Source: Gymnopus androsaceus JB14 | Taxonomy: Eukaryota > Basidiomycota > Agaricomycetes > Agaricales > Omphalotaceae | Direction of reading: 5' to 3' | DNA length: 64,000 bases | Assembly (NCBI GenBank): GCA_009733575.1 | Contig: ML769435.1 | Location: 225,491-289,490, forward strand | Part shown: piece by piece, positions 1 through 64,000 of the stretch | Position numbering within the stretch: position 1 is the first letter of the stretch | How the letters are laid out: each line of letters begins with the position of its first letter | The notes under the pieces: generated by a model | Seen by the model: only the letters and a program-made list of their open reading frames with translations | What the model was told of the DNA's origin: nothing | Database searches by the model: none | Made by a program: the position numbers and the translations under genes

Positions 1-890
1 GTTGCTTTAGGTGCCTGCACCTGAGTCTGAGGAGTGGTTTTTGGGGTGGAGTGCCATGAGTTGGTGTTTCCGAAGCCCCAATTTCTGGTTGCTTCATTTC
101 TTCGATGCCAAAGGTTGTTGAGTTCAACAGTTCTTATCTTCCAGCTTTGGAAGGTAGTTGGGAGATTACCGATGCTACAGATACTGTCAATAATGGGTTT
201 GCTTACTGTGCATTCTATTTTCTGTAGAACGTGTGGAGCATCTTTGTTGTACTGCGTCGTATTGACCAGTACTTCAAAGTGTTCAAAGAACGTTGAAACC
301 GTCTCGTCTTTTCCTTGACGAGCTCTTTCAAATTTCTCTCTGGCATTGGCATGTCTTGCCGTATCCAGATACCTTTCATTGGGTATAGCAATAAACTCGG
401 CCCAAGTTGAGTTCCAATGTAGTCTGGCATAGTTATACTCTTGTTGGTAGTAATTCTCTACCCAGTCTCGTACTTTCTCTCCTTCCATATAGGAGAGAGC
501 AATGTTGATCCGTTCTGTGTCAGTTCGGACTTTGTTCTTTTCTTCACTCAGCCATATGCTGAGTTTTCTCTTCCATTCCTGGTAACTCTCTTTCTTGCCT
601 TTAAACATCGGCGGTTCCTTCAAGAGAGATTTTCCAGTAATGGAAACTGAAGAGGTGGGTGGATTGATTCAGAGTTCTTCAGGTTCTTCTCCTGGTGCAA
701 TGATCGCAAATCCTCTATCTCGGAGGAAGCTTATCATCTCATCGAATTGAGATGGTGGAGCGTGTTGTGACACATTAGGGTTGGTTTGTGGAATGGGTGG
801 TACGTATGAGTCCCGAAGTTTGGGATGTTCATAGGGATCATTTCGGAGGGGATGAAGAACAAGATCTTTGTCCTTGTTGAGACATAGTGG
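1..890 (-). pseudogene. Ty3/gypsy-like retrotransposon gag, partial and broken
   Basis: On the minus strand an open frame runs from about 890 to the window edge. It reads a Pro-rich N-terminus, then FKGKKESYQEWKRKLSIWLS, then a stretch ending MEGEKVRDWVENYYQQEYN, which is the pattern of the retrotransposon gag domain of fungal gypsy elements (particle-forming capsid protein). A single in-frame TGA lies near 660, between the Pro-rich leader and the gag core. An ATG at 885 opens only a short different frame, so the true start is not clear. The frame is still open at base 1, so protease and polymerase should lie to the left of the window. The 5' LTR would be expected at higher coordinates; a TGTAACGCC start on the minus strand at 1560 is a possible LTR end, but I could not find its partner. 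The family call rests on motif recognition. Confidence 0.7.
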
Positions 891-2355
891 TTATGGTTGG
901 TGGTGGAAGGGTAGTAGGTGTAGTAGTTTGGTCGGATGGAGTAGGAGGTCTGGAATTACAAGCTCGATAAGTCGTACGATCCAGAATGGTGAGAGGTGAA
1001 TGTGATCAACAACTCTTGGAATATAAAATGATGAAAAGAAGGATAAAAGAAAATAGAAAAGGTGGAGGAATAGGAATGTAATAAAATGAATATAACGCAA
1101 ATGCATAAAGGTTGTGTGAAGAGTGTTCACAAACAGTCTTTGCACTTGTCTTGCTGACTTAACACGGCTCTCCGACTAGGAATGGAGCAATGTCCCATGC
1201 GCTATGACCCCTCTCCGAAGATTGGTTATCAGTCAAAAGCTTTCAACTGTCAGTACTACGAGTTGGGCTCAACGTTACTCGTGTTGTACTATAGGTGCTT
1301 ATAAGTCTAATTGGGTGTAAAGATCTGTAAGGCAAAAGGTTGGTAGAATGGTGAGCATAGTGTGTGGGATGAGAAAATTATGATTGCATAGTGTGGAATA
1401 CAAAACATGAAATTTTGAGTAGCAAGAGATCACAACAATGTCGAAGAGTACTGTCGACCAGTTATCAACAACGAGCAACTATCCGTGACGAGTGGAAGAG
1501 AGTAGCTTCAATTTTCTGTCAGCGACTAGTTCCCCACAACACGAGGTACCAGGCGTTACAACTTCCGACTTAGGCAAAGACAAGAATGATGAGGAAAAGA
1601 GAAGAAGATGATATTGAGAACTAGGAGGTATTGACAAGATTGAAGCTAAGGACTAAGCTACAGCTACAACTACTATATATACTAAAGTACAAACCCTAGA
1701 CCCTAAGCCCTATACCCTAACCATGCAGTAACAATGCATGAAACAATGAAAGACAACAAGTAAACAACAATAAGTAATGATAGGTCGATCACACAAGTAT
1801 GGACATGCTAGCATGTGTTATGATCAAAAACAATCATACTCTGATCAACAGAACCTAATTGCACGTCTAAACAGGCGCGCGCTTATATAGATGTACAAGG
1901 GTAAATAAAGGAAAATGATAAGGAATAACATCATGTGTCTGATAAGATAAGAATGTTCGTAACACTTAGTATTCTGAACTCAAACTATACTGTATAGTTT
2001 TGACTGTGAGCTCATGAGGGGGTCTCGAACTAGGCTGAATTAAGAGTTGTAATGCATAACTAACACATTTAAAATTCAAATTTTGCGAAATAGTAATGCA
2101 ATTTTCAAAAAATTACCCAAAATGGCAGTAAAAGAAAAAACACAAATTAACTCAATTTAGACAAAACTTGTGAAATTGAAGTTTGGCCATAACATGTAAC
2201 ACCCACTGAACTTATGGTTGAAACTATACAGTAGCATCAATGAGAAACTTACTTTGCTCACTGGCTGTGCATGGAGCCATGGGTGTCAGGGTGAGTGAAG
2301 CAAACCCAATGATTGTATCAGAACAGCAACACACTGGTGTGCAATTCCTGAGTGG

Positions 2356-2379
2356 CCCATGTCTGAATTCAGACATGGG
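2356..2379. repeat. 24-bp perfect palindrome
   Basis: The sequence CCCATGTCTGAA followed directly by its exact reverse complement, centred on GAATTC. There is no loop. Chance occurrence of 12 paired bases at a given position is low. Function unknown; it could be a footprint of a transposon end or a cruciform-forming site. Confidence 0.8.
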
Positions 2380-3039
2380 TCTGAAAAGAGGTTCCATGAC
2401 CATTGTTCTGGGTAGCTAGCCCCAAAAAAGGAAGGAAAAGAAAAAAAAAGGAAGAGGATTATAGATTTTTTTCTCACTTATCTGAAGTGTGGATAAAGGC
2501 AGAGAGAGGCTTAGAGTCAATTAGTTTTGAATATCTGGCCCTGCAGGAGCGGAACAGCTGTACTGGAGCTGACTGAAAGAGTGGAGCATGTACCACTGTA
2601 GCAATGAGATCCCAGGTCTCCAATCATTCAACTACATATAACTTGAGGTTATCCTTGCATGTAGTTTAAGAAAATAGAGCCCCAATAGAGCCTTCAAATT
2701 ATCATGAAAGAACTGTAATGGCCAAAATTTTGGCAGATTTCATTGCTCAAAGAGGTCCAAGATCAAGAAAAACAGTAGATTCAAAGGGAAGATATACAGG
2801 ACAATTCTACATTCTTCTACAAGCAAATTTAGTGAAAGAAAGGATTGTAAAGCAAGCTAAAAGATACATAAGTAGCCAAAGTTATCTGTAACTTATCTGC
2901 AATTGCAGCTTTTTGGACGCTCTCAGTGGGTACCATTGCATATAATATTCATACTATGTGTATAGTGCTAGGAACTCCCCATATTATTTTTGTGATTTAC
3001 CAGAATATTCTGGTCATTGGCAATGCATTAAGCCTTCGT

Positions 3040-3067
3040 GCATGTTATCTGTGTGCAGATAACATGC
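3040..3067. repeat. hairpin, 12-bp arms, 4-nt loop
   Basis: GCATGTTATCTG, loop TGTG, then the exact reverse complement. No T-run follows, so a terminator-like role is not suggested. Confidence 0.75.
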
Positions 3068-3240
3068 AGATAGCAGCTGTGGGAACCCAGAAATATCATT
3101 GGTCAGCCGGAATTTTGGTGCCTTTGGATCTGCCGGCCGTCAGCTCCCCAGGTCTTGACCCAAAATAACGGGAAAGTTACAACATGACATCATGGCCATC
3201 AACTTTCAAGTGCCGTTCATGTGAGTTACACAATGAATGG

Positions 3241-3265
3241 GAGGCACCTGGTTTCCAGGTGCCTC
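3241..3265. repeat. hairpin, 11-bp arms, 3-nt loop at LINE 5' junction
   Basis: GAGGCACCTGG, loop TTT, exact reverse complement. It sits about 20 bp before the first recognisable reverse-transcriptase residues of the LINE, so it may mark the truncation junction. Confidence 0.75.
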
Positions 3266-3282
3266 ACAGGAATGCCCCCGGT

Positions 3283-4500
3283 GTATCCGAATGATAGTCA
3301 TTTATGCAGAATATGCTGAAAAGAATGGTATGTTAGTAGCACTGGACCAGGAGAAAGTGTATGATAAGGTCGCCCATGACTACCTGTGGCGAACAATGGA
3401 CCAGTTCGCATTCCCAGAATCATTCACATCAATGGTAAAAAGCTTGTATGAAAATGCTCATACCAAAGTAATGGTGAATGGTTATTTGAGCTCGGAATAC
3501 AAAGTGACAAGGGGAGTATCGCCAGGGGGACCCAATGTCATGCCTTCTATTCGACCTGGTAATAGAGCCTCTGGCGGCTTCACTCCGGAAATCAGGCCTA
3601 AAAGGATACAGTGAAATTCCCGGGGTGGAGACAAAATTGATAGCGAACCTCTTTGCTGATGACACAACGGTTTTCCTAGCGGAAGACAATGACTTTGAGG
3701 ACCTTGAAAAGATACTTGACAGATGGTGCACAGCATCTACAGCAGTCTTTAATATTGCAAAGACACAGATCCTACCAATCGGTGAGAAGGAGTACAGAAT
3801 GCAGATAATAACAAACCAGGGAGCATCACAGGATTGACAAAAGATTCCCCAAAATATCCACATTGCAGTACAAGATGAAGTTTTCAGGATCCTAGGAGTA
3901 TGGTATGGGCATGGTGACCAGAGCAGTGCCGCATGGACAAACCAACTTGAGAAGATAGACAAGTCACTAGCGAACTGGGAAAGAAGTAACCCTACAATGG
4001 ACAGGTGTAAGAAGATTGTACAAATGGTGATTGGCGGAATGACACAATACCTCACCCAGGTCCAAGGGATGCTGAAACGTATCGAGAAAAAACTAAAGAA
4101 AAGGATAAGACAGTTTCTTTGGGCGGAAAAGAAGCTCAGTCCAGTGAACTTTGAGACCCTTCTAGCGAGCAAGAGTGAGGGAGGTCAGGAGGCTCTGGAT
4201 ATTGAAGCCAGAAACTTGGCAATTGAGGTAATGTGGCTGAAGTCATACTTTGGAGTATGGGATAGCTGACCCGTCTGGGGAGAAGTAGCAGATGCAATGC
4301 TTGCAGGGCCAAAGGCAACACCAGGAGCAGAGAAAAACGTGGACCCTGAAGTCAAACACAGTTTTTTCACTCAATCATGGAATACAAAGATATTAGCGCT
4401 CCCCAAAACCCTGCAGAGACTGTTAAAGACGGCCAAGAAAGTGGGGATGAGAATGGAAGGAAGAAACTTCTCCAGGGAAATTCAGTGAGAACGTGACATA
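3283..4500 (+). pseudogene. LINE reverse transcriptase and thumb region, degenerate
   Basis: The frame reads ALDQEKVYDKVAHDYLW (RT motif around the first catalytic Asp), a decayed RGVSPGG segment with a frameshift near 3530, then MSCLLFDLVIEPL and the catalytic box LFADDTTVFL near 3650. The frame stops at 3837 and resumes as the conserved post-RT region with W..NPT, GGMTQYLTQVQGM and RQFLWAEKK, then ARNLAIEVMWLKSY. A further stop lies at 4267. In the LINE family this enzyme copies element RNA at a nicked chromosomal site. The FADD box is intact, but the frame breaks make function impossible. Confidence 0.8.
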
Positions 4501-4599
4501 TGGTACCATGATGATGCATTGCCACTAATTTGACTTCTGAACAACTCAAGGGCAGCTCATTGCCTGAGGAAAAATCATGGAGTTAAAACAGTAGGCCAG

Positions 4600-6198
4600 G
4601 TGGAAAAGCTAGCAGGCTTCCTGGAAGAAGTCCAACACATCCTTTGGGATGAGTGTGAATGCCACAACTGTGTTGAAGCAGATGAGAACCTAGGCTGTCA
4701 AAACCCCCATGCCTGTTTCTCCAAAGCAAAAGAACTACTTGATACACTCATGCCGGAAGTGGGATCCACGGTTCCCAAACCAAGAGGAATTGGAGAGCGC
4801 ACCCGAGACCCATGATGGGTGGGAAGAGATCAACTTGCGAGTAACAACCCTTGGGACCCTACAAGACACCTTCAGAATCTTTACCAAGGGAAACATATGC
4901 AAAGAAACAGTACCAATTAATCCAAGAGACAAATGCAACCCAGGAGAGTCACCAGTCATGGTGACCATTGCCAGAGTTGAGGCCAAGAAGGGAGAAGTTG
5001 AAGCACGAAGTGGTACAGGGATGCTGATAAAGACCCGGGACAGCGAGCAAGAGAGGGCATACCAAACACCAGAACGATATGGCCAAAATGCGGAGGCGGG
5101 AGAACTCTTTGGTATTCTCAGAGCTGTCAAAGAAGCCAAAACAGATAAACCACTCAACATTGAAGTACAGAGAAAAACAACAGTTAATCTGCTAACAAAT
5201 AAGGCAGTGGAACTCAAAGACCGAGGGTACGTAGGTGTGCCAAACAAGAAGATAATCCAAGAGGTAATGGAGAATATCAGGAATCGGAAGCACCGAACTT
5301 TTATACGGGAAAGTAAAAAAGGAAACACCGAGGAGAAAAGAAGAGCCTCGAAGGCTAAGCAAAAAGCAAAGAAAGGACTCCACATGAATGAGGAAATGGG
5401 CCCAGAGGAGATGAAGGACCCAAAAATGGGACAGTCAGGTATTAAATTGCTAAAGGCAAGCCAATGCATTAGTGTACAAAGCCATCCGAGAGCAACAAAT
5501 GAAAAAGTATAATGCAAACATCGCAAAAGCCCAAGTGTCAATGAGAAGGTTGCATAAAAAGAACCCAACAAGAGATGAGATTTGGAAGGGAATCCGTCAT
5601 AAAGACCTATCGAGAGAAACCTGGTATTTCCTGACAATGCTGACCCACGATGACTGTATGATAGAATGAATTGGAGCAATTGATAAACCAGAATTATGGG
5701 AGCAAGCAAGGTGCAGGAGGTGCCAAACCACGGAGTCATCAACACACATCTTGACAGAGTGCCAATGCAACAGGCAAGAGGTAATATGGAATCTAGCAAA
5801 AGAAATATGGGAGAAAAAGGGTTACCAATGGCGGAAACCAGACCTCGGAGATATACTCACCTGTGCCCTCCCAAAGTTCAGCAAGAACAAAAACGGCCAA
5901 GGAGACTCGAGGCTCTACCAGATACTGATATCGGAATCAGCGAGACTTGTCTGGCTAATTCGAAACAACAGGGTTATTAACAAAAGAGCCCAGGAGATGT
6001 CAGCAATGGAGGTCAAGAACCAATGGATAGCCGTAATGGATAAACAGTTAACTCTAGACTGGGATATGATGCACCCAAGGTTCGAGAAAAAAGCGCTGCC
6101 CAAAAACCTGGGAAGGGGTCCTCCACAATGAAAAGGAACTGCAGGAGTACTGGATGAGTTCTAAGAGTGAGGTTTTAGTGGGTATTCAGCCGGATTAG
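4600..6198 (+). pseudogene. LINE RNase H-like and C-terminal zinc-binding region
   Basis: After a frameshift near 4710-4800 the frame 4709-5512 runs through GTGMLIKTRDSEQERAYQ and NAEAGELFGILRAVKEA, resembling the RNase H domain found downstream of RT in Tad-like elements. The next frame carries SRETWYFLTMLTHDD. The last holds CRRCQTTESSTHILTEC, a CX2CX7HX4C zinc-binding pattern typical of LINE C-termini, ending with LVGIQPD and stop at 6198. At least four frame changes separate these pieces. A long minus-strand ORF over the same bases (4735-5799) is a shadow. Confidence 0.7.
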
Positions 6199-6289
6199 GA
6201 GAAAGGTAGGTTGGGGTAGAAATGGAAGAGGGAGTTTGAGAGAAGGAATCCGGCTACACGAGTCCCACACTCTGTGCATAAATGCATTT

Positions 6290-6460
6290 CCTCGCGGTGA
6301 TCCGACTGAGCAATCAGATGACATGCTAACCTGAAAAGGCGCACCACAAGAGTCATCTCTAACCAGGTTTGAATCCCTGGTCTCAATCTAGCAGGCAAAG
6401 GAGAGCGACTATGTCATCTTGACCTGAGCCATTACTGCTCCACCAAAAAAAAAAAAAAAA
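6290..6460 (+). repeat. LINE 3' untranslated tail with tRNA-like B-box and poly(A)
   Basis: GGTTTGAATCC at 6366-6376 differs by one base from the tRNA internal promoter B-box GGTTCGAATCC, and is followed by a pairing CCTGG. A weak A-box-like AGCAATCAGATGA lies about 55 bp upstream. Sixteen A follow at 6445-6460. A full cloverleaf cannot be drawn: the anticodon arm does not pair well. It may be a tRNA-derived SINE fused to the LINE tail, or coincidence. Confidence 0.35.
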
Positions 6461-6714
6461 TTTTTTTGATTGTTCTCATATTTTTTGCTATCCATCACTC
6501 ACAAAGAATTGACACAAATAGTTCTCATTAGTGTGATTGAGATAGAGGACAATATCAATTTCGTTCATACTTTCTCCGAGTCCAACAGATGCCATGGAGA
6601 GGAAGCCTCAATTTTCTGACGAATACACGATTTGGAAAGCTTATTAAAACTCAAATTACTATCAGTTGATTTCAGTTTTGACTACAATTACAACACTACA
6701 ACAATTTAAGCAGA

Positions 6715-8810
6715 TGTAGGTCATGCTCCTTCGCAATAAGACCTCCCCTTTTCACTTCATCATGCCAAACTATACTCATGTCCATTGATATATCTGCCGG
6801 ATACCATGCTTCCCCAACTCTTCCACTCCAATCAAAGTCAATTAAACATCATACCATCTTTTGTCTGAATAATATCCAGTAGTCACAGATCACCAAACAC
6901 ATAGCCATCATTGTGCAGGTGGCGAATCGCTTTGTCTACTTGTTGAACAGCAGCAGATGAAATCGGAGTATTGTCAATACCATCTTCCTCAGCGACGTAA
7001 TCCATAACAACAACATACAGATCCCCAACATCAGTGACCTTTTGACAATGGTAAAGTTCTGGTGCCAATGGAGGCTCATGCTTGGTCAGCAGTGTGTGGG
7101 CCTCTTCGCAATAAGACAGCATGAACTTCACAACGACTAGGCATGTCAATGATTTGCCTGTGTTATCTGACCAAGACATATCTGCATGAAACACCATCTT
7201 TGTGCTATATTGGGAGGCTAGCTGCGAGGTGGATAAAAGTGTGCAATGGTGACCATCCCAGACAAAGGCCTTCCAAAAAGGGAACATTTGAGGGAGGGAA
7301 GAAGGGTGTACAGTTCTGGATGTAGATACAGCAGGCAATGCTAGAGGAAATGCTTGTTCAGTGCAATTTATGCAAAATATGAGCTTGGAGGATGTACACT
7401 TAACACTATGGGGAAGCTCAAGATTGGAATAAAATTTGGACAAATCACCTGAGCATATCTTGAGAGCACAGAACATTTTCACAACCTCTCGTACAGCAAC
7501 ATTGAGGACAGATCGCTCTCCTCCTTGCCGACCAAGCATTGACCCCATGCATATATAATCTGTGAGTTTTTGCGTATATAAGCAATCTGCAAAGACCGCA
7601 CCAGCAACAGACATATGGGACCCCTCATATGCAACAAGAAATGCAGGGCAACATGAAGAGGCAGCAATAAAAGAATACTATGGGCGCACTCAGCAAGATG
7701 AGCCATTCCTAGTTGAATGAAAAAAGACATTTGGGCTAGAACAAACAGAGGCATAATAAGCATCTATTTGGTCAGCAGCATTGCATCCACCTTTGGCAAT
7801 CTTGTTCTTGATTTCATGAAGACCACTGTATGCCTTTGGATTGTTCGGAAGTTTAGTGCAAAAGACAGAAATGTTGCCATCGGGATTAGCACTCCTGGCT
7901 CCTCTGAGCAGTATAGATTCTGTCACCCAGAATATCATTAGTTCCTCCAAGTCAAGTTGTCAATCCCCTTCGTTGGGATAAAAAGAGGTCAAGATCTCAA
8001 TAAATCTGTAGGCTTGATTGAGCTGCGCGGCGGTAAAGACAACGTCGGATGAATTTTCATTCATAAGGCGGATGAATTTAGCAAAAACGGGATGAAATAT
8101 TGTGATATTAGGCGGTGAAAGTTCAAGGGGACAGTGGTTGAAAATGGCTCCAAGGTTTGTCTTTGTCTGGGTTTTGCGCAATCTGTTGTTTTTAGTGCCA
8201 GTAGACGGAGAGTCTTGTTTTCGGCCTGCAGTGACCACTTCTTCCCTGGCTACATAGAGTCTGTGAGTAATGATCTGACTGAATATAGAGCCAGCAGCCA
8301 ACTAGGTAGAGCGCTGTTTTCATCGACAGCATGCAACCTATTAGGGGTGGGTGTTATGGGTTCAAATACTGGAATCGAGAATGCTATCAGGGGATGCTTA
8401 AGGAATGGAGGGATAATGATATGCACACGCAACAAGAATCATAGATATCTGACCCTCTGGCCCATGGATCTCGCTAGCATAATCCGCCCTCTTTTTGAGT
8501 TCTGTTATTTTGCTTGGAAAGGTGCTTTTGCCAGTGTTCCAGGTTCGCAGAATAGATACAGGATCCACAAGCTGAATGAATAATGAGTGGCAGCTGACAG
8601 AGATGGAGAGTAAAGTCAACAGACCAGCCAGTATTGCTCAACCCTAAGCTTCAACCCCTTAGGCGCCTTCACTGTCTCCAATGCATTTTCTTCGAGTACT
8701 GCGACAGGGATCCCTTCTTGAACATTCAGGGAATAACAGCCATAATATTCTAGTTTCTGTTCCTCATCAACCTTTTGGATTAGGATTGGATATGAAATTT
8801 TAGTCATCAT
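6715..8810 (-). pseudogene. fungal protein-kinase-like gene (FunK1/crinkler-associated type), degenerate
   Basis: Minus-strand pieces line up in order. First an N-terminal block (8810-8616, MTKISYPILIQKVDE...). Next a block with WNTGKSTFPSKITELKKRA and HGPEGQISMILVACAYHYPS (8619-8398). Then a middle block (8301-7690) interrupted by a TGA at 7960-7962. After a frameshift near 7690 comes the kinase-like block ending HNDGYVFGDL (7614-6883). Beyond its stop the same frame continues with a spaced DFDWSG, GEAWYPADIS, VKRGGLIAKEHD pattern to about 6715. The catalytic-loop form Y-V-F-G-D-L and the D-F-D-W metal loop are typical of fungus-specific kinase-like proteins. The function of the parent family is unsettled. 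At least three stops or frameshifts show this copy is dead. The family name is from recognition, not a search. Confidence 0.6.
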
Positions 8811-9235
8811 GGTTGACTTGAAAGTGAAAGCCGGATCAAGTTGTGTACTTTCTGCCCCTCATATGTGATTTGATTGTTCCAAAAGGAGATCATTGATGGC
8901 ATAAGTGGCCAAAGAGCTCCGGATGTTCCCCAAGCAATAAACAAAGCACAAGTCCATCAAAGCTAACAAGCTCAGGAGCTCAGGTATGGAGGTTCAGGTA
9001 GAGGAAAAATAAGACCTGTATTTATTTGGTAGACTAAGTACAGAGCACCAATTAAAAAGTAATACCAGAGTACTAAGAGTACTAATGAGATGGGGGTGGC
9101 ACAACAGAGGCAAGGGTGGGCAGTATGAGGGCAAGATTAGTCTGTACTATTATTTAAGAACATAGCTGCCCTTCCGCCGTTTATCCAATTCTTCACCAAA
9201 TGAGCCAGGTGCACATGCATGTTGAAAGTGAGTGC
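8811..9235. other. no gene seen
   Basis: Upstream flank of the kinase-like pseudogene. Only short stops-broken frames; no repeats recognised. Confidence 0.4.
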
Positions 9236-9575
9236 ATCAGGAAAAATGGTCTGGGCCAAGGATAGCCTAGGTAACCTAAGCCTCCTAGGTTACAGGGGCT
9301 GGACTTGGGATGGCCTAGGCAGCCTAGGCCTCCTAGGTTACCTAGGACTATCTCAGGCTGCCTGAGGTTTCCCCAGGGTTCTTCCAGGTTTCCTCAGGTT
9401 TTCTCAGGTTTCTCAGGTTTTCTCAGGTGACTCAGGTTGTCAAAAGTCCACCCCTAATTCCTAGGTCATCCTAAAGGAACCTAGGCAACCTAGGTGGCCT
9501 AGGTGGCCTAGGTGTCTTCGAGTTACCTTGAGGTTAACTTCAGGCCATCCAAGGCCCAAACAGTTTTTCCTGATG
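9236..9575. mobile_element. MITE with CATCAGG ends, rich in CCTAGG
   Basis: Terminal inverted repeats of about 45 bp: the left begins CATCAGGAAAAATGGTCTGG and the right, reverse-complemented, begins CATCAGGAAAAACTGTTTGG. The 2-bp sequence TG flanks both ends (9234-9235 and 9576-9577). The interior is a near-palindromic run of CCTAGG/AACCTAGG words and a short tandem of TTTTCTCAGG. No coding capacity. It lies 17 bp from the copia element's left LTR. Confidence 0.75.
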
Positions 9576-9587
9576 TGGTGACAAGTA

Positions 9588-9592
9588 ACAAA
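9588..9592. repeat. 5-bp target-site duplication ACAAA (left) of copia element
   Basis: ACAAA directly before the 5' LTR start TGTTGGAATA. The same five bases follow the 3' LTR at 15454-15458. Confidence 0.85.
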
Positions 9593-9955
9593 TGTTGGAA
9601 TATCAAAGGTAAATATATCTTATTGAACTATACATGGAACGCTTTCTCGTAGTATCCCCTTGTTTGTATCACCATCCCATGCACTCCACTGTTATCATCT
9701 CACAGACTCCACTCAGTCTCTTGCTGTATCCACTTGCTCTCTTGTAGTACTCACTTCGCCATATGCATAGTAGCCACAAGTATTCATACAGTAGCCACTT
9801 TCCTGATATATCATTTGTACTTAGGACTGTATATAAGCTTATGTAATTTACCCTGTAATAACACCGTCGTCCCCCATCAATCTGTGTGATTGCTACTACT
9901 AAGTCCTGTGTGGACTTACTGCTGCTACTTCCTATTTAGGAATATAACTCTAATA
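9593..9955 (+). repeat. copia 5' LTR
   Basis: Starts TGTTGGAATATCAAAGG and ends AACTCTAATA. A TATATAAGC box near 9831 is a plausible U3 promoter. Matches the 3' LTR over its whole length with mainly transition differences. Confidence 0.9.
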
Positions 9956-10106
9956 GTTTATGGGCCCTGGCCTTAACCATTGACGCATCATATTGCCGTA
10001 ACCCTTGTTCATGCCACCCAGGCCAGCTCCATCACCTCTACAAACTTGACAGGGGATTAAGGCATCAGAACAAGCACCACCAGTAACTTGACAATGTTTC
10101 ATTGCA

Positions 10107-11729
10107 TTGGAACAAGCCAGCTCATTGAGTAGCAAAGCTGTAACACCACAGCAGAGACAAGCACCATTACCTCCCACAGATGACACTGTTCCTTGTAAAG
10201 TACACCCACACATCTTTGACATCAATGAATTAGTTGACAGGTACAAAACCAGAACCACTGGAAAGTGGAACCAGTGCGATAAACAACATTGCCTAAATCG
10301 ATATGACGTACCTTGGACAGGTAAATTAGCAAATTTTGCGAAACTCATTGTGAAAGAACAGGAGGAAATTATTAGAAGTCACCTACAACACAATGACAAT
10401 GATGACAACAAAGAGGATACTGAAGCACCTGCTGCTCAACCTATTGCAGAATCACCAGGCACTTTAATTGCTGATTCCGACAACAACAACGAAATGTCTA
10501 AAGCAATGAAAGCCTTTGATAAGGTTACAACCTTAAAGTCAGACGGATCAAACTGGGACATGTGGAAAACACAAGTGGAATTTGCAACCAGATCTATCAG
10601 CTATCAGCAATTTCTGGAATGGAATCCGCAACCCTTGGATGCGGAAGGAGCTGATGATGAAGATAGGGGAAAGGATAGTGATTTGCTTAATGCAATCATT
10701 GGCAGGTTATCAGATGGAATATTCCGCAGGTATAGGCACTACAACAACACGAAGCAGTTGTGGGAAAATTTACTTGCTGGTTATGATTCTAAAAACGCTC
10801 TTACTGAATCATTTTTACAAAGGCGACTTCACACCATGCAATGCACGGACCCATCCAAGGTCAATAAACATTTGGACAACATAATCAACATCCGTGACGA
10901 CCTCACTACTAGGGGAATTGATATCAACAACAATATATTTGCCAACACCATTATGTCCTCTGTCCCTGACACCTTTAAAGCCATGATCAATGCTCTCGCT
11001 ATTTTTGCTGTTAAAAACAAAAGCAAGCTCAATCCTGCTGAGCTTATTTTGACTATCTGTGCAGAAGGAATGGTCCATCAAATGCAACATGATCACAAGA
11101 AGGAATCAGCAAATTATGCTGGTAACAGGGGAAGAGGAGGTTTCCGAGGTTGTGGAAATTCCTTTAGGGGAAATTCCCAAGGCAGAGGCAGAGGCCGCGG
11201 AGGATTGACAAGTCATCAGAACTCTGTTTATTATAATTGCGGAGGTAAAGGTCACTTTGGAAATCAATGTCCATCGGAGAAACGCAGTCAGGCCAACAAG
11301 GCCAAGGAGACAAAACCTCCTAAAGAGAAGCAGAAGAAGAAGTCAGATGGAAACTGGAGAGATAGGCCGAAGAACAATGAAGTGGCATCCTCATCCATGA
11401 TTGAGGAAGTACCAGAGTCATCATGGGCAGCAATTGAAATTCCAGCTAAGCATGGGAATCTTGTTTTCAATTTTTCCGAAATAGCTGATAAATTTGAATT
11501 AGCTCTTTCATCGCCGAGCGATCAAAGTTGCATAATGCAAAACATCAAAGTTGACACTCCGCCACCTCTTACTCTTAAGGATGAAGAGGAGGAAGAAGTA
11601 TACGTCAACATTGATCACGCTTACGCTGCAGCCCACAGTTATGGAGCAATTCTTTTTGACTCCAGATGCTCTACCCACATGACACCACTCACCGACGAAC
11701 TCAGGAATCAAAGGGAGATTCCAGCATGA
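10107..11729 (+). pseudogene. copia gag with start of protease
   Basis: A 540-codon frame. Residues about 140-330 are the copia gag capsid region (LKSDGSNWDMWKTQVEFATR..., then LWENLLAGYDSKNALTESFL). Next is an RG-rich basic stretch and a zinc knuckle YYNCGGKGHFGNQC in which the first Cys of CX2CX4HX4C is replaced by Tyr. Protease begins with LFDSRCSTHMTP, where the family has D-S-G-A/C, so the catalytic triad glycine is lost. The frame stops at 11727-11729 (TGA), and the polyprotein would have continued. The start is taken as the first ATG; the region upstream to the LTR holds no earlier in-frame ATG of note. Confidence 0.85.
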
Positions 11730-12539
11730 GTTATTCAGGCCGCTAATGCGAAAACCTTCATGGCAAACATCTCTGGCACACTCCATCTGGGACTTCCAAC
11801 ATTTGAACAAGAAATAAGAATGTTAAAGCTCCCTAACACCCTTTTATGTCCAGATACTCCCAACACACTCGTATCACTGGGAAAACTTGACAATGATGGT
11901 TATGCCATCCACACCGCAAATGGTAAAATGACAATCAGAGATTGCCAGGGAAAACCCGTAGGAGTTATCCCAAGGACTAATGGACTATACCAGATCCCAT
12001 CATGGGAACACACTTATTTGACTAAGATTGGCAGATTGGTATCTCTTTACGAGGCGCACTGCATCTTAGGTCACCTCAACTATGCTTATGTGAAGCATAT
12101 GTTCCAAGACAACCAGGTTTGTGGAATCAGATTGGATCTGAACCAAATGGACAAACCAGAATGCCGTGCTTGTATGCTCGGGAAAGCATCCAGGTATCCT
12201 ATCGCTCAGGTGCGATCATCTCCACATGCAGAGAAGTTTGGAGACATTTTCCACATGGATGTGTGGGGACCAGCACAAGTCAGAACTAATGAATTCACGG
12301 CATATCTGGAACGTATTGGGACACAACGACGTCTTACGTTACATGACACCCCAGAACACAATGGTATAGCGGAACGTGCACATTGAACATTGCTTAATGC
12401 AGTTCGAAGTCTTTTGATCTCATCAGGACTCCCGAAATGGCTTTGGGGATTCATGATGAAATATGTGCTATACATTTGGAATCGGATGCCAAAGAAAGCC
12501 ATCGGAATGGCCACTCCATACCACCAGAGGCTCTAGCCT
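11730..12539 (+). pseudogene. copia protease end and integrase, deleted
   Basis: The frame 11760-12386 carries the GAG-pre-integrase segment (GLYQIPSWEHTYL, HCILGHLNYAYVKHM, CRACMLGKASRYPI: an HHCC-type zinc region) and the start of the integrase core, DIFHMDVWGP. After FTAYLE the text jumps to RIGTQRRLTLHDTPEHNGIA, so the central part of the D,D-35-E core is missing. ERAH ends in TGA at 12384-12386. The frame then continues to MATPYH, where the MITE at 12540 interrupts. Integrase would insert the cDNA; this copy cannot. Confidence 0.85.
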
Positions 12540-13118
12540 TATTAAAATAAAACCCGACAACTTGTCACAGGTGTATTTTAATATTTGCGACAGCTATATA
12601 GAGCCTACAGTACTGATAAGGGAACCCTAACCATAGTATGATAAGATGGGGCCATATCTCGGGAACTAGTGGCTGTGGGAAAAAACGGAAATGGCTACAC
12701 CCCGTTATTTTCGGCCCTCTTTCCGATGGTGGTATCCATTTAACCCTAACCCTAAAATCGAGTTATGCCAAAAAAGGAAATTTTCGCACTGTTTTGGTCA
12801 GGTCTCGTTAGGGTGAGCAACAGTGCCAAACAAACAGTGCACATAGGTTAGGGTTAGGATGGTTAGGGTTTAGGGGTTGAGGATAAAAATGGTGGTGTGG
12901 GGGCTTGCCCCCACTGTTATAATATTAGTCATCATTAGGGTTAGGATCCGAGGTAGGGTTGGGGTTGGGTGCAGGTGACCTGTATGAGCATGAGAAAAAT
13001 GTCCTTTTTCTCCCATGGGCTCTCATTCTCTCTGTATAGATATTACGGCTTTGGTGCTGACAAGTTGTCACTGGTATTAAAATACACCTCTGAGAACTTG
13101 TCAGGGTTTATTTTAATA
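12540..13118. mobile_element. MITE inside copia, 44-bp inverted repeats, telomere-like interior
   Basis: Left end TATTAAAATAAAACCCGACA and right end (reverse-complemented) TATTAAAATAAACCCTGACA pair over 44 bp (12540-12583 and 13075-13118) with few mismatches. The ends are themselves near-palindromic, so a TA target duplication is possible but cannot be separated from the repeat. It splits the copia polyprotein between MATPYH and the segment KPDITNLRIFSS..., which proves insertion. No coding capacity. Confidence 0.85.
12741..12966. repeat. interstitial telomere-like (TTAGGG/CCCTAA) words
   Basis: TAACCCTAACCCTAAA at 12741; GGTTAGGGTTAGG with a further TTAGGGTTTAGGGG at 12846-12878; TTAGGGTTAGG at 12935; TAGGGTTGGGGTTGGG at 12954. 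TTAGGG is the usual telomere repeat of filamentous fungi. All lie inside the MITE. Confidence 0.75.
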
Positions 13119-15083
13119 CTGCTAATGAACCAGCTGTCCATACAAGAAACGGTTTGGTATTAAACCAGGACATTACTAATCTTCGCATCTTCAGCAGTAT
13201 TGTTTATGTTAAATGAGAAAAGAAACCCGGCAAATTGGAACCACAGGCCCAGGAAGGACACTGGATAGGACTCAAATCGAATGGTCACTACATCTACTGG
13301 CCAGCATGTCACACTGTCATGACATAGAGGAATGTAGTTTTTTCTGACAGGCAGATCCAACCCATTGAAGGGGAGGATGGAAATTTGGGAAATTTAGAAA
13401 CATCGGTCACTGAGTCGGAACAGCCTGTCATACCAGTTCCAGAAGAAATCGCCAAACCAATTGCACCAGACAAAGTATCTGGCAAACAAGTCAGACAACC
13501 CACCAAGAAGATCAGGGACGTCATTGAAGGACTTGGAGAAGGAAGTGATGAGTTGCGACATCTTACCGCATCTCTAGGTCAGGTAACATCAGAAATCAAA
13601 TCTGATCCTTTCTCTGTTGCAGAAGCTATGTGATGACCTGACAGCTCCAAATGATACAATGCCATGAAGGACAAAATCTCCAGACTCCAGGAGCGTGGAA
13701 CCTACACAATTGTCACTCCACCTCCAGATGCAAATATTCTCACATCCAAATGGGTCTATTGGACCAAGAAAGATGAATGAGGTCACATTACAGGACACCA
13801 AGCTTGTCTTGTTGTGCATGGATTTAATCAGATCCCAGACATTGACTACTTCCCAGACGAAACCTTTGCATCTGTTGCAAAACTCATATCAGCCCGTGCT
13901 ATACTCAGCATTGGAGCTGAGAAGAGCATGATTATTCACCAAATGGATGTGAAATCAGCTTACCTTTATGGGAAATTGGATGACAACGAGCGCATTTGTA
14001 TGAAGGCACCTCCAGGCACTGATATAGGGGTAAAACCAGGTCAAACTTTACGGACTTAAACAAGCCGGTCAACAATGGTACATGCTATTCAGGGAAATCA
14101 TGACCCAACTGGGGTTTAAATGGTCTGATTTTGATCACGCTGTTTTCTATTGCACTAATCCCTTCACCATCATTTTTATACATGTTGACAACATGACATT
14201 GGTTACTGAAACCCTGGCCATCATGGAGAAACTGAAGAAAGATATTGGGGCTATAATCAAAGTTGTTGATTCCAGAGAAATCCATTGGCTACTTGGGATT
14301 GAGATCCAAAGATCTCTCCATAACAGGATGATTCACTTATCCCAGTGGTCATACATTGACACCATACTCTCTTGCTATGGATTCTCAGATATAAAGCCAC
14401 TCTCTATTCCCTTCGATCCCCACATCCACCTCACCAAAGACCAATCACCCAAAACGGTTGAGGATATTGCTTTCATGTGCGACAAACCCTACAGAGAGGC
14501 CCTTGGTGCTCTCCAGTACTTATCTGTTGCTATGAGACCTGACATCACATATGCAGTCTCTATCCTTGCTTGCTTTTTGCAAAACCCCGGCATCACTCAT
14601 TGGAATGGTGTACACCGTGTCTATGCCTATCTCAAATACACCCAAGACTTTTGGCTCAGTACGAGCAACCAGGAAACAGTCCAAGGCTATATGGATGCAG
14701 ATGGTATGTCCCAAGAGGACCAACATGCTATTTCCGGGTACATTTTTATGTTGAATGGCAGAGCAGTATCTTGGTCATCGAAATGACAGGATACCATTTC
14801 TTTATCCACCATGGAAGCTGAGTATATCGCTTTGACCCATGCAGCAAAGGAAGCAATCTGGCTTAGGAACCTTTTATCAGAAATCTTTGGTCCCATTACT
14901 CATGCGATCCCTATCATGTCAGACAATCAGTCCGCCATTGCATTGGTGAAGGATGATTGTTTTCAAGCCAGGACCAAACACATTGATATCCAATACCACT
15001 TCATCCGCTATGTCATCGAGGAAGCCTTACCTTCAATGAAAGCCAAACACTTTGCAGCATCCATGGGATTAGCAAAGGTTTGA
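13119..15083 (+). pseudogene. copia reverse transcriptase and RNase H, degenerate
   Basis: Pieces of one polyprotein over several frames. The integrase C-terminal region resumes after the MITE (KPGKLEPQAQEGHWIGLKSN). A linker follows (13385-13633), then RT with QMDVKSAYLYGKL (first catalytic Asp). LKQAGQQWYMLF follows after a stop near 14060. The catalytic box reads FIHVDNMTLV, where copia has YVDD, so the second Asp is Asn. Next are GALQYLSVAMRPDITYAVS and RNase H (GYMDADGMSQEDQHAISGYI, then STMEAEYIALTHAAKEAIWL) with a TGA between at 14784-14786. The final stop is at 15081-15083, just before the polypurine tract. Catalytically dead. Confidence 0.88.
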
Positions 15084-15090
15084 AGGGGAG
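15082..15090 (+). promoter_or_regulatory. polypurine tract of copia element
   Basis: GAAGGGGAG directly abuts the 3' LTR start TGTTGG at 15091, the position of plus-strand primer tracts in LTR retrotransposons. Confidence 0.75.
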
Positions 15091-15453
15091 TGTTGGAATA
15101 TCAAAGGTAAATATATCTTATCAAACTATACATGGAATGCTTTCTCGTAGTATCCACTTGTTTGTATCACCATCCCATGCACTCCACTGTTATCATCTCG
15201 CAGACTCCACTCAGTCTCTCACCATATCCACTTGCTCTCTTGTAGTACCCACTTTGCCATATGCATAGTAGCCACAAGTATTCATGCAGTAGCCACTTGC
15301 CTGATATATCATTTGTACTTAGGATTGTATATAAGCTTAGGTACCGTACCCTGTAATAGCACCGTTGTCCCCCATCAATCTGTGTGATCGCTACTACTAA
15401 GTCCTGTGTGGACTTACTGCTGCTACTTCCTATTTATGAATATAACTCTAATA
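15091..15453 (+). repeat. copia 3' LTR
   Basis: 363 bp, same length and ends as the 5' LTR; followed by the duplication ACAAA at 15454-15458. Confidence 0.9.
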
Positions 15454-15865
15454 ACAAAATTAGTGATCGAGGCTCTTTGTATATGAACAATGAGCAAGGG
15501 AGGAGAGGAATTGGAGTAAGATGAGAGATAGTGTTAGGTGAGGAGAATCAAGTGAAGAGAATCAAGTGAAGGAATTGGTGAATGAACTGGGCCTGGAGGT
15601 TTGAAGATGATGTAAGCCGACTACCCATTTGGGCATCACGTGCGAGGGGCAGAAAGTCAAAACTTGCCGGATCAGGTTTCCAGGCTGCCCATAGTGTGGT
15701 GCCGTTTAAGGTAAGCTGATCGGTCACATGACCGGTGTGAGAGTCTGACTGTCTGGTGGGTCCACAGCAAACTTTTGTTTTCAGAGAAGGCATAGTGGGT
15801 GAAGGGAGCAATAATTTGGAACAGTCAAGGGTTCTGATTCAAGAATGAACGGGTTGTGTGTGAAG
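15454..15865. other. no confident gene between copia and hAT-like MITE
   Basis: A minus-strand ORF of 87 codons (15811-15548) is present, but I do not recognise it and it has no supporting context. Otherwise nothing seen. Confidence 0.4.
15858..15865. repeat. 8-bp target-site duplication GTGTGAAG (left)
   Basis: The same eight bases occur at 16380-16387, directly outside both ends of the MITE 15866-16379. Confidence 0.85.
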
Positions 15866-16379
15866 AGGACCCCGGATAATACTGCTTGAGCTCTGATCCT
15901 GAATGGTCAAAATTCGGCCTTTTTTTATGGCCCAATTTGGACAAAATTCAGCCTTTTTCACCATACCTGGTCTGAAAATTCCCGTTTCCGACCCTCTTGG
16001 GCACCATACCTTTGTTTTCCGCCGTTTAAGCGCCCAATAAGCGCCATGCTATATTTTTGGTCTAACTGCAAGCTCATCAGATTAGGCGTCAATGGCTTGG
16101 GTTTTTCAGCAAGCAATCTCTCAAGAAACAAAACTTCTAAGCTATACGTAGCTTGCTCTTTGTTTACCGACTGATCACTCAAAAATCCAAATTCACCTCA
16201 GAATTTGGCCCTTTTGGATCAAACCTGGTCTCGGATCCGTCTACTTCAGCCTTTACTTACACTAAACCTGCCATCCAAAAAGGGCCAAAATTCGGCCTTT
16301 GGCATGTTACATTACCTCCAAATTTGGCCAAAATCCGGCCTTTTGGGATCAGAGCTCAAGCGGTATTATCCGGGGTCCT
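15866..16379. mobile_element. hAT-like MITE
   Basis: 514 bp with inverted ends of about 34 bp starting AGGACCCCGGATAATACTGC. The right end matches with one C/T difference in that stretch. It is flanked by GTGTGAAG on both sides, an 8-bp duplication fitting the hAT preference nTnnnnAn. The interior repeats AAAATTCGGCC-type words in both orientations. No coding capacity. hAT assignment is inference from duplication length and pattern. Confidence 0.8.
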
Positions 16380-16559
16380 GTGTGAAGTCAAGATTCAACT
16401 TGAGTTATGGATAAATCACGCCAATAGGTCCGGGATAAGCCTAGCGTAACAGGCTTATTGGAGGATAAGCCAGGCGACCCGGGTGGTGCACAGGCGTCAT
16501 TAGACGCTCATCACTTTTGCTCTCAACTCTCATTGATCTCATTGCCCGATACGCCATAC

Positions 16560-17440
16560 ACGTATAGCGCCATCTTTCAGGTCTCCCACCCACCCACTCT
16601 GTTTAGTGGCCTGTACTTCAGTACAGTCAACTCAAGCTTATGGTCCCGCATTTCTCGTGTGCATTTAGGCCCACCCATGCGTGGGCCAAGCCCACATCAG
16701 CAAAACCTGGGCAATGGCCATAGAGGCCATAGCAATCTATAGGAAGCCATAGCAGCCATAGTGCTATGAAATGCTATGGCTTCCTATGAGCTCCTATAAG
16801 CTCCTATGAGATTACCGAGCACGCAAACTAGCTGTCAACATCTTGACAGCTGTCAGTCTCTCCCGCCAATGCTATATAGCATCGATGCATCAGCATTATA
16901 ACTTCCCCAAGTTCCCTTCCTTCCCTCCCCCAACTTCCTTTTTTTTTCACAAGTCGAAGCTCCGAGTTGCTATAGTTTGGATGTCCTTGGTAAGTGTCAC
17001 CCTTGGACTTTACTTGATATATCTAATTAAGCATCGGTAGTGTTACCATTTGGTACTTACAGTACTATAGCTTTGTTTACACTACGTAGTTGTACTTTTT
17101 GACTTGCTATGCTTACTACATTACCATGGCTGTTGACAATATGATATGATTTTATTATTATTTCTTTCGTCTCGCAACTAAGTGAGGGAATTGATTCCGA
17201 AAGCAGTCATACATTCATTTTTCAATTGAAACCGCCCTGACAGATGTCATTTGCGAGAAATCCATAGCGACTGATAGCAATCCATAGCAGTCCATAGTTC
17301 TGGACAGATGGGGACCTTGCTATGGGTGCTATGAGTGCTATGACTGCTGGACAGAGCTGTACAGCTCTGTCCAGTACGCCCAGGTTTTGCTGATGCAGCC
17401 AAACCTCAAATATAGTTTACCTAAATTCTCTCTTTGAGAT
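16560..17440 (+). repeat. diverged dispersed repeat, copy A, split by MITE
   Basis: The motif CCCACC-ATGCGTGGGCCAAGCCCA just left of the MITE and GCCAAACCTC just right of it together match the uninterrupted stretch CCCACGCAGGGCCAAGCCCC-AGCCAAAGCTC in copy B (about 17724-17755) and copy C (about 58530-58560). The parent element type is unknown. Boundaries are approximate. Confidence 0.6.
16695..17395 (+). mobile_element. CATCAGC-ended MITE, copy 1
   Basis: Ends CATCAGCAAAACCTGGGC and its reverse complement, flanked by the dinucleotide CA on both sides (16693-16694 and 17396-17397). Subterminal regions are arrays of CCATAGCA/CTATGG words in opposite orientation. Internal hairpins include CTGTCAA-CATC-TTGACAG near 16832 and a 24-bp palindrome GGACAGAGCTGT plus its complement near 17349. 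A second, inverted copy lies at 31991-32632. No coding capacity. Confidence 0.85.
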
Positions 17441-17521
17441 TCTGACTTCAAGACTCAGACTAATTCTGAGTCTCCTTTACTCTGCTAGCCTAGCCTAGCT
17501 TATCGCTTATTCTCGACAGGA

Positions 17522-17570
17522 CCCGGAAGCTCCTACTGACCCGCTGTGGGGGTCAGTAGGAGCTTCCGGG
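17522..17570. repeat. perfect hairpin, 21-bp arms, 7-nt loop
   Basis: CCCGGAAGCTCCTACTGACCC, loop GCTGTGG, exact reverse complement. The arms have no mismatch. Position between repeat copies A and B suggests a foldback or junction structure; a small-RNA precursor is possible but unsupported. Confidence 0.85.
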
Positions 17571-17579
17571 ATCCTTTCT

Positions 17580-17830
17580 CGACTCCGCTCATCTATCTGG
17601 ATTGATACACCCAATAAATCTCTCGTCCCCCACTCTCCCATCCCTGGACTCGAGTCATTAACCAGCGTCAAATAGATGTTTTGGCTTTGCTTATCCGTGT
17701 GTCTATAGTGAGTGTTTGCTCACCCACGCAGGGCCAAGCCCCAGCCAAAGCTCGTCGACGACTTTCCCCATTGACTAGTAGTCCACATACTTAGTCTATT
17801 ATTCTAGCACACTTATCTTATCGCGGGATA
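17580..17830 (+). repeat. dispersed repeat, copy B
   Basis: Shares with 58350-58600 the ordered words CTCGTCCCCCAC, CCCATCCCTGGA, ATAGTGAGTGTTTGC and CCCACGCAGGGCCAAGCCCC. No ORF of note. Type unknown, perhaps an LTR or element end. Confidence 0.65.
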
Positions 17831-18296
17831 AATGATGGAAAGATGCAATTAATTGGCTGGCGATGAGATAGACTCTCGGGGGCGAAGGGAACGCACAGAG
17901 AATTTAAAAAGCGGGAGTGCAAGGTTGGGAATGGATTATAATTATCACCAAATATACGTCGCGGGGACTTGTAAAATCAAAGGCAGGACAAAATTACAAA
18001 GGAATCCAAAGAAGTTTCAAATCTTTTTGGATTTATCGAGTTATTTGAAGTACAATTTGTACTGCTACAGTGTAATACAGAATGCGAATGGCAAAGCAAC
18101 CAAGGTACAGTATGTGCATACAACAACTAGTGAAAAATGTGGAATGTAGAGGTCTCTGAAACCGTTATTGATGTCTCCTATATGAAGCAAGTGGACCGAT
18201 AAAATATTGCACGGTCATTCAATGATGATGATGATGATGATGAAAGAGAAAGCCAATTGCAAGTAAACATGACGATGTGGGGATAGATGGAAATGT

Positions 18297-19040
18297 TCAG
18301 GTCTTCTTGGACCTTGTGCAGCTGCTCGCCCTCTTCCTGGCCCTAAATATTCGGAATCGTACTGATAAGGAAACCGTGAGCCACTGCTTTTTCATCGTCT
18401 GAAAGTAGCTCTCTGTACAATGAGAGCTCTCGACTACTTCCGTTCCATTACTGTGTCCCTGATCCGAGTCGACGTCCTCAGAATCGGTGTAGTCATCATA
18501 CGAGCTCAAGTCGAGGCTAGATGTAGACCTCCCGACTGAGTGACGGCGAAATCTCTTTGGTAAAAGATAATGATGATGGTGAGGCTTGTCCTCAAATACA
18601 GTTTCGTAAGGGGAGAACGGTAGAGGTGAGGAATATGATGAGGGTGATGAGGACGAGGGTGATGAGGATGAATAGTGCGTTGAGGAGCTGTACGAATTGG
18701 AGGTAGATGTGGGGTAGTCTCGCATATGATTCGACTGTGATGAGCGAGGTCGCCGTGAGGACTGTCGACGATGATACTGCTGTGCCCGCGATTCTTGCTC
18801 CTCCAATTCATCTTCCTCATCTTCCTCCCATTGTGAATCTGATACTCTCTTCCCGCATCTGCTTCTCACTGTTCTAGTAGGATAGACTGGGAAGTCATGG
18901 AAATCCGGGTCATGCATCTCTCCACGACAGTCGATGTATGCCTTTGCTTGCTCTGAAGAAGAGCTTGAGTGGTAGGACGGGTCCATAAGACGGAAGATGT
19001 CCGCGTTAACTAGCTCGATAGAATGTCTGGAACGTTTCAT
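18297..19040 (-). CDS. small Ser-rich disordered protein with conserved C-terminal QW/FRAR motif
   Basis: A 247-residue single-exon frame starting at 19040. Residues 1-110 are charged. Residues 110-150 are mostly Ser/Pro/Tyr (runs of SSSSPSS type), then a His cluster and an acidic DDYTDSEDVDSDQG. The last 35 residues read MKKQWLTVSLSVRFRIFRAR followed by a basic tail. The plus-strand gene at 44305-45027 has the same layout and an equivalent end (RRQWHALSLRVQFGVFRARR), so the two are paralogues. No signal peptide or membrane segment is seen. A TATATAAAG-type box lies 61-70 bp upstream of the ATG. Function unknown; the low-complexity composition suggests a regulatory or scaffold role, which is inference. 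An (ATG)n microsatellite lies near 18223-18243 downstream of the gene. Confidence 0.7.
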   Translation of the reverse strand: MKRSRHSIELVNADIFRLMDPSYHSSSSSEQAKAYIDCRGEMHDPDFHDFPVYPTRTVRSRCGKRVSDSQWEEDEEDELEEQESRAQQYHRRQSSRRPRSSQSNHMRDYPTSTSNSYSSSTHYSSSSPSSSSPSSYSSPLPFSPYETVFEDKPHHHHYLLPKRFRRHSVGRSTSSLDLSSYDDYTDSEDVDSDQGHSNGTEVVESSHCTESYFQTMKKQWLTVSLSVRFRIFRARKRASSCTRSKKT

Positions 19041-19100
19041 ATGGAAGGTGTGGTGAGAGCTGCTCGTCGAGGGCGGATGGTTTTGAAAGAAATCTTCCGA

Positions 19101-19110
19101 CCTTTATATA
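19101..19110 (-). promoter_or_regulatory. TATA box of the 18297-19040 gene
   Basis: On the minus strand TATATAAAGG, 61 bp before the ATG. The paralogue at 44305 also has a TATA box. Confidence 0.55.
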
Positions 19111-20160
19111 CCGATCGGAAGGAAGGAAAATCGGATGACAGTTTGGAAAGCATTTCACAAATGTCTCGTTTTGGAATGCCGGGCTGTAGGCGCAGAATGA
19201 CAAGCTCCTTTTTCGTCAAATATTTATCTGAAATTCTGGCTATTGTTCTGCTTGCGTCCCCAAAACTGTTTTCGTTTGCCTTCCACAAAACACCTTGAGG
19301 AGAATTAGGGAGATATGGAAAGAGGCTCAAAATCGGTACGACGGTAGGGAGGAGAGGTGGAGTGTGGCGGTGGAAAAGCCCCACAACCTAAAGCGTTCAG
19401 TTTTCTCTCGCGGTATAACCTCCGATGCGCTCATTTCGACGCGCTGATTTATGCGCGTAACACGGAAACATCGCATACCACTTGATTCCAATTCCATATA
19501 ATACAAGTTTGCTTCAGTCTTGATCTTCTGGAACTGCCATGTGGAGCAGTGGGTGAAGGTCAGATCCTACAAAGCCGGATAGAAGACAGAAGTTGTGTTC
19601 GGATACTCGGATGCAACGAAGCTACTTACAATTATCATCCGGAGAGTACGATTCCTATGAGAAAGCAGATTTAGCCTACACATTTGGCGATGTGTTTTTC
19701 GTGACCAGAAATAGCTTACAGCGTGGTTGGAGGGGGTCAACGTGGTCATTGTTTTCTCTGCAAGCTATTGGCCAAGTCACGGTGTGGGTTTATGGGATGG
19801 GCAAGAGCTGTTGGCAGAGGGCCATTCGTGTACAAGCTTTCTATTTTTCTACCTTGCGTAGACGACCGAAAACGGACAATTATAAGTCATGCCCGTGTTC
19901 ACCTGAAAACGGATGATGCCTCAACAGAGACCATAGAGCGATAAATGACCCACCTCAGCATCAGCTCGAACATAATCCTTCGCAATCGGCCTGAAGAGTA
20001 TACACCGTAGAGAAACAGAATGCATATATAGAGCTGTCAAGGAATTATAACGAAGGAGATCTGGTTACTTAAATATTCGGTGAGGATACAAGGTCGTCAG
20101 AAACGCGAACTTCGTAGTAATACGAGAATTAATTGAACCAGTTAATGGTTCTCAGTATGC
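19111..20160. other. no confident gene
   Basis: A plus-strand ORF of 107 codons (19593-19916) and several minus-strand ORFs exist, but none shows family features, splice context or conserved motifs. Treated as intergenic. Confidence 0.4.
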
Positions 20161-20571
20161 TTACTTGAACCCAATATTCCTCAAATATTCCTGATGAATG
20201 GGATGCTCCTCTGCTTCCTTGTCCCATAGTATCTTCATATCAGCTTTACTACCCTTCAACATTACAAAATCCAATCAGTTTTTTTTGTATATAATAGGAA
20301 GCTTCTCACCTTGAGATACAGAACCCACTTGGTATTGTCCGCTTTGACAAAGCGACGAATTGCTCCTGCGGGAATATGTCGTGCGCTACCTTCGTCACCT
20401 TCTACGCGGATCCATGATTTTGTAAAAGGATCTACATAGGAAGTCTTTCAGCAGCTGGTCCACTTCCACGGAGATCGTAGTATATGCGTACCCTCCATAT
20501 CCACATAACTGTCCCCGGACAAACCAACGACCATAAACTCGGGAGTAATCGTGAATTTTCTGTAATCGTTC
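20161..20571 (-). pseudogene. ARD-like cupin, C-terminal half only
   Basis: Two minus-strand exons: 20571-20492 (frame EFMVVGLSGDSYVDME) and 20431 downward (PFTKSWIRVEGDEGSARHIP, then AGAIRRFVKADNTKWVLYLK). An intron near 20310-20260 follows, then a last exon ending HQEYLRNIGFK and stop at 20161. This is the C-terminal half of an acireductone-dioxygenase-like cupin. Upstream of 20571 no N-terminal exon is readable before the divergent gene at 20705 begins, so the copy appears truncated by a head-to-head duplication. The H-x-H-x-E metal ligands of true ARD are replaced (TPEFMVVGLSG). Transcription is unknown; it could be a short expressed gene. Confidence 0.6.
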
Positions 20572-20704
20572 CTAATACGAGAAAGTATGCATAAGATACC
20601 GTTATTAAGATAGGGAGATATCTAACTGGTTGTTGCTCAATGATTATATTAGCTGAGAACATATAACTTGCAACATACCGTATCACCTACCACTAACACA
20701 AACG

Positions 20705-21439
20705 ATGCCACTCCAAGCTTACTACCACGATAACCAGCCTGGCGATCCAGCCCTTCCTCACGACTCTTTACAACCAGTCACGATGGATGAGCTCACCGCT
20801 CTCAGGCTTAAAGTCTACTCCTTCGACGGGAATTATGAACAAAATGGCAAGAAAATAGCACAGGAACTAGGTTTCCCGCTCACGGAAGACTCGGTGGTTA
20901 CTTGGGACTTTTTGGATCCTAGTGCCAGTTCCGTCAATGTACGTCTCTCTGAGTCCCTCGGAAGTCAATGTTGACCACCGCGCTAATAATATGAGTCGAC
21001 TTACAGGGAACTATCGGACAGCCAGCGAACCATACCTCAATGCGTAAGCATAGCTATTGCTTGGAGTCACGTTGTCCTAACGTTGTTTTCAGGAATGGAC
21101 AACTCAAAAATTTCATAAATGTTGGCGATTTTCTTGCGCTTATGTTGGTTGGAACGGGATATGTTGATATCAATGGTCAGTTTGCAGCTACCATGAAGAT
21201 CGATAAGTATGTACTCACACCACAATTTGTTCCAGATCCTCGTTCACAATCTTGGGTTCGTTTGGAAATACCAGAAGGGACGATGCTCTTTATGCCTGCA
21301 GGTGCGTTGAGGCGTGTATTTCCAGGCAAAACCAAGCGGGTTATCTTTGCAAAGGTCAGTAACCAACGCAAGAATTGACTCGGAGCTGATGTTTTTCCAC
21401 AACGTCCACCGTGCATACTTGGAGAGCATCGGATTGTAA
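20705..21439 (+). CDS. ARD-like cupin protein without metal-binding residues
   Basis: Start ATG 20705. Exon 1, 20705-20938, reads AYYHDNQPGDPALPHDSLQ and DELTALRLKVYSFDG, the N-terminus of the acireductone dioxygenase family (methionine salvage, PF03079). An intron ends at 21006. Exon 2 from 21007 reads FLALMLVGTGYVDING, WVRLEIPEGTMLFMPAGALRR. A last short exon from 21386 ends HRAYLESIGL, the family's usual C-terminus. The final intron is either 21355-21385 (31 nt, unusually short) or 21340-21385 (46 nt). A GTAAG...TTTCAG pair at about 21044-21092 would break the frame if spliced, so it is read through here. ARD needs two His, a Glu and a third His; none is in place, so dioxygenase activity is doubtful. 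About 210 aa against about 180 for typical ARD. Confidence 0.7.
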
Positions 21440-22182
21440 TTACACTTGGAAAGTATGGGATTGTGAACGACGAAGGATTTGTAGGTTGTCGGTGGTATAC
21501 GTATATTTTGGTTGGCCCTTTGTAAAATTTTATGTGCTTGTCCTTCGATTTGCTGGTCAGAGTTTAAAACCAGCGGTGATAGTGAAAGAGCAAAGACATA
21601 AACGTAGCGATATCCTGGAAAAATTCAAGTTGAGGGAAGAATTGACAATGTCCTGCTGCATGAAACAAAACTCAGGCGATGCACAATAGCCGTACTCTGC
21701 TTGGAATGGATCTGCATTTTGTCATGTCATGAGAGTTCGGACGAGAGCGGATGTCACCACGTGGAATCCCGTCCCGACTATTATATGGCGTCCAGGCTTA
21801 ACCTCAATCTTCCATCAGCTCAGCGTCTTTCAAGCTGCAAAGCCGTATCTTCCTCGATAGTTTGAACCTCCATGGTAGTAATATCCCGATTCCCAGCTCA
21901 GCTCCCTCCTTGAAGGATCCACTCTGTTGCGCAATACCCTTACTTTTAATTAACGAAGTCCACCCTACGGTTTGAAGATGGACCGATAGAAGTCTTGCAG
22001 TTCTTCAGAGCAACTCATCAATAAAACCTATATCTCGTCCCAGGCTTCATTATCTTTCCAGCTTGCGAGCAATTTGCATAAATAAACTGCCATCATTCAA
22101 GTGCCAGACTGGCTTCTAGTTGAAGAATCAAAGAAAAGTGAGTAGTTAGTCCTTGTGTAAAGTATGAAATTCTCACTATTAG
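21440..22182. other. intergenic, nothing seen
   Basis: 3' flank of the ARD-like gene and upstream flank of the next genes. Only short broken frames. Confidence 0.4.
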
Positions 22183-22371
22183 TGTACCCCAGTGTCACGA
22201 CTCGGAAGGCGCAGTGCATTTCCCAAAGTCCAGCGTCAAAAGAACAAATTGGGAGCTGCGCCCATTCAGCTTGAAGGTCTATACGCTGGGATATGGCTCC
22301 TCCTTGCTGTCGTGTTGCTTTTCATAGAGCTTTGTCGAACGCGTCGCGATACGCGTCGTTTAGCGCTCTGA
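22183..22371 (+). CDS. possible last exon of a small single-pass membrane protein
   Basis: A 62-codon open frame after a consensus intron (GTGAGTAG at about 22138 to ...ATTAG at 22182). It reads basic residues, then GLYAGIWLLLAVVLLFIELC, a clear membrane helix, then a basic tail RTRRDTRRLAL and stop. Topology would place the basic tail in the cytosol. I cannot find an upstream exon with an ATG in frame, so the model is incomplete. Family not recognised. Confidence 0.35.
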   Translation, partial: CTPVSRLGRRSAFPKVQRQKNKLGAAPIQLEGLYAGIWLLLAVVLLFIELCRTRRDTRRLAL

Positions 22372-22465
22372 TCACGATTTATGGACTTCTTTGACACGTG
22401 CTGTGATGAACTCTGGCCTGCTAGCTATTCATCTTTTTCTTCCACCACAATTTATCCTTCTCAGA

Positions 22466-24845
22466 ATGTCTGACTCGGAATCAGAAGATGACCAGAATTT
22501 CTCTAAAATGGCGCAAAAAGCACTGCAAAAGGCACTTGATCTCGACGCCGAATCAAAACGAGACCATGTACTCGAAGCACTACTCAGAGGCGACCGGAAA
22601 TTACCCACTTCAGATGGTCCAAAGTCTTCGTCCTCAGATAGCATCTTATGACGCCGATGAAACCAAGGAGCGACCTAGTAGACGCGTCTTCCGCGAGTGG
22701 CCTCGAGATCCCAGTGGCGTAGTTTTTGATCCTTCTATCTGCACTGGCAAAAGTGCACCAAACGGCACAGAGCTGTGGGGTGCTAGGCTCTACGACTTTT
22801 ATCATGTCACTCTTGATCCATTAGCAGCCGATGATACGCGGAAAAATCGAGCCATCTCAACTAGTAGTCGACTTTCTGCTTGGGCGAAAAAAGTTGGAGA
22901 GACGAATTTGGTCAAAGAAGAGATGGTTTGGGCTGATCAAGAGGCTGAGCCCAAGCTTCGACTTGCAGCGGATATCCTAACACTTATTGAGGACCGAGAT
23001 TGGCTTTTGCCATTCGGCATTGGCGGTGGGAAACTCTGCTAGAAAGAAGGACCAGAATATGGAGGTATGATGGCTTCAATTCCTTTTCATTGTATCTGAT
23101 GTAATCTGCGACGTAGACGACACCATCCCCAGCTAACTGTCTTCATCCGTGGCCTTACGTCCCGTTCTCGTATAAGCCATACATACTACAATCGCCCGTT
23201 CCCCTTCATCTTCTTCCGCAGACACTTATCGTGCATGATCCCTGGGGTCTTGTTCATGGTAAACTCGTCGACGGTGACCACGACTCTTTCGATTGGACCG
23301 ATATTCCCGATGTCACGTACACGTACAAATTGCGTCTGTCGAAAGAAGGCCAGGAAAGAATTACTGAATCTCGCCAGGCTGCGGAAACTGCAGCTCGAGC
23401 TAGTTCTTCTCCTCATGTTCTCCTTACCATAGCACCAAAATCGGAATCCGCGTCCGATTCTGATTCCAGTATAGCGGCCCCTGTATTCGTGACTGTACCA
23501 CCACCTTCACCGCCTCCTTCGCACACGCCCGAAGCACATCTTTATATCAGCCCTGCACAAACCTGGGGTGAAGGCCATCATTCTATCGCTTACGAGGCCG
23601 AATGGGAGGTCCCTCGCTCGATCCTCTCTGTATCGAAGGACTCCCAATCACAGGGGGCGAGAATTTGCAGAGAATGCGTTGCCGAGGCAGCCAAGAAGAT
23701 TCTAGCTGAAAAAGAGGCCAGGCGCCAGTCTGCCCTCGACGCATATCTTGCATCGAAACGCGTCCCTGCAGGCGATTCGGATTCCGACGACGACGTTATT
23801 ATCGTTGGTCCCTTGCGCGGAAAGGTGGAATACGTCGAAAACGTAACTCTCGCAGCTGCCATTGATGTTTCTCGCTGTACAACCGTGTTGGATCGGACTC
23901 CTGTTCCTTCATCGTCGTCGACCACACTCCCACCTAAAACAGCTCCTCATACAGTTCAATCAGAAATGAAAGAAGAAATCGGTCTATATCGTGGTCCCGT
24001 TACCACAATACACGTTGATAGTGTTCCTTGGCTCCTCCCTGGTCAGCGGGCTTCGATTTGTCCTCACAGTGGCAGTCGTTTACCTGGACCGCCTACAGCT
24101 TCAGTTCGTGTCCTGGCAAAACTCTCGAGAACCGGAGGACGTCATTTGTCCCAGGAAGCATCGATCTATGAACGTCTCCCCGAGTCAATGTCGGAGCATT
24201 GGACTGGGTTCAACGTCGTTCCGCCCTTGGAAAACCCCACTCCTTTGGGCGCGATCATACCAAATTACTATGGGTATTATGTTCGGGTTCGCGAGGATGG
24301 TAGTTTCGAAGATGAGAATGATTGTGTCCAGGCTCAGGATAAGGATGAAGATGCGATGGATGTCGACGATCCTGAAGCGAAACAGGTTCCTCATGAGGAG
24401 TTCTTCAGCTCGATTCTCCTCACGGAGAACTGCGGTGGTAGAATCGATCTTTTCCAGGAAGAGCTTGACGCGTCTCGCGATGAACGGTGAGTTTCTCGTC
24501 CCTATTTCCATCTCGCTCATACTATGTTACTTCTCTGTGATTTTCAGCAAAGAATGCGCCGCCTTGTTACTCCGCTTACACCACTTTGGATGGGTTCTTG
24601 GTGCTTGCCATGTTGGAAAATTCCTTATCCAGTTCGGGGATCATGCGGATTGGCCGATATTCAAGTCAAGGAATGATAGACGCTACAGGATCTCTGGGTT
24701 GAGTCGTGCGTGGTCGCGTGAAGATGCTTTGGCGGACGGAAGGCTCGAGGAATGGGAGACGTTGAGGCAAGAGGAGGTGCAGCTGTGTACGAAGATGTTG
24801 AATCTCGAAGTTCCTGCGAGCCCTGGTCGGAAGGATGAACGTTGA
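22466..24845 (+). CDS. protein-kinase-like protein of a fungal family, probably catalytically inactive
   Basis: Start MSDSESEDD at 22466. A 46-nt intron (GTACTC...CTTCAG) joins to MVQSLRPQIASY in phase. The frame continues to about 23040, where an in-frame TAG occurs; a further intron ending CCGCAG near 23221 leads into the long exon 23231-24480. That exon holds an acidic Ser region and then YERLPESMSEHW, PNYYGYYVR, SILLTENCG and, after an intron ending TTTCAG at about 24547, LLRLHHFGWVLGACHVGKFL and a basic helical end. The order (Y-G-Y-Y, I-L-L-x-E-x-C-G, L-H-x-x-G-W) matches the atypical kinase fold common in Agaricomycetes. The catalytic loop has no HRD-like D/N pair and no clear DFG, so it is likely a pseudokinase. 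Whether the TAG is skipped by splicing or is a nonsense mutation is unresolved. Confidence 0.6.
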
Positions 24846-25194
24846 ACGAACCTTTGATTGTCTGGATTGTTGTTGCTTTTTTGACTCGTGCTTTCGTTGC
24901 TTTCCCTTTCGCTACTGTATCTTGACTGTCCGAAGTATGCGACTTTTAAAAGCGCATATTTGTGTTGTACACTGTTACGCTATCCATTGTCTTGCTAGCT
25001 ACTTGTTTTGATGAACGTACGCTCGTACGCTGTACTTATACTCTACCTATGTGTTATGTACTCATATTATCAATAAGTTGTCTTCCTCGCATGACGATGT
25101 TCGAAATTTTTATACTGGCTATTTTCCCCGCGACTTTTGACTATCAAGAAGAGTTGGATATTGAATCAACTATATACTATATATATATACGCTA
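24846..25194. other. convergent 3' flanks
   Basis: Space between the stop of the kinase-like gene and the stop of the TPR gene on the other strand. AT-rich with a TATATA run at 25171-25189; no gene seen. Confidence 0.5.
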
Positions 25195-27328
25195 TCAATC
25201 AAGCTTCACGGCGTCGTCAAGCTGGATCTTGCCCTTCTTCAGCTCCTCGCGCAACTGTACCTCCATTTCCAGTGCTGTCTTGTAAAGCCCATCTCCCACA
25301 AGAATACTATACATAGAATGTCCCCAAATTTGCTTCATCTTAGGGATAGCAAGGCGAATGCGCTCCATCACCGCCAATTGGTCTCGAGCGCTGCTCTCGA
25401 AAGAGGACATCACCTGGACACCAGCAGTGAGGCAGACTGAAAAACGATTCAGGATCAATGTTAGAAGAACCGGAAAGATTAAAGAACTTACGAGCATGTT
25501 CCTCATCGTCTTCCTCCGTAGAGTCTGCTGCCTCAAAATAATAACGCGTGGCTAGAGCATACATTTTATACACGGACTTTAGAAGTGCTGGGTTCTTCTG
25601 GTCTCTTAATCGCTTGGCCTTGGTACGATAGTAAACTGCCTTCATGCTATAGGAATTCCAGCGAGATGAGTTAGAGACAGGGAATGAATGGAGTAAGCAT
25701 ACCAAAGAGCTCTGCCTTTAGGATGGTGGTAGTACGCTGAAATAAAACCAGGGTTACTTTCACGAGGAGGGATAGCTTGGGCGTCTACTCCAGCGATAAT
25801 TTCGTCCGCTACTTGAAGAGCCGCGTCCAATGTCGCATCATCTTCATTCGGCGCGGTTGCGTACAAAATCTAAATCCATGCAAAAGTGAGAGCCAGCCAG
25901 ATCACCGAGACAATCTACTCACCTTGATTAGACTGTCGAGATGTAGTACTTGAACGCTACGCAGAAATGTATCTTCAAATATGATACCTCTGTTCTCTGT
26001 TTGAACATCGCTGAACTGCACCCTTCCCCATTTAATGAGCTCAATAGCTCGGCCAAAGTATTCCAACGATGCTAAGGTGTTACGATGAAGTCCATGTTGA
26101 AGAAAACCTTGCATAATCCAAGCTCTAGGAAAGACCTAAATTGTCAGTGGGAACGACTTTGGCGGAATAACGCAAACGGACCGAATGGTGGTGGCGAAAG
26201 CGGGTCTTGTACTGTCCCAACCTTCCTCTTCCAATCGCTTGAGAGTCTCCTGCTTGATCCTGTCAGGACCAAATTCTATCCAGGCCTCCACACGTCGAGC
26301 TTCCCTTGCCACTGCGAGAACAAGAAATTGAACCTAAATAGGTGACCTATATATTGCACGCACACACCTTGATCGCTGTATCGCTGCACAAAATCCGGCA
26401 TGGGCATGGCGAAAACACGAGAGTCGGTCAGAATCGCGTTCGAGATACAGGTCAGGACCTAATAATACAACATCAACAAGAGAGAACGTCGATGTGCGGG
26501 GAGATTTACCGAGGTGCTTTGGAGCGTCACGTCCGTGAGCAAGCGTACGCCGTCGCTGAATTCATTGTAAGCATGGGCCATAGCCCAAGCCTCAAGGAGC
26601 AACATGCTTAGTTAAAGAACGATTAAAACTCAACAAGAAAGAACTTACACTGCTCGTGTAGTTTCTTTGTTCCCTGAGCCGCGGTATCAACCTCTGTGCA
26701 CGGATCCAGGGAGGATTCTGGCGCATGTCGTAGAGAAAGAAACTCTGCTGGGAATCCTTTTCCAACTTCTGAAAAGCCGTCTTCGCTGCGGCGAGTCCTT
26801 TTTCATATTCAGCCTTTTGATTTAGCTGAGAAGGGGTGAGGCTGTCTTTCGGTAGCTGGGCAATAGCGGTCTTCCACGATTGTACGCTTTTGTGAGGTTC
26901 GCCCATGGCCTTGAGAAAAAAGCGTCAGTGCTGAGGGAATGATAAAGCAATGAAAGGAAATCATGTCTTGGGCGGTTGCAAGCCTAGCATATGCCTTGGC
27001 AAAGCTAGGTTCGAGTTGAAATGCCTGTCAATTAGACTTTTAGAAGAAGTTGATACTATAGACGAGTGCCACTCACCTTTCTAGCGTCCGAACCAGCGTC
27101 GAGAAATCTAGTAGCTCATTTATCATGTCATATGAGATAAATCTGCAGCGAATCTACATACTCTCGGAGGTTTAAACGGCAAGCAGCTCGATTTGCGTAA
27201 AGAATGGCGTTTTCCCCGTCGGCCTCCAGCGCTTCGGTGTATTTTCTCGCTGCAGATAAGTAATCCTTTTGCAAAAAGAGGGTATTTCCTTGTTCTTTGA
27301 GTTTCGCTGCGAGTTCGACTGTAGACAT
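25195..27328 (-). CDS. TPR-containing protein of a fungal family
   Basis: Start MSTVELAAKLKEQGN at 27328. Exon 1 carries GNTLFLQKDYLSAARKYTEA and NAILYANRAACRLNLRE, two halves of a classic tetratricopeptide repeat. The following exons give FLDAGSDARK, AFQLEPSFAKAYARLATAQ (second TPR), then a linker with WKTAIAQLP and a helical segment. Later exons cover 26906-25195 with GRVQFSDVQTENRGIIFEDT, ESNPGFISAYYHHPKG, and end QLREELKKGKIQLDDAVKLD, stop 25195. At least nine short introns are readable, such as GTGAGTGGC...TTGACAG at 27078-27027. The N-terminal TPRs resemble co-chaperone repeats that bind peptide C-termini; the C-terminal region I associate with an uncharacterised Agaricomycete family. 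Single TATA or UTR elements were not assigned. No defects seen. Confidence 0.75.
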
Positions 27329-27434
27329 GAGTTGAAAACACTGGAATAGGTTGAGTGTAGTCGGGTTGGTGGTGGTCAAGTTGGAAGGAGTCGAGCATCG
27401 GAGGATTCTGGGGGATTTCGAAGATAAGGATGAT

Positions 27435-27698
27435 TCAGGCAGAGCGTTCGCAAAACGATTCTCGTCGAACAGCCAAGGACTGAATGGAGTTATGTAAGAG
27501 TTACGGCAGGGCAAAGCAGAGATATCAACCTGCATTTGATCGGATCGATTATTGCTTTGAAGTTCAGAGGGCATGCGAGTAACATCGATGAAGCATTGGA
27601 GAATGCTCATATATCTAGGATATTAGTTTTGATGCGAGGTAAGTACATGATAAGAAATTCTTCCGCCTCACTTACCTTGCGCGTTCTTGCTCGCTCAT
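27435..27698 (-). CDS. small protein of unknown function, three exons
   Basis: Exon 1 27698-27676 (MSEQERA), intron GTAAGTGAGG...TCCTAG, exon 2 27614-27530 (YMSILQCFIDVTRMPSELQS then NNRSDQMQ), intron GTTGAT...ATTCAG, and exon 3 27479-27435. Phases agree (23 + 85 nt = 36 codons), giving about 50 aa. Exons 1 and 2 are duplicated at 32760-32902 and 39072-39130, where exon 2 remains readable with substitutions that keep most residues, supporting the model. Exon 3 is the least certain part. No signal or membrane segment. The gene ends about 100 bp upstream of the TPR gene on the same strand. Function not recognised. Confidence 0.5.
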
Positions 27699-27905
27699 CT
27701 CCTGAGGTAAAATGTTGCCTACCAATTGGAACTTTGAAATTTTCTCAGCTGTTTACGGTAGTTCAAGCTTCACAGTAGAAATCGAGGAAAATAAAGGCAA
27801 GAACTTTTGAATAACAATGATAAAACACCTCTCGACATTCATCAATACTTTCAGCAAAAATCAAAAATCAAGGGATGAAAAGATTCGATTGTGAAAATGG
27901 GTTTT
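27480..27905. repeat. parent copy of a duplicated segment
   Basis: Matches 32755-32902 (its left part, to GATGCGAGGTA) and 39072-39366 (its right part, from CATGATAAG). The parent is continuous here, while the other copy is interrupted by a MITE and a 5.6 kb transposon. Confidence 0.85.
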
Positions 27906-28044
27906 TCAATTTGAGAGAGCTCTGGTGGATTTTCTCCATCGACAAGAGTGGCAAAGATAGCTAGAGGCATGTGTTGGGCATGTGACTTCCTTAGCAGATG
28001 ACCCTAACATCAACGATACAGCACTGATATCGCGTCTTTTCTCC

Positions 28045-31000
28045 ATGGCTCAAGGATCCAACCATGATCGAGCGAATGTGACTCCTGCGCAGGTGGCACA
28101 TCCAGCTGAGGAAGTTTTCGCCAATCGATTTCAGGCAGAAGGAAAAACTGAGCATCTCCGAGTCGCTGACAAGATCAGTGAGTCCGATGGATTCTTTCTT
28201 TGATATGCGCTCCTTTGATATGCGCTCAACTACCCTGGCCTCTCTGTAGGTGGTATCGCTACTAAAATCACACAGCCTATCGCGTCAGTCGAGACGGTAT
28301 ATTCAAACAATTCGAAAACGATCAATGCGGCATTCAAAGCCTTGGGTGATCTAGGAAAATCTACGATTGCTGGAGCAAAGATTGATTCTTGGATTGGCCC
28401 GTTGAACAAAGTTATGGATGGTGTGGAAGCGATCGTGAAAGCTCAACCATTTCCCTTTGTTCAAGGTACTTGATCCTTCCTACGAACTCTCACTCTCGAC
28501 ACTGAGTATTCCTGATCACCTTATAACTCAGTTGCTGTACTCCTTGTCCGCGGAATAGTCAAGTTGGAGACCCAACGCCGTGAAAATAGCCGCAAAGCCC
28601 GTGCTTTGATTTTTCAAATGGCGGATATGCTTGGCGCGTTATTGCAGCTCCACAATGTACAGGACCCAGAGCTCAAGGATGAACGGGGGCAGTCCATTCA
28701 AGGTCGCATTCAAGTCTTGATGAAAGATATCGAAGCTGACATCAGAGAATGTGGTGCACTGATTGATGCGTACCACAAACATAGCTTGACAAGTACGTGG
28801 TTGATTTTCTTTGCATTTTTGTCTTCAATTTTGATGTTCTTCCATTCAGGTAAATTCTTCTTCTCCGATTCATATATGTCGCAGTTCAAAGACTGCGGAG
28901 AAACTCTCGTCAATCGAAAGGGCGACATCGTCTTTGCTCTCACGATTCACACCACGGTAACCGTTGACAAGGTCCGAGGCTACGTCAAAGCCAACAATGA
29001 GCTGCTTCAACAGCTTATCACCGTCGTGGAGCACAAAACGAAGCAGCAGGAGGATCTTGAGAAGATGATCTCGGAGAATGGTGGACGGCAGAAGGTGCTC
29101 GATTCGGACGAGTTGCTTCTCAAAATGTCGAAAGAGATCCAAGCGAACCTCGTTATGGAAGAACCCAACCAAAGCACCTTGCAGACCAAGTCTACACCAC
29201 GCAACTCGGCTGCTCTTCTCAATTCTCGCGAAACGTACGAGTTGCGACTGTCTCTTGACATCATTTTGCAAGAAAACGCAGTCCATTATTCTCGGAAACT
29301 CGACGCACAGGTCAAGGCCATCACGGACGAAATCAAACTTTCCATCCAACTATCAACCATGCAAATTCTTCGCCATTTTAATGCGGGTCCTCATGAGCGA
29401 GTTCACAATCCGGATATCCGTGAATTATGGAGACAAATGGTCAGTAAGCCTTTAAATTTTTGCGGAGCTCTTTGATATCTTAAGACCTCTGAATAGAATT
29501 GGCGATACTCTGTGAGGTGTCGAGACTTTGTCAAAGCTCTGCAAGAGTTCTACTTTGACAGGTTTTCCACATATATACATCACGATGAATCTAATTTTAC
29601 GACATCCACGGATGATCCAGATGGCTCCTTCGATGGCCAATTGATTGCAGTGGAACGTATTGAGGACGACGAGTGGTGCCTCCAGTATTTAGCAGCGAAA
29701 TACGAACGACAGATTTTGGAAGTATTTGATAGTGATAACTCGGGCTTCATCAGAATTTCAGAGGTACTGTGAACTTCGTGTTCTTCCATAGCTACTTATA
29801 CGGGCTGGACTTGTTTCTCTAGGTGAATGATTTTACAAAGACTTTACCGGAAGGCTGGACCATGCTGCAAGCTTTGAGTTACTGCGCTCAAGGTAGAGTC
29901 CTCCTCATCAAACAGACTAGTCTTCTTATCATTCAAACATCAGGTTGGAGCATCGAAACTGCAATCTACTCGCGCAAAATCTTGGCACTACTCCATGAAA
30001 TGCGACACGGATGTGAAGCTGTCTTCGTTGATAACCTCAGAATGATGCAGTGTGTATTCCTTTCATTCAAGACTGGTTGTCAAGTTCATGACGGTGCTTT
30101 CGGTACAGGTGGTTTATGCAGAGCTCATGGTATCGAACAATTAGTTGGCTTCTTTTAGGCGCGGGTGAAAAACACACCGTCATCCGAGTTTTCAATCCAC
30201 TGGATGAACTAATTGCCAAAAACATGGCTGGCACTCAGGAGCGCATCAGGGAATCTCTGCAACAATTTATCTATACCATAGATGAACAAACCTCAATTGG
30301 ACTTATTACAGGCCCTGGTCGATTTGAGCAGGTACTTGGCGCAATTTATCCACCTTTTCTCGTTTTTAACAAAGATTCTAGACCCTGCTTCCACTCGTAT
30401 ACCTCTTTCTCCGGCATCAGCATGCCTTTATCAAGTACGCTCGAGATCACGTGTATCCCAACACACCGACAGAAACAAAGACTCTATACGATCTGGAATT
30501 TCTTGATGGATACATAAGTCTCAACACGATCGAGGACGCCATTACTGCTCGTATAGAGACTTTGAAAGGTATCATTACGGTCCCTTCAAAGTAAGGCTAT
30601 TGCGTATTTATACTATCATCTAGCGAGTTTCCTTCACCATGGACAAGACCCTGAATCTCGGATATCTACTTTCGCCGGTGGACTATACACGTACTGTTCA
30701 AAAACAGAGATGCCGCAGGGCGTTGAATTCGAATCAATTGATTGGAGGCTGCCCCCGGATATTTCCCAGCCAGACCCAGATGATCCCTTCATCCCGACTC
30801 GGGCTGAATGGCCTCTTGTCGCCGACGTGGAGACTTTGAATCCGAATCCGGCACCATCTTCTATCCCAGATTCAATCGTCGACGTCTTGGATACGTTCTA
30901 TTGCCTGACAATCGCGGAAGTACGCACATTGGAGCGGGATTGGTTTTGGGGCCATAAACATGGTTCTGATTTTATATCCGAAGCGGAAAAGGAAGAGTTA

Positions 31001-31837
31001 GCAGTGCTCAGGGAACAAATCCCTCCAGAAGTCCAGGATAACTGTCTGACCCGTGCAAAATCTGCTATACGGCAGTCAAAAGAGCATCTGGGTACCTACT
31101 GTGATAGTTGCGATGTATATCCGATCCCAGGAGTCCGGCACAACTGCATGTTTTGCACTGGTGAGTGGGATATTCACTTTGAATTTTTTGAAAAAAAATA
31201 ATGACTCTTGCTAGCTTTTGACTTGTGTTCATCGTGCGATGCAACATTACCCCCAGCATTCAATACTCCAGGAGGGGACGCTCATAAGCCATGGCATCCA
31301 ACGCTGTTGATGTTCCGTCCTACTGCTCAATTTGAACACATTCTTTTTCGTCCATTCAAGGAGATTTATGATTCCGAGTCGGAGAGTTTTTTTAAAATCA
31401 CTCCGGACACCACAGTCCCCAATGAACACTGCTTCGCATGCACACATTGTGGACGCAGTTTGACAGGAACTCGCTACTTATATCTGCTGAAACCATGGGA
31501 GAGTAAGAGTAAGCATTCATGTTTTGAAGTGTTCGCCATCTTCCTCACTATATTTACAGGCAAATATATGTGCTCAGACTGCTACACGGCACTCCATGTT
31601 AAATATGATATTAACTCGCTGCCTAAGGAATATCACCATATCCTACGATTCACGCTCCCCCCACCCGACGACAAACATGATGGTGAACCAACCGAGGCAG
31701 ATGATGGCAAGGCGGCGCTGGCTGAAGCATCGGCGGTGAAGCGGTTGGAGGCCATGCAAGATAGGCTTAGTGCACTCGAAGACAAGTTTTCAGATATCGA
31801 GAGAAAGTTGGATAGGTTGATAGATATGCTCAGTTGA
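28045..31837 (+). CDS. large EF-hand and zinc-finger protein with helical N-terminus
   Basis: About 12 exons, all junctions in phase: introns start at 28178, 28466, 28792, 29441, 29765, about 29892, about 30050, about 30331, about 30572, 31161 and 31511. The start is uncertain: MAQGSNHDRA at 28045, or an upstream exon, since the frame is open from 27982. Residues 1-450 are helical (F-V-Q-V-A-V-L-L-V-R-G, then long coiled stretches), resembling N-terminal signalling domains next to fungal STAND proteins. A canonical EF-hand loop DSDNSGFIRISE follows (about 29730). Then comes CDSCDVYPIPGVRHNCMFC with FDLCSSCD, a ZZ-type zinc pattern, and a second Cys set (HCFACTHCGRSL ... MCSDC). A C-terminal coiled coil ends RLEAMQDRLSALEDKFSDIE and DRLIDMLS. 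No membrane segment. Probably a calcium-responsive cytosolic regulator; this is inference. Frame intact. Confidence 0.75.
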
Positions 31838-31990
31838 ACTCGTTGCCATCATAATTATAATACTGCTTTGGTGGAAGGACTTTGAGTATTTTTGTTCTTC
31901 CTCTCTCTATCTACTCAGCGTTCGAAATTCGAAGTTCTTCTCTTTCTGGGGCACCAGGCGTTTGTTCATCCATGTGTTCAGGATCGCCTC

Positions 31991-32632
31991 CATCAGCAAA
32001 ACCTGGGTGTACTGGACAGCGCTGGATAGCGCTATCCAGCACTCATAGCACCCATAGCACCCATAGCAAGGTCCCCATCTATCCAGAGCTATGGATTGCT
32101 ATGGATTGCTATGAGCTGCTATGGATTTTGCATTTCACGGCACATCATCGCATCATCTGTCAGTCTTTCAATTCATTTTTTTTGTTGTCCTCGGAATTGT
32201 TTCGCTCACTTGCAAGACCAAATAATTATAATAAATCATATATATTGCAGATTAGTAGTACATAGTAGGATAGTTTACCAAAACAGAGCTACGGTAACTA
32301 GTATATAGCATAGATAAAGTTACAGTATAGTATGCAAAGATATTGAATGGCTTGAATGAAACTCACCAAGAACACCAAGCCAAAGCGACTTAGAAAGAAC
32401 TTAGAAAAAAAAGAAATTTGGGAGGGAAGGAAGGGAGCTTGGGGAAGTTACGACGACTCTCGTCAATGCTATATACTATTGACGGAAGAGAGTGACAGCT
32501 GTCAAAATGTTGACAGCTGCTCAAGTACTCGGTGATCTCATAGCAGCTCATAGCATTTCATAGCACTATGGCTGCTATGGCTTGCTATAGATTGCTATAG
32601 CTGCTATGACCTTTACCCAGGTTTTGCTGATG
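31991..32632 (-). mobile_element. CATCAGC-ended MITE, copy 2
   Basis: 642 bp with ends CATCAGCAAAACCTGGGT and reverse complement, flanked by TC on both sides (31989-31990, 32633-32634). The order of subterminal CATAGCA words and the CTGTCAA/TTGACAG hairpin shows it is the copy-1 family in opposite orientation. It lies 153 bp after the stop of the EF-hand gene. ORFs drawn across it are not genes. Confidence 0.85.
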
Positions 32633-32754
32633 TCTTTCACCTCAATCAATATCTGGATCTTGAGAAGGAAACCCCGGATCCTGTATGAAGATTGTTCAGT
32701 GTGCGAACATCTGTGAACCGGGATTGAGATTGGATTGAGATTGGAGTTACTTAT

Positions 32755-32902
32755 GTAAGAGTTATGGCAGGGCAAAGCAGGGATACCAACCTGTATTTGA
32801 TCAGATCGATTGTTGCTTTGAAGTTCAAAGGGCATGCGAGTAACATCGATGAAGCATTGGAGAATGCCCGTATATCTAGGATATCAGTTTTGATGCAAGG
32901 TA
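32755..32902. repeat. duplicated segment, left part
   Basis: Close match to 27490-27643, including exon 2 of the small gene. The copy breaks at GATGCAAGGTA, where the MITE begins. It continues at 39072. Confidence 0.85.
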
Positions 32903-33463
32903 CAGAAGCAAACCCAGAAGCAAAAAATACCCAGAAGCAAAATATTTGATATTTGAGTCATATAGATTGTGTTTTAGGATGCGGTTTTTTTTATACAGCC
33001 TCTAAAAGGGTTCCTGGACATGACTAGTATAACATAACTTAGATACAATAAATCCATTATAATATGATCATATATATGAACACTATGCCAAAAATGCGAT
33101 TTTTCTCAGTTTTTGAAATATTATGAATTGTACCATGAAATCTGTGGTATTTTTGGGCATACAATAGATTCAATCTACTCTATGAGCATGCAAAGCCATG
33201 CTACAAGCAATCCCAAAGGGATGCGGACATGTAGAGGCCCAATTAGCCCAAAGTTTCGCTTCTGGGTTTTTGGCAGGTTTTGGCAGCAAAAGATAAATTA
33301 ATTTATGATGCCATTTTTAGGCCCTCAAAAATTCTGATAAAATCAGATCGTAATCCTCGCATATTATACAACCTATAGAAAAAAAAGAATCAAGAGAAAC
33401 CATGCAAAACTGCCCTGAATATATCAATTTCCTTAGAATTTTTCACTTCTGGGTTTGCTTCTG
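32903..33463. mobile_element. TA-flanked MITE with CAGAAGCAAACC ends
   Basis: Left end CAGAAGCAAACCCAGAAGCA and right end reading CAGAAGCAAACCCAGAAGTG on the reverse strand (26 bp with 2 mismatches). TA flanks both sides (32901-32902; 33464-33465, repeated again at 39070-39071). A TA duplication is the hallmark of Tc1/mariner-type elements. 561 bp, no coding capacity. The 5.6 kb transposon later inserted at its right end. Confidence 0.85.
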
Positions 33464-33465
33464 TA
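33458..33465. repeat. 8-bp target-site duplication CTTCTGTA (left)
   Basis: Identical to 39064-39071. It includes the last six bases of the MITE and its TA, so the order of insertion is clear: the MITE came first. Confidence 0.9.
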
Positions 33466-36400
33466 CAAGGGGGATCTGACAGCTGAATTTCCAAAAACGT
33501 CTTTGATCATCCTTCGCCGGTCCGCGAGTGCTAAAACTTTCAGATGGCGAAAACCTTTGCAGACCTTTAACTTTTATTATCTCTTAGTAGACACTTTTTT
33601 GAATAGACAGAAATTCTTTAATAGACCTTAAAATTGAGACTCTGAATCCATTTGAAGTTTGAGCGAAAACTGAAAGAATCGCAAGCAAAATACGGAAATG
33701 CACATGGGAACGCGTTGTCCGCGCCACTTGCTTCCGTCCTTTCACTTGCTTCAAACTTGCCTTCATTTCGACATGGATAGCTTAGGGATTTACGGATCGG
33801 ATGATGTAGAAATGGGTAAAGAACAAATGGAAGAGCTAGATGTTGAGCTTCCTATGTTCTCTGAGCAATTTAGCATGGCCGATTCATCTTTTGAAATGGA
33901 TTTGGATGTTGGCACCGATCCTTTCAATATTCATTCAAAATCACGCATCGACGCGTACTTCCAAGAGTCAAGTTTATCACATCCTTCACTGAGCTTGATT
34001 GAACGCTCTGGACCGAATTCATTTCCATTCCTAATGCCGGAATCTCCAGACAAGGCTTTTTCTCGTTCCCGGTCAAATTCCATCTCAGTTCTTCCACCAA
34101 ATTCTCCAGATGAACTGTCATCCAGTTCTCGTAGTCCCTCCTTTTGATTTTACACTCCAAAAACCACCCCATCCACATCTGCACGCTCAGTACCGATTCC
34201 CCTTCCCAGTCCTGCTGGAATATGCGAATGTGATTTATGTGGCCGCTCTGTTCAAATTAATGCCTCGAATTACAAGTGGGAGTCGCACTGCGATAGTGAG
34301 CAGTGTAAAAAGGCTGCAGGGAAACGGAAATGTGCAGAGGAACAGGAAGAGAAGAAAGAAGCTGAGGATCGACATCATAGATCTCTTTCCATAGAGAGCT
34401 CTCGTTCGCGTTCCATATCCGTGGATATTACTCGTGCACGCTCATACTCATTGGTATCAAGTATCCCATCTGCGGAATCTATATCTGTCTTTTCTGTCGC
34501 TTGCCCGGGTGTTCCCTTACCACCAGGGATGTCCTCTTATGACTATCCAGTCATGATACACGAAGTCGCATCAAACAAATATCCCTTTCGACCGGAACAA
34601 CAGGTTTATCAAAGCCAAACCGAGCCAATTCAGTACATCCGTGCTCTCAGTTGCCGTCAAGTGTGTGCAGTCAGTGATGTAGCATGTCCGGACTGTATTG
34701 CAGCCTTGGAAAGTGATGCATTTATGGATCTTCAAAGGAGAGTGCTTTCAGAGCCCATGCCTCATGTACCTCGAGAAATGCTGTCTATCAAGCAGCTACA
34801 TACACTGGTACAGCGGAAAGACAAACTCTTATGTGTAGAACGTCTAAAGGTACAAATATCCTATCTCATTATCAATTTAATTATTATACTAACCTATTCA
34901 CATTCAGGTTGCAAATCTCGAGCGTTGTTTAGAGACGGCTACCAAGAGAGTCACCACATATAAACGTATCACTGATGCTATATCGGAAGGTGATGTCAAA
35001 CGTGTAGACGCAGTTGTACAAGTAGCAATACGACAGAATGCTAGTCCTGAGGAAATTCTGGACCATCTTCGTCATGCTGCCAACAATGTCTATGCAGCCA
35101 AAGGGTTTACTAGTTGCAAAAAGGATTTTGTTCTCCTCTTAAAACGTCTTGGTGCTGGATCGAACGGTGTTTATGCTCTTTCGAAGATGTTTGGTCTACC
35201 ATCTATGACCACTGTCCGCAGTTCCCGCTCAGTCCGTCTCAAGTTGTCCATTTCAGCTATTACTCCGATTGATATTGCCCACAACTTTACCACGTTTGTT
35301 ATCCCCCGTCTCTTGAAACCCAAAAGCGAATCCAGAACAGGTTCTAGTATGATGTGGGATGGTTTCCACGTCACTCCGAAGGCTCAGAAGTCTGGAAACG
35401 AGGTCAGCGGGATGTGTAGGGAGCATGCACCAGAGCACGATTTAGCTCTCCGTGACCTCGGGACACTTCAGAAGCTTGCCTGTGCTGTGCATGAAAGTAG
35501 AACATGTCACTATGCAAAGGAGGCGACTGTCTTCCTTCTAGGTCCGCTTCAAGGCCACCACTACTCTGCCATCCCTTTCGTTCGTTTCAGGCTCATGCCT
35601 GGCAGAGAAAGCTCCTCAGCTTGCATGAACAATTGAGATCATGATGGATCTTTACGAAGTCCATATAAAGCCTTTTCTCGGCCCACTATTTATGACTTGT
35701 ACTGATGGCGCTGCTGTTTACTGTGCACCACAACACTTCATCCTTACGTCTACAATGCCAGCACATGGATCGTCCCTTCATACAATGTTATTCTATCTCC
35801 CTGGCTTCAATATTTCTTGTGGAAAGTACGACATTGTGTTTGGTCCAGATCCCAAACATATTATCAAGAGTAAGTATTCCCTCATAAGACTTCTGATTAT
35901 TTTTCTAATTGCTTTTTATTCCAGGAGCGGCAAATTTACTTTGATCCGTGGAAGGGATGCTCATAATTCGTATTCCGATTACACGTATCATCCTGCAGCA
36001 ATGGCTCGGAAAGTTTCCTTGGCTCACGCCAAAGATGGTTGATAACCTCATTGACCCTGTCGACCATCAGAACGTCCCTAAAGCAGTCAAACTTCTTCGA
36101 TTTATTGCGATGATACCGCAACAGATTCCTCCCCGAGGTGAGATGGATCCATCTGAGGCCAGTGAGCATTGAGCTTTCGACCTTACAGGATGTCTCTGGG
36201 CCCATCTTTATCTCGCATTCATTGATCCTTTGCTCTCCCTAACGGACCAACTCACTAGTCTTGCGGTCTACTTGCATCTCTGCATGATACTCTATCGCCA
36301 TCATGGGAGCTCTCTGATGAGCTCTCAGCTTTATTACGACAGTCAGGCTCTTGTAAAATCAGCCTTCTTTTATTCGGCACATCAAAACATCCTGGATCCT

Positions 36401-39063
36401 GATGAAAATGTTTATCTCTATCTAGGCGGAAGTGATAGAGGCGAACGCAAATTTTGTAACGTCCGGGTCGCTACTCATGATACCAATCCCGACATACTTG
36501 GTCTGGCCAACAGTCTCTCAGAAGATGCGGATATGGATCGTATCATTGAAGAAAATCCAGATCTGAACAGAGAGCACCGACGGACTTCATGGACTAGTTC
36601 TCCGGATATTGATCATGTCAACCCCAAGTTTTACAAGGGTAATCTTCGAGCGGGTGATGTGAACATTGACGGTGCATGGAATATGGGTTGTCGGAAAGCC
36701 GAGGAAATTCTACGGCTCTTTGGCATCGAAATTAATTTTGAAGAGATCTTTTCCGACAAGAAAGTGAATGTCCTTCAGCCATTTGGGGATGGAAAATACC
36801 CTGGTGTATCTCTTGATGAGCCCAAGGATTGTTCCATCATAGATTCTCCTTCCGATTTCACACTAGATGAATTGGTTGAAACGCTGAATTCAGACAATCT
36901 TGTCTTAGCTCCCACACCCTCTCCTTCTATGTCTACCCCCGCTCCACTAGTTCCACCTACCCTGGCAGATGCTACTCCTCTGGTCATTGCATCAGATATT
37001 GTCCTTTCATCGCCATATAGTGTTGACACAGAATGTGATCACCAAGAGGATTCAGAGAATGAGGGTCTCGGTGAGGATGAGAGCTTGGGAGAGCTTGACC
37101 ATATTGCTTCCGCAGCTTCACAGCTTACCAATGTCAACATGACACTGAGGCTGCAGGAACTTGCTATGTTGCTTGACTTACGAGACATCTTATCTGCTCC
37201 CGATAGCGAGTATCTCGTGAAAACAGCTGATTTGGTCAAGAATGAAGATGATTTCTTCACTGTTCAAGTTTCTCCTACCTCTGATCCTGGATACATCTAC
37301 AAAGCCTCTGCAATCCGTATGCTCTTTTCTGACAATGGATGCCGCCTCTCTCCTGACCGCATGCTTCGAGTCCATAGTTATACCCGGGGTGGACCGCGAC
37401 ATCTTATTGACGATGACAAGCTGCTCGAAGGTGATATATTCACCATCGGACAGATGGCTATCATCCCTATTCGCACTGAGAACATTATATCAGTTGCACT
37501 GATGAAAGTCATGCGTATTGACAATATCTCTACCAAACGCAAACGACTCTCGGATGCCAATGTCTCTCAATTTGGTACCACAGATTCGCTGCTTGTGGCC
37601 TCCAGTCACATTTATGATCTTGTTCATGCCCTTCCTGTGGTCGACAGAACTTCCTGCTCCCCTGTTAATGTTGAAGACCAGATTTGGGTTTCACCTTCGA
37701 ACTTTATAACATTTACAGTGAGGAAAGCTAAATCAACAGCTTCTACCAGTACACTCGAAGATGGTACAAGAACTTCCTTTACTGTGCAAGTACCAGGCGC
37801 CCTTGTCCTTCCAGTCCTCTCTCCTCATACTATTCCCATTGATTCCATCCCTGAAACCCACCGAAAGCGGTTATCAATGATTGGAAGCTTAGGTGCATTC
37901 TCCTTCAAGGAATCCAAACTCGCTTCTTTTGTGGAACAACTTGCAACCCAGAAGGGACATCCAGCATTCAAAAAGCTCAAGAAGTATCAGCGGAGCACTG
38001 CTTTCCCATATACACGTCCTAGTATGTATCTTTCCATGAGTTCTGTTCTTTAATGCTAGCTCTTTTTTGCTCTGTAGATTCTGACACAGCTCCATTTGTG
38101 ATTGCTGACTTGGCTATTACACGGGCTGTTCCGCCTACTCTTGCTTCATCTGTCGGCTCTGATAACAATCCAACTTTGATGCCAAGGGCTGCAAACCGAT
38201 GTCGGCTTTGCAATGCAACCATGACTGCAGCTGAAGGTCATAGTCGGGGCCACACTAGCAGACATGTTTGCATAGTTATGCAATGTATCAGGATAGAGGA
38301 AGATCTTATCGAGCAGGTGAGTTTGTACATCCATCCTGTGTTTACTTAAGTAATGATTTCAATGTTTAGGTTGATACTGATTCCCCATGTGGCTTTTGTG
38401 GCGGAAATTGCACGGTTCGTGCTTGAAATTACACGCAACAACACACAAAAAGTCATTTCAACATGTCCGTGGTACCATTCCTTCCAATACAAAGCTGCCT
38501 CCAAGCCGACCACTGCCAATCCGTCTACCAATGTTCCCATCATCTGCACGATATGCCATCCTGAGAAACCAAACTTCAATAAATCATATTCTGCGGTTTG
38601 GAAATACAACTTCATGCGTCATATTCAGCTTCATCATCCATCGCTTTGGGACGATACAATCAATGATGTTATTGAAGATCTACAATATATCGACCTTTGG
38701 AACAATGCGAGAGTTCCGCAATCGGAAAAGGATACCATAATAGCTTGGGCACGTAAACGTGCAGAGACTGGGGGGGCACAGAAGCGTCAACGTACAAATC
38801 TCCCATAAATACCTACATGCTAAAGTTGTTTCGTGCTCTTTTATTGATATTTCGGTTTAATTCTCTACTACCGTGCTACATACTTGTATTCCGAAGCAAT
38901 ATTACAAGTTTAAAATGCCAAACGCAGCGAAATTGTAAAGAAACCGACGAAAAGCACTGTGTGGTAGGACCGGACCGCGGGATTTCCTAATTTGGGATCA
39001 TGATCATGGTACCCGTAAACTTTTAGGGATGATATCACTAATTTTAATTTCCGATCCCCCTTG
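33466..39063 (+). mobile_element. DNA transposon of unassigned superfamily, 5.6 kb
   Basis: Terminal inverted repeats CAAGGGGGATC (33466-33476 and reverse complement 39053-39063), 8-bp duplication CTTCTGTA outside both. One plus-strand multi-exon gene fills it. Removing the element and one duplication restores the MITE end followed by CATGATAAG, exactly as in the paralogous site at 27643. An 8-bp duplication fits hAT or KDZ/Zisupton, but the duplication lacks the hAT A at position 7, and the protein shows neither the hAT C-terminal dimerisation motif nor KDZ motifs that I can recognise. Confidence 0.88.
33773..38808 (+). pseudogene. putative transposase with N- and C-terminal zinc-binding segments
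   Basis: Start ATG 33773. The intron 34131-34190 removes an in-frame TGA. Exon 2 holds CECDLCGRSVQINASNYKWE with a distal His and Cys (zinc-finger-like). Introns follow at about 34850-34907, 35871-35924, about 36140-36189, about 38023-38078 and about 38317-38369. The core reads VYALSKMFGLPSMTTVRSSR, MMWDGFHVTPK, MCREHAPEHD, YAKEATVFLLGPL, TCTDGAAVYCAPQH, DPKHIIKRAANLLRS, LIDPVDHQNVPKAVKLL, then SQLYYDSQALVKSAFFYSA and HRRTSWTSSPDIDHVNPKFY. The C-terminus carries CRLCNATM...HTSRHVC, CGFCGG, CTICHP and a WKYNFMRHIQLHH end. Asp residues in WDG and CTDG are candidate catalytic positions. Breaks: frameshifts near 35580 and 35620, and one near 38416. I know this protein type as a repeated, unnamed family in Agaricomycete genomes. 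Confidence 0.7.
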
Positions 39064-39071
39064 CTTCTGTA

Positions 39072-39366
39072 CATGATAAGAAATTCTTCAGCCTCACTTA
39101 CCTTGCGCGTTCTTGATCACCAGAGCGCTTAAATGGATCCATCTCCTACTACGGATAATTTTGAGATAGAAATAAGGTGTACCAGTTGGAGCCCTGAGAT
39201 TTTCCTCAGCTATCTCACAGCAATTCAAAGCTCACAGTAGAAATTGAGGAAAAGAAAGCTAAGAACGTTTGAACAACGACATTAAAACGCTCTCAACATT
39301 GAGCAATACTGCACAGCGACAATAAAAATCAAGGGCGAAAAGATTGGATTGTGGCAATGGGATTTG
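39072..39366. repeat. duplicated segment, right part
   Basis: Close match to 27644-27905 (CATGATAAGAAATTCTTC..., then AAAATCAAGGG), with a diverged insert of about 45 bp near 39120-39165. It contains a decayed copy of exon 1 of the small gene, whose ATG is lost. Confidence 0.8.
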
Positions 39367-39637
39367 GAGAGAACTCTACGTGATTTTCTCCGTCAGCGAG
39401 AGCAGGAGCCTGAGGGAAAATTACGAGGTAAAAAAGTCTATAAAACTTTCACAAAAGCAGAGTCCACGCGGGCTATATCTGACCAGATAAGCAGCATCCG
39501 CATGGATTCCTATGAAATATCTGGGACTAGCAAGTTGCGGGACGGAATTGACTTTTAACAGGAAAACGCGCTAGCGCCCACTGATTGGATTGCCGTAATT
39601 TTGTAGGTCCGAATGTCCGGACCTCTTCCAAACCGTG

Positions 39638-40252
39638 ATGACTTCTCAGTTATCCTTCTTCATAAGCCTGTCCACTAGCCTTATCGGCGTACCGCGAGCC
39701 AATAACGGGTTTTCGAAACTTATAAGCATCATATTTCCTCCTCGTCTAACCTCGCAGGCCTTGTTCGGAATAGCTTGCACATCCTTTAGCGTCCCGCTTT
39801 GCATAGACCTATATTGCCAACTCCGCTTACTATGGATCCAACGACAACTTGACTACCTGAATAAGCTGGTAGACCACAGGACTTTGATGTACGGTATACA
39901 CAAGCGAAAGCTGGATAAAATCTTAGCCACGAAGGAAGAAGTACGTCGGGATGGGGAACAATGGCAGAAAGATCGACAGGACCTCGAGAGCGTTATGGAG
40001 TTTGTTCTTAACGACCGGGAGCTTCCTCATTATCCTGACGATAAGGACGATGACGTTGTTCGTTTGCTGGTTTGGAACCAGCAAGATAAAGAGATCGAGA
40101 GGATGTTTTCTGAAATCAAGGCCTTTCGGAAGGAGATAGAGGCAAAGATTGATTGGGTAGAGAAGGCTTCGGAAGAGCTAAATAGCTCTACTGACACTGA
40201 GGAAACAGAAGTGAAGCGTATGCAGGATAAAGTCTCTCGCCTTTTGGCCTAA
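39638..40252 (+). CDS. coiled-coil protein with one N-terminal membrane segment
   Basis: A single-exon frame of 204 codons from ATG 39638 (MTSQLSFFISLSTSLIG). Residues about 40-70 are hydrophobic (LFGIACTSFSVPLCIDLYC). From about residue 75 to the end the protein is charged and helical with heptad-like spacing (WIQRQLDYLNKLVDHRTLMY; KEIERMFSEIKAFRKEIEAK; EVKRMQDKVSRLLA). The N-terminus could be a signal anchor or mitochondrial targeting sequence. Promoter elements were not identified. I do not recognise the family; the uninterrupted frame and composition support a real gene. Confidence 0.5.
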   Translation: MTSQLSFFISLSTSLIGVPRANNGFSKLISIIFPPRLTSQALFGIACTSFSVPLCIDLYCQLRLLWIQRQLDYLNKLVDHRTLMYGIHKRKLDKILATKEEVRRDGEQWQKDRQDLESVMEFVLNDRELPHYPDDKDDDVVRLLVWNQQDKEIERMFSEIKAFRKEIEAKIDWVEKASEELNSSTDTEETEVKRMQDKVSRLLA

Positions 40253-43163
40253 AGTGAGTTTAATTAACTTTGTCATCGTTGTTTTTGACATTGACAATAA
40301 ATCCTCAGGTGTGGCTCTTGAATCGATTGGAAACTAGACACCAGTATCTTTGGGATACCATGTCTCCGACATTCACCTTGTAATAAACGCCTTTCGTATC
40401 TTTTCCATGCCGGTTCTCGAGATCTTGCAATAAACTCAATCTTATTACCTCTCCACCTTTGCCCTTGGACCTTGCTCCTTTATCTTTTTCTGAGAACGAC
40501 GATCTCTACTGCATATACTGCTGGTTCACTCCATCTGTCCTAACGACCATCACATCACAACGCCCTATACCTGCGGACCATTATGATTGTGGCGACAATG
40601 AAAACCTACACTATACTCCAAGATCTAACCAGGAACTTGACCGAAAAGTGCAGCCATGGCATACAAGTTGGTGACGAAGCTATATCGCAACAGGACGTCA
40701 CCTCTGGAGAAAGAGGCGAGGCAAGGATGGGGATTTTTCTTTGCTCCAGAACGGCCGCTCTGTGAGAACTTATGATACTTTCTCCATTAGTTTGAGCTGA
40801 CTGTACTTTATTTATTCAGAGAAATCGTCTCGGTCTCAGGCGCGCTTGCAGTTGCGGGTTCGTGTTATCTTTAATTCCAGAAGACCACGACTCAACTGGT
40901 TGATTATGAACTTGAATGGAAAGAAGTACGATTGCACTCTGCCGTTCCGACGCTCTCCAGTGCTTTGTACGCATGGATTTTTCGTTCGAGAGGCGGTGGA
41001 CGCCACTAGTTGGTTGAACGTTGAATAGAAGGAGGTAGGCTTTCATCCCTGCTATTATGAGGCTCTCGTGTACGCGTGGATTCGTTGTTCGAGAGGCGAT
41101 CTTTTTTTCAAAATCCCGTGTATTTCTCTATGTGCGTACGCATCTTTGAGATTCCAAAAGACCACGACGCACCTGGTTGGTTGAAACTTGAATGGAAAGA
41201 AGTACGCTTTCATCGCTGCAATTCCGACGTCCTCGATGCTTGTGCGCATGGATTCTTTGTTCGAGAGGCGGTGGACGCCACTAGTTGGTTGAATTGAATG
41301 AATGGGCGTACTCTTTCATCCCTGCCATTATGACATTCTCGAGTGCTTTGTGCGCATGGTTCTTTGTTCGAGAGGCAGTCGTGTCCGCTCGTGAGTATTT
41401 GAGTCCTCACACCAGAATAACATCGTGCTTCCATCTTTCATTGCATGCTCACATTCTATTTATCGTACAGCTTTTTTTGAGAATCCTTTCCTTTCTAGAA
41501 ATCCGCTGTAACGCCGTTCCAAGCCGTTGTCATTCTTCCAAGCATGATGATGAATCGATATTATTGTGATTCAACATTGGATGAAAGAAATGATATATAA
41601 AACAAAGGAGATACGTTCGCATAACTACGTTTGCACAAGTTACTCATTTTACAAGATCGATCGCGATTGCGAACGATGAGAAAGGTGATTATAGAGAACA
41701 AGTATATTCAATCATGAGATAGATAGGCATGAGATCCGAACCATCATAACTGGAAATGACATGAAAGCCAAAGGATTGACATCACTGTGAACTTGAGGCT
41801 CAACTCGAGGCGCGACTCGAGGTGCTATTCCATTGGCATTAACTCGAGGCTTAGCTTGAGGCGCGCAGATATTCAAAACCGACATAGGGCAATCCTGATG
41901 CGGTGATTCCGGATAGATCCAGTCACTCGTGAAAAAGAACGATGCCAGTAGATGTACAGAAGTGAGGCGCGCCGCCGGAATACGATGTGATATGATTGTG
42001 AATGAAAGGTTATGTGGCGTAACACGCCTCTGAGGAAGAAGCAGTTGCAACCCGGATCCTTCTTCGATGTATACAGTATAGCAAAACTTGAGAAAGATAC
42101 GGATATAGAAAAGCGCCTCGAGGCTCGGCTACGGCTTGCACTTGGGAATTTGGCACAACAAAGAGATGGGGCAAAGATAGAAGAGAACGAAGGAAAGAAA
42201 GAACGGATGAGATGGATGGATGGATAATCGAGACTCTTTCTTTGTGTGTTCCATCCGAAGAAGAGATTATCACAATCATGGTTTCCGGATATGGATATGT
42301 TTGACGGACTAGTATGCATCACTTGACCCGCTTTGACCTCAAGGACAAGCAAACAGAGATAAACCGGTTCACTTGACAGCGTTGAATAAACGCAGTAATC
42401 AGAAAGGAGGATAGAGGGAGGTAGTGCTATAGAACTGAGGAAACGTTCGCTGGTTGTGTACTTAGTATCGTTAGAAATCCAGTCATGGGAATCATTTGGG
42501 CTTGAAGAATAATAGCCTGGAACTGTCGAGCCTAGTGAGTAGGTCTTTCGAGTCTCAGTACTCGCAACATGTACTGTACTGTACTGTACGCTTTCCGTGT
42601 CGTCTGGCGTTTTTTATAAGCGCCTGAGCAACAAGCGCTCATTCGGTAACTTCACGACCCGCGGCCGGGGATGTTCTTTCCGCTTCCCGCGCGCGTTGCT
42701 ACTGCATTTCCGCTTTATCCAAGCTCAATCAAGAAGAAAAAGCCAGAAGAAAAAGCCATGGTTGATGGAAGGCGTCCAAGCACGACGAGACTCGGTACGC
42801 GTAAAATCTACAGTGTCCAAGAAATTCTTGAAGCCTTTCGAGCAGTATTGACTTTGAGCTCCAGGTTGCGTGCAGGACGGATATCACCATTTTTGCTCGC
42901 ATCGCATCGTAGCATAACTTTTTTTGGGGGATCTTCCTTCCTTCACGACAATTTGACCTCTTCCGATTTCACCCTCTCGATGGTTATGGCTCTCTAGAGT
43001 GCCGTTTCTACCGTCGATCTACAATCACTTTCTGGAATGATTTTCCTCCAGGCGTTGCGACCATGGCGGAAAGAGTCGGACTTTGGCTACTGTAACGTTT
43101 GCGAAGGACTTTATCGAAGGTCTACCCGAAGTACTTGGCCAAGGCTTGCTATAGGGGACGAAG
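40253..43163. other. gene-poor stretch with tandem repeat and short repeats
   Basis: Contains the tandem array 40858-41400 (listed), a cluster of ACTCGAGGC/CTTGAGGCGCGC words at 41790-41865 and a (TGTAC)n run near 42570. A plus-strand ORF at 42012-42227 (71 codons, helical and charged) may be an exon, but I cannot join it to anything. Confidence 0.4.
40858..41400 (+). repeat. degenerate tandem repeat, about 4 copies
   Basis: The phrase GTTCGAGAGGCG occurs near 40982, 41088, 41260 and 41372; spacing is about 106, 172 and 112 bp. The phrases CCACTAGTTGGTTGAA and AAAGAAGTACG recur with it. Translated, copies share HGFFVREAVDATSWLN, so the unit may derive from a coding exon, but stops occur between copies. 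Confidence 0.65.
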
Positions 43164-43335
43164 ATGAATCATAATTGCCCGAAAAGCATATCGTTGTGCA
43201 CGCTGGTTTTTTTGAGCCAGCTTATTGCTTTCGCCGTGGTTCCTCCGCCTGAGCGTAAGTTTTTGGAAAGCTCGGTCAAATGGTGAAGCGACATCTGATA
43301 GCATTGCAGAACCACGTCTTCAGAGTCACAGATAA
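43164..43335 (+). CDS. possible small secreted peptide, two exons
   Basis: ATG 43164, then SLCTLVFLSQLIAFAVVPPP, a signal-peptide-like core followed by Pro. A consensus intron GTAAGT...TTGCAG (43255-43309) joins to a very short second exon ending at TAA 43335, giving 38 aa. The short product makes this a weak call; it may instead be the remnant of a longer secreted protein. Confidence 0.25.
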
Positions 43336-44130
43336 CCTTACAGACGTGCGTGCGTGTCCTTTCAATTCCAACCTACTGAAAGTTTTTCAGGCCGGCTTAT
43401 TGTCGGATTGACATCCAGATACTTGCGAAATCTCGGATATCTTCTTGCGTGGTGCCAGATAGAGGGTCTTGCGATTTGACTGCTTCCAGGATAATTCCTA
43501 GATGCCTCCTGTATCTTGTATCAAGATGGCCCTATCCATCATGGATTCGTCTCGATTCCCCAAATTCTCCCCACCATAAGGCGCTATATTGTATAGGATA
43601 TGCAGCCATGTTTCTGATATCCATGACAGTATTACATACCTCGCCAAAAGCGAGGGAGTTCTTACTCTCAAGTTCTCGCGCCTTTCACGCCCTTTCAGCA
43701 CCCTTCCAATGATTAACTCGACTTTACCTGCTTGAAAATCGCAATCGTTGGGAGATCAGCAACCTCTCGCAATCAATCGCGATGGTTCTCGATTTACGAA
43801 CCGTATTCAGACTTGGCTCATAGCCGGCGAAATCTCGAAAGGTCGATTCCAGAAAGCCGGAGTATGCTCGAAAGGATTTACGAGTGTGTAAATTCCCTGG
43901 CCCTTGGCACGTTCATGTCACTTGAGTGTGCTTCATGAGGTGAAGGTACTCATGGCTTGCCTCACAAGACGAGGCGAACCGAACCGGTGAATTAACCGCC
44001 CGACCGCATCGTGTACGGCGGCGTGTCTGGGGAAGGATCTATGATGCCGTAAGTTGGTTCGTCTGCCGTGGGTTTCCTTATCCGTCTCCCTTTCTTTCTA
44101 GTAACTACGTATGTATACGTCGTGGCGAGG

Positions 44131-44140
44131 TTATATATAA
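44131..44140 (+). promoter_or_regulatory. TATA box of the 44305-45027 gene
   Basis: TTATATATAAGCC, about 165 bp before the ATG. The transcript would have a long leader. Confidence 0.5.
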
Positions 44141-44304
44141 GCCCCACAAGGTTGGTTTAATCTCTGAACACTCCCGCCACCTACACATCAGCTTATATTC
44201 TGCGCTCAGCTATCGATTCCACCTGCGATCGACACACTATACTCCCAGTTTATCTACTGCTTGTGGCGCTTTATCTTCCTCATTCACACTCTCCGCCACA
44301 TACA

Positions 44305-45027
44305 ATGCACAGATCACACTTGAACGACTTTGAGTCGACCAACGAAGCTGACTACGACTGCGACTCCAACTACGAGTTCGAGAACAAGCAGTCAATCCGA
44401 GTACCTTCGCCTTTGTCTTTGTCTTTGCTCTCCGAGTCAAAGCTTGCGAGGATCGAACCCCAGCATTCATCTTCGTATACATCCTCCTACTCCAACACCT
44501 CATCTACATCAGGATCTTCTTCAGGAACATCGTCATCTAGCAGACGACAAGAGAGATATGGGAGGAGCAGCCGAGGGATTAGAAGGAATAGAGATATGGA
44601 GCTCTATGGCAGTGGATTTGACGAGGAAGACGAAGATGACATGGACATGAGCGATGAAGGATACGATTCTTCCGACGCGTACCCTCGATTCAGAACACAA
44701 AAACGCTCACCTCGTCGAGCCCGAACCGCGTCTCCGCTACGCTCTCCATTCTCTACCTACTCCGCTCCGTTATCATCCTGCTCATCACCTTCTTTCTCTC
44801 AACTATCGAATTCCTTCCCCTACTCATACTCTTTATCACATCCCGAGGAACTAGAAGACGAAGCCGAGATCTCGTACCCCGACACACATGAGGAGCTGCA
44901 ATCCACACCTAGCTGTAACGAAGCCCTTCGGCGACAGTGGCATGCTCTTTCATTACGGGTACAATTCGGCGTCTTCAGGGCTCGTCGGAGGATGCGGGGA
45001 ATTGTCGGGAAAGGGAAGAAGTACTAG
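44305..45027 (+). CDS. paralogue of the 18297-19040 small disordered protein
   Basis: First ATG at 44305 (MHRSHLNDFESTNEADYDCD); the frame is open from 44263, but only through GTG. About 240 aa: an acidic N-terminus, a Ser/Thr/Gly run (SSSGTSSSS), an RRGIRRNRD patch, an acidic DEEDEDDMDMSDEGYDSSDA, a Ser/Pro/Tyr stretch and a basic end. The last 33 residues include RRQWHALSLRVQFGVFRARR, aligning with KKQWLTVSLSVRFRIFRARK of the other gene. The rest is similar only in composition. No intron, signal or membrane segment. Function unknown; the shared C-terminus is probably the functional part. Confidence 0.7.
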   Translation: MHRSHLNDFESTNEADYDCDSNYEFENKQSIRVPSPLSLSLLSESKLARIEPQHSSSYTSSYSNTSSTSGSSSGTSSSSRRQERYGRSSRGIRRNRDMELYGSGFDEEDEDDMDMSDEGYDSSDAYPRFRTQKRSPRRARTASPLRSPFSTYSAPLSSCSSPSFSQLSNSFPYSYSLSHPEELEDEAEISYPDTHEELQSTPSCNEALRRQWHALSLRVQFGVFRARRRMRGIVGKGKKY

Positions 45028-48000
45028 AGTCGCGTTAACGTCCCGCGTTCCCATTCTCTTCCCGTCGCGCATTCGCTCTCACGGACTTGCATCGTCATCG
45101 TCATCGACATTTATCAGCATCTTCATTATGCATCATCACTTATTATCGCCTCTCTCTGCATTCTCATTCGCATTGCCGTCATCTGGTACCATTCCCATTT
45201 CAGCTAGTCACCGCAGAGCCGGCATTCATTGTATCCCTTATCTTCATCACATGTACACTTATCATCATCGTTCCTTTGTCTTTTGTCTTTCTGGGACGGT
45301 ATACATACACATTTCTGCCTCTTCGCTTTCGCATTCGCTTTCGTGGTCGGCGTTTAGCCCGTATTACCACTGCTTCTTCCTTCACAATCACATACGCATC
45401 TTCTCTTCTCTTTCACTGTATCTTCTTCCTCATTTATTTCGACTTGCAATTCGGATGTATCAAACAGACTTCGCATATTACCCAGGATGGACTTCAACTT
45501 CAATGTACATACATACACACATGCCTACCTACTATCACGACCTTATGAAGAACAAACATTTGCACTAGAATTGCGTATGATTGAGAGATGATACCGACCC
45601 GAGTCAGAAAACAGTGACAGCGAAAACGTTTCTACGGCATAACGGTGACATTACAACAGAACAGATTCTTTCACTGTAAACTCGGCGTATCTTCGTCTGA
45701 ACTTGAATCTCCCTGTCACAAACCACAAGCCATCGTCGATACAACGACTGTTTTTATCTCGAAAGAGTGGCGAAGATTACGCTGTATTCTCTCCAGACCG
45801 TCTTATTTCCACTGGATGGTATTCCTGATTCCGTGTTGGTAGGCGCAATCGGTGGCAAATTATTCACAGTGGCAAACCATGTGATCCACATAGATAGACA
45901 TAGATCCACATAGACTGGATTGTGTGTAGGCGCAATTGGTGGCGATTCATTCGCAGTAGTTGGCACGGTCAAACGCTGGATGCGCGGGAACTGAGGAATA
46001 ATCACTCAGCAGCACTCAGCTGAGTTCCCAATCATGACCCCTCAACCAATATGTGAAAAACGCCGGTGATTCCGAGTCTTTGGGCCCTAGCCTTCAGGCC
46101 AATGAAACTTCAGAATCGTCCGATTCCAGTGTATCTTGTTCAGGGAGGCAAGCATTATCAGTCAAAGTAACTCTCGAGTTGTCGGCATTAGAAAGACAAA
46201 TAGAAATGGCCGGGTTAATCGCTGTTTATCGACCTTCGAATGTCTCAACTGGCTAAGGACCTGCGGTATTAAGCCGAGCTCAAGGAGTGCTTGTACTATA
46301 TCCGAGACTCAGCCAATCACACGGAAAGCTGGGGGATTTTTTTTCAATAGCCGGTTCGTTAGTGGCGATTGCAGACTATGAAGGCCTCAGGATGACCAGT
46401 GGTGTTAGAGAGCCTTTGGCTCGGGTTTTTGCGCGGGAAGTAAGAACTGTCGCGTAGAAAGCTTGTCTGACCTTGTTTTGAGGAAACAGAAATACTCAAG
46501 GTGAGAGGTCAAAGCAGTTCTGCAGTTCTTCTTCTTTGCTTCTTCTTCAATCAAGATGTAAAACTGTGTGGCAGTGTCAACATTAAAATTACCACGTTCT
46601 CGGGGTTTTCTCGTTACTCTCACTTTCCATCTCATGCAATCTCACAAGACAGTCTATACTCACACAAAGCCATATTGTAGAGAACTGATTCGTGTGGCAA
46701 TGGGAAAATTTTCTGCTTTCCGGGACATAATTGTCCACTCGGCCGTCGATTTGAACCTAGTTCGAATTGGCGAGCTCCTCCTGAGAGTGCTATGGTTCAT
46801 ACGGAAACACTCTCCTGAAATGGCCCTGCTTTCTCGCGCAGATCAGCCGCTGGGACCTAACTCCACAAGCACCGGTAGGAACCGATCGCCACCAACGCGC
46901 GCGCGCTAGCTATCTTACTTCCAGAATTAGATGTTATCCTCGACTATGCAAACCGGATATGCGTCGGGTCAAAATAGCAGGTTTCTATATCTAGCCTCAG
47001 TAATCAAGAAGGCGATAAGTATGTGAGATATGTTTCCGAAGAAAAGCGATTGATGGTTCAGTCTAGTGTTAAAATCCAGAGCAAGTGTATTCGATGGAAC
47101 CAGATCGAAATAACGCTGCTGCTACGCCCTTCGTGTACATGTGGGACGCGTCTATTCACCAAACAGGATCTGTTCGTGGGTCTGATAAATCGTTCCATGC
47201 CTGACTTGACCAATCGGGAGAGTACGCAGCTAAGCACGACGCTTCCGCAGGGAACGCCTTGTCAAAGTTCCCCTTTCCAACGTAGTAAAGCCCAAACGCC
47301 GGCGACTAAGATTGGTTCAACCACAAATCTGGCTTGGTCGAGCATCGACGAAGTAAACTATCCAGTCAACGTACCGTTTCCGGTAATGCTCTGGGAGATA
47401 ATTAGCCGGCAGAGGTCATTCTGGGCTGGCTCAACTTGTCTAGCGAGAGCTCGAGGTACGAATATCGCTCTAGCACCAAAATCAACCTCCTAACCTCTCA
47501 CTTACACCGGGATCCTCAGAGTCGTTGTCGTTAACGTCGGCATACATTGAGCTATCCAACATTAAACTCCTTAGTAGTGGCGCCGGGATTCACACTCTAC
47601 TGGGTCTCTCAACATCCACTGCAGCTTAATTGTTACACACCGGACGTGAATCACTTATGTCAGTAGCGACGACCTCCTCAGTGGCACCGGGATTCTCGCT
47701 GCGTTGATACATCGCGGTCAAGCTCTGTCGCCGCCGTACCAACGTTCGCATTTACCGCTGCAAGCGCACTGGTACCAGACAAGTCGGGAACAGGTATGTA
47801 AATGATACCTCGAGTTCTCTATGTAATGATCACTCTATTTCTTCAGAAAACTGCTCGACAAATGCTTCTCATGAACCCTGGCACTTTGAATTTGCTTTCG
47901 ACGATAATTGAACGGGAATCGGAAGCTGAGCATTGCTCGACGTCGCATCGTACGACTGCAAAGCAAGATTCATGATCAAAGGAAAGGTCTTCTCAACCCT

Positions 48001-49111
48001 TCTCAGGCTGATGGTCTCTACTATTCACGGCAATGCCGTGTAATGAACCAGCTCGACCTACTTTATAAAGTCTTCTTAGCCTTCCTGGAGTCATCATTTC
48101 CGACTCCGATTCCCGACCCTCACGCCGATTTGACCCACCTTCTCGACTACGATAGTCGTCGCACTGGGTTGGAGGTAAGACACGCAATAGGTAATAGACC
48201 TCAATTCCCGACCCTCACGCTGATTGAACCCAACTTGCGTACGTTCTTCCTTGCATTAATTCCGACTCGACGCACTCATAAAAACCGTTTCATGTCAGAC
48301 TTGGAGAAATATCATGGATATAACCAGTGAAAATCTGGGACGCGAAACATAGCAAAAGATGAGTCCTTAAATACCTCTCTTAAGATATGCCGGGTAAAGT
48401 TGAGCTATGTCAAAATGGTGCCATTATTCAACTCGTCGCCCGAACAGCCGCGTATCGTTGCATGGTATACTCCATCCCTGGCGGTGGGGTCAATTAAGCT
48501 GAAGCTCCAGCTCCGACCAGCCTGATATCGAAGGGATATACACATATCTACACCTCACCTCACTCAAGCTTTGATTCTGATGGCTTGACTCGTATTAGAA
48601 ATCGTACGATACAATATTGCGAATTTCAGCAATAAACCACCCTCCTATCAGACCAACTGTATGCCGGCACCAAAGTCTGAAGCTCAAGCTCTAGGTTTGA
48701 AAGCCGTACAAGTTTTCGGGGACTCATTTGAAGCCTGAGGCAACTCACTGGTCAACACTGGTCGCAAGCACTTAACTCCGGCTCATTTCGGTGTACATAC
48801 ATTGTACTTACGGTCTTCAAAGCGTGGGCTACAGCTTATCGACACACTGGAATCTGTTCATTTCGACTCTGACTCGTGATAGGTCATAAATCCTGCAGTA
48901 ATTACATTCTCAGGCTTGTCGGCGATTCAATCCTTTGACTCTTGACTTGAAGATGGTTGTAGTGATGCTAGTTTATTGTCTTACTATTGTCTTTTCGCCC
49001 GTCACCTCCTGCGATTCCTACGCCAAAACTTGAATTGCTAATTGTATTTTCAAAGTTGATCAGTACTGCGATTGAATACAATCACGCCCTCATTGTTCAT
49101 TGTACTAGCAG
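45028..49111. other. long stretch without a confident gene
   Basis: The longest ORFs (45087-45548, 44888-45568) are low-complexity shadows of Ser/His-rich DNA. A tandem pair GGCGCAAT(C/T)GGTGGC occurs at about 45842 and 45928. GTGGC(G/A)CCGGGATTC recurs near 47577 and 47681. ATTCCCGACCCTCACGC recurs near 48111 and 48204. ORFs at 46568-46909, 47023-47493 and 47908-48330 lack recognisable features; the last contains the duplicated phrase. Confidence 0.4.
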
Positions 49112-49120
49112 AGATATATA
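49111..49120 (+). promoter_or_regulatory. TATA box before the 49212 gene
   Basis: GAGATATATAACA, about 95 bp before ATG 49212. Confidence 0.45.
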
Positions 49121-49211
49121 ACATTGGATGTACAACGTTGTCAGAATCGTTCCCAAAAATTCAGCTCAGTTCCGACATCATTTACTGTGCTACTAGCTCA
49201 CATCGTCTGTG

Positions 49212-50355
49212 ATGAGCATCAATTCTTCAGCATCTTTAAGTTCAACAGCAGTATCTGAGGTTTGTTACTTTAATTTCTCCTACACCCGGTATTCATTCAA
49301 CGACCAAACATCCAAAAAGGAGAGTTTTTATGGCCAGCGCGCATGTACCGGAATAAAGACCTTACCTATACAATCGATAATGGTACGTGAATCTTTCAAA
49401 AAAAGAAAAAGAATAGGCGTATTAACTTCCTCGATAGCCAACTACATCCAAAATACTCCCGTCGGGATCATTTCCTCCTCGACGTCCCATCCAGCGCTCT
49501 CTGTTCGTATCAGAAGAGGACTTGATTCCAATAGACTTTGCAGGAAGAGCAGAGTCCCTCAGCCCAATCTTCCCCAATCCAATCACGGTGTTCCATGAAG
49601 CGACGGGCTACGCGTACATGCCGACACCAATCCATCCCGCATTAGAATCTCCAATATCAACACCGAACATACCATCCCTTTCCCCGAGTCAGGCTCCACA
49701 ACTCCTTGAAGCAGGCGCGTCAAGGTGTCCATTCCCATTGACATTCACGTCCATTCTCGAAAATACCATCCACATCCTCTGTCGATCGGTTGTAGCGCAA
49801 GGAAGCCGATTCATCTGGTGCTCTGGGCCTCGAAAAAAAGGCAGAGCCCCATTTCTAAATTTAAACTTATCAGAGCGAAAGACGGATGCGAAAAAGTACC
49901 CGGAATTACAGGCTCAGATTCCCGGTCCATCCAATCCCCTTTGTCGACTATACTCTCCATTCAGCGACTCTGATTCCGAAGAGGAGGAAGAAATCGAGGC
50001 ACTTCTTCGGTACGGTGTTTATCCTCCTTCCTGCCAATCAGCCTATAGTTCCTCGGGCTCAGCGGATGAGCTCCCGTATTTTTGTACCGACTGCACCGAC
50101 TGCCAGATAGGCTCTTTTCCGACAAATATAAATCACAGCGTAGACTCACCGGCCGCAAAAGCATCGTTCTCAGCTGGCTCTGCGGATTGGTCAAGCCAGG
50201 CTGTACCATGGAATGATTTATCGGTATCGCCGCACCCCCGCGAACAGCTCCCATATGAGGAATCGACGCGTCCCGCATGTACACGGAGAACGGTTGCAGC
50301 GGCGCTATGTCGATCTGGTTCCATCGAATATGCCCGCTCCGGATTTCAGCACTAG
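49212..50355 (+). CDS. acidic, low-complexity hypothetical protein
   Basis: Model: exon 1 MSINSSASLSSTAVSE, intron GTTTGT...AAAAAG ending about 49319, exon 2 ESFYGQRACTGIKTLPIQSI, intron GTACGT...CGATAG ending about 49438, and a long exon 3 from PTTSKILPSGSFPPRRPIQR. Phases agree. Exon 3 contains Pro/Ser-rich text, DSDSEEEEEIEALLRYGVYP and CTDCTDCQIG, and ends at 50355. Another frame at the 3' end (HGERLQRRYVDLVPSNMPAP, to 50395) looks more protein-like, so a further intron near 50200-50280 is possible. No known domain recognised. Confidence 0.45.
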
Positions 50356-50395
50356 TACTTGGAACGATTATCAGTTGCTTTTTCGTAAAACATAG

Positions 50396-50948
50396 GTCAG
50401 AACTTACTATGTATCCTTCTCAATTATGAACCTAGCTGTAAAACATCTACTAATGCATAACATATGATTTTAGAAGTACATAAGACACTCCAGGAGCTGA
50501 ACTGTAGGGAAAGGACATAAGAATGTCTCCACATGAACCATATTACCGTTGGTAATTCGAACCAGGTTCAAATGGATTATCGACCTTACCCTGGGCGACA
50601 TTGCTCTCATGCTGAATACTAAGCGGCACAATTCCCATTGTCGTTTGTATTAGTTGCTGGAATTAACCATTCCTATGAGATTGCATGAGATAGAAAGTGA
50701 AAGTAGTAGGAACCTGTAGGAACGAAGAAAAGAAAATGCAACGTGGCAAGCTTTCGACACTGCCACTTACGACATTGCGCCAATCTAAAAAGAAACGCTT
50801 TGACCTCTCTGCTAATCCTCACGGAGGAGCTGCGAAACGCGAAACGCATGAATTCTTTCGCACAATTTTTCGTAAGCTATAGTACAGACTTTCTGAATAG
50901 CCAACATTTCATGTTTTGTATAATATGGATCGTGGGTTACAAGGCATA
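50396..50948. other. intergenic, nothing seen
   Basis: AT-rich flank between convergent genes. Short ORFs only. Confidence 0.4.
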
Positions 50949-51911
50949 TCAATTTTCAATCCCAAGGCTCTTCAAATAGCGGAGACGAGCCGGGTGGTTC
51001 TCCGTCCCTTTCTCCATCACCCAGTTAATCTCCGAAGGTGGAAGGTCCTTTCAACATGTTGAGAAAAAGCAGTGCGCTGACTTGACATACACACCTTAAG
51101 CCATACTAGAACGTCAAGGCTTTCGGAATCTCCGAAAGTAAGTCGGACGTGAGATCCCCCAGGTCCATACACCAAAAGTCCTTTGGTGAAGTTGACCCGA
51201 ATCCACATCTTTTCAAATGGATCTGAAGGCGAGAGTCTTAGGACAAGTTAATTGGAGCCAATGCCACTGCATACCTTCAATGTCATAATGGGCTTGTCCA
51301 TCAATACAGTTGAATATCTCATACGGAATATGTTTGGGGAGCCCAAAAATGTATTCCATATGGTGGATATTCCATATGATATAAGATTTGAGGGGAATTT
51401 GGCATTTTGTATTGTCAAAATCACATTCCATATGAGGTATTATTCTACAGCATAATATTCCATATGAGGTATTCTACTGTACACAAAAATGTTCTGTCGA
51501 TTCCAGCGGCATAACTGTAAAGGTGCGTGAGCAGGAAACAGTGTAGCGGGGTAGCTCCGACGGACTATTCCTTTGATTCCTGGTCCTTTACCATCTTTAT
51601 CACTTTCTCTTCAACCTGTGGGACCAGCGCAGTCTTAGATAAAAACTAGTGGCAAGTAGAGCGGTTTGAGAGCTGCTAACCGTTTGAACATTCTGGAGTG
51701 GTTCTGATACTGGCAAACGAATCACATCCGTGACCTTGGTTTGTCCATACTTTTGAGCAATTTCTGTTGCCTGCTTGACAATGTCATCGCCATTCAGCAT
51801 GCTGAATTGCCATCCGAGAGCTTGTAGCCTCTCAGGTGGAACTGGGCGTGCATCTTGCGGAAGGGAAATTTCTCCTTGGGGGCTGTTATGATAGAATGCG
51901 CGAACAGACAT
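50949..51911 (-). pseudogene. ARD-like cupin gene interrupted by a small insertion
   Basis: Start 51911: MSVRAFYHNSPQGEISLPQD resembles the N-terminus of the gene at 20705. Exon 1 is 51911-51681. After an intron ending TTTACAG, the frame LCRWNRQNIFGLPKHIPYEI, FNCIDGQAHYDIE is readable only if the 131-bp insert at 51353-51483 and one copy of its flanking duplication are skipped. The next exon reads DPFEKMWIRVNFTKGLLVYG, the last ends PARLRYLKSLGIEN with stop at 50949-50951. Introns: about 51277-51215 and about 51101-51055. Family: acireductone-dioxygenase-like cupin (methionine salvage). As in the other two loci, the H-x-H/E metal ligands are not in place. The insert has no splice sites at its edges, so the gene is probably broken. 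Confidence 0.65.
51353..51483. mobile_element. 131-bp insertion with 9-bp direct repeats
   Basis: CAAAAATGT at 51344-51352 and again at 51484-51492. Excising the insert and one repeat restores the ARD-like exon. The interior holds two copies of ATTCCATATGAGGTATT and further TTCCATATG words. Its ends are not clear inverted repeats. A 9-bp duplication is seen with Mutator-like elements; class otherwise unknown. Confidence 0.6.
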
Positions 51912-52800
51912 TGCGGGGTACCGTAAAAGCTTGTGGACATTCTTATGTAGGGAGATTGAGCGGGTTATGCATCTTCAAACGAGGGTTCGTTCTCTTGTCA
52001 AGGAAACTTTGTGTGAGTGACCGTTTGAATAACCAAGATGTGCACCTGAACATTTAGAGGCGCAAAGGACAAAGATGCATTCGTTTATAAGCGTATCGTC
52101 CCATCGCAGCCAATAGGTCTAAATCAGAGCGATATACAGATGAGTACCAGCTACCTTGATTGATAAGAAGTCTACGCACTTATCCGGTGTACCATTCAGA
52201 GGATAAAATCTTGATACAGGACAACGTGTGGATTCGGGGTGGATCGATGTATACAGTCCTGAGGACAGTGACATTGAAGATCGGTGCGACTGCTTCGGAG
52301 GAGGCTGAATTTGCAGGTACTATTATAGCAACTGATTCATATCGTGAGCTCTCACTAGAAGAAAAACCAGTCTCTATCGGCGATTGCCACAGAGTATTGC
52401 CAGATATGAGAGCCATGTTTTATCGCTAATCCGCCAAAGGTATATCGATGGCGTAACGTTTGGGCTTTGCTCCTTTAAAGCGGGAAGGCACATTAATCCG
52501 AGTCTATCAAAAGATAGACGCTGTAATGAGCGCTATGCAGCCCAAAATCTGAATACAAAAAAGCGTCAATCACACGAACTTTCTTTTACCTGTTTGAATA
52601 GTCGTATAGACCTCTTTCTTTGACCTTTGAAAATGCTGAAGAGCAAAGGAATCCAAATCCCGTCGTTACGGTCACTGACCGTATAGAGCCGCTTTGCTGA
52701 CAAACGTCCAAATGCGGATTACTCCGATTCTTGCTCGTGATCCCTTTTAAAGCTGCTTGAATGAACCCAAGGCACCTCGATTTCTCTGCCTGTTTCCACC
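51912..52800. other. intergenic, one unassigned ORF
   Basis: A plus-strand ORF of 89 codons (52160-52429) with no recognised features. Otherwise nothing seen. Confidence 0.35.
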
Positions 52801-55800
52801 ATGACATCCACGCCAGACGATGCTTGCGTTCGACTTTTAATTCGATACCACAATATGAAGCCAAATTTCGACTCTTACGACCCAGATGGGCCTCCAATTA
52901 ATACGAATAAAGTCCAGAGGGAAATTTCGAAATTGGGAATGCCTTATTGTCGGAACGATGCGATTAAAGTCCCTCGTCGCGGCCAAGTGCAATGCGAGTG
53001 GTATTTTCCGTTGGCTTCAGTGAGTATTCGGGGTTCAATATCAATTTCTTTGTTACTAAAGATGGTCGAGTATCTCTAGAAGGCTCCTCATGCCATGGCG
53101 CAGAAATTACGACCAGAGCCGGACAGCTCAAGGGCAAAAGAGATAGATGCCTGGATTAAAGAATTTCACATGTATGTCGTCTCCGTTTTTTCTGGCGCAA
53201 CTACTCATGTTACTGTAGTTTCAGATTAACGGTAACATACAAGGAGAAAGGATGTCAGTGCCACTAATACTATCGTCGACTTTCTGTTGACTTTAGGATA
53301 ACTAGGCCAGCCCAAGTTGATCCTCAAGTTCCCGACTGACACTCACTTCGGTAGTGACCTTGCACTTTTCAAGGTCAAGGAGAAGCCTTCATTCCCGTTC
53401 AAGAGGACTTCTGTGTCGAGTGACTCGGGACACCAGCAGTATCCAGCATCTGCACGCGTCTGGGAACTCAGCGATGCTAATACCAGCTCATCCGCCGCAC
53501 CTACACGCGCTTGGGGATCGAAATCCACAGAAGCTAATGGTTCTGCTACGGAAGGCACTGTGAGCTGATTATCCATTTCTTGATGCTTCATTTACTGAGC
53601 TTTCAATGTAGAAACTAGGTCGTTATTCATTGTCCGAGAATAATACAGATTATTCTGGTAAACCGACTCAATCCTCATCCACACTGCCAATAAGCCCAGC
53701 TACGACTGTCGTCAATTTCGACAGCTATACTGTTCCTTCCACGAGCGCAACTCTTGTAGGCGATTCATCGGTCAACGCGAGTTGGCCGACACTCAAGTTC
53801 AAAGAGGAACCCGAAGAGTCAAGTCCTAGGTACCCGTCATTATCCGCTGACAAGGTACGTGACTACCACCTGAAACCTTCGAATACTCACATTTCTCCAA
53901 AGCAGAAATGGAATCGATGGAGCACCGACAAGGACAAAGACAGAAACTTTGATACTCCTCGAACATCATCGAAACGGCCACGTTCTAGATCCTCATCGCC
54001 ATCGCCATCCCGTACCCGCCGGTTCTCCAACTCTACCCACAAATCCGAACATCCTCCAACTCCGACAAGACCCCGACTCATGCAAGGCGACTACCGAAAA
54101 GATTCAGAATATGAAAAGGTATCATCGAGAACTCGTCAGGATGAACCTACCAGACGTTCCAAGTCCAGATCCATATCGGAGTATAAGACGGAGGGAGCTC
54201 GCTTTCCATTTAAATCACGCTCACGCTTGGAGAGTACAGGTGCAGATCCTTCCTCAAGTGGCAGGACATCATCGCCATCATCCGCTGCACTTGCTCGTAG
54301 CTCATCTTTAGGTTCTTTTGTACACACTTCTTCTCGCTCACCGATGACTACATTGCAATCAGCTGTTGCTAGCCTAACGGGCAATACAGGCGGCGTTGGC
54401 AATAGTGCTTCTTCTGTTCCTTCCTCTGCTGATATCAACTCTTTGTTGTCAAGTCTACGTTCCTCGTCGTCACTGTCATCGTCGACAGCGACAGCAGTGG
54501 CAGGCTCTGGAGCCGGAGCATCTTCAGCTGCAGGGCTAGCAAACAGTCTTATTGACTCTGGCGCTACCAGCTCCCTACCAATTTCGGCTGCGAGTCTCAG
54601 TATGATTTTATCCGAGTTGCCTTCGTTGGCGGCTACCTTGCAATCGCAATTAAGCACGCACGTGCAGGCGCAGACTCAGCCCTCCGCCGTCGCCATCGTC
54701 GAGTCGTCATCGTCAACTCCTGCGGCGGCTGTCAATCCTACTCCTGTTCCGCCACCTGGTACCACAGGTCCTTTGCAGATGAATTATGATGGTCAATATG
54801 GGCCATATACATCGTATGCGTTTGGGGGGTACCCGGCTTATGCAGCGCCATATCCGCATACGTACTCCTACGTTCAGCCTACAGTTGCTGCCGCTAATGC
54901 TGCGAGAGCATTGGCAGAAGAAGCACCTTCGGAGGCGAAACCAACGATCACACCTTTGGAATCAGTATCGATGAACATCAAAGTTGAACCTACCGATACG
55001 AACATGGATCAGATTCCCAATCCAGTATCAAGTGGTAAGAGTCCTGTCTCCAAGTCCGTCTCCACCAGCGAGAGAGAACAAAATGGAACTGGATTCGTGT
55101 CTCGCATTATCCGTCTACGTTCAGAGCTTCTTGAATTGAGGGAAGAAATTCGGGAACGTGCAGAGAGACAAAAAGGCGTCTTGTCTGAACTACAAGAGTT
55201 GACGGAGAAGAGGAAGACGGATTTCGTGTTGGGTGAGGTGGACTCGTCCGAGTTGGATGGGTTGGATGATGTCGGCATGGGGCTTGGACCCGGACTGGCT
55301 GGACTCGGACTGGGCCCTGGGGAAGACGAAGCGATGATGCCCAGTTCGAGTGATGTTGAGACGGGTGAGTTGGCTCTCGACGGCTTTTTTATCAACCATT
55401 TCTGATATATTGTACCTTGATACAGAGCTCAGAACGAACCTGCTTATCCTACAAGCCCAGCTTGAAAATGAGCGTACATCCCGAAGGAAGGCGGACCAAG
55501 ACAGGCGGGACGCAGAGTATGCTAAACGCCAAGTAGAGCACCTACTCCTAGAGGCCGAGCAAGGCCGAACTGAAGCCCAACGTGTTCTCAAAGAAGTATC
55601 GCAAGCCCATCGAGACGCAGATATTGCAAATAAGGAATCTGAGCGTCTCCGTCGGGAGGCTGAGCAAGGCCTACGGGAAGCTGTCGAACGAAGGCGAGAA
55701 GCTGAACAATCAAGAAGGGACGCGGAGTATGCGAAGCGGGAAGCTGATGAGCGGAGGAAAGACGCCGAGCACGCGAAACGCGAAGCTGAAGATCGTAGGA

Positions 55801-56147
55801 GGGAAGCGGAACATGCAAGAAGAGACGCGGAACATGCTAAACGCAAGGTAGAATACACGTCCCGGGATGCTGATGATCGAAGGAGAGCAGCGGAGCAAGC
55901 GAAACGGGAGGCGGAGTTGGCGAAGCGGGAATTCGAGCAAAGATTGAAGGTTGCGGAGAATGCGAGACGGGAGGCTGATGAGCGGAGGTGGGCTGCGGAG
56001 GCGATTGTGGAGGATGTGAAGAGGGAGTGTAGGGAACCATTTGTGGTTCCTGCGTTGATGGATGCGTTCTTGAATGTGCAGAGGTTGACTAGCCAGACCA
56101 ACCCTACTTCTGTTTCAGCGGCAGTTCCTTCGACTAGACAAGAGTAA
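52801..56147 (+). CDS. Ser/Arg-rich protein with long C-terminal charged coiled coil
   Basis: Start MTSTPDDACVRLLIRYHNMK at 52801. Exons: 52801-53019; 53080 to about 53171; about 53223-53249; about 53305 to about 53558; about 53612-55364; 55426-56147. All joins are in phase, for example ETE across 55364/55426. About 1,000 aa. The N-terminal 150 residues look globular (KLILKFPTDTHFG). Residues about 250-450 are Ser/Arg/Pro-rich (KRPRSRSSSPSPSRTRR), then long Ser/Ala runs and a Tyr-rich patch YDGQYGPYTSYAFGG. A short coiled coil LRSELLELREEIRERAERQK and a Gly/Leu segment precede the final exon, about 230 residues of repeated RRDAEYAKREADERR type heptads. The RS-like region suggests a nuclear protein in RNA processing or transcription; this is inference. 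GAGTAAGT at the stop could be a donor for one more exon. No defects seen. Confidence 0.7.
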
Positions 56148-56201
56148 GTATTTCGTTTTTTTAGTTTCTTTAGAGCGAGGACCGGTTCCAACCACGGTCA
56201 T

Positions 56202-56847
56202 CACACCACCAATAATTATGCTTCAGCTTGGCTGAAGCATAGTGTGAAATAAATGATTTCTGTACCTGCATGAAATGTGCTTTTTCGGACAAATATGGAA
56301 GAATGTTATTTCAATAGACTGATGAATGAATAAAATTCCTACCTTCCGAATTTTTGAACTTATACTGATTTCCAAAAGAATTGTTTTCAATTAAACTCTG
56401 AAAACAATAATTTCAAAGCAGACTGAATGCTTTTATTTCACAATAAGAGCGAAAGAAATTGCTTCGAAGAACCCTTTCAGCTGGTTCCCGAAAGACAATA
56501 CTTCAATTTTCGGACCGGACCGGGCCGCTGCCAAACCGGACAGCGAAAGGCAATCTTTCAGCAGAAAATTGAATTGTTTATTGAAACAATTAGTTTCACT
56601 CTTATTGTGAAAACAGGACATTCAAGTCCGCATTGAAACTATTGTTTTTAGAGTTCAAGTGAAAATACTTCTTTTGCAAGTCAGTGTAAATTTAAAAATT
56701 CAGAAGGTAAGAATTATATTCATTCATCGGTCTATTGAAATGATTATCTTCCATATTTGTCTGAAAAAGTATATTTCGGATAGGCATTAAGATAATTTAT
56801 TTCACACTATGCTTCAGCTTGGCTGAAGCATGATTATTGGTGGTGTG
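56202..56847. mobile_element. foldback MITE, CACACC ends, 3-bp duplication, copy 1
   Basis: 646 bp. Ends CACACCACCAATAATTATGC and, on the reverse strand, CACACCACCAATAATCATGC; pairing continues imperfectly over most of the element, so it is nearly one long palindrome. CAT flanks both sides (56199-56201, 56848-56850). Each end contains the hairpin GCTTCAGC-TTG-GCTGAAGC. A 3-bp duplication with CAC ends suggests a CACTA-type source; inference only. Confidence 0.8.
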
Positions 56848-56999
56848 CATTGTACCTGACCGTAATTCTGTATCTAATCTATTGATTTACTGGTTTAGAT
56901 ATACCAAAGCAGGTGTCGAAAGCTCGTTAGAAGATTCAAAGTTCCGAGATAAGATAAGCAGGCGTGGGAGTCGGCATTGCGCCGATAGGCGCCTATAGA

Positions 57000-57538
57000 C
57001 ACACTGCCAATCATTATGCTTCAGCTTTGTCAGCAGCTAAGGAAAAGGTACTTTTCGGAGCAATAGAGAAAATAAATGCTTCATACAACTTATGAAGAAA
57101 ATATATCCGTACCATCTGAAGCTTGAAGTTTCTACGCATTTCCGAAACAATATTTTTTGGCCAAGCTGTGAAGTAACCTGCTTCAGCTGACCTGAAAGCA
57201 CGAATCACTGAAGCCGGCTGAATTTATTCATTTCAGGGCTCCCGAAATGGTAACGGTCACCATTTCAGCTGACCTGAAATGAAATACTTTGGCCGGCATC
57301 GGTAGTTTATATTTTTGGGCCAGCTGAAGCAGATTACTTCACATCCAGTCCGGAAAATGTTGTTTTAAAAATTTGCTGAAAATTCAGGCTTCAAATCATC
57401 TGAATTAATTTGTTTCTTAAGCCCTAAGAAATGTTCACTTTCAGTATTCCTCAGAAAAGTTACATTTCCCTTGTGGGTTGAAAGAATATATCTCTCATAA
57501 TGCTTCAGTCTGACTGAAGCATAATTATTGGCGGTGTG
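57000..57538. mobile_element. foldback MITE, CACAC ends, 3-bp duplication, copy 2
   Basis: 539 bp. Left end CACACTGCCAATCATTATGC, right end on the reverse strand CACACCGCCAATAATTATGC. AGA flanks both sides (56997-56999, 57539-57541). Same terminal words as copy 1, interior diverged but again rich in GCTTCAG/CTGAAGC. Confidence 0.8.
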
Positions 57539-57541
57539 AGA

Positions 57542-58349
57542 TCTTATTCCCGACTCTACATCTGGACCAGTAATGTCCCGCTTACGCGAGACAATCCCCA
57601 ACTTGCTCACAAAACTGTCTAAATTGACGTAATTTAGACAATAATTACAAAGTAGAAAAAGCAGATTAAATTGAAGTTATTTGTACACAAAACCAGTACT
57701 TTACAACAACCTGCAGCAAACGCCGAAAGCTCAGCAAGAGATCTGCAGTTATCAAGTTTAGTTAAGGCTGAATGTATGCCACACAGGAAACAGACCTAGC
57801 AGTTTTAATGGTATGGCAAACATGAGCAACCAAGCCCACATCATCATCACAGAGAGGTGAAGTTGAAAACAAAGTGTCTGCAAAACCAGGGGTGACATCA
57901 AACCAAGGTGTAGTACGTACAGTGTCAAACCACCCGTTGTGCATGTTAGCAAAGCTTACAAAACCTATGGTGGTGTCATGATCAATTAGAGCAGAAGTAC
58001 TGCTAATGCAAACACTGTGAGAGCCCTCGCAGAAGAAGATCCAGTATAACCTAGCAACAAAGTAGGCAACATTTTCTTTGGCAATCGTAGCAGAAACAAA
58101 ATATCTTGAATGATAATACAATGTCTGTTTGTTTAGGACAATAAGTCTGGTTGTGTTTGTGATAACCATTGCAGTTTGCAAGATGCGGTTCTCAAAAAGA
58201 TATTGCTTATTGTTTCTTGTTCGACCAACATTGAACACTCTTGCAATGCTAACAGAGGGGAAGAAACTGTTTCGGCATGTTGACCTATGCTGATAAGGGC
58301 CGTGGTAAAATCGGGTGAAGATCTGGAGTAAAAGTCACATTTATTTGTT
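57542..58349 (-). other. unassigned stretch with one 158-codon minus-strand ORF
   Basis: The ORF 58238-57762 (start MFNVGRTRNNKQYLFENRIL) is long for this AT-rich region, but I cannot decide whether it is a real protein or the antisense of a decayed transposon gene. No splice or promoter context. The rest is empty. Confidence 0.25.
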
Positions 58350-58600
58350 CAATCATATGGTACAAAGCCCTCCCTCTCACTCCATTCGAGTGTTGGGGAT
58401 CAACATATTGAGCAATTTTCTCGTCCCCCACCCACCCATCCCTGGAATTGAGTTATTAACAAGCGTTATCAAACATTCCTGCCTTGGCCATCCACGTGCT
58501 TATAATTATAGTGAGTATTTGCCCACCCACGCAGGGCCAAGCCCCTGCCAAACTTTGTCAACTAGGATACCATATTGAATACTGTTATACTTATACTCTA
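58350..58600 (+). repeat. dispersed repeat, copy C
   Basis: Matches 17580-17830 through TCTCGTCCCCCAC, CCCATCCCTGGA, TATAGTGAGTATTTGCCCAC and CCACGCAGGGCCAAGCCCC. Has no MITE, so it serves as a second empty site for copy A. Confidence 0.65.
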
Positions 58601-59837
58601 GCTTATCTTATACTGTAGCAATACAAGCAGTTTATCAGTCACAGGTCACGGAGGACCCAAACATGATGAAATGTCATGGAGGTCACAGGTCAAAGTGCCA
58701 TCTGATGAAATTTCAAAACTGCAGGTCACACCTCAGCGTTGTTCCTACATCTAGATTCTATCAGTATCATCCTTGCATGAAAATAATCAGATATCATAAT
58801 TAGAAACTACAGCAGTACTACTGTATCACCAAAAGTTCTTGAATAAAACACATCTTTTCCCCGGAAAATCTGTGCATTCACTCTTACTTACTTTTGCTGC
58901 CTTGATGAGTTAGATTTGTGCTAGGTATGAAAACCGACCAAACAACAATCACCCCAATCAGATACAATCCAAAAGGTTTAATTTAATGCGAGGAAGGAGG
59001 TTGTCAAATGTTCCCTCAACTACTAATTGATTCAAAGAGAAGAGCACTTGACAGTTGACACAGATAGTGCAAGATGAACAAGGTTTTATATTTGGAGGGA
59101 GGTTTTGAAAAGCCAACTAACGTACAACAATGCACTGAACTAATCAAGGGGAAAGCAAACACCAAAGCACGGGTCAAGTACGCCGACTCAACAAACAACT
59201 TTGCATATCTTGGGAGCCTTTAAGTTGCCGCGCAATGATACTCCAACTCTCAGGGATTCTCGCGAGTTACTTAACAAGCTTAAACGACCGCCGCGCAAGT
59301 CACTCCAGTAGGCGTTTTTAACACACTCAGCGAAGAGCAGGCAAGGGGTAGAATCTGTTGGTAAAGCTAGGTAACACTCCGAGAAGCTTCCTCCCTAAAA
59401 CTAGACCAAGCTGACACTTGGGTCCAAGACCTTTCCTAATCAACAACGGGCTCGTCGAGGTGTGCATGTTAGGCTCCACCTGCGGTCCTAAGACTGATGT
59501 GACCTCTCTTTGAGATGAAAACCAGGAATGCTCGACTTAATAGCCGGGAAGTAGAATGAACAGGCTCAGTATTATCAAGGTTACAAGAAGGCCACCCATT
59601 TCAAAGGTTGCAGAGGACGATGCAGACATGTCTAAGCATGTACAAATCACTACAGGTCCTAAGATAGAACTGCGTTTCAGGTATCAAGTCTAACTTGTTA
59701 TTCTGAGATAGAATAGCTACCCTTATATACTGAGCGAGATATATGAAAATAGGAAAATGAGAGAAACTGAGTGAGATAGGATGAAACAGAGTCAGTAAAA
59801 TAGAAAAAGATAAATAATGTCCATATATGCATGTATA
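58601..59837. other. no gene seen
   Basis: AT-rich. CAGGTCAC words recur at 58640-58730. Only short ORFs. Confidence 0.4.
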
Positions 59838-60125
59838 CTATGGTTTTGCCTCGACGTCTTGCTGCCTTGTTCGTTTTTCTTCCTCGATTGGGTCGACTTT
59901 TGGGATTTGGTCTGAATCAACTTGAGTCATTTGCCTTTTTACAAGGCTTGCCAGTTCCTTTAGCAGAAAAGCCCTTGGAAGTATTTCTATGTTTTTCCTT
60001 GCCAATGGGAGACTGGTTATTATCCCTAGTTCCACGCAGTCTAGAGTCTAGATGCCTGGTAGCATATGGATCTTGGTAAAACGCTGAGGCTTGGATAGAA
60101 ACACTCCTTGGTCCTTCCGTGCTCT
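59838..60125 (-). pseudogene. coding remnant, basic protein of unknown family
   Basis: A minus-strand frame reads GPRSVSIQASAFYQDPYATR, HLDSRLRGTRDNNQSPIGKE, then a Lys/Arg-rich stretch with one stop near 59918. Composition resembles the C-terminus of a retroelement gag or a nucleic-acid-binding protein. Not recognised. Confidence 0.3.
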
Positions 60126-60661
60126 AGAAGTAGCTACAGCAAGTGGGTCATGTGGCCGCGTTGGACTGCCGCGGCTATCTGCCTGGGCGCTTTCCAGTGA
60201 GCATCAACTTTGAGGGTACCCATTAGGGTACTTCCTTATCTCGGTCCACCTTGCTTGGTTTAATAAACTTGAGTGTCGTTTAGACTCCTCGGTGAGCTGA
60301 TCGCGGAAGCAATGCCTTGTTAAGACTTTGATCCCTTGGGTATATCCTTTGATGACCTAGCCTAGTCTAACTGGTATGTGGGCTCATTTATCTGCCTCGG
60401 TCAGCAACTTGTTATCCAACAAGCTTGCCTTGCTACACCATACCGTGCATAGGACTTTGATCGAGGCACATTCACAAAGTTAAGTATGGTACCATTGCGC
60501 GTACTGTTACTCTGCAACCTCTTGGGTAGAATAGGTCCTCGGTAGATTCTAACTATCAGCTCGGGCTCACTATAGTTCTCTTATTGACCGTGTTTTGTTA
60601 CTAACAGAACCTAGGATTATTGGTTCTGCGCAGTTCCAGCCTTAGCCAAAAAATCGGTGTA
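60126..60661. other. no gene seen
   Basis: Between the remnant and the transposase 3' end. Nothing recognised. Confidence 0.35.
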
Positions 60662-62640
60662 TCAGCCTTTACTGTGACTGCGACCCGATTTCTTCCTTGG
60701 TTGCTTTAGAGGTTCATCATTTTCAGAGGTGTACCCATCATGTTGCCAGAAGCCTTTGCCTTCATAGAGCCTGTTGGGCTTAACAGCACATTTACCTTCT
60801 CTTTGTGTTTGCTCTTTCCTCTGACCTTGCTTCTCCTCTTCCCTCTCCTCTGCCTCTTCAATGTCTGATTGCTCTGGAACCCCATCTAGTTTTAACCCCT
60901 CCTCCTTCTCTGTCAAATTTCCTACCTTCTTTGCCATTGTGACTTCACAATCATCAAGTGCTTCATCTACCACCTCCCGATCCTTGGGGAGTACAACCTC
61001 CAGCATTGCAAACTCTTCTGCATTACCTCCTTCAAGCTCCTTCCAGAAATCCAGGTCTGTCTCCTTCAGCTCTTGCAGATGCTGTCTCATTCTAGGGATT
61101 GTCAATGTTTCATAGGATAAGTCCCACTCTTGGACAGTACAGAGCTTGAATGCCTGTAAGCAGGTAAGTAATATGATTCTATTTTGTTCAATGCCAGTAA
61201 AACCTCACTTTTTTACTGGATCCTCATCATCAATGGCTATGTGTGCATTCACAAGCCATTGAACACTGGTGTTACACAAGTAACCAAGTTTGTCACTCCA
61301 GATAAGGGTTTCCTTTCCATTGTCAAGCTGCTTGCTGTATTTGACAACAATGTCTTCATGATATGAACACTTTGCCGAGAGCTTGAGTGGCCGCTGAATC
61401 CCAACATTGCATGGTTGACCAACACTGGTACACCCTCCTGGGATGTAATCAAGAATGATATTGGGGTGCATTTTGTGCATCCAGTCTTGGAACTCCTTGG
61501 AAAGATGGACAGCCCATACATCAATTGACCACAGGGTCTTCTGATTATCAGGTATACCCAGCTCCCTCTTTGTTGCTTCAATATACAGAATGAGTATGTC
61601 ATTGACATATTGATGCATAGTTTTGTGTGTGGACAAGTATGTGGTGTTGCCGCTGAAGACAAATTCTATATTGCAGTTGCATGCAGCCTTGCAGAATGGG
61701 GAATCCTCAGATGGTAGTGATTGTTTCGACTTCCCAGAGTAGATGGCCTGAAAAGGCAATGCCACGCCGCCAGCTGTTACACCAACCATTAGTGTGAATA
61801 CATGCTTCTCCTCTGCTTGAAGAACAGACACCTGCAATGACCCTGTTGCTGCCCAAGTCAATTTATTGCCTGGTGCATAGATCATTGGTTGGTGTTGATG
61901 GATAAATAATCTGGTATGTCATATTCCTTGATTGAATACACTTTTCAAAGAGCTGACTTTTCACATTGGTCTTCCCAGTTCACAGGAAGCTTATGCACTG
62001 CATGTGTTGCTTTCTGGACTGACCAGTTCATTTGCCAATGGAGCCAATGCTGAACAAAGCTTTCAGATACCCAAAACTTTGACCCATCCTTGTACTCTTT
62101 TTCAAGGATGTCAGGTTGCAAACAAAGAATGATTGCAAGCATGATTGCTCGAGCCATCACCATGCTGACCTGCACCCCACCATCTCAAAATTTCTGTAAG
62201 CGGTCTTTGGTCTGTTTGGAAATATCGGGATATGGTGTCTACAAAGGTAAGTTTTATGTTGCTCTGAAAACAAGGTCTACAACTCACAAGAACACCAGTG
62301 CGGCCATTTATGTTATATTGTGGATTATTTCCATTGTTGGCATGATCAAGAATACTTTGCTTCCATTTTGGTACAGGCCCTGAGCAGTCAATCCAATCAT
62401 TTATTGTTGTACAGCTGATTGATTTGAATGTTTGTGGATGGCGATGTTGAAGCATTGAAGCAATTTCACTAGCACTCCAGTTACCAACCTCACGAGTGGC
62501 AGCCTTTATTGTCACCCAGGCAAATGGTGTAAACCAGTTTGTGTACTTGGCAAGTCGAGGTACTGTTTTAACTTTTGGACCTTGTGGTTTTTGTGTCTTA
62601 TCCTTTATCTGTTTTTTCAGTGCTCATGCAGGATGGGAAG
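60662..62640 (-). pseudogene. pogo-like DDE_1 transposase, degenerate
   Basis: Minus-strand segments in order. A helix-turn-helix-like start (WSASEIASMLQHRHPQTFKS, TTINDWID; 62515). Then FVQHWLHWQMNWSVQKATHA and QCEKSAL, a TGA near 61953 and a frameshift near 61885. Next the DDE core: MIYAPGNKLTWAATGSLQVS, WSIDVWAVHLSKEFQDWMHK, PGGCTSVGQPCNVGIQRPLK. An intron GTGAGG...TTACAG (about 61201-61152) joins to AFKLCTVQEWDLSYETLTIP and an acidic C-terminus ending HSKG at 60662. In this family the first Asp lies in (I)DVW and the second in QPLDVGIQ; here the second is Asn. DDE enzymes cut and join transposon ends. This copy is dead by stop, frameshift and catalytic change. Confidence 0.75.
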
Positions 62641-62728
62641 TTTCCATGGTATCAAGTTGCTGGTGTTTGGATGGGGAGTCACTCAGAGACATAGGGTCGA
62701 TCTGTTGAAAATCAGAATCAGTCTGCAA

Positions 62729-64000
62729 TTAATCAAGAGATTTCAAACCATACCTTGTGTTTGGTACCACCAGGGCTCCTTTCTCCACTTGCAATTGCCT
62801 TTGTCTTTGCTCTCTCTCTCTGCTTCTGCTTTCAGGCCCTTGCATCAATCTTTTCCTTATCCTTTTTCTGCTTCCCTGCAAGTCTCTTCTCATGCTCAAC
62901 ATTATCCATATTCTCTTGCAGCTCATCCCACTCTTCATTATCCTGCTCTTCTTTCTCTTCTTTTGTAGCCTTTTTCCACCCAAAGCTCAGGAGACCCCCA
63001 GAGTTTGGTGAAGATTCGAGGGCAGTTGCAATTGCTGATTTCCGTGCATGCTTGGTATTGGTATTAGAATCACTATCTGAATGTACTCATTTTGATGGAC
63101 TGATTTCATTGACAGTTCTGTTTGAGTCAGTCAATGAAGAGGGCTGATCCAGATCAGGAGTGAAGATTCTGGATGGAAAGGGGGGTATGCCAAATGTAAA
63201 TCATGCATCCATTGCAGCTTCCTTGAATGTTAGTGGTTTCTCCTCAGTGTCAAGGACTTCTTCGCAAATTGTATTTATGGCCTGGTAAAAGCAGTAAATC
63301 TCTGCTACTGATAGTAAGTAATTGCTTGACTTACTGATTCTATTACTTCTAGAGACATGTCTTTCTGTTTTGGAGAAGACATCTCCACCTCTGAGTCTGA
63401 GCCACTCCTGAACATGTTACGATCAAACATAGATTCATTGACAATATTGCCAACCAGCTGTAACAGTCAAGGTGAGTATTTTCTATGAATTTTATGCTTG
63501 ATTTGATATGCACATAGTGAAGACAACATTGGACAATTCATTCAAATGCATGCATACACAAACATGGTATGTCATCTGTATTAATGCTACCTGCACAAAG
63601 TGGTGTTGCCTCTGGAAACACAAAATTCTCCAATCCATTCCATGACAATGGCCTGCAAGAGAACCCATCTCTTTGCTTCATTGTTGGTAAGTGGACAATT
63701 GCAGGGGATAATTGAGTTGCAGAATGAACTGCTCTCCATTTCATGTAGGCATCAAGAAGTTTCAGTGGTATCTGGGCCTCTCCACTAGCCAATGTATCAC
63801 CATATTGAAAGGTGTCCTGCTCCCCATCAATGATAAATGGTACCCAGTGCTCAGTACAATCATCACCTTTCACCTGGGATGCAGTTTTTGTTGCGCAGCA
63901 TATAAGCTAGGAGGCGCAGTGACTAGCACTCACCAAGTGGTTAAGCTTGTAGAGCAGATAGAGAGAGGTAAAAGACTAGTAGAAGTCGTTATCATTAGCA
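62729..64000 (-). pseudogene. Ulp1-type cysteine protease with charged linker, partial at window edge
   Basis: A minus-strand exon ending LYLLYKLNHL (near 63937) joins across GTGAGT...CCCAG (to 63877) to DDCTEHWVPFIIDGEQDTFQ, YGDTLASGEAQIP and TMKQRDGFSCRPLSWNGLEN. This is the H...D...C layout of C48/Ulp1 proteases, which cleave ubiquitin-like proteins. The Cys is present, but the following Gly of S-C-G is Arg. Further exons to about 62729 encode an acidic and then Lys/Arg-rich charged linker (LLSFGWKKATKEEKEEQDNE). It lies directly upstream of, and in the same orientation as, the DDE transposase, and both are probably parts of one transposon. The 5' end is beyond 64000. Confidence 0.55.

Follow-up and report, generated by a model that had tools for sequence, protein, structure and literature searches.

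A decayed cut-and-paste DNA transposon of Gymnopus androsaceus, very probably a P-superfamily element of an Agaricomycete-wide clade

The 64,000-nucleotide stretch of Gymnopus androsaceus JB14 analysed here (contig ML769435.1, positions 225,491 to 289,490; hereafter the window) holds a mobile element with one large gene, which the original prediction could not fit to hAT, KDZ/Zisupton, pogo, MULE or CACTA and presented as a candidate for an undescribed superfamily of DNA transposons. To which superfamily does it belong? We consider it very probable that it is a P-superfamily element, a cut-and-paste DNA transposon now decayed, within a clade that extends across the Agaricomycetes and is unnamed in the sources searched.

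The element, its ends and its decayed gene

The perfect 11-bp inverted ends proposed for the element are present, as CAAGGGGGATC lies at both termini on opposite strands and nowhere else in the window (two sites only, even with one mismatch allowed), and the inverted end pair reaches 14 nt with one mismatch (Table 1). The site count alone is little proof, since 0.96 sites with at most one mismatch are expected in the window and at least two were obtained in 24 of 100 shuffles. The exact 8-bp duplication was recovered as well, with CTTCTGTA identical on both flanks; this 8-mer is not rare, being found four times in the window against 2.19 expected. The neighbour of the element is a 565-bp inverted-repeat element (32901-33465; 29-nt arms, 93% complementary), the end of which recurs at at least 38 other places in the genome. 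As the left duplication is at the same time the end of this neighbour, the window by itself offers weaker evidence than first appears. The genome yielded no empty site for the window copy either, the reason being that the left flank consists of a repeat stopping at the duplication. The ends and the duplication of the window element are settled by other copies in the genome.

The multi-exon gene described in the original prediction, with its quoted phrases and Cys/His groups at both ends, is there, but it is not intact, being interrupted by three TGA codons and a frameshift; the window copy is incapable of making the whole protein. It retains the D-x-x-H motif as well as the Asp, Asp and Glu positions discussed below. 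Seven pieces of the gene gave only matches below cut-off in Pfam (B12-binding_2 at E 0.0014, PDZ_1, GP17 and a C2H2 finger). The window element has a sister copy, L009 on C88, with 97.6% identity, the two being separated by 125 transitions and 7 transversions. Among these differences, 99 are of the CG to TG/CA type, suggesting that methylated cytosines were lost from silenced copies, and the window copy looks worn by CpG mutation.

Table 1. Coordinates of the element and of its predicted gene and protein features in the window
Feature	Position	Strand	Remark
Left 8-bp target-site duplication CTTCTGTA	33458..33465	+	also terminus of the neighbouring repeat
Whole element	33466..39063	+	5,598 bp
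Left terminal inverted repeat CAAGGGGGATC	33466..33476	+	
Decayed multi-exon transposase gene, likely ATG to TAA	33773..38808	+	extent inferred from ORFs and tblastn
In-frame TGA stop (decay)	34145..34147	+	
N-terminal Cys/His group CDLC..H..C	34217..34306	+	without Pfam match
Likely intron, GT..AG	34850..34907	+	inferred
Helix-turn-helix region ending LPSMTT, corresponding to P residues about 157-196	35070..35250	+	homologue profile alignments; boundaries approximate
Putative first catalytic Asp in MWDGFHVTP (35352-35378), P D230	35358..35360	+	
Frameshift (decay)	35580..35592	+	
TGA in the homologues' frame	35626..35628	+	common to sister copy L009
Putative second catalytic Asp in CTDGAAVYC (35698-35724), P D303	35704..35706	+	
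D-x-x-H motif in GPDPKHIIK, P D339-H342	35848..35859	+	
DPVDHQNVPKAVKLL, P insertion domain around V401	36053..36097	+	
In-frame TGA stop (decay)	36170..36172	+	
Putative catalytic Glu in GGSDRGERKF, P E531	36443..36445	+	
Conserved HRRTSWTSSPDIDHVNP beyond the catalytic domain	36575..36625	+	
C-terminal Cys/His groups CRLC..H..C, CGFC..C, CTIC..WKYN..H..H	38194..38637	+	weak zinc-finger matches
Right terminal inverted repeat (CAAGGGGGATC inverted)	39053..39063	-	
Right 8-bp target-site duplication CTTCTGTA	39064..39071	+	

Copies and empty sites in the host genome

Protein searches of the host assembly (83.3 Mb, 934 contigs) yielded 27 coding loci, every one of which was examined, and DNA searches with both ends led to 16 further places, 14 of which were examined while C345 and C99 were left out, giving a set of 41 loci. 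With at most one duplication mismatch tolerated, an end pair and an 8-bp duplication were found at 15 of the 27 coding and 8 of the 14 other loci. Whether relatives are bounded by comparable ends and 8-bp duplications was a check named in the original prediction, and 23 of 41 loci answer it positively. The duplications of these 23 elements are exact in 19 cases and differ by one base in four. Their length is given as 8 because the eight positions are concordant in 21-23 of the 23 elements, whereas the 13 flanking offsets tested are concordant in 1-12 (offset 9 in only six). As a control, left and right ends were taken from different coding loci; at equal stringency this produced no match among 270 CA-starting pairs and eight matches without the start constraint, compared with 15 of 27 for the true coding loci.

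The ends of the 23 elements read CAAGGGG or CAAGAGG, barring four left ends (CGAGAGG, CAAAGGG, CAAGGAG and CAAGTGG), and loci with ends have a core identity to the window element as low as about 21% (C11). At L040 a CAAG pair was chosen over a rival end pair of equal score. A comparison of 15 elements showed no subterminal inverted repeats that all of them share, and 18 of the 41 loci (L013, L016, L019, L036, L039, L042-L048, L028-L032 and L034) gave no end pair.

Several copies that keep both ends are short, four of them measuring 524-539 bp and others 711, 916, 1,903 and 2,103 bp. Their longest stop-to-stop frames span 54-95 aa in the six copies not exceeding 916 bp, whereas the two longest copies reach 152 and 170 aa; such copies fit derivatives that may have been moved in trans. 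When the flanks of the C27 copy are joined, matches at 15 other places span the junction, each with at least 280 of 292 bases. Three of these places, read base by base, contain a single copy of the duplication and no element, the duplication being identical at one and changed by one base at two of them. The same joined-flank search of the genome with the C71 copy gave no empty site. Supported by the 23 bounded loci and the C27 empty sites, the element is a genuine DNA transposon with fully defined ends, as had been claimed.

Evidence for the P superfamily and the readings set against it

Homologue searches, each limited to scoring the roughly 8,000 candidates with the most words in common, gave 130 distinct homologous proteins, and those with an organism name are, we presume, all from Agaricomycetes. 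The word transposase occurs in none of the printed names, which bears out the notion of a recurrent unnamed protein type in this class, and a precomputed Pfam domain is absent in 129 of the 130 ('hypothetical' or unnamed). Relatives in viral contigs were not found. Each relative is predicted to be a single large protein, with annotated lengths of about 1,000-1,700 aa in the longer ones. Of 131 aligned sequences, 110 had a sufficient part of the core, namely L012 and 109 homologues, and conservation was counted in these with gaps excluded. A midpoint-rooted tree shows two groups, one of 52 members that includes L012 and represents the window type and one of 58, with support values of 1.0 and 0.66. 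In the core alignment the first Asp is kept in 96/98, the second in 106/107 and the Glu in 104/106 sequences, while the D-x-x-H motif keeps its Asp in 110/110 and its His in 109/110.

The P superfamily is absent from the original list, and it is indicated by fold, profile alignment, Pfam pointers and catalytic signature, which overturns the statement that the protein fits no superfamily. A structure check for an RNase H fold with a D-D-E triad, suggested with that statement, gave a positive outcome in a predicted model of a homologue from Clavulina, which belongs to the other of the two clades and not to that of the window element. The model places the Asp residues on beta1 and at or after beta4 and the Glu on alpha4 of a predicted RNase H fold. 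Between beta5 and alpha4 it has a helical insertion domain resembling the one in P transposase, to which the homologue is 15% identical over the aligned part. We compared these features with the P-superfamily catalytic signature as given in the accessible part of PMC8230255. Its [C/D](2)H-type motif after beta5 finds its counterpart in D-x-x-H, which is preceded by a strand (458-461) in the model and aligns with P D339-H342. The second Asp is equated with P D303 by its position just after the strand taken as beta4, not by alignment, and the Asp three residues upstream of the putative catalytic Glu aligns with P D528. The 8-bp duplication required of the P superfamily was found in the 23 elements described above.

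Profile comparisons point the same way with lower scores. A full-length alignment to P covers 365 columns at E 8.1e-5 and a probability of 33%, in a global mode that partly forces colinearity; local hhalign probabilities are 16.7%, 5.1% and 0.8%, the Glu piece not rising above the best shuffle. PDB profile searches returned 6p5a at E 0.39 and 0.57, with no P match for profile A5 and nothing for profile A6. The proposed Pfam check of the core did give P-type matches, as TNP-like RNase H models matched 21 of 43 homologues with a best E of 5.8e-5, but every bit score shown lies below cut-off (12.2-14.6 vs curated cut-offs of 24-24.6). Most of these matches belong to the clade that does not contain the window element (2 of 15 in A1), and one RNaseH_C match (P0016, 437-447) lies away from the Glu motif. 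A classical P family was not detected in the genome with PF21787 at E<=0.001, which carries little weight, a 14-genome control being silent too. The match to the P superfamily is one by fold and weak profiles, not one significant Pfam hit.

It is on this point that the original view keeps some ground, according to which the protein represents a new superfamily having only the general plan of an RNase H core and an insertion domain in common with P. The 15% identity, the lack of a match seen above any Pfam cut-off, N- and C-termini unlike those of P, GTP-contact residues mostly lost by alignment and the weak sequence scores in the PDB profile searches would all agree with it. We nevertheless judge it unlikely, as the claim fails on the match to an existing superfamily, and set it aside mainly on fold, with weaker support from profiles. 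A divergent hAT element would likewise account for 8-bp duplications and short CA-starting ends. The hAT duplication type is nTnnnnAn, however, and only 1 of the 19 exact duplications conforms to it, so that the originally noted dissimilarity to hAT stands; this sequence and the fold rank of the model disfavour hAT and leave it a barely credible reading. Just as improbable is a KDZ (Zisupton/Kyakuja/Dileera) element, for which the host group and the 8-bp duplications speak (Zisupton, 8 bp, in the part of PMC12730594 available), but of which no family appears among the Pfam matches of the homologues, a separation made by Pfam only and with uncertain profile sensitivity. MULE, CACTA and Plavaka, like KDZ, were judged by Pfam and are without support there.

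Relation to known P elements and proposed mechanism

Animal P transposases carry a THAP domain near the N-terminus. A THAP match was found neither in 15 + 43 homologues, many of which lack the N-terminus, nor in the N-terminal parts of the window gene, L010, L012 and five long homologues. In the accessible text of PMC7776569 the domain is said to be animal-only, and we did not assign the element to the THAP-bearing animal P/THAP9 subgroup, given the missing THAP match.

The P-superfamily reading rests on a plan shared with Drosophila P (PDB 6p5a, 6pe2), which likewise has a helix-turn-helix, a split RNase H domain with D230-D303-E531, the D339-x-x-H342 motif, an all-helical insertion domain and 8-bp duplications (PMC7776569, in the portion available). 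In contrast to it, the mushroom clade has no recognised THAP domain and an N-terminal Cys/His group instead, a C-terminal extension that is several hundred residues long and carries Cys/His groups and, in the window element, perfect ends of 11 bp compared with 31 bp in P. P elements in rust fungi, earlier unknown in any Dikarya, were reported in 2011, and like the present element they reside in a basidiomycete, with autonomous and non-autonomous copies in Melampsora and 8-bp duplications (PMC3164196, as far as accessible). Their hosts are rusts and not Agaricomycetes; they are listed in Repbase as P-1_PSt, P-1_MLP, P-2_MLP, P-N1_MLP and P-N2_MLP and were compared by description. THAP9 and zebrafish Pdre2, also compared by description, share the P catalytic signature and, in zebrafish, 8-bp duplications (available parts of PMC7776569 and PMC8230255), but are animal proteins with a THAP domain.

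In the open-access literature we found no P element from Agaricomycetes, for which a Repbase entry is possible. PMC12730594 treats TET-carrying transposon lineages in fungi and does not use 'P superfamily' in the accessible main text, and the term 'P-element' is absent from the available part of PMC10799480. New are a widespread Agaricomycete clade without a recognised THAP domain, its long Cys/His C-terminal extension and possibly an altered GTP pocket. The 130 'hypothetical' or unnamed proteins can be proposed as P-type transposases, which takes a recurrent dark family out of Agaricomycete gene sets and extends the P superfamily within fungi.

A GTP requirement is a feature unique to P transposase. 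Its contact residues are K385, K400, V401, S409, F443, D444, N447 and D528 (PMC7776569, accessible part), of which at most two, V401 and D528, have equivalents in the mushroom clade by an alignment that is poor in that stretch; K385, K400, S409 and D444 appear lost, subject to the same uncertain alignment. We tentatively raise the possibility, more doubtful than the superfamily assignment itself, of a P branch with an altered or lost need for GTP, an insertion domain without the known contacts and Cys/His groups in place of THAP. As a divergent P branch, the clade would offer a setting for studying the reason for the GTP need of Drosophila P transposase and the evolution of its end recognition.

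As for transposition, the protein is predicted to consist of the N-terminal Cys/His group, a long helix with the helix-turn-helix and an RNase H core split by the all-helical insertion domain, a plan completed by the long C-terminal extension with further Cys/His groups. Most likely it would bind near the element ends and pair them, excise the element by its putative D-D-E active site and join the ends to the target with an 8-bp stagger, which would account for the duplication of 8 bp. Copies with internal deletions but with both ends intact could be mobilised by the same protein in trans.

A minor observation concerns the palindromy of the duplications, a property of the P target, for which 24 of 76 pairs were complementary where 19 would be expected, and positions 3/6 accounted for 10 of 19.

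Decay of the window copy and variant copies

When the transposon in the window was compared with its sister copy at locus L009, the two being the closest copies, we found 125 transitions against only 7 transversions, and 99 of the differences were of the CpG type. This pronounced transition bias, together with the CpG-type changes, is a strong sign that decay was driven by methylation.

The copy at locus L014 is 932 bp longer than its relative L012, a window-type member of the family. Its C-terminal reading frame is interrupted by additional sequence, probably a nested insertion. The distant copy L020 has near-identical ends that far exceed the 11 bp seen in the window type.

Coordinates of the transposon copies and further elements
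Feature	Sequence	Position	Strand	Details
Inverted-repeat element, 565 bp	window	32901-33465		29-nt inverted arms, 93% complementary
L014 copy	reoriented locus	1542-8554		related to L012
L020 distant copy	locus L020	1872-7412		near-identical ends >80 bp that differ slightly
Copia-type gag and reverse transcriptase fragments	window	10092-11729 and 14034-14786	+

C-terminal features of the homologues

Among the homologues of the predicted transposase, P0014 and P0016 have a longer C-terminus with additional Cys-rich sequence. One source names P0070 a PHD-type zinc finger, and a Pfam PHD match was obtained for one of the 43 homologues scanned.

Target sites and the adjoining element

Of the family's 19 exact duplications, 10 have complementary bases at positions 3 and 6, where about 5 would be expected: a possible, weak preference for target sequence.

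The transposon (33466-39063) is directly adjoined by the 565-bp element, whose last 8 bases are the transposon's 8-bp duplication. Its inverted arms begin with TACAGAAGC, its terminus recurs at no fewer than 38 other places in the genome, and it resembles a MITE with a TA duplication.
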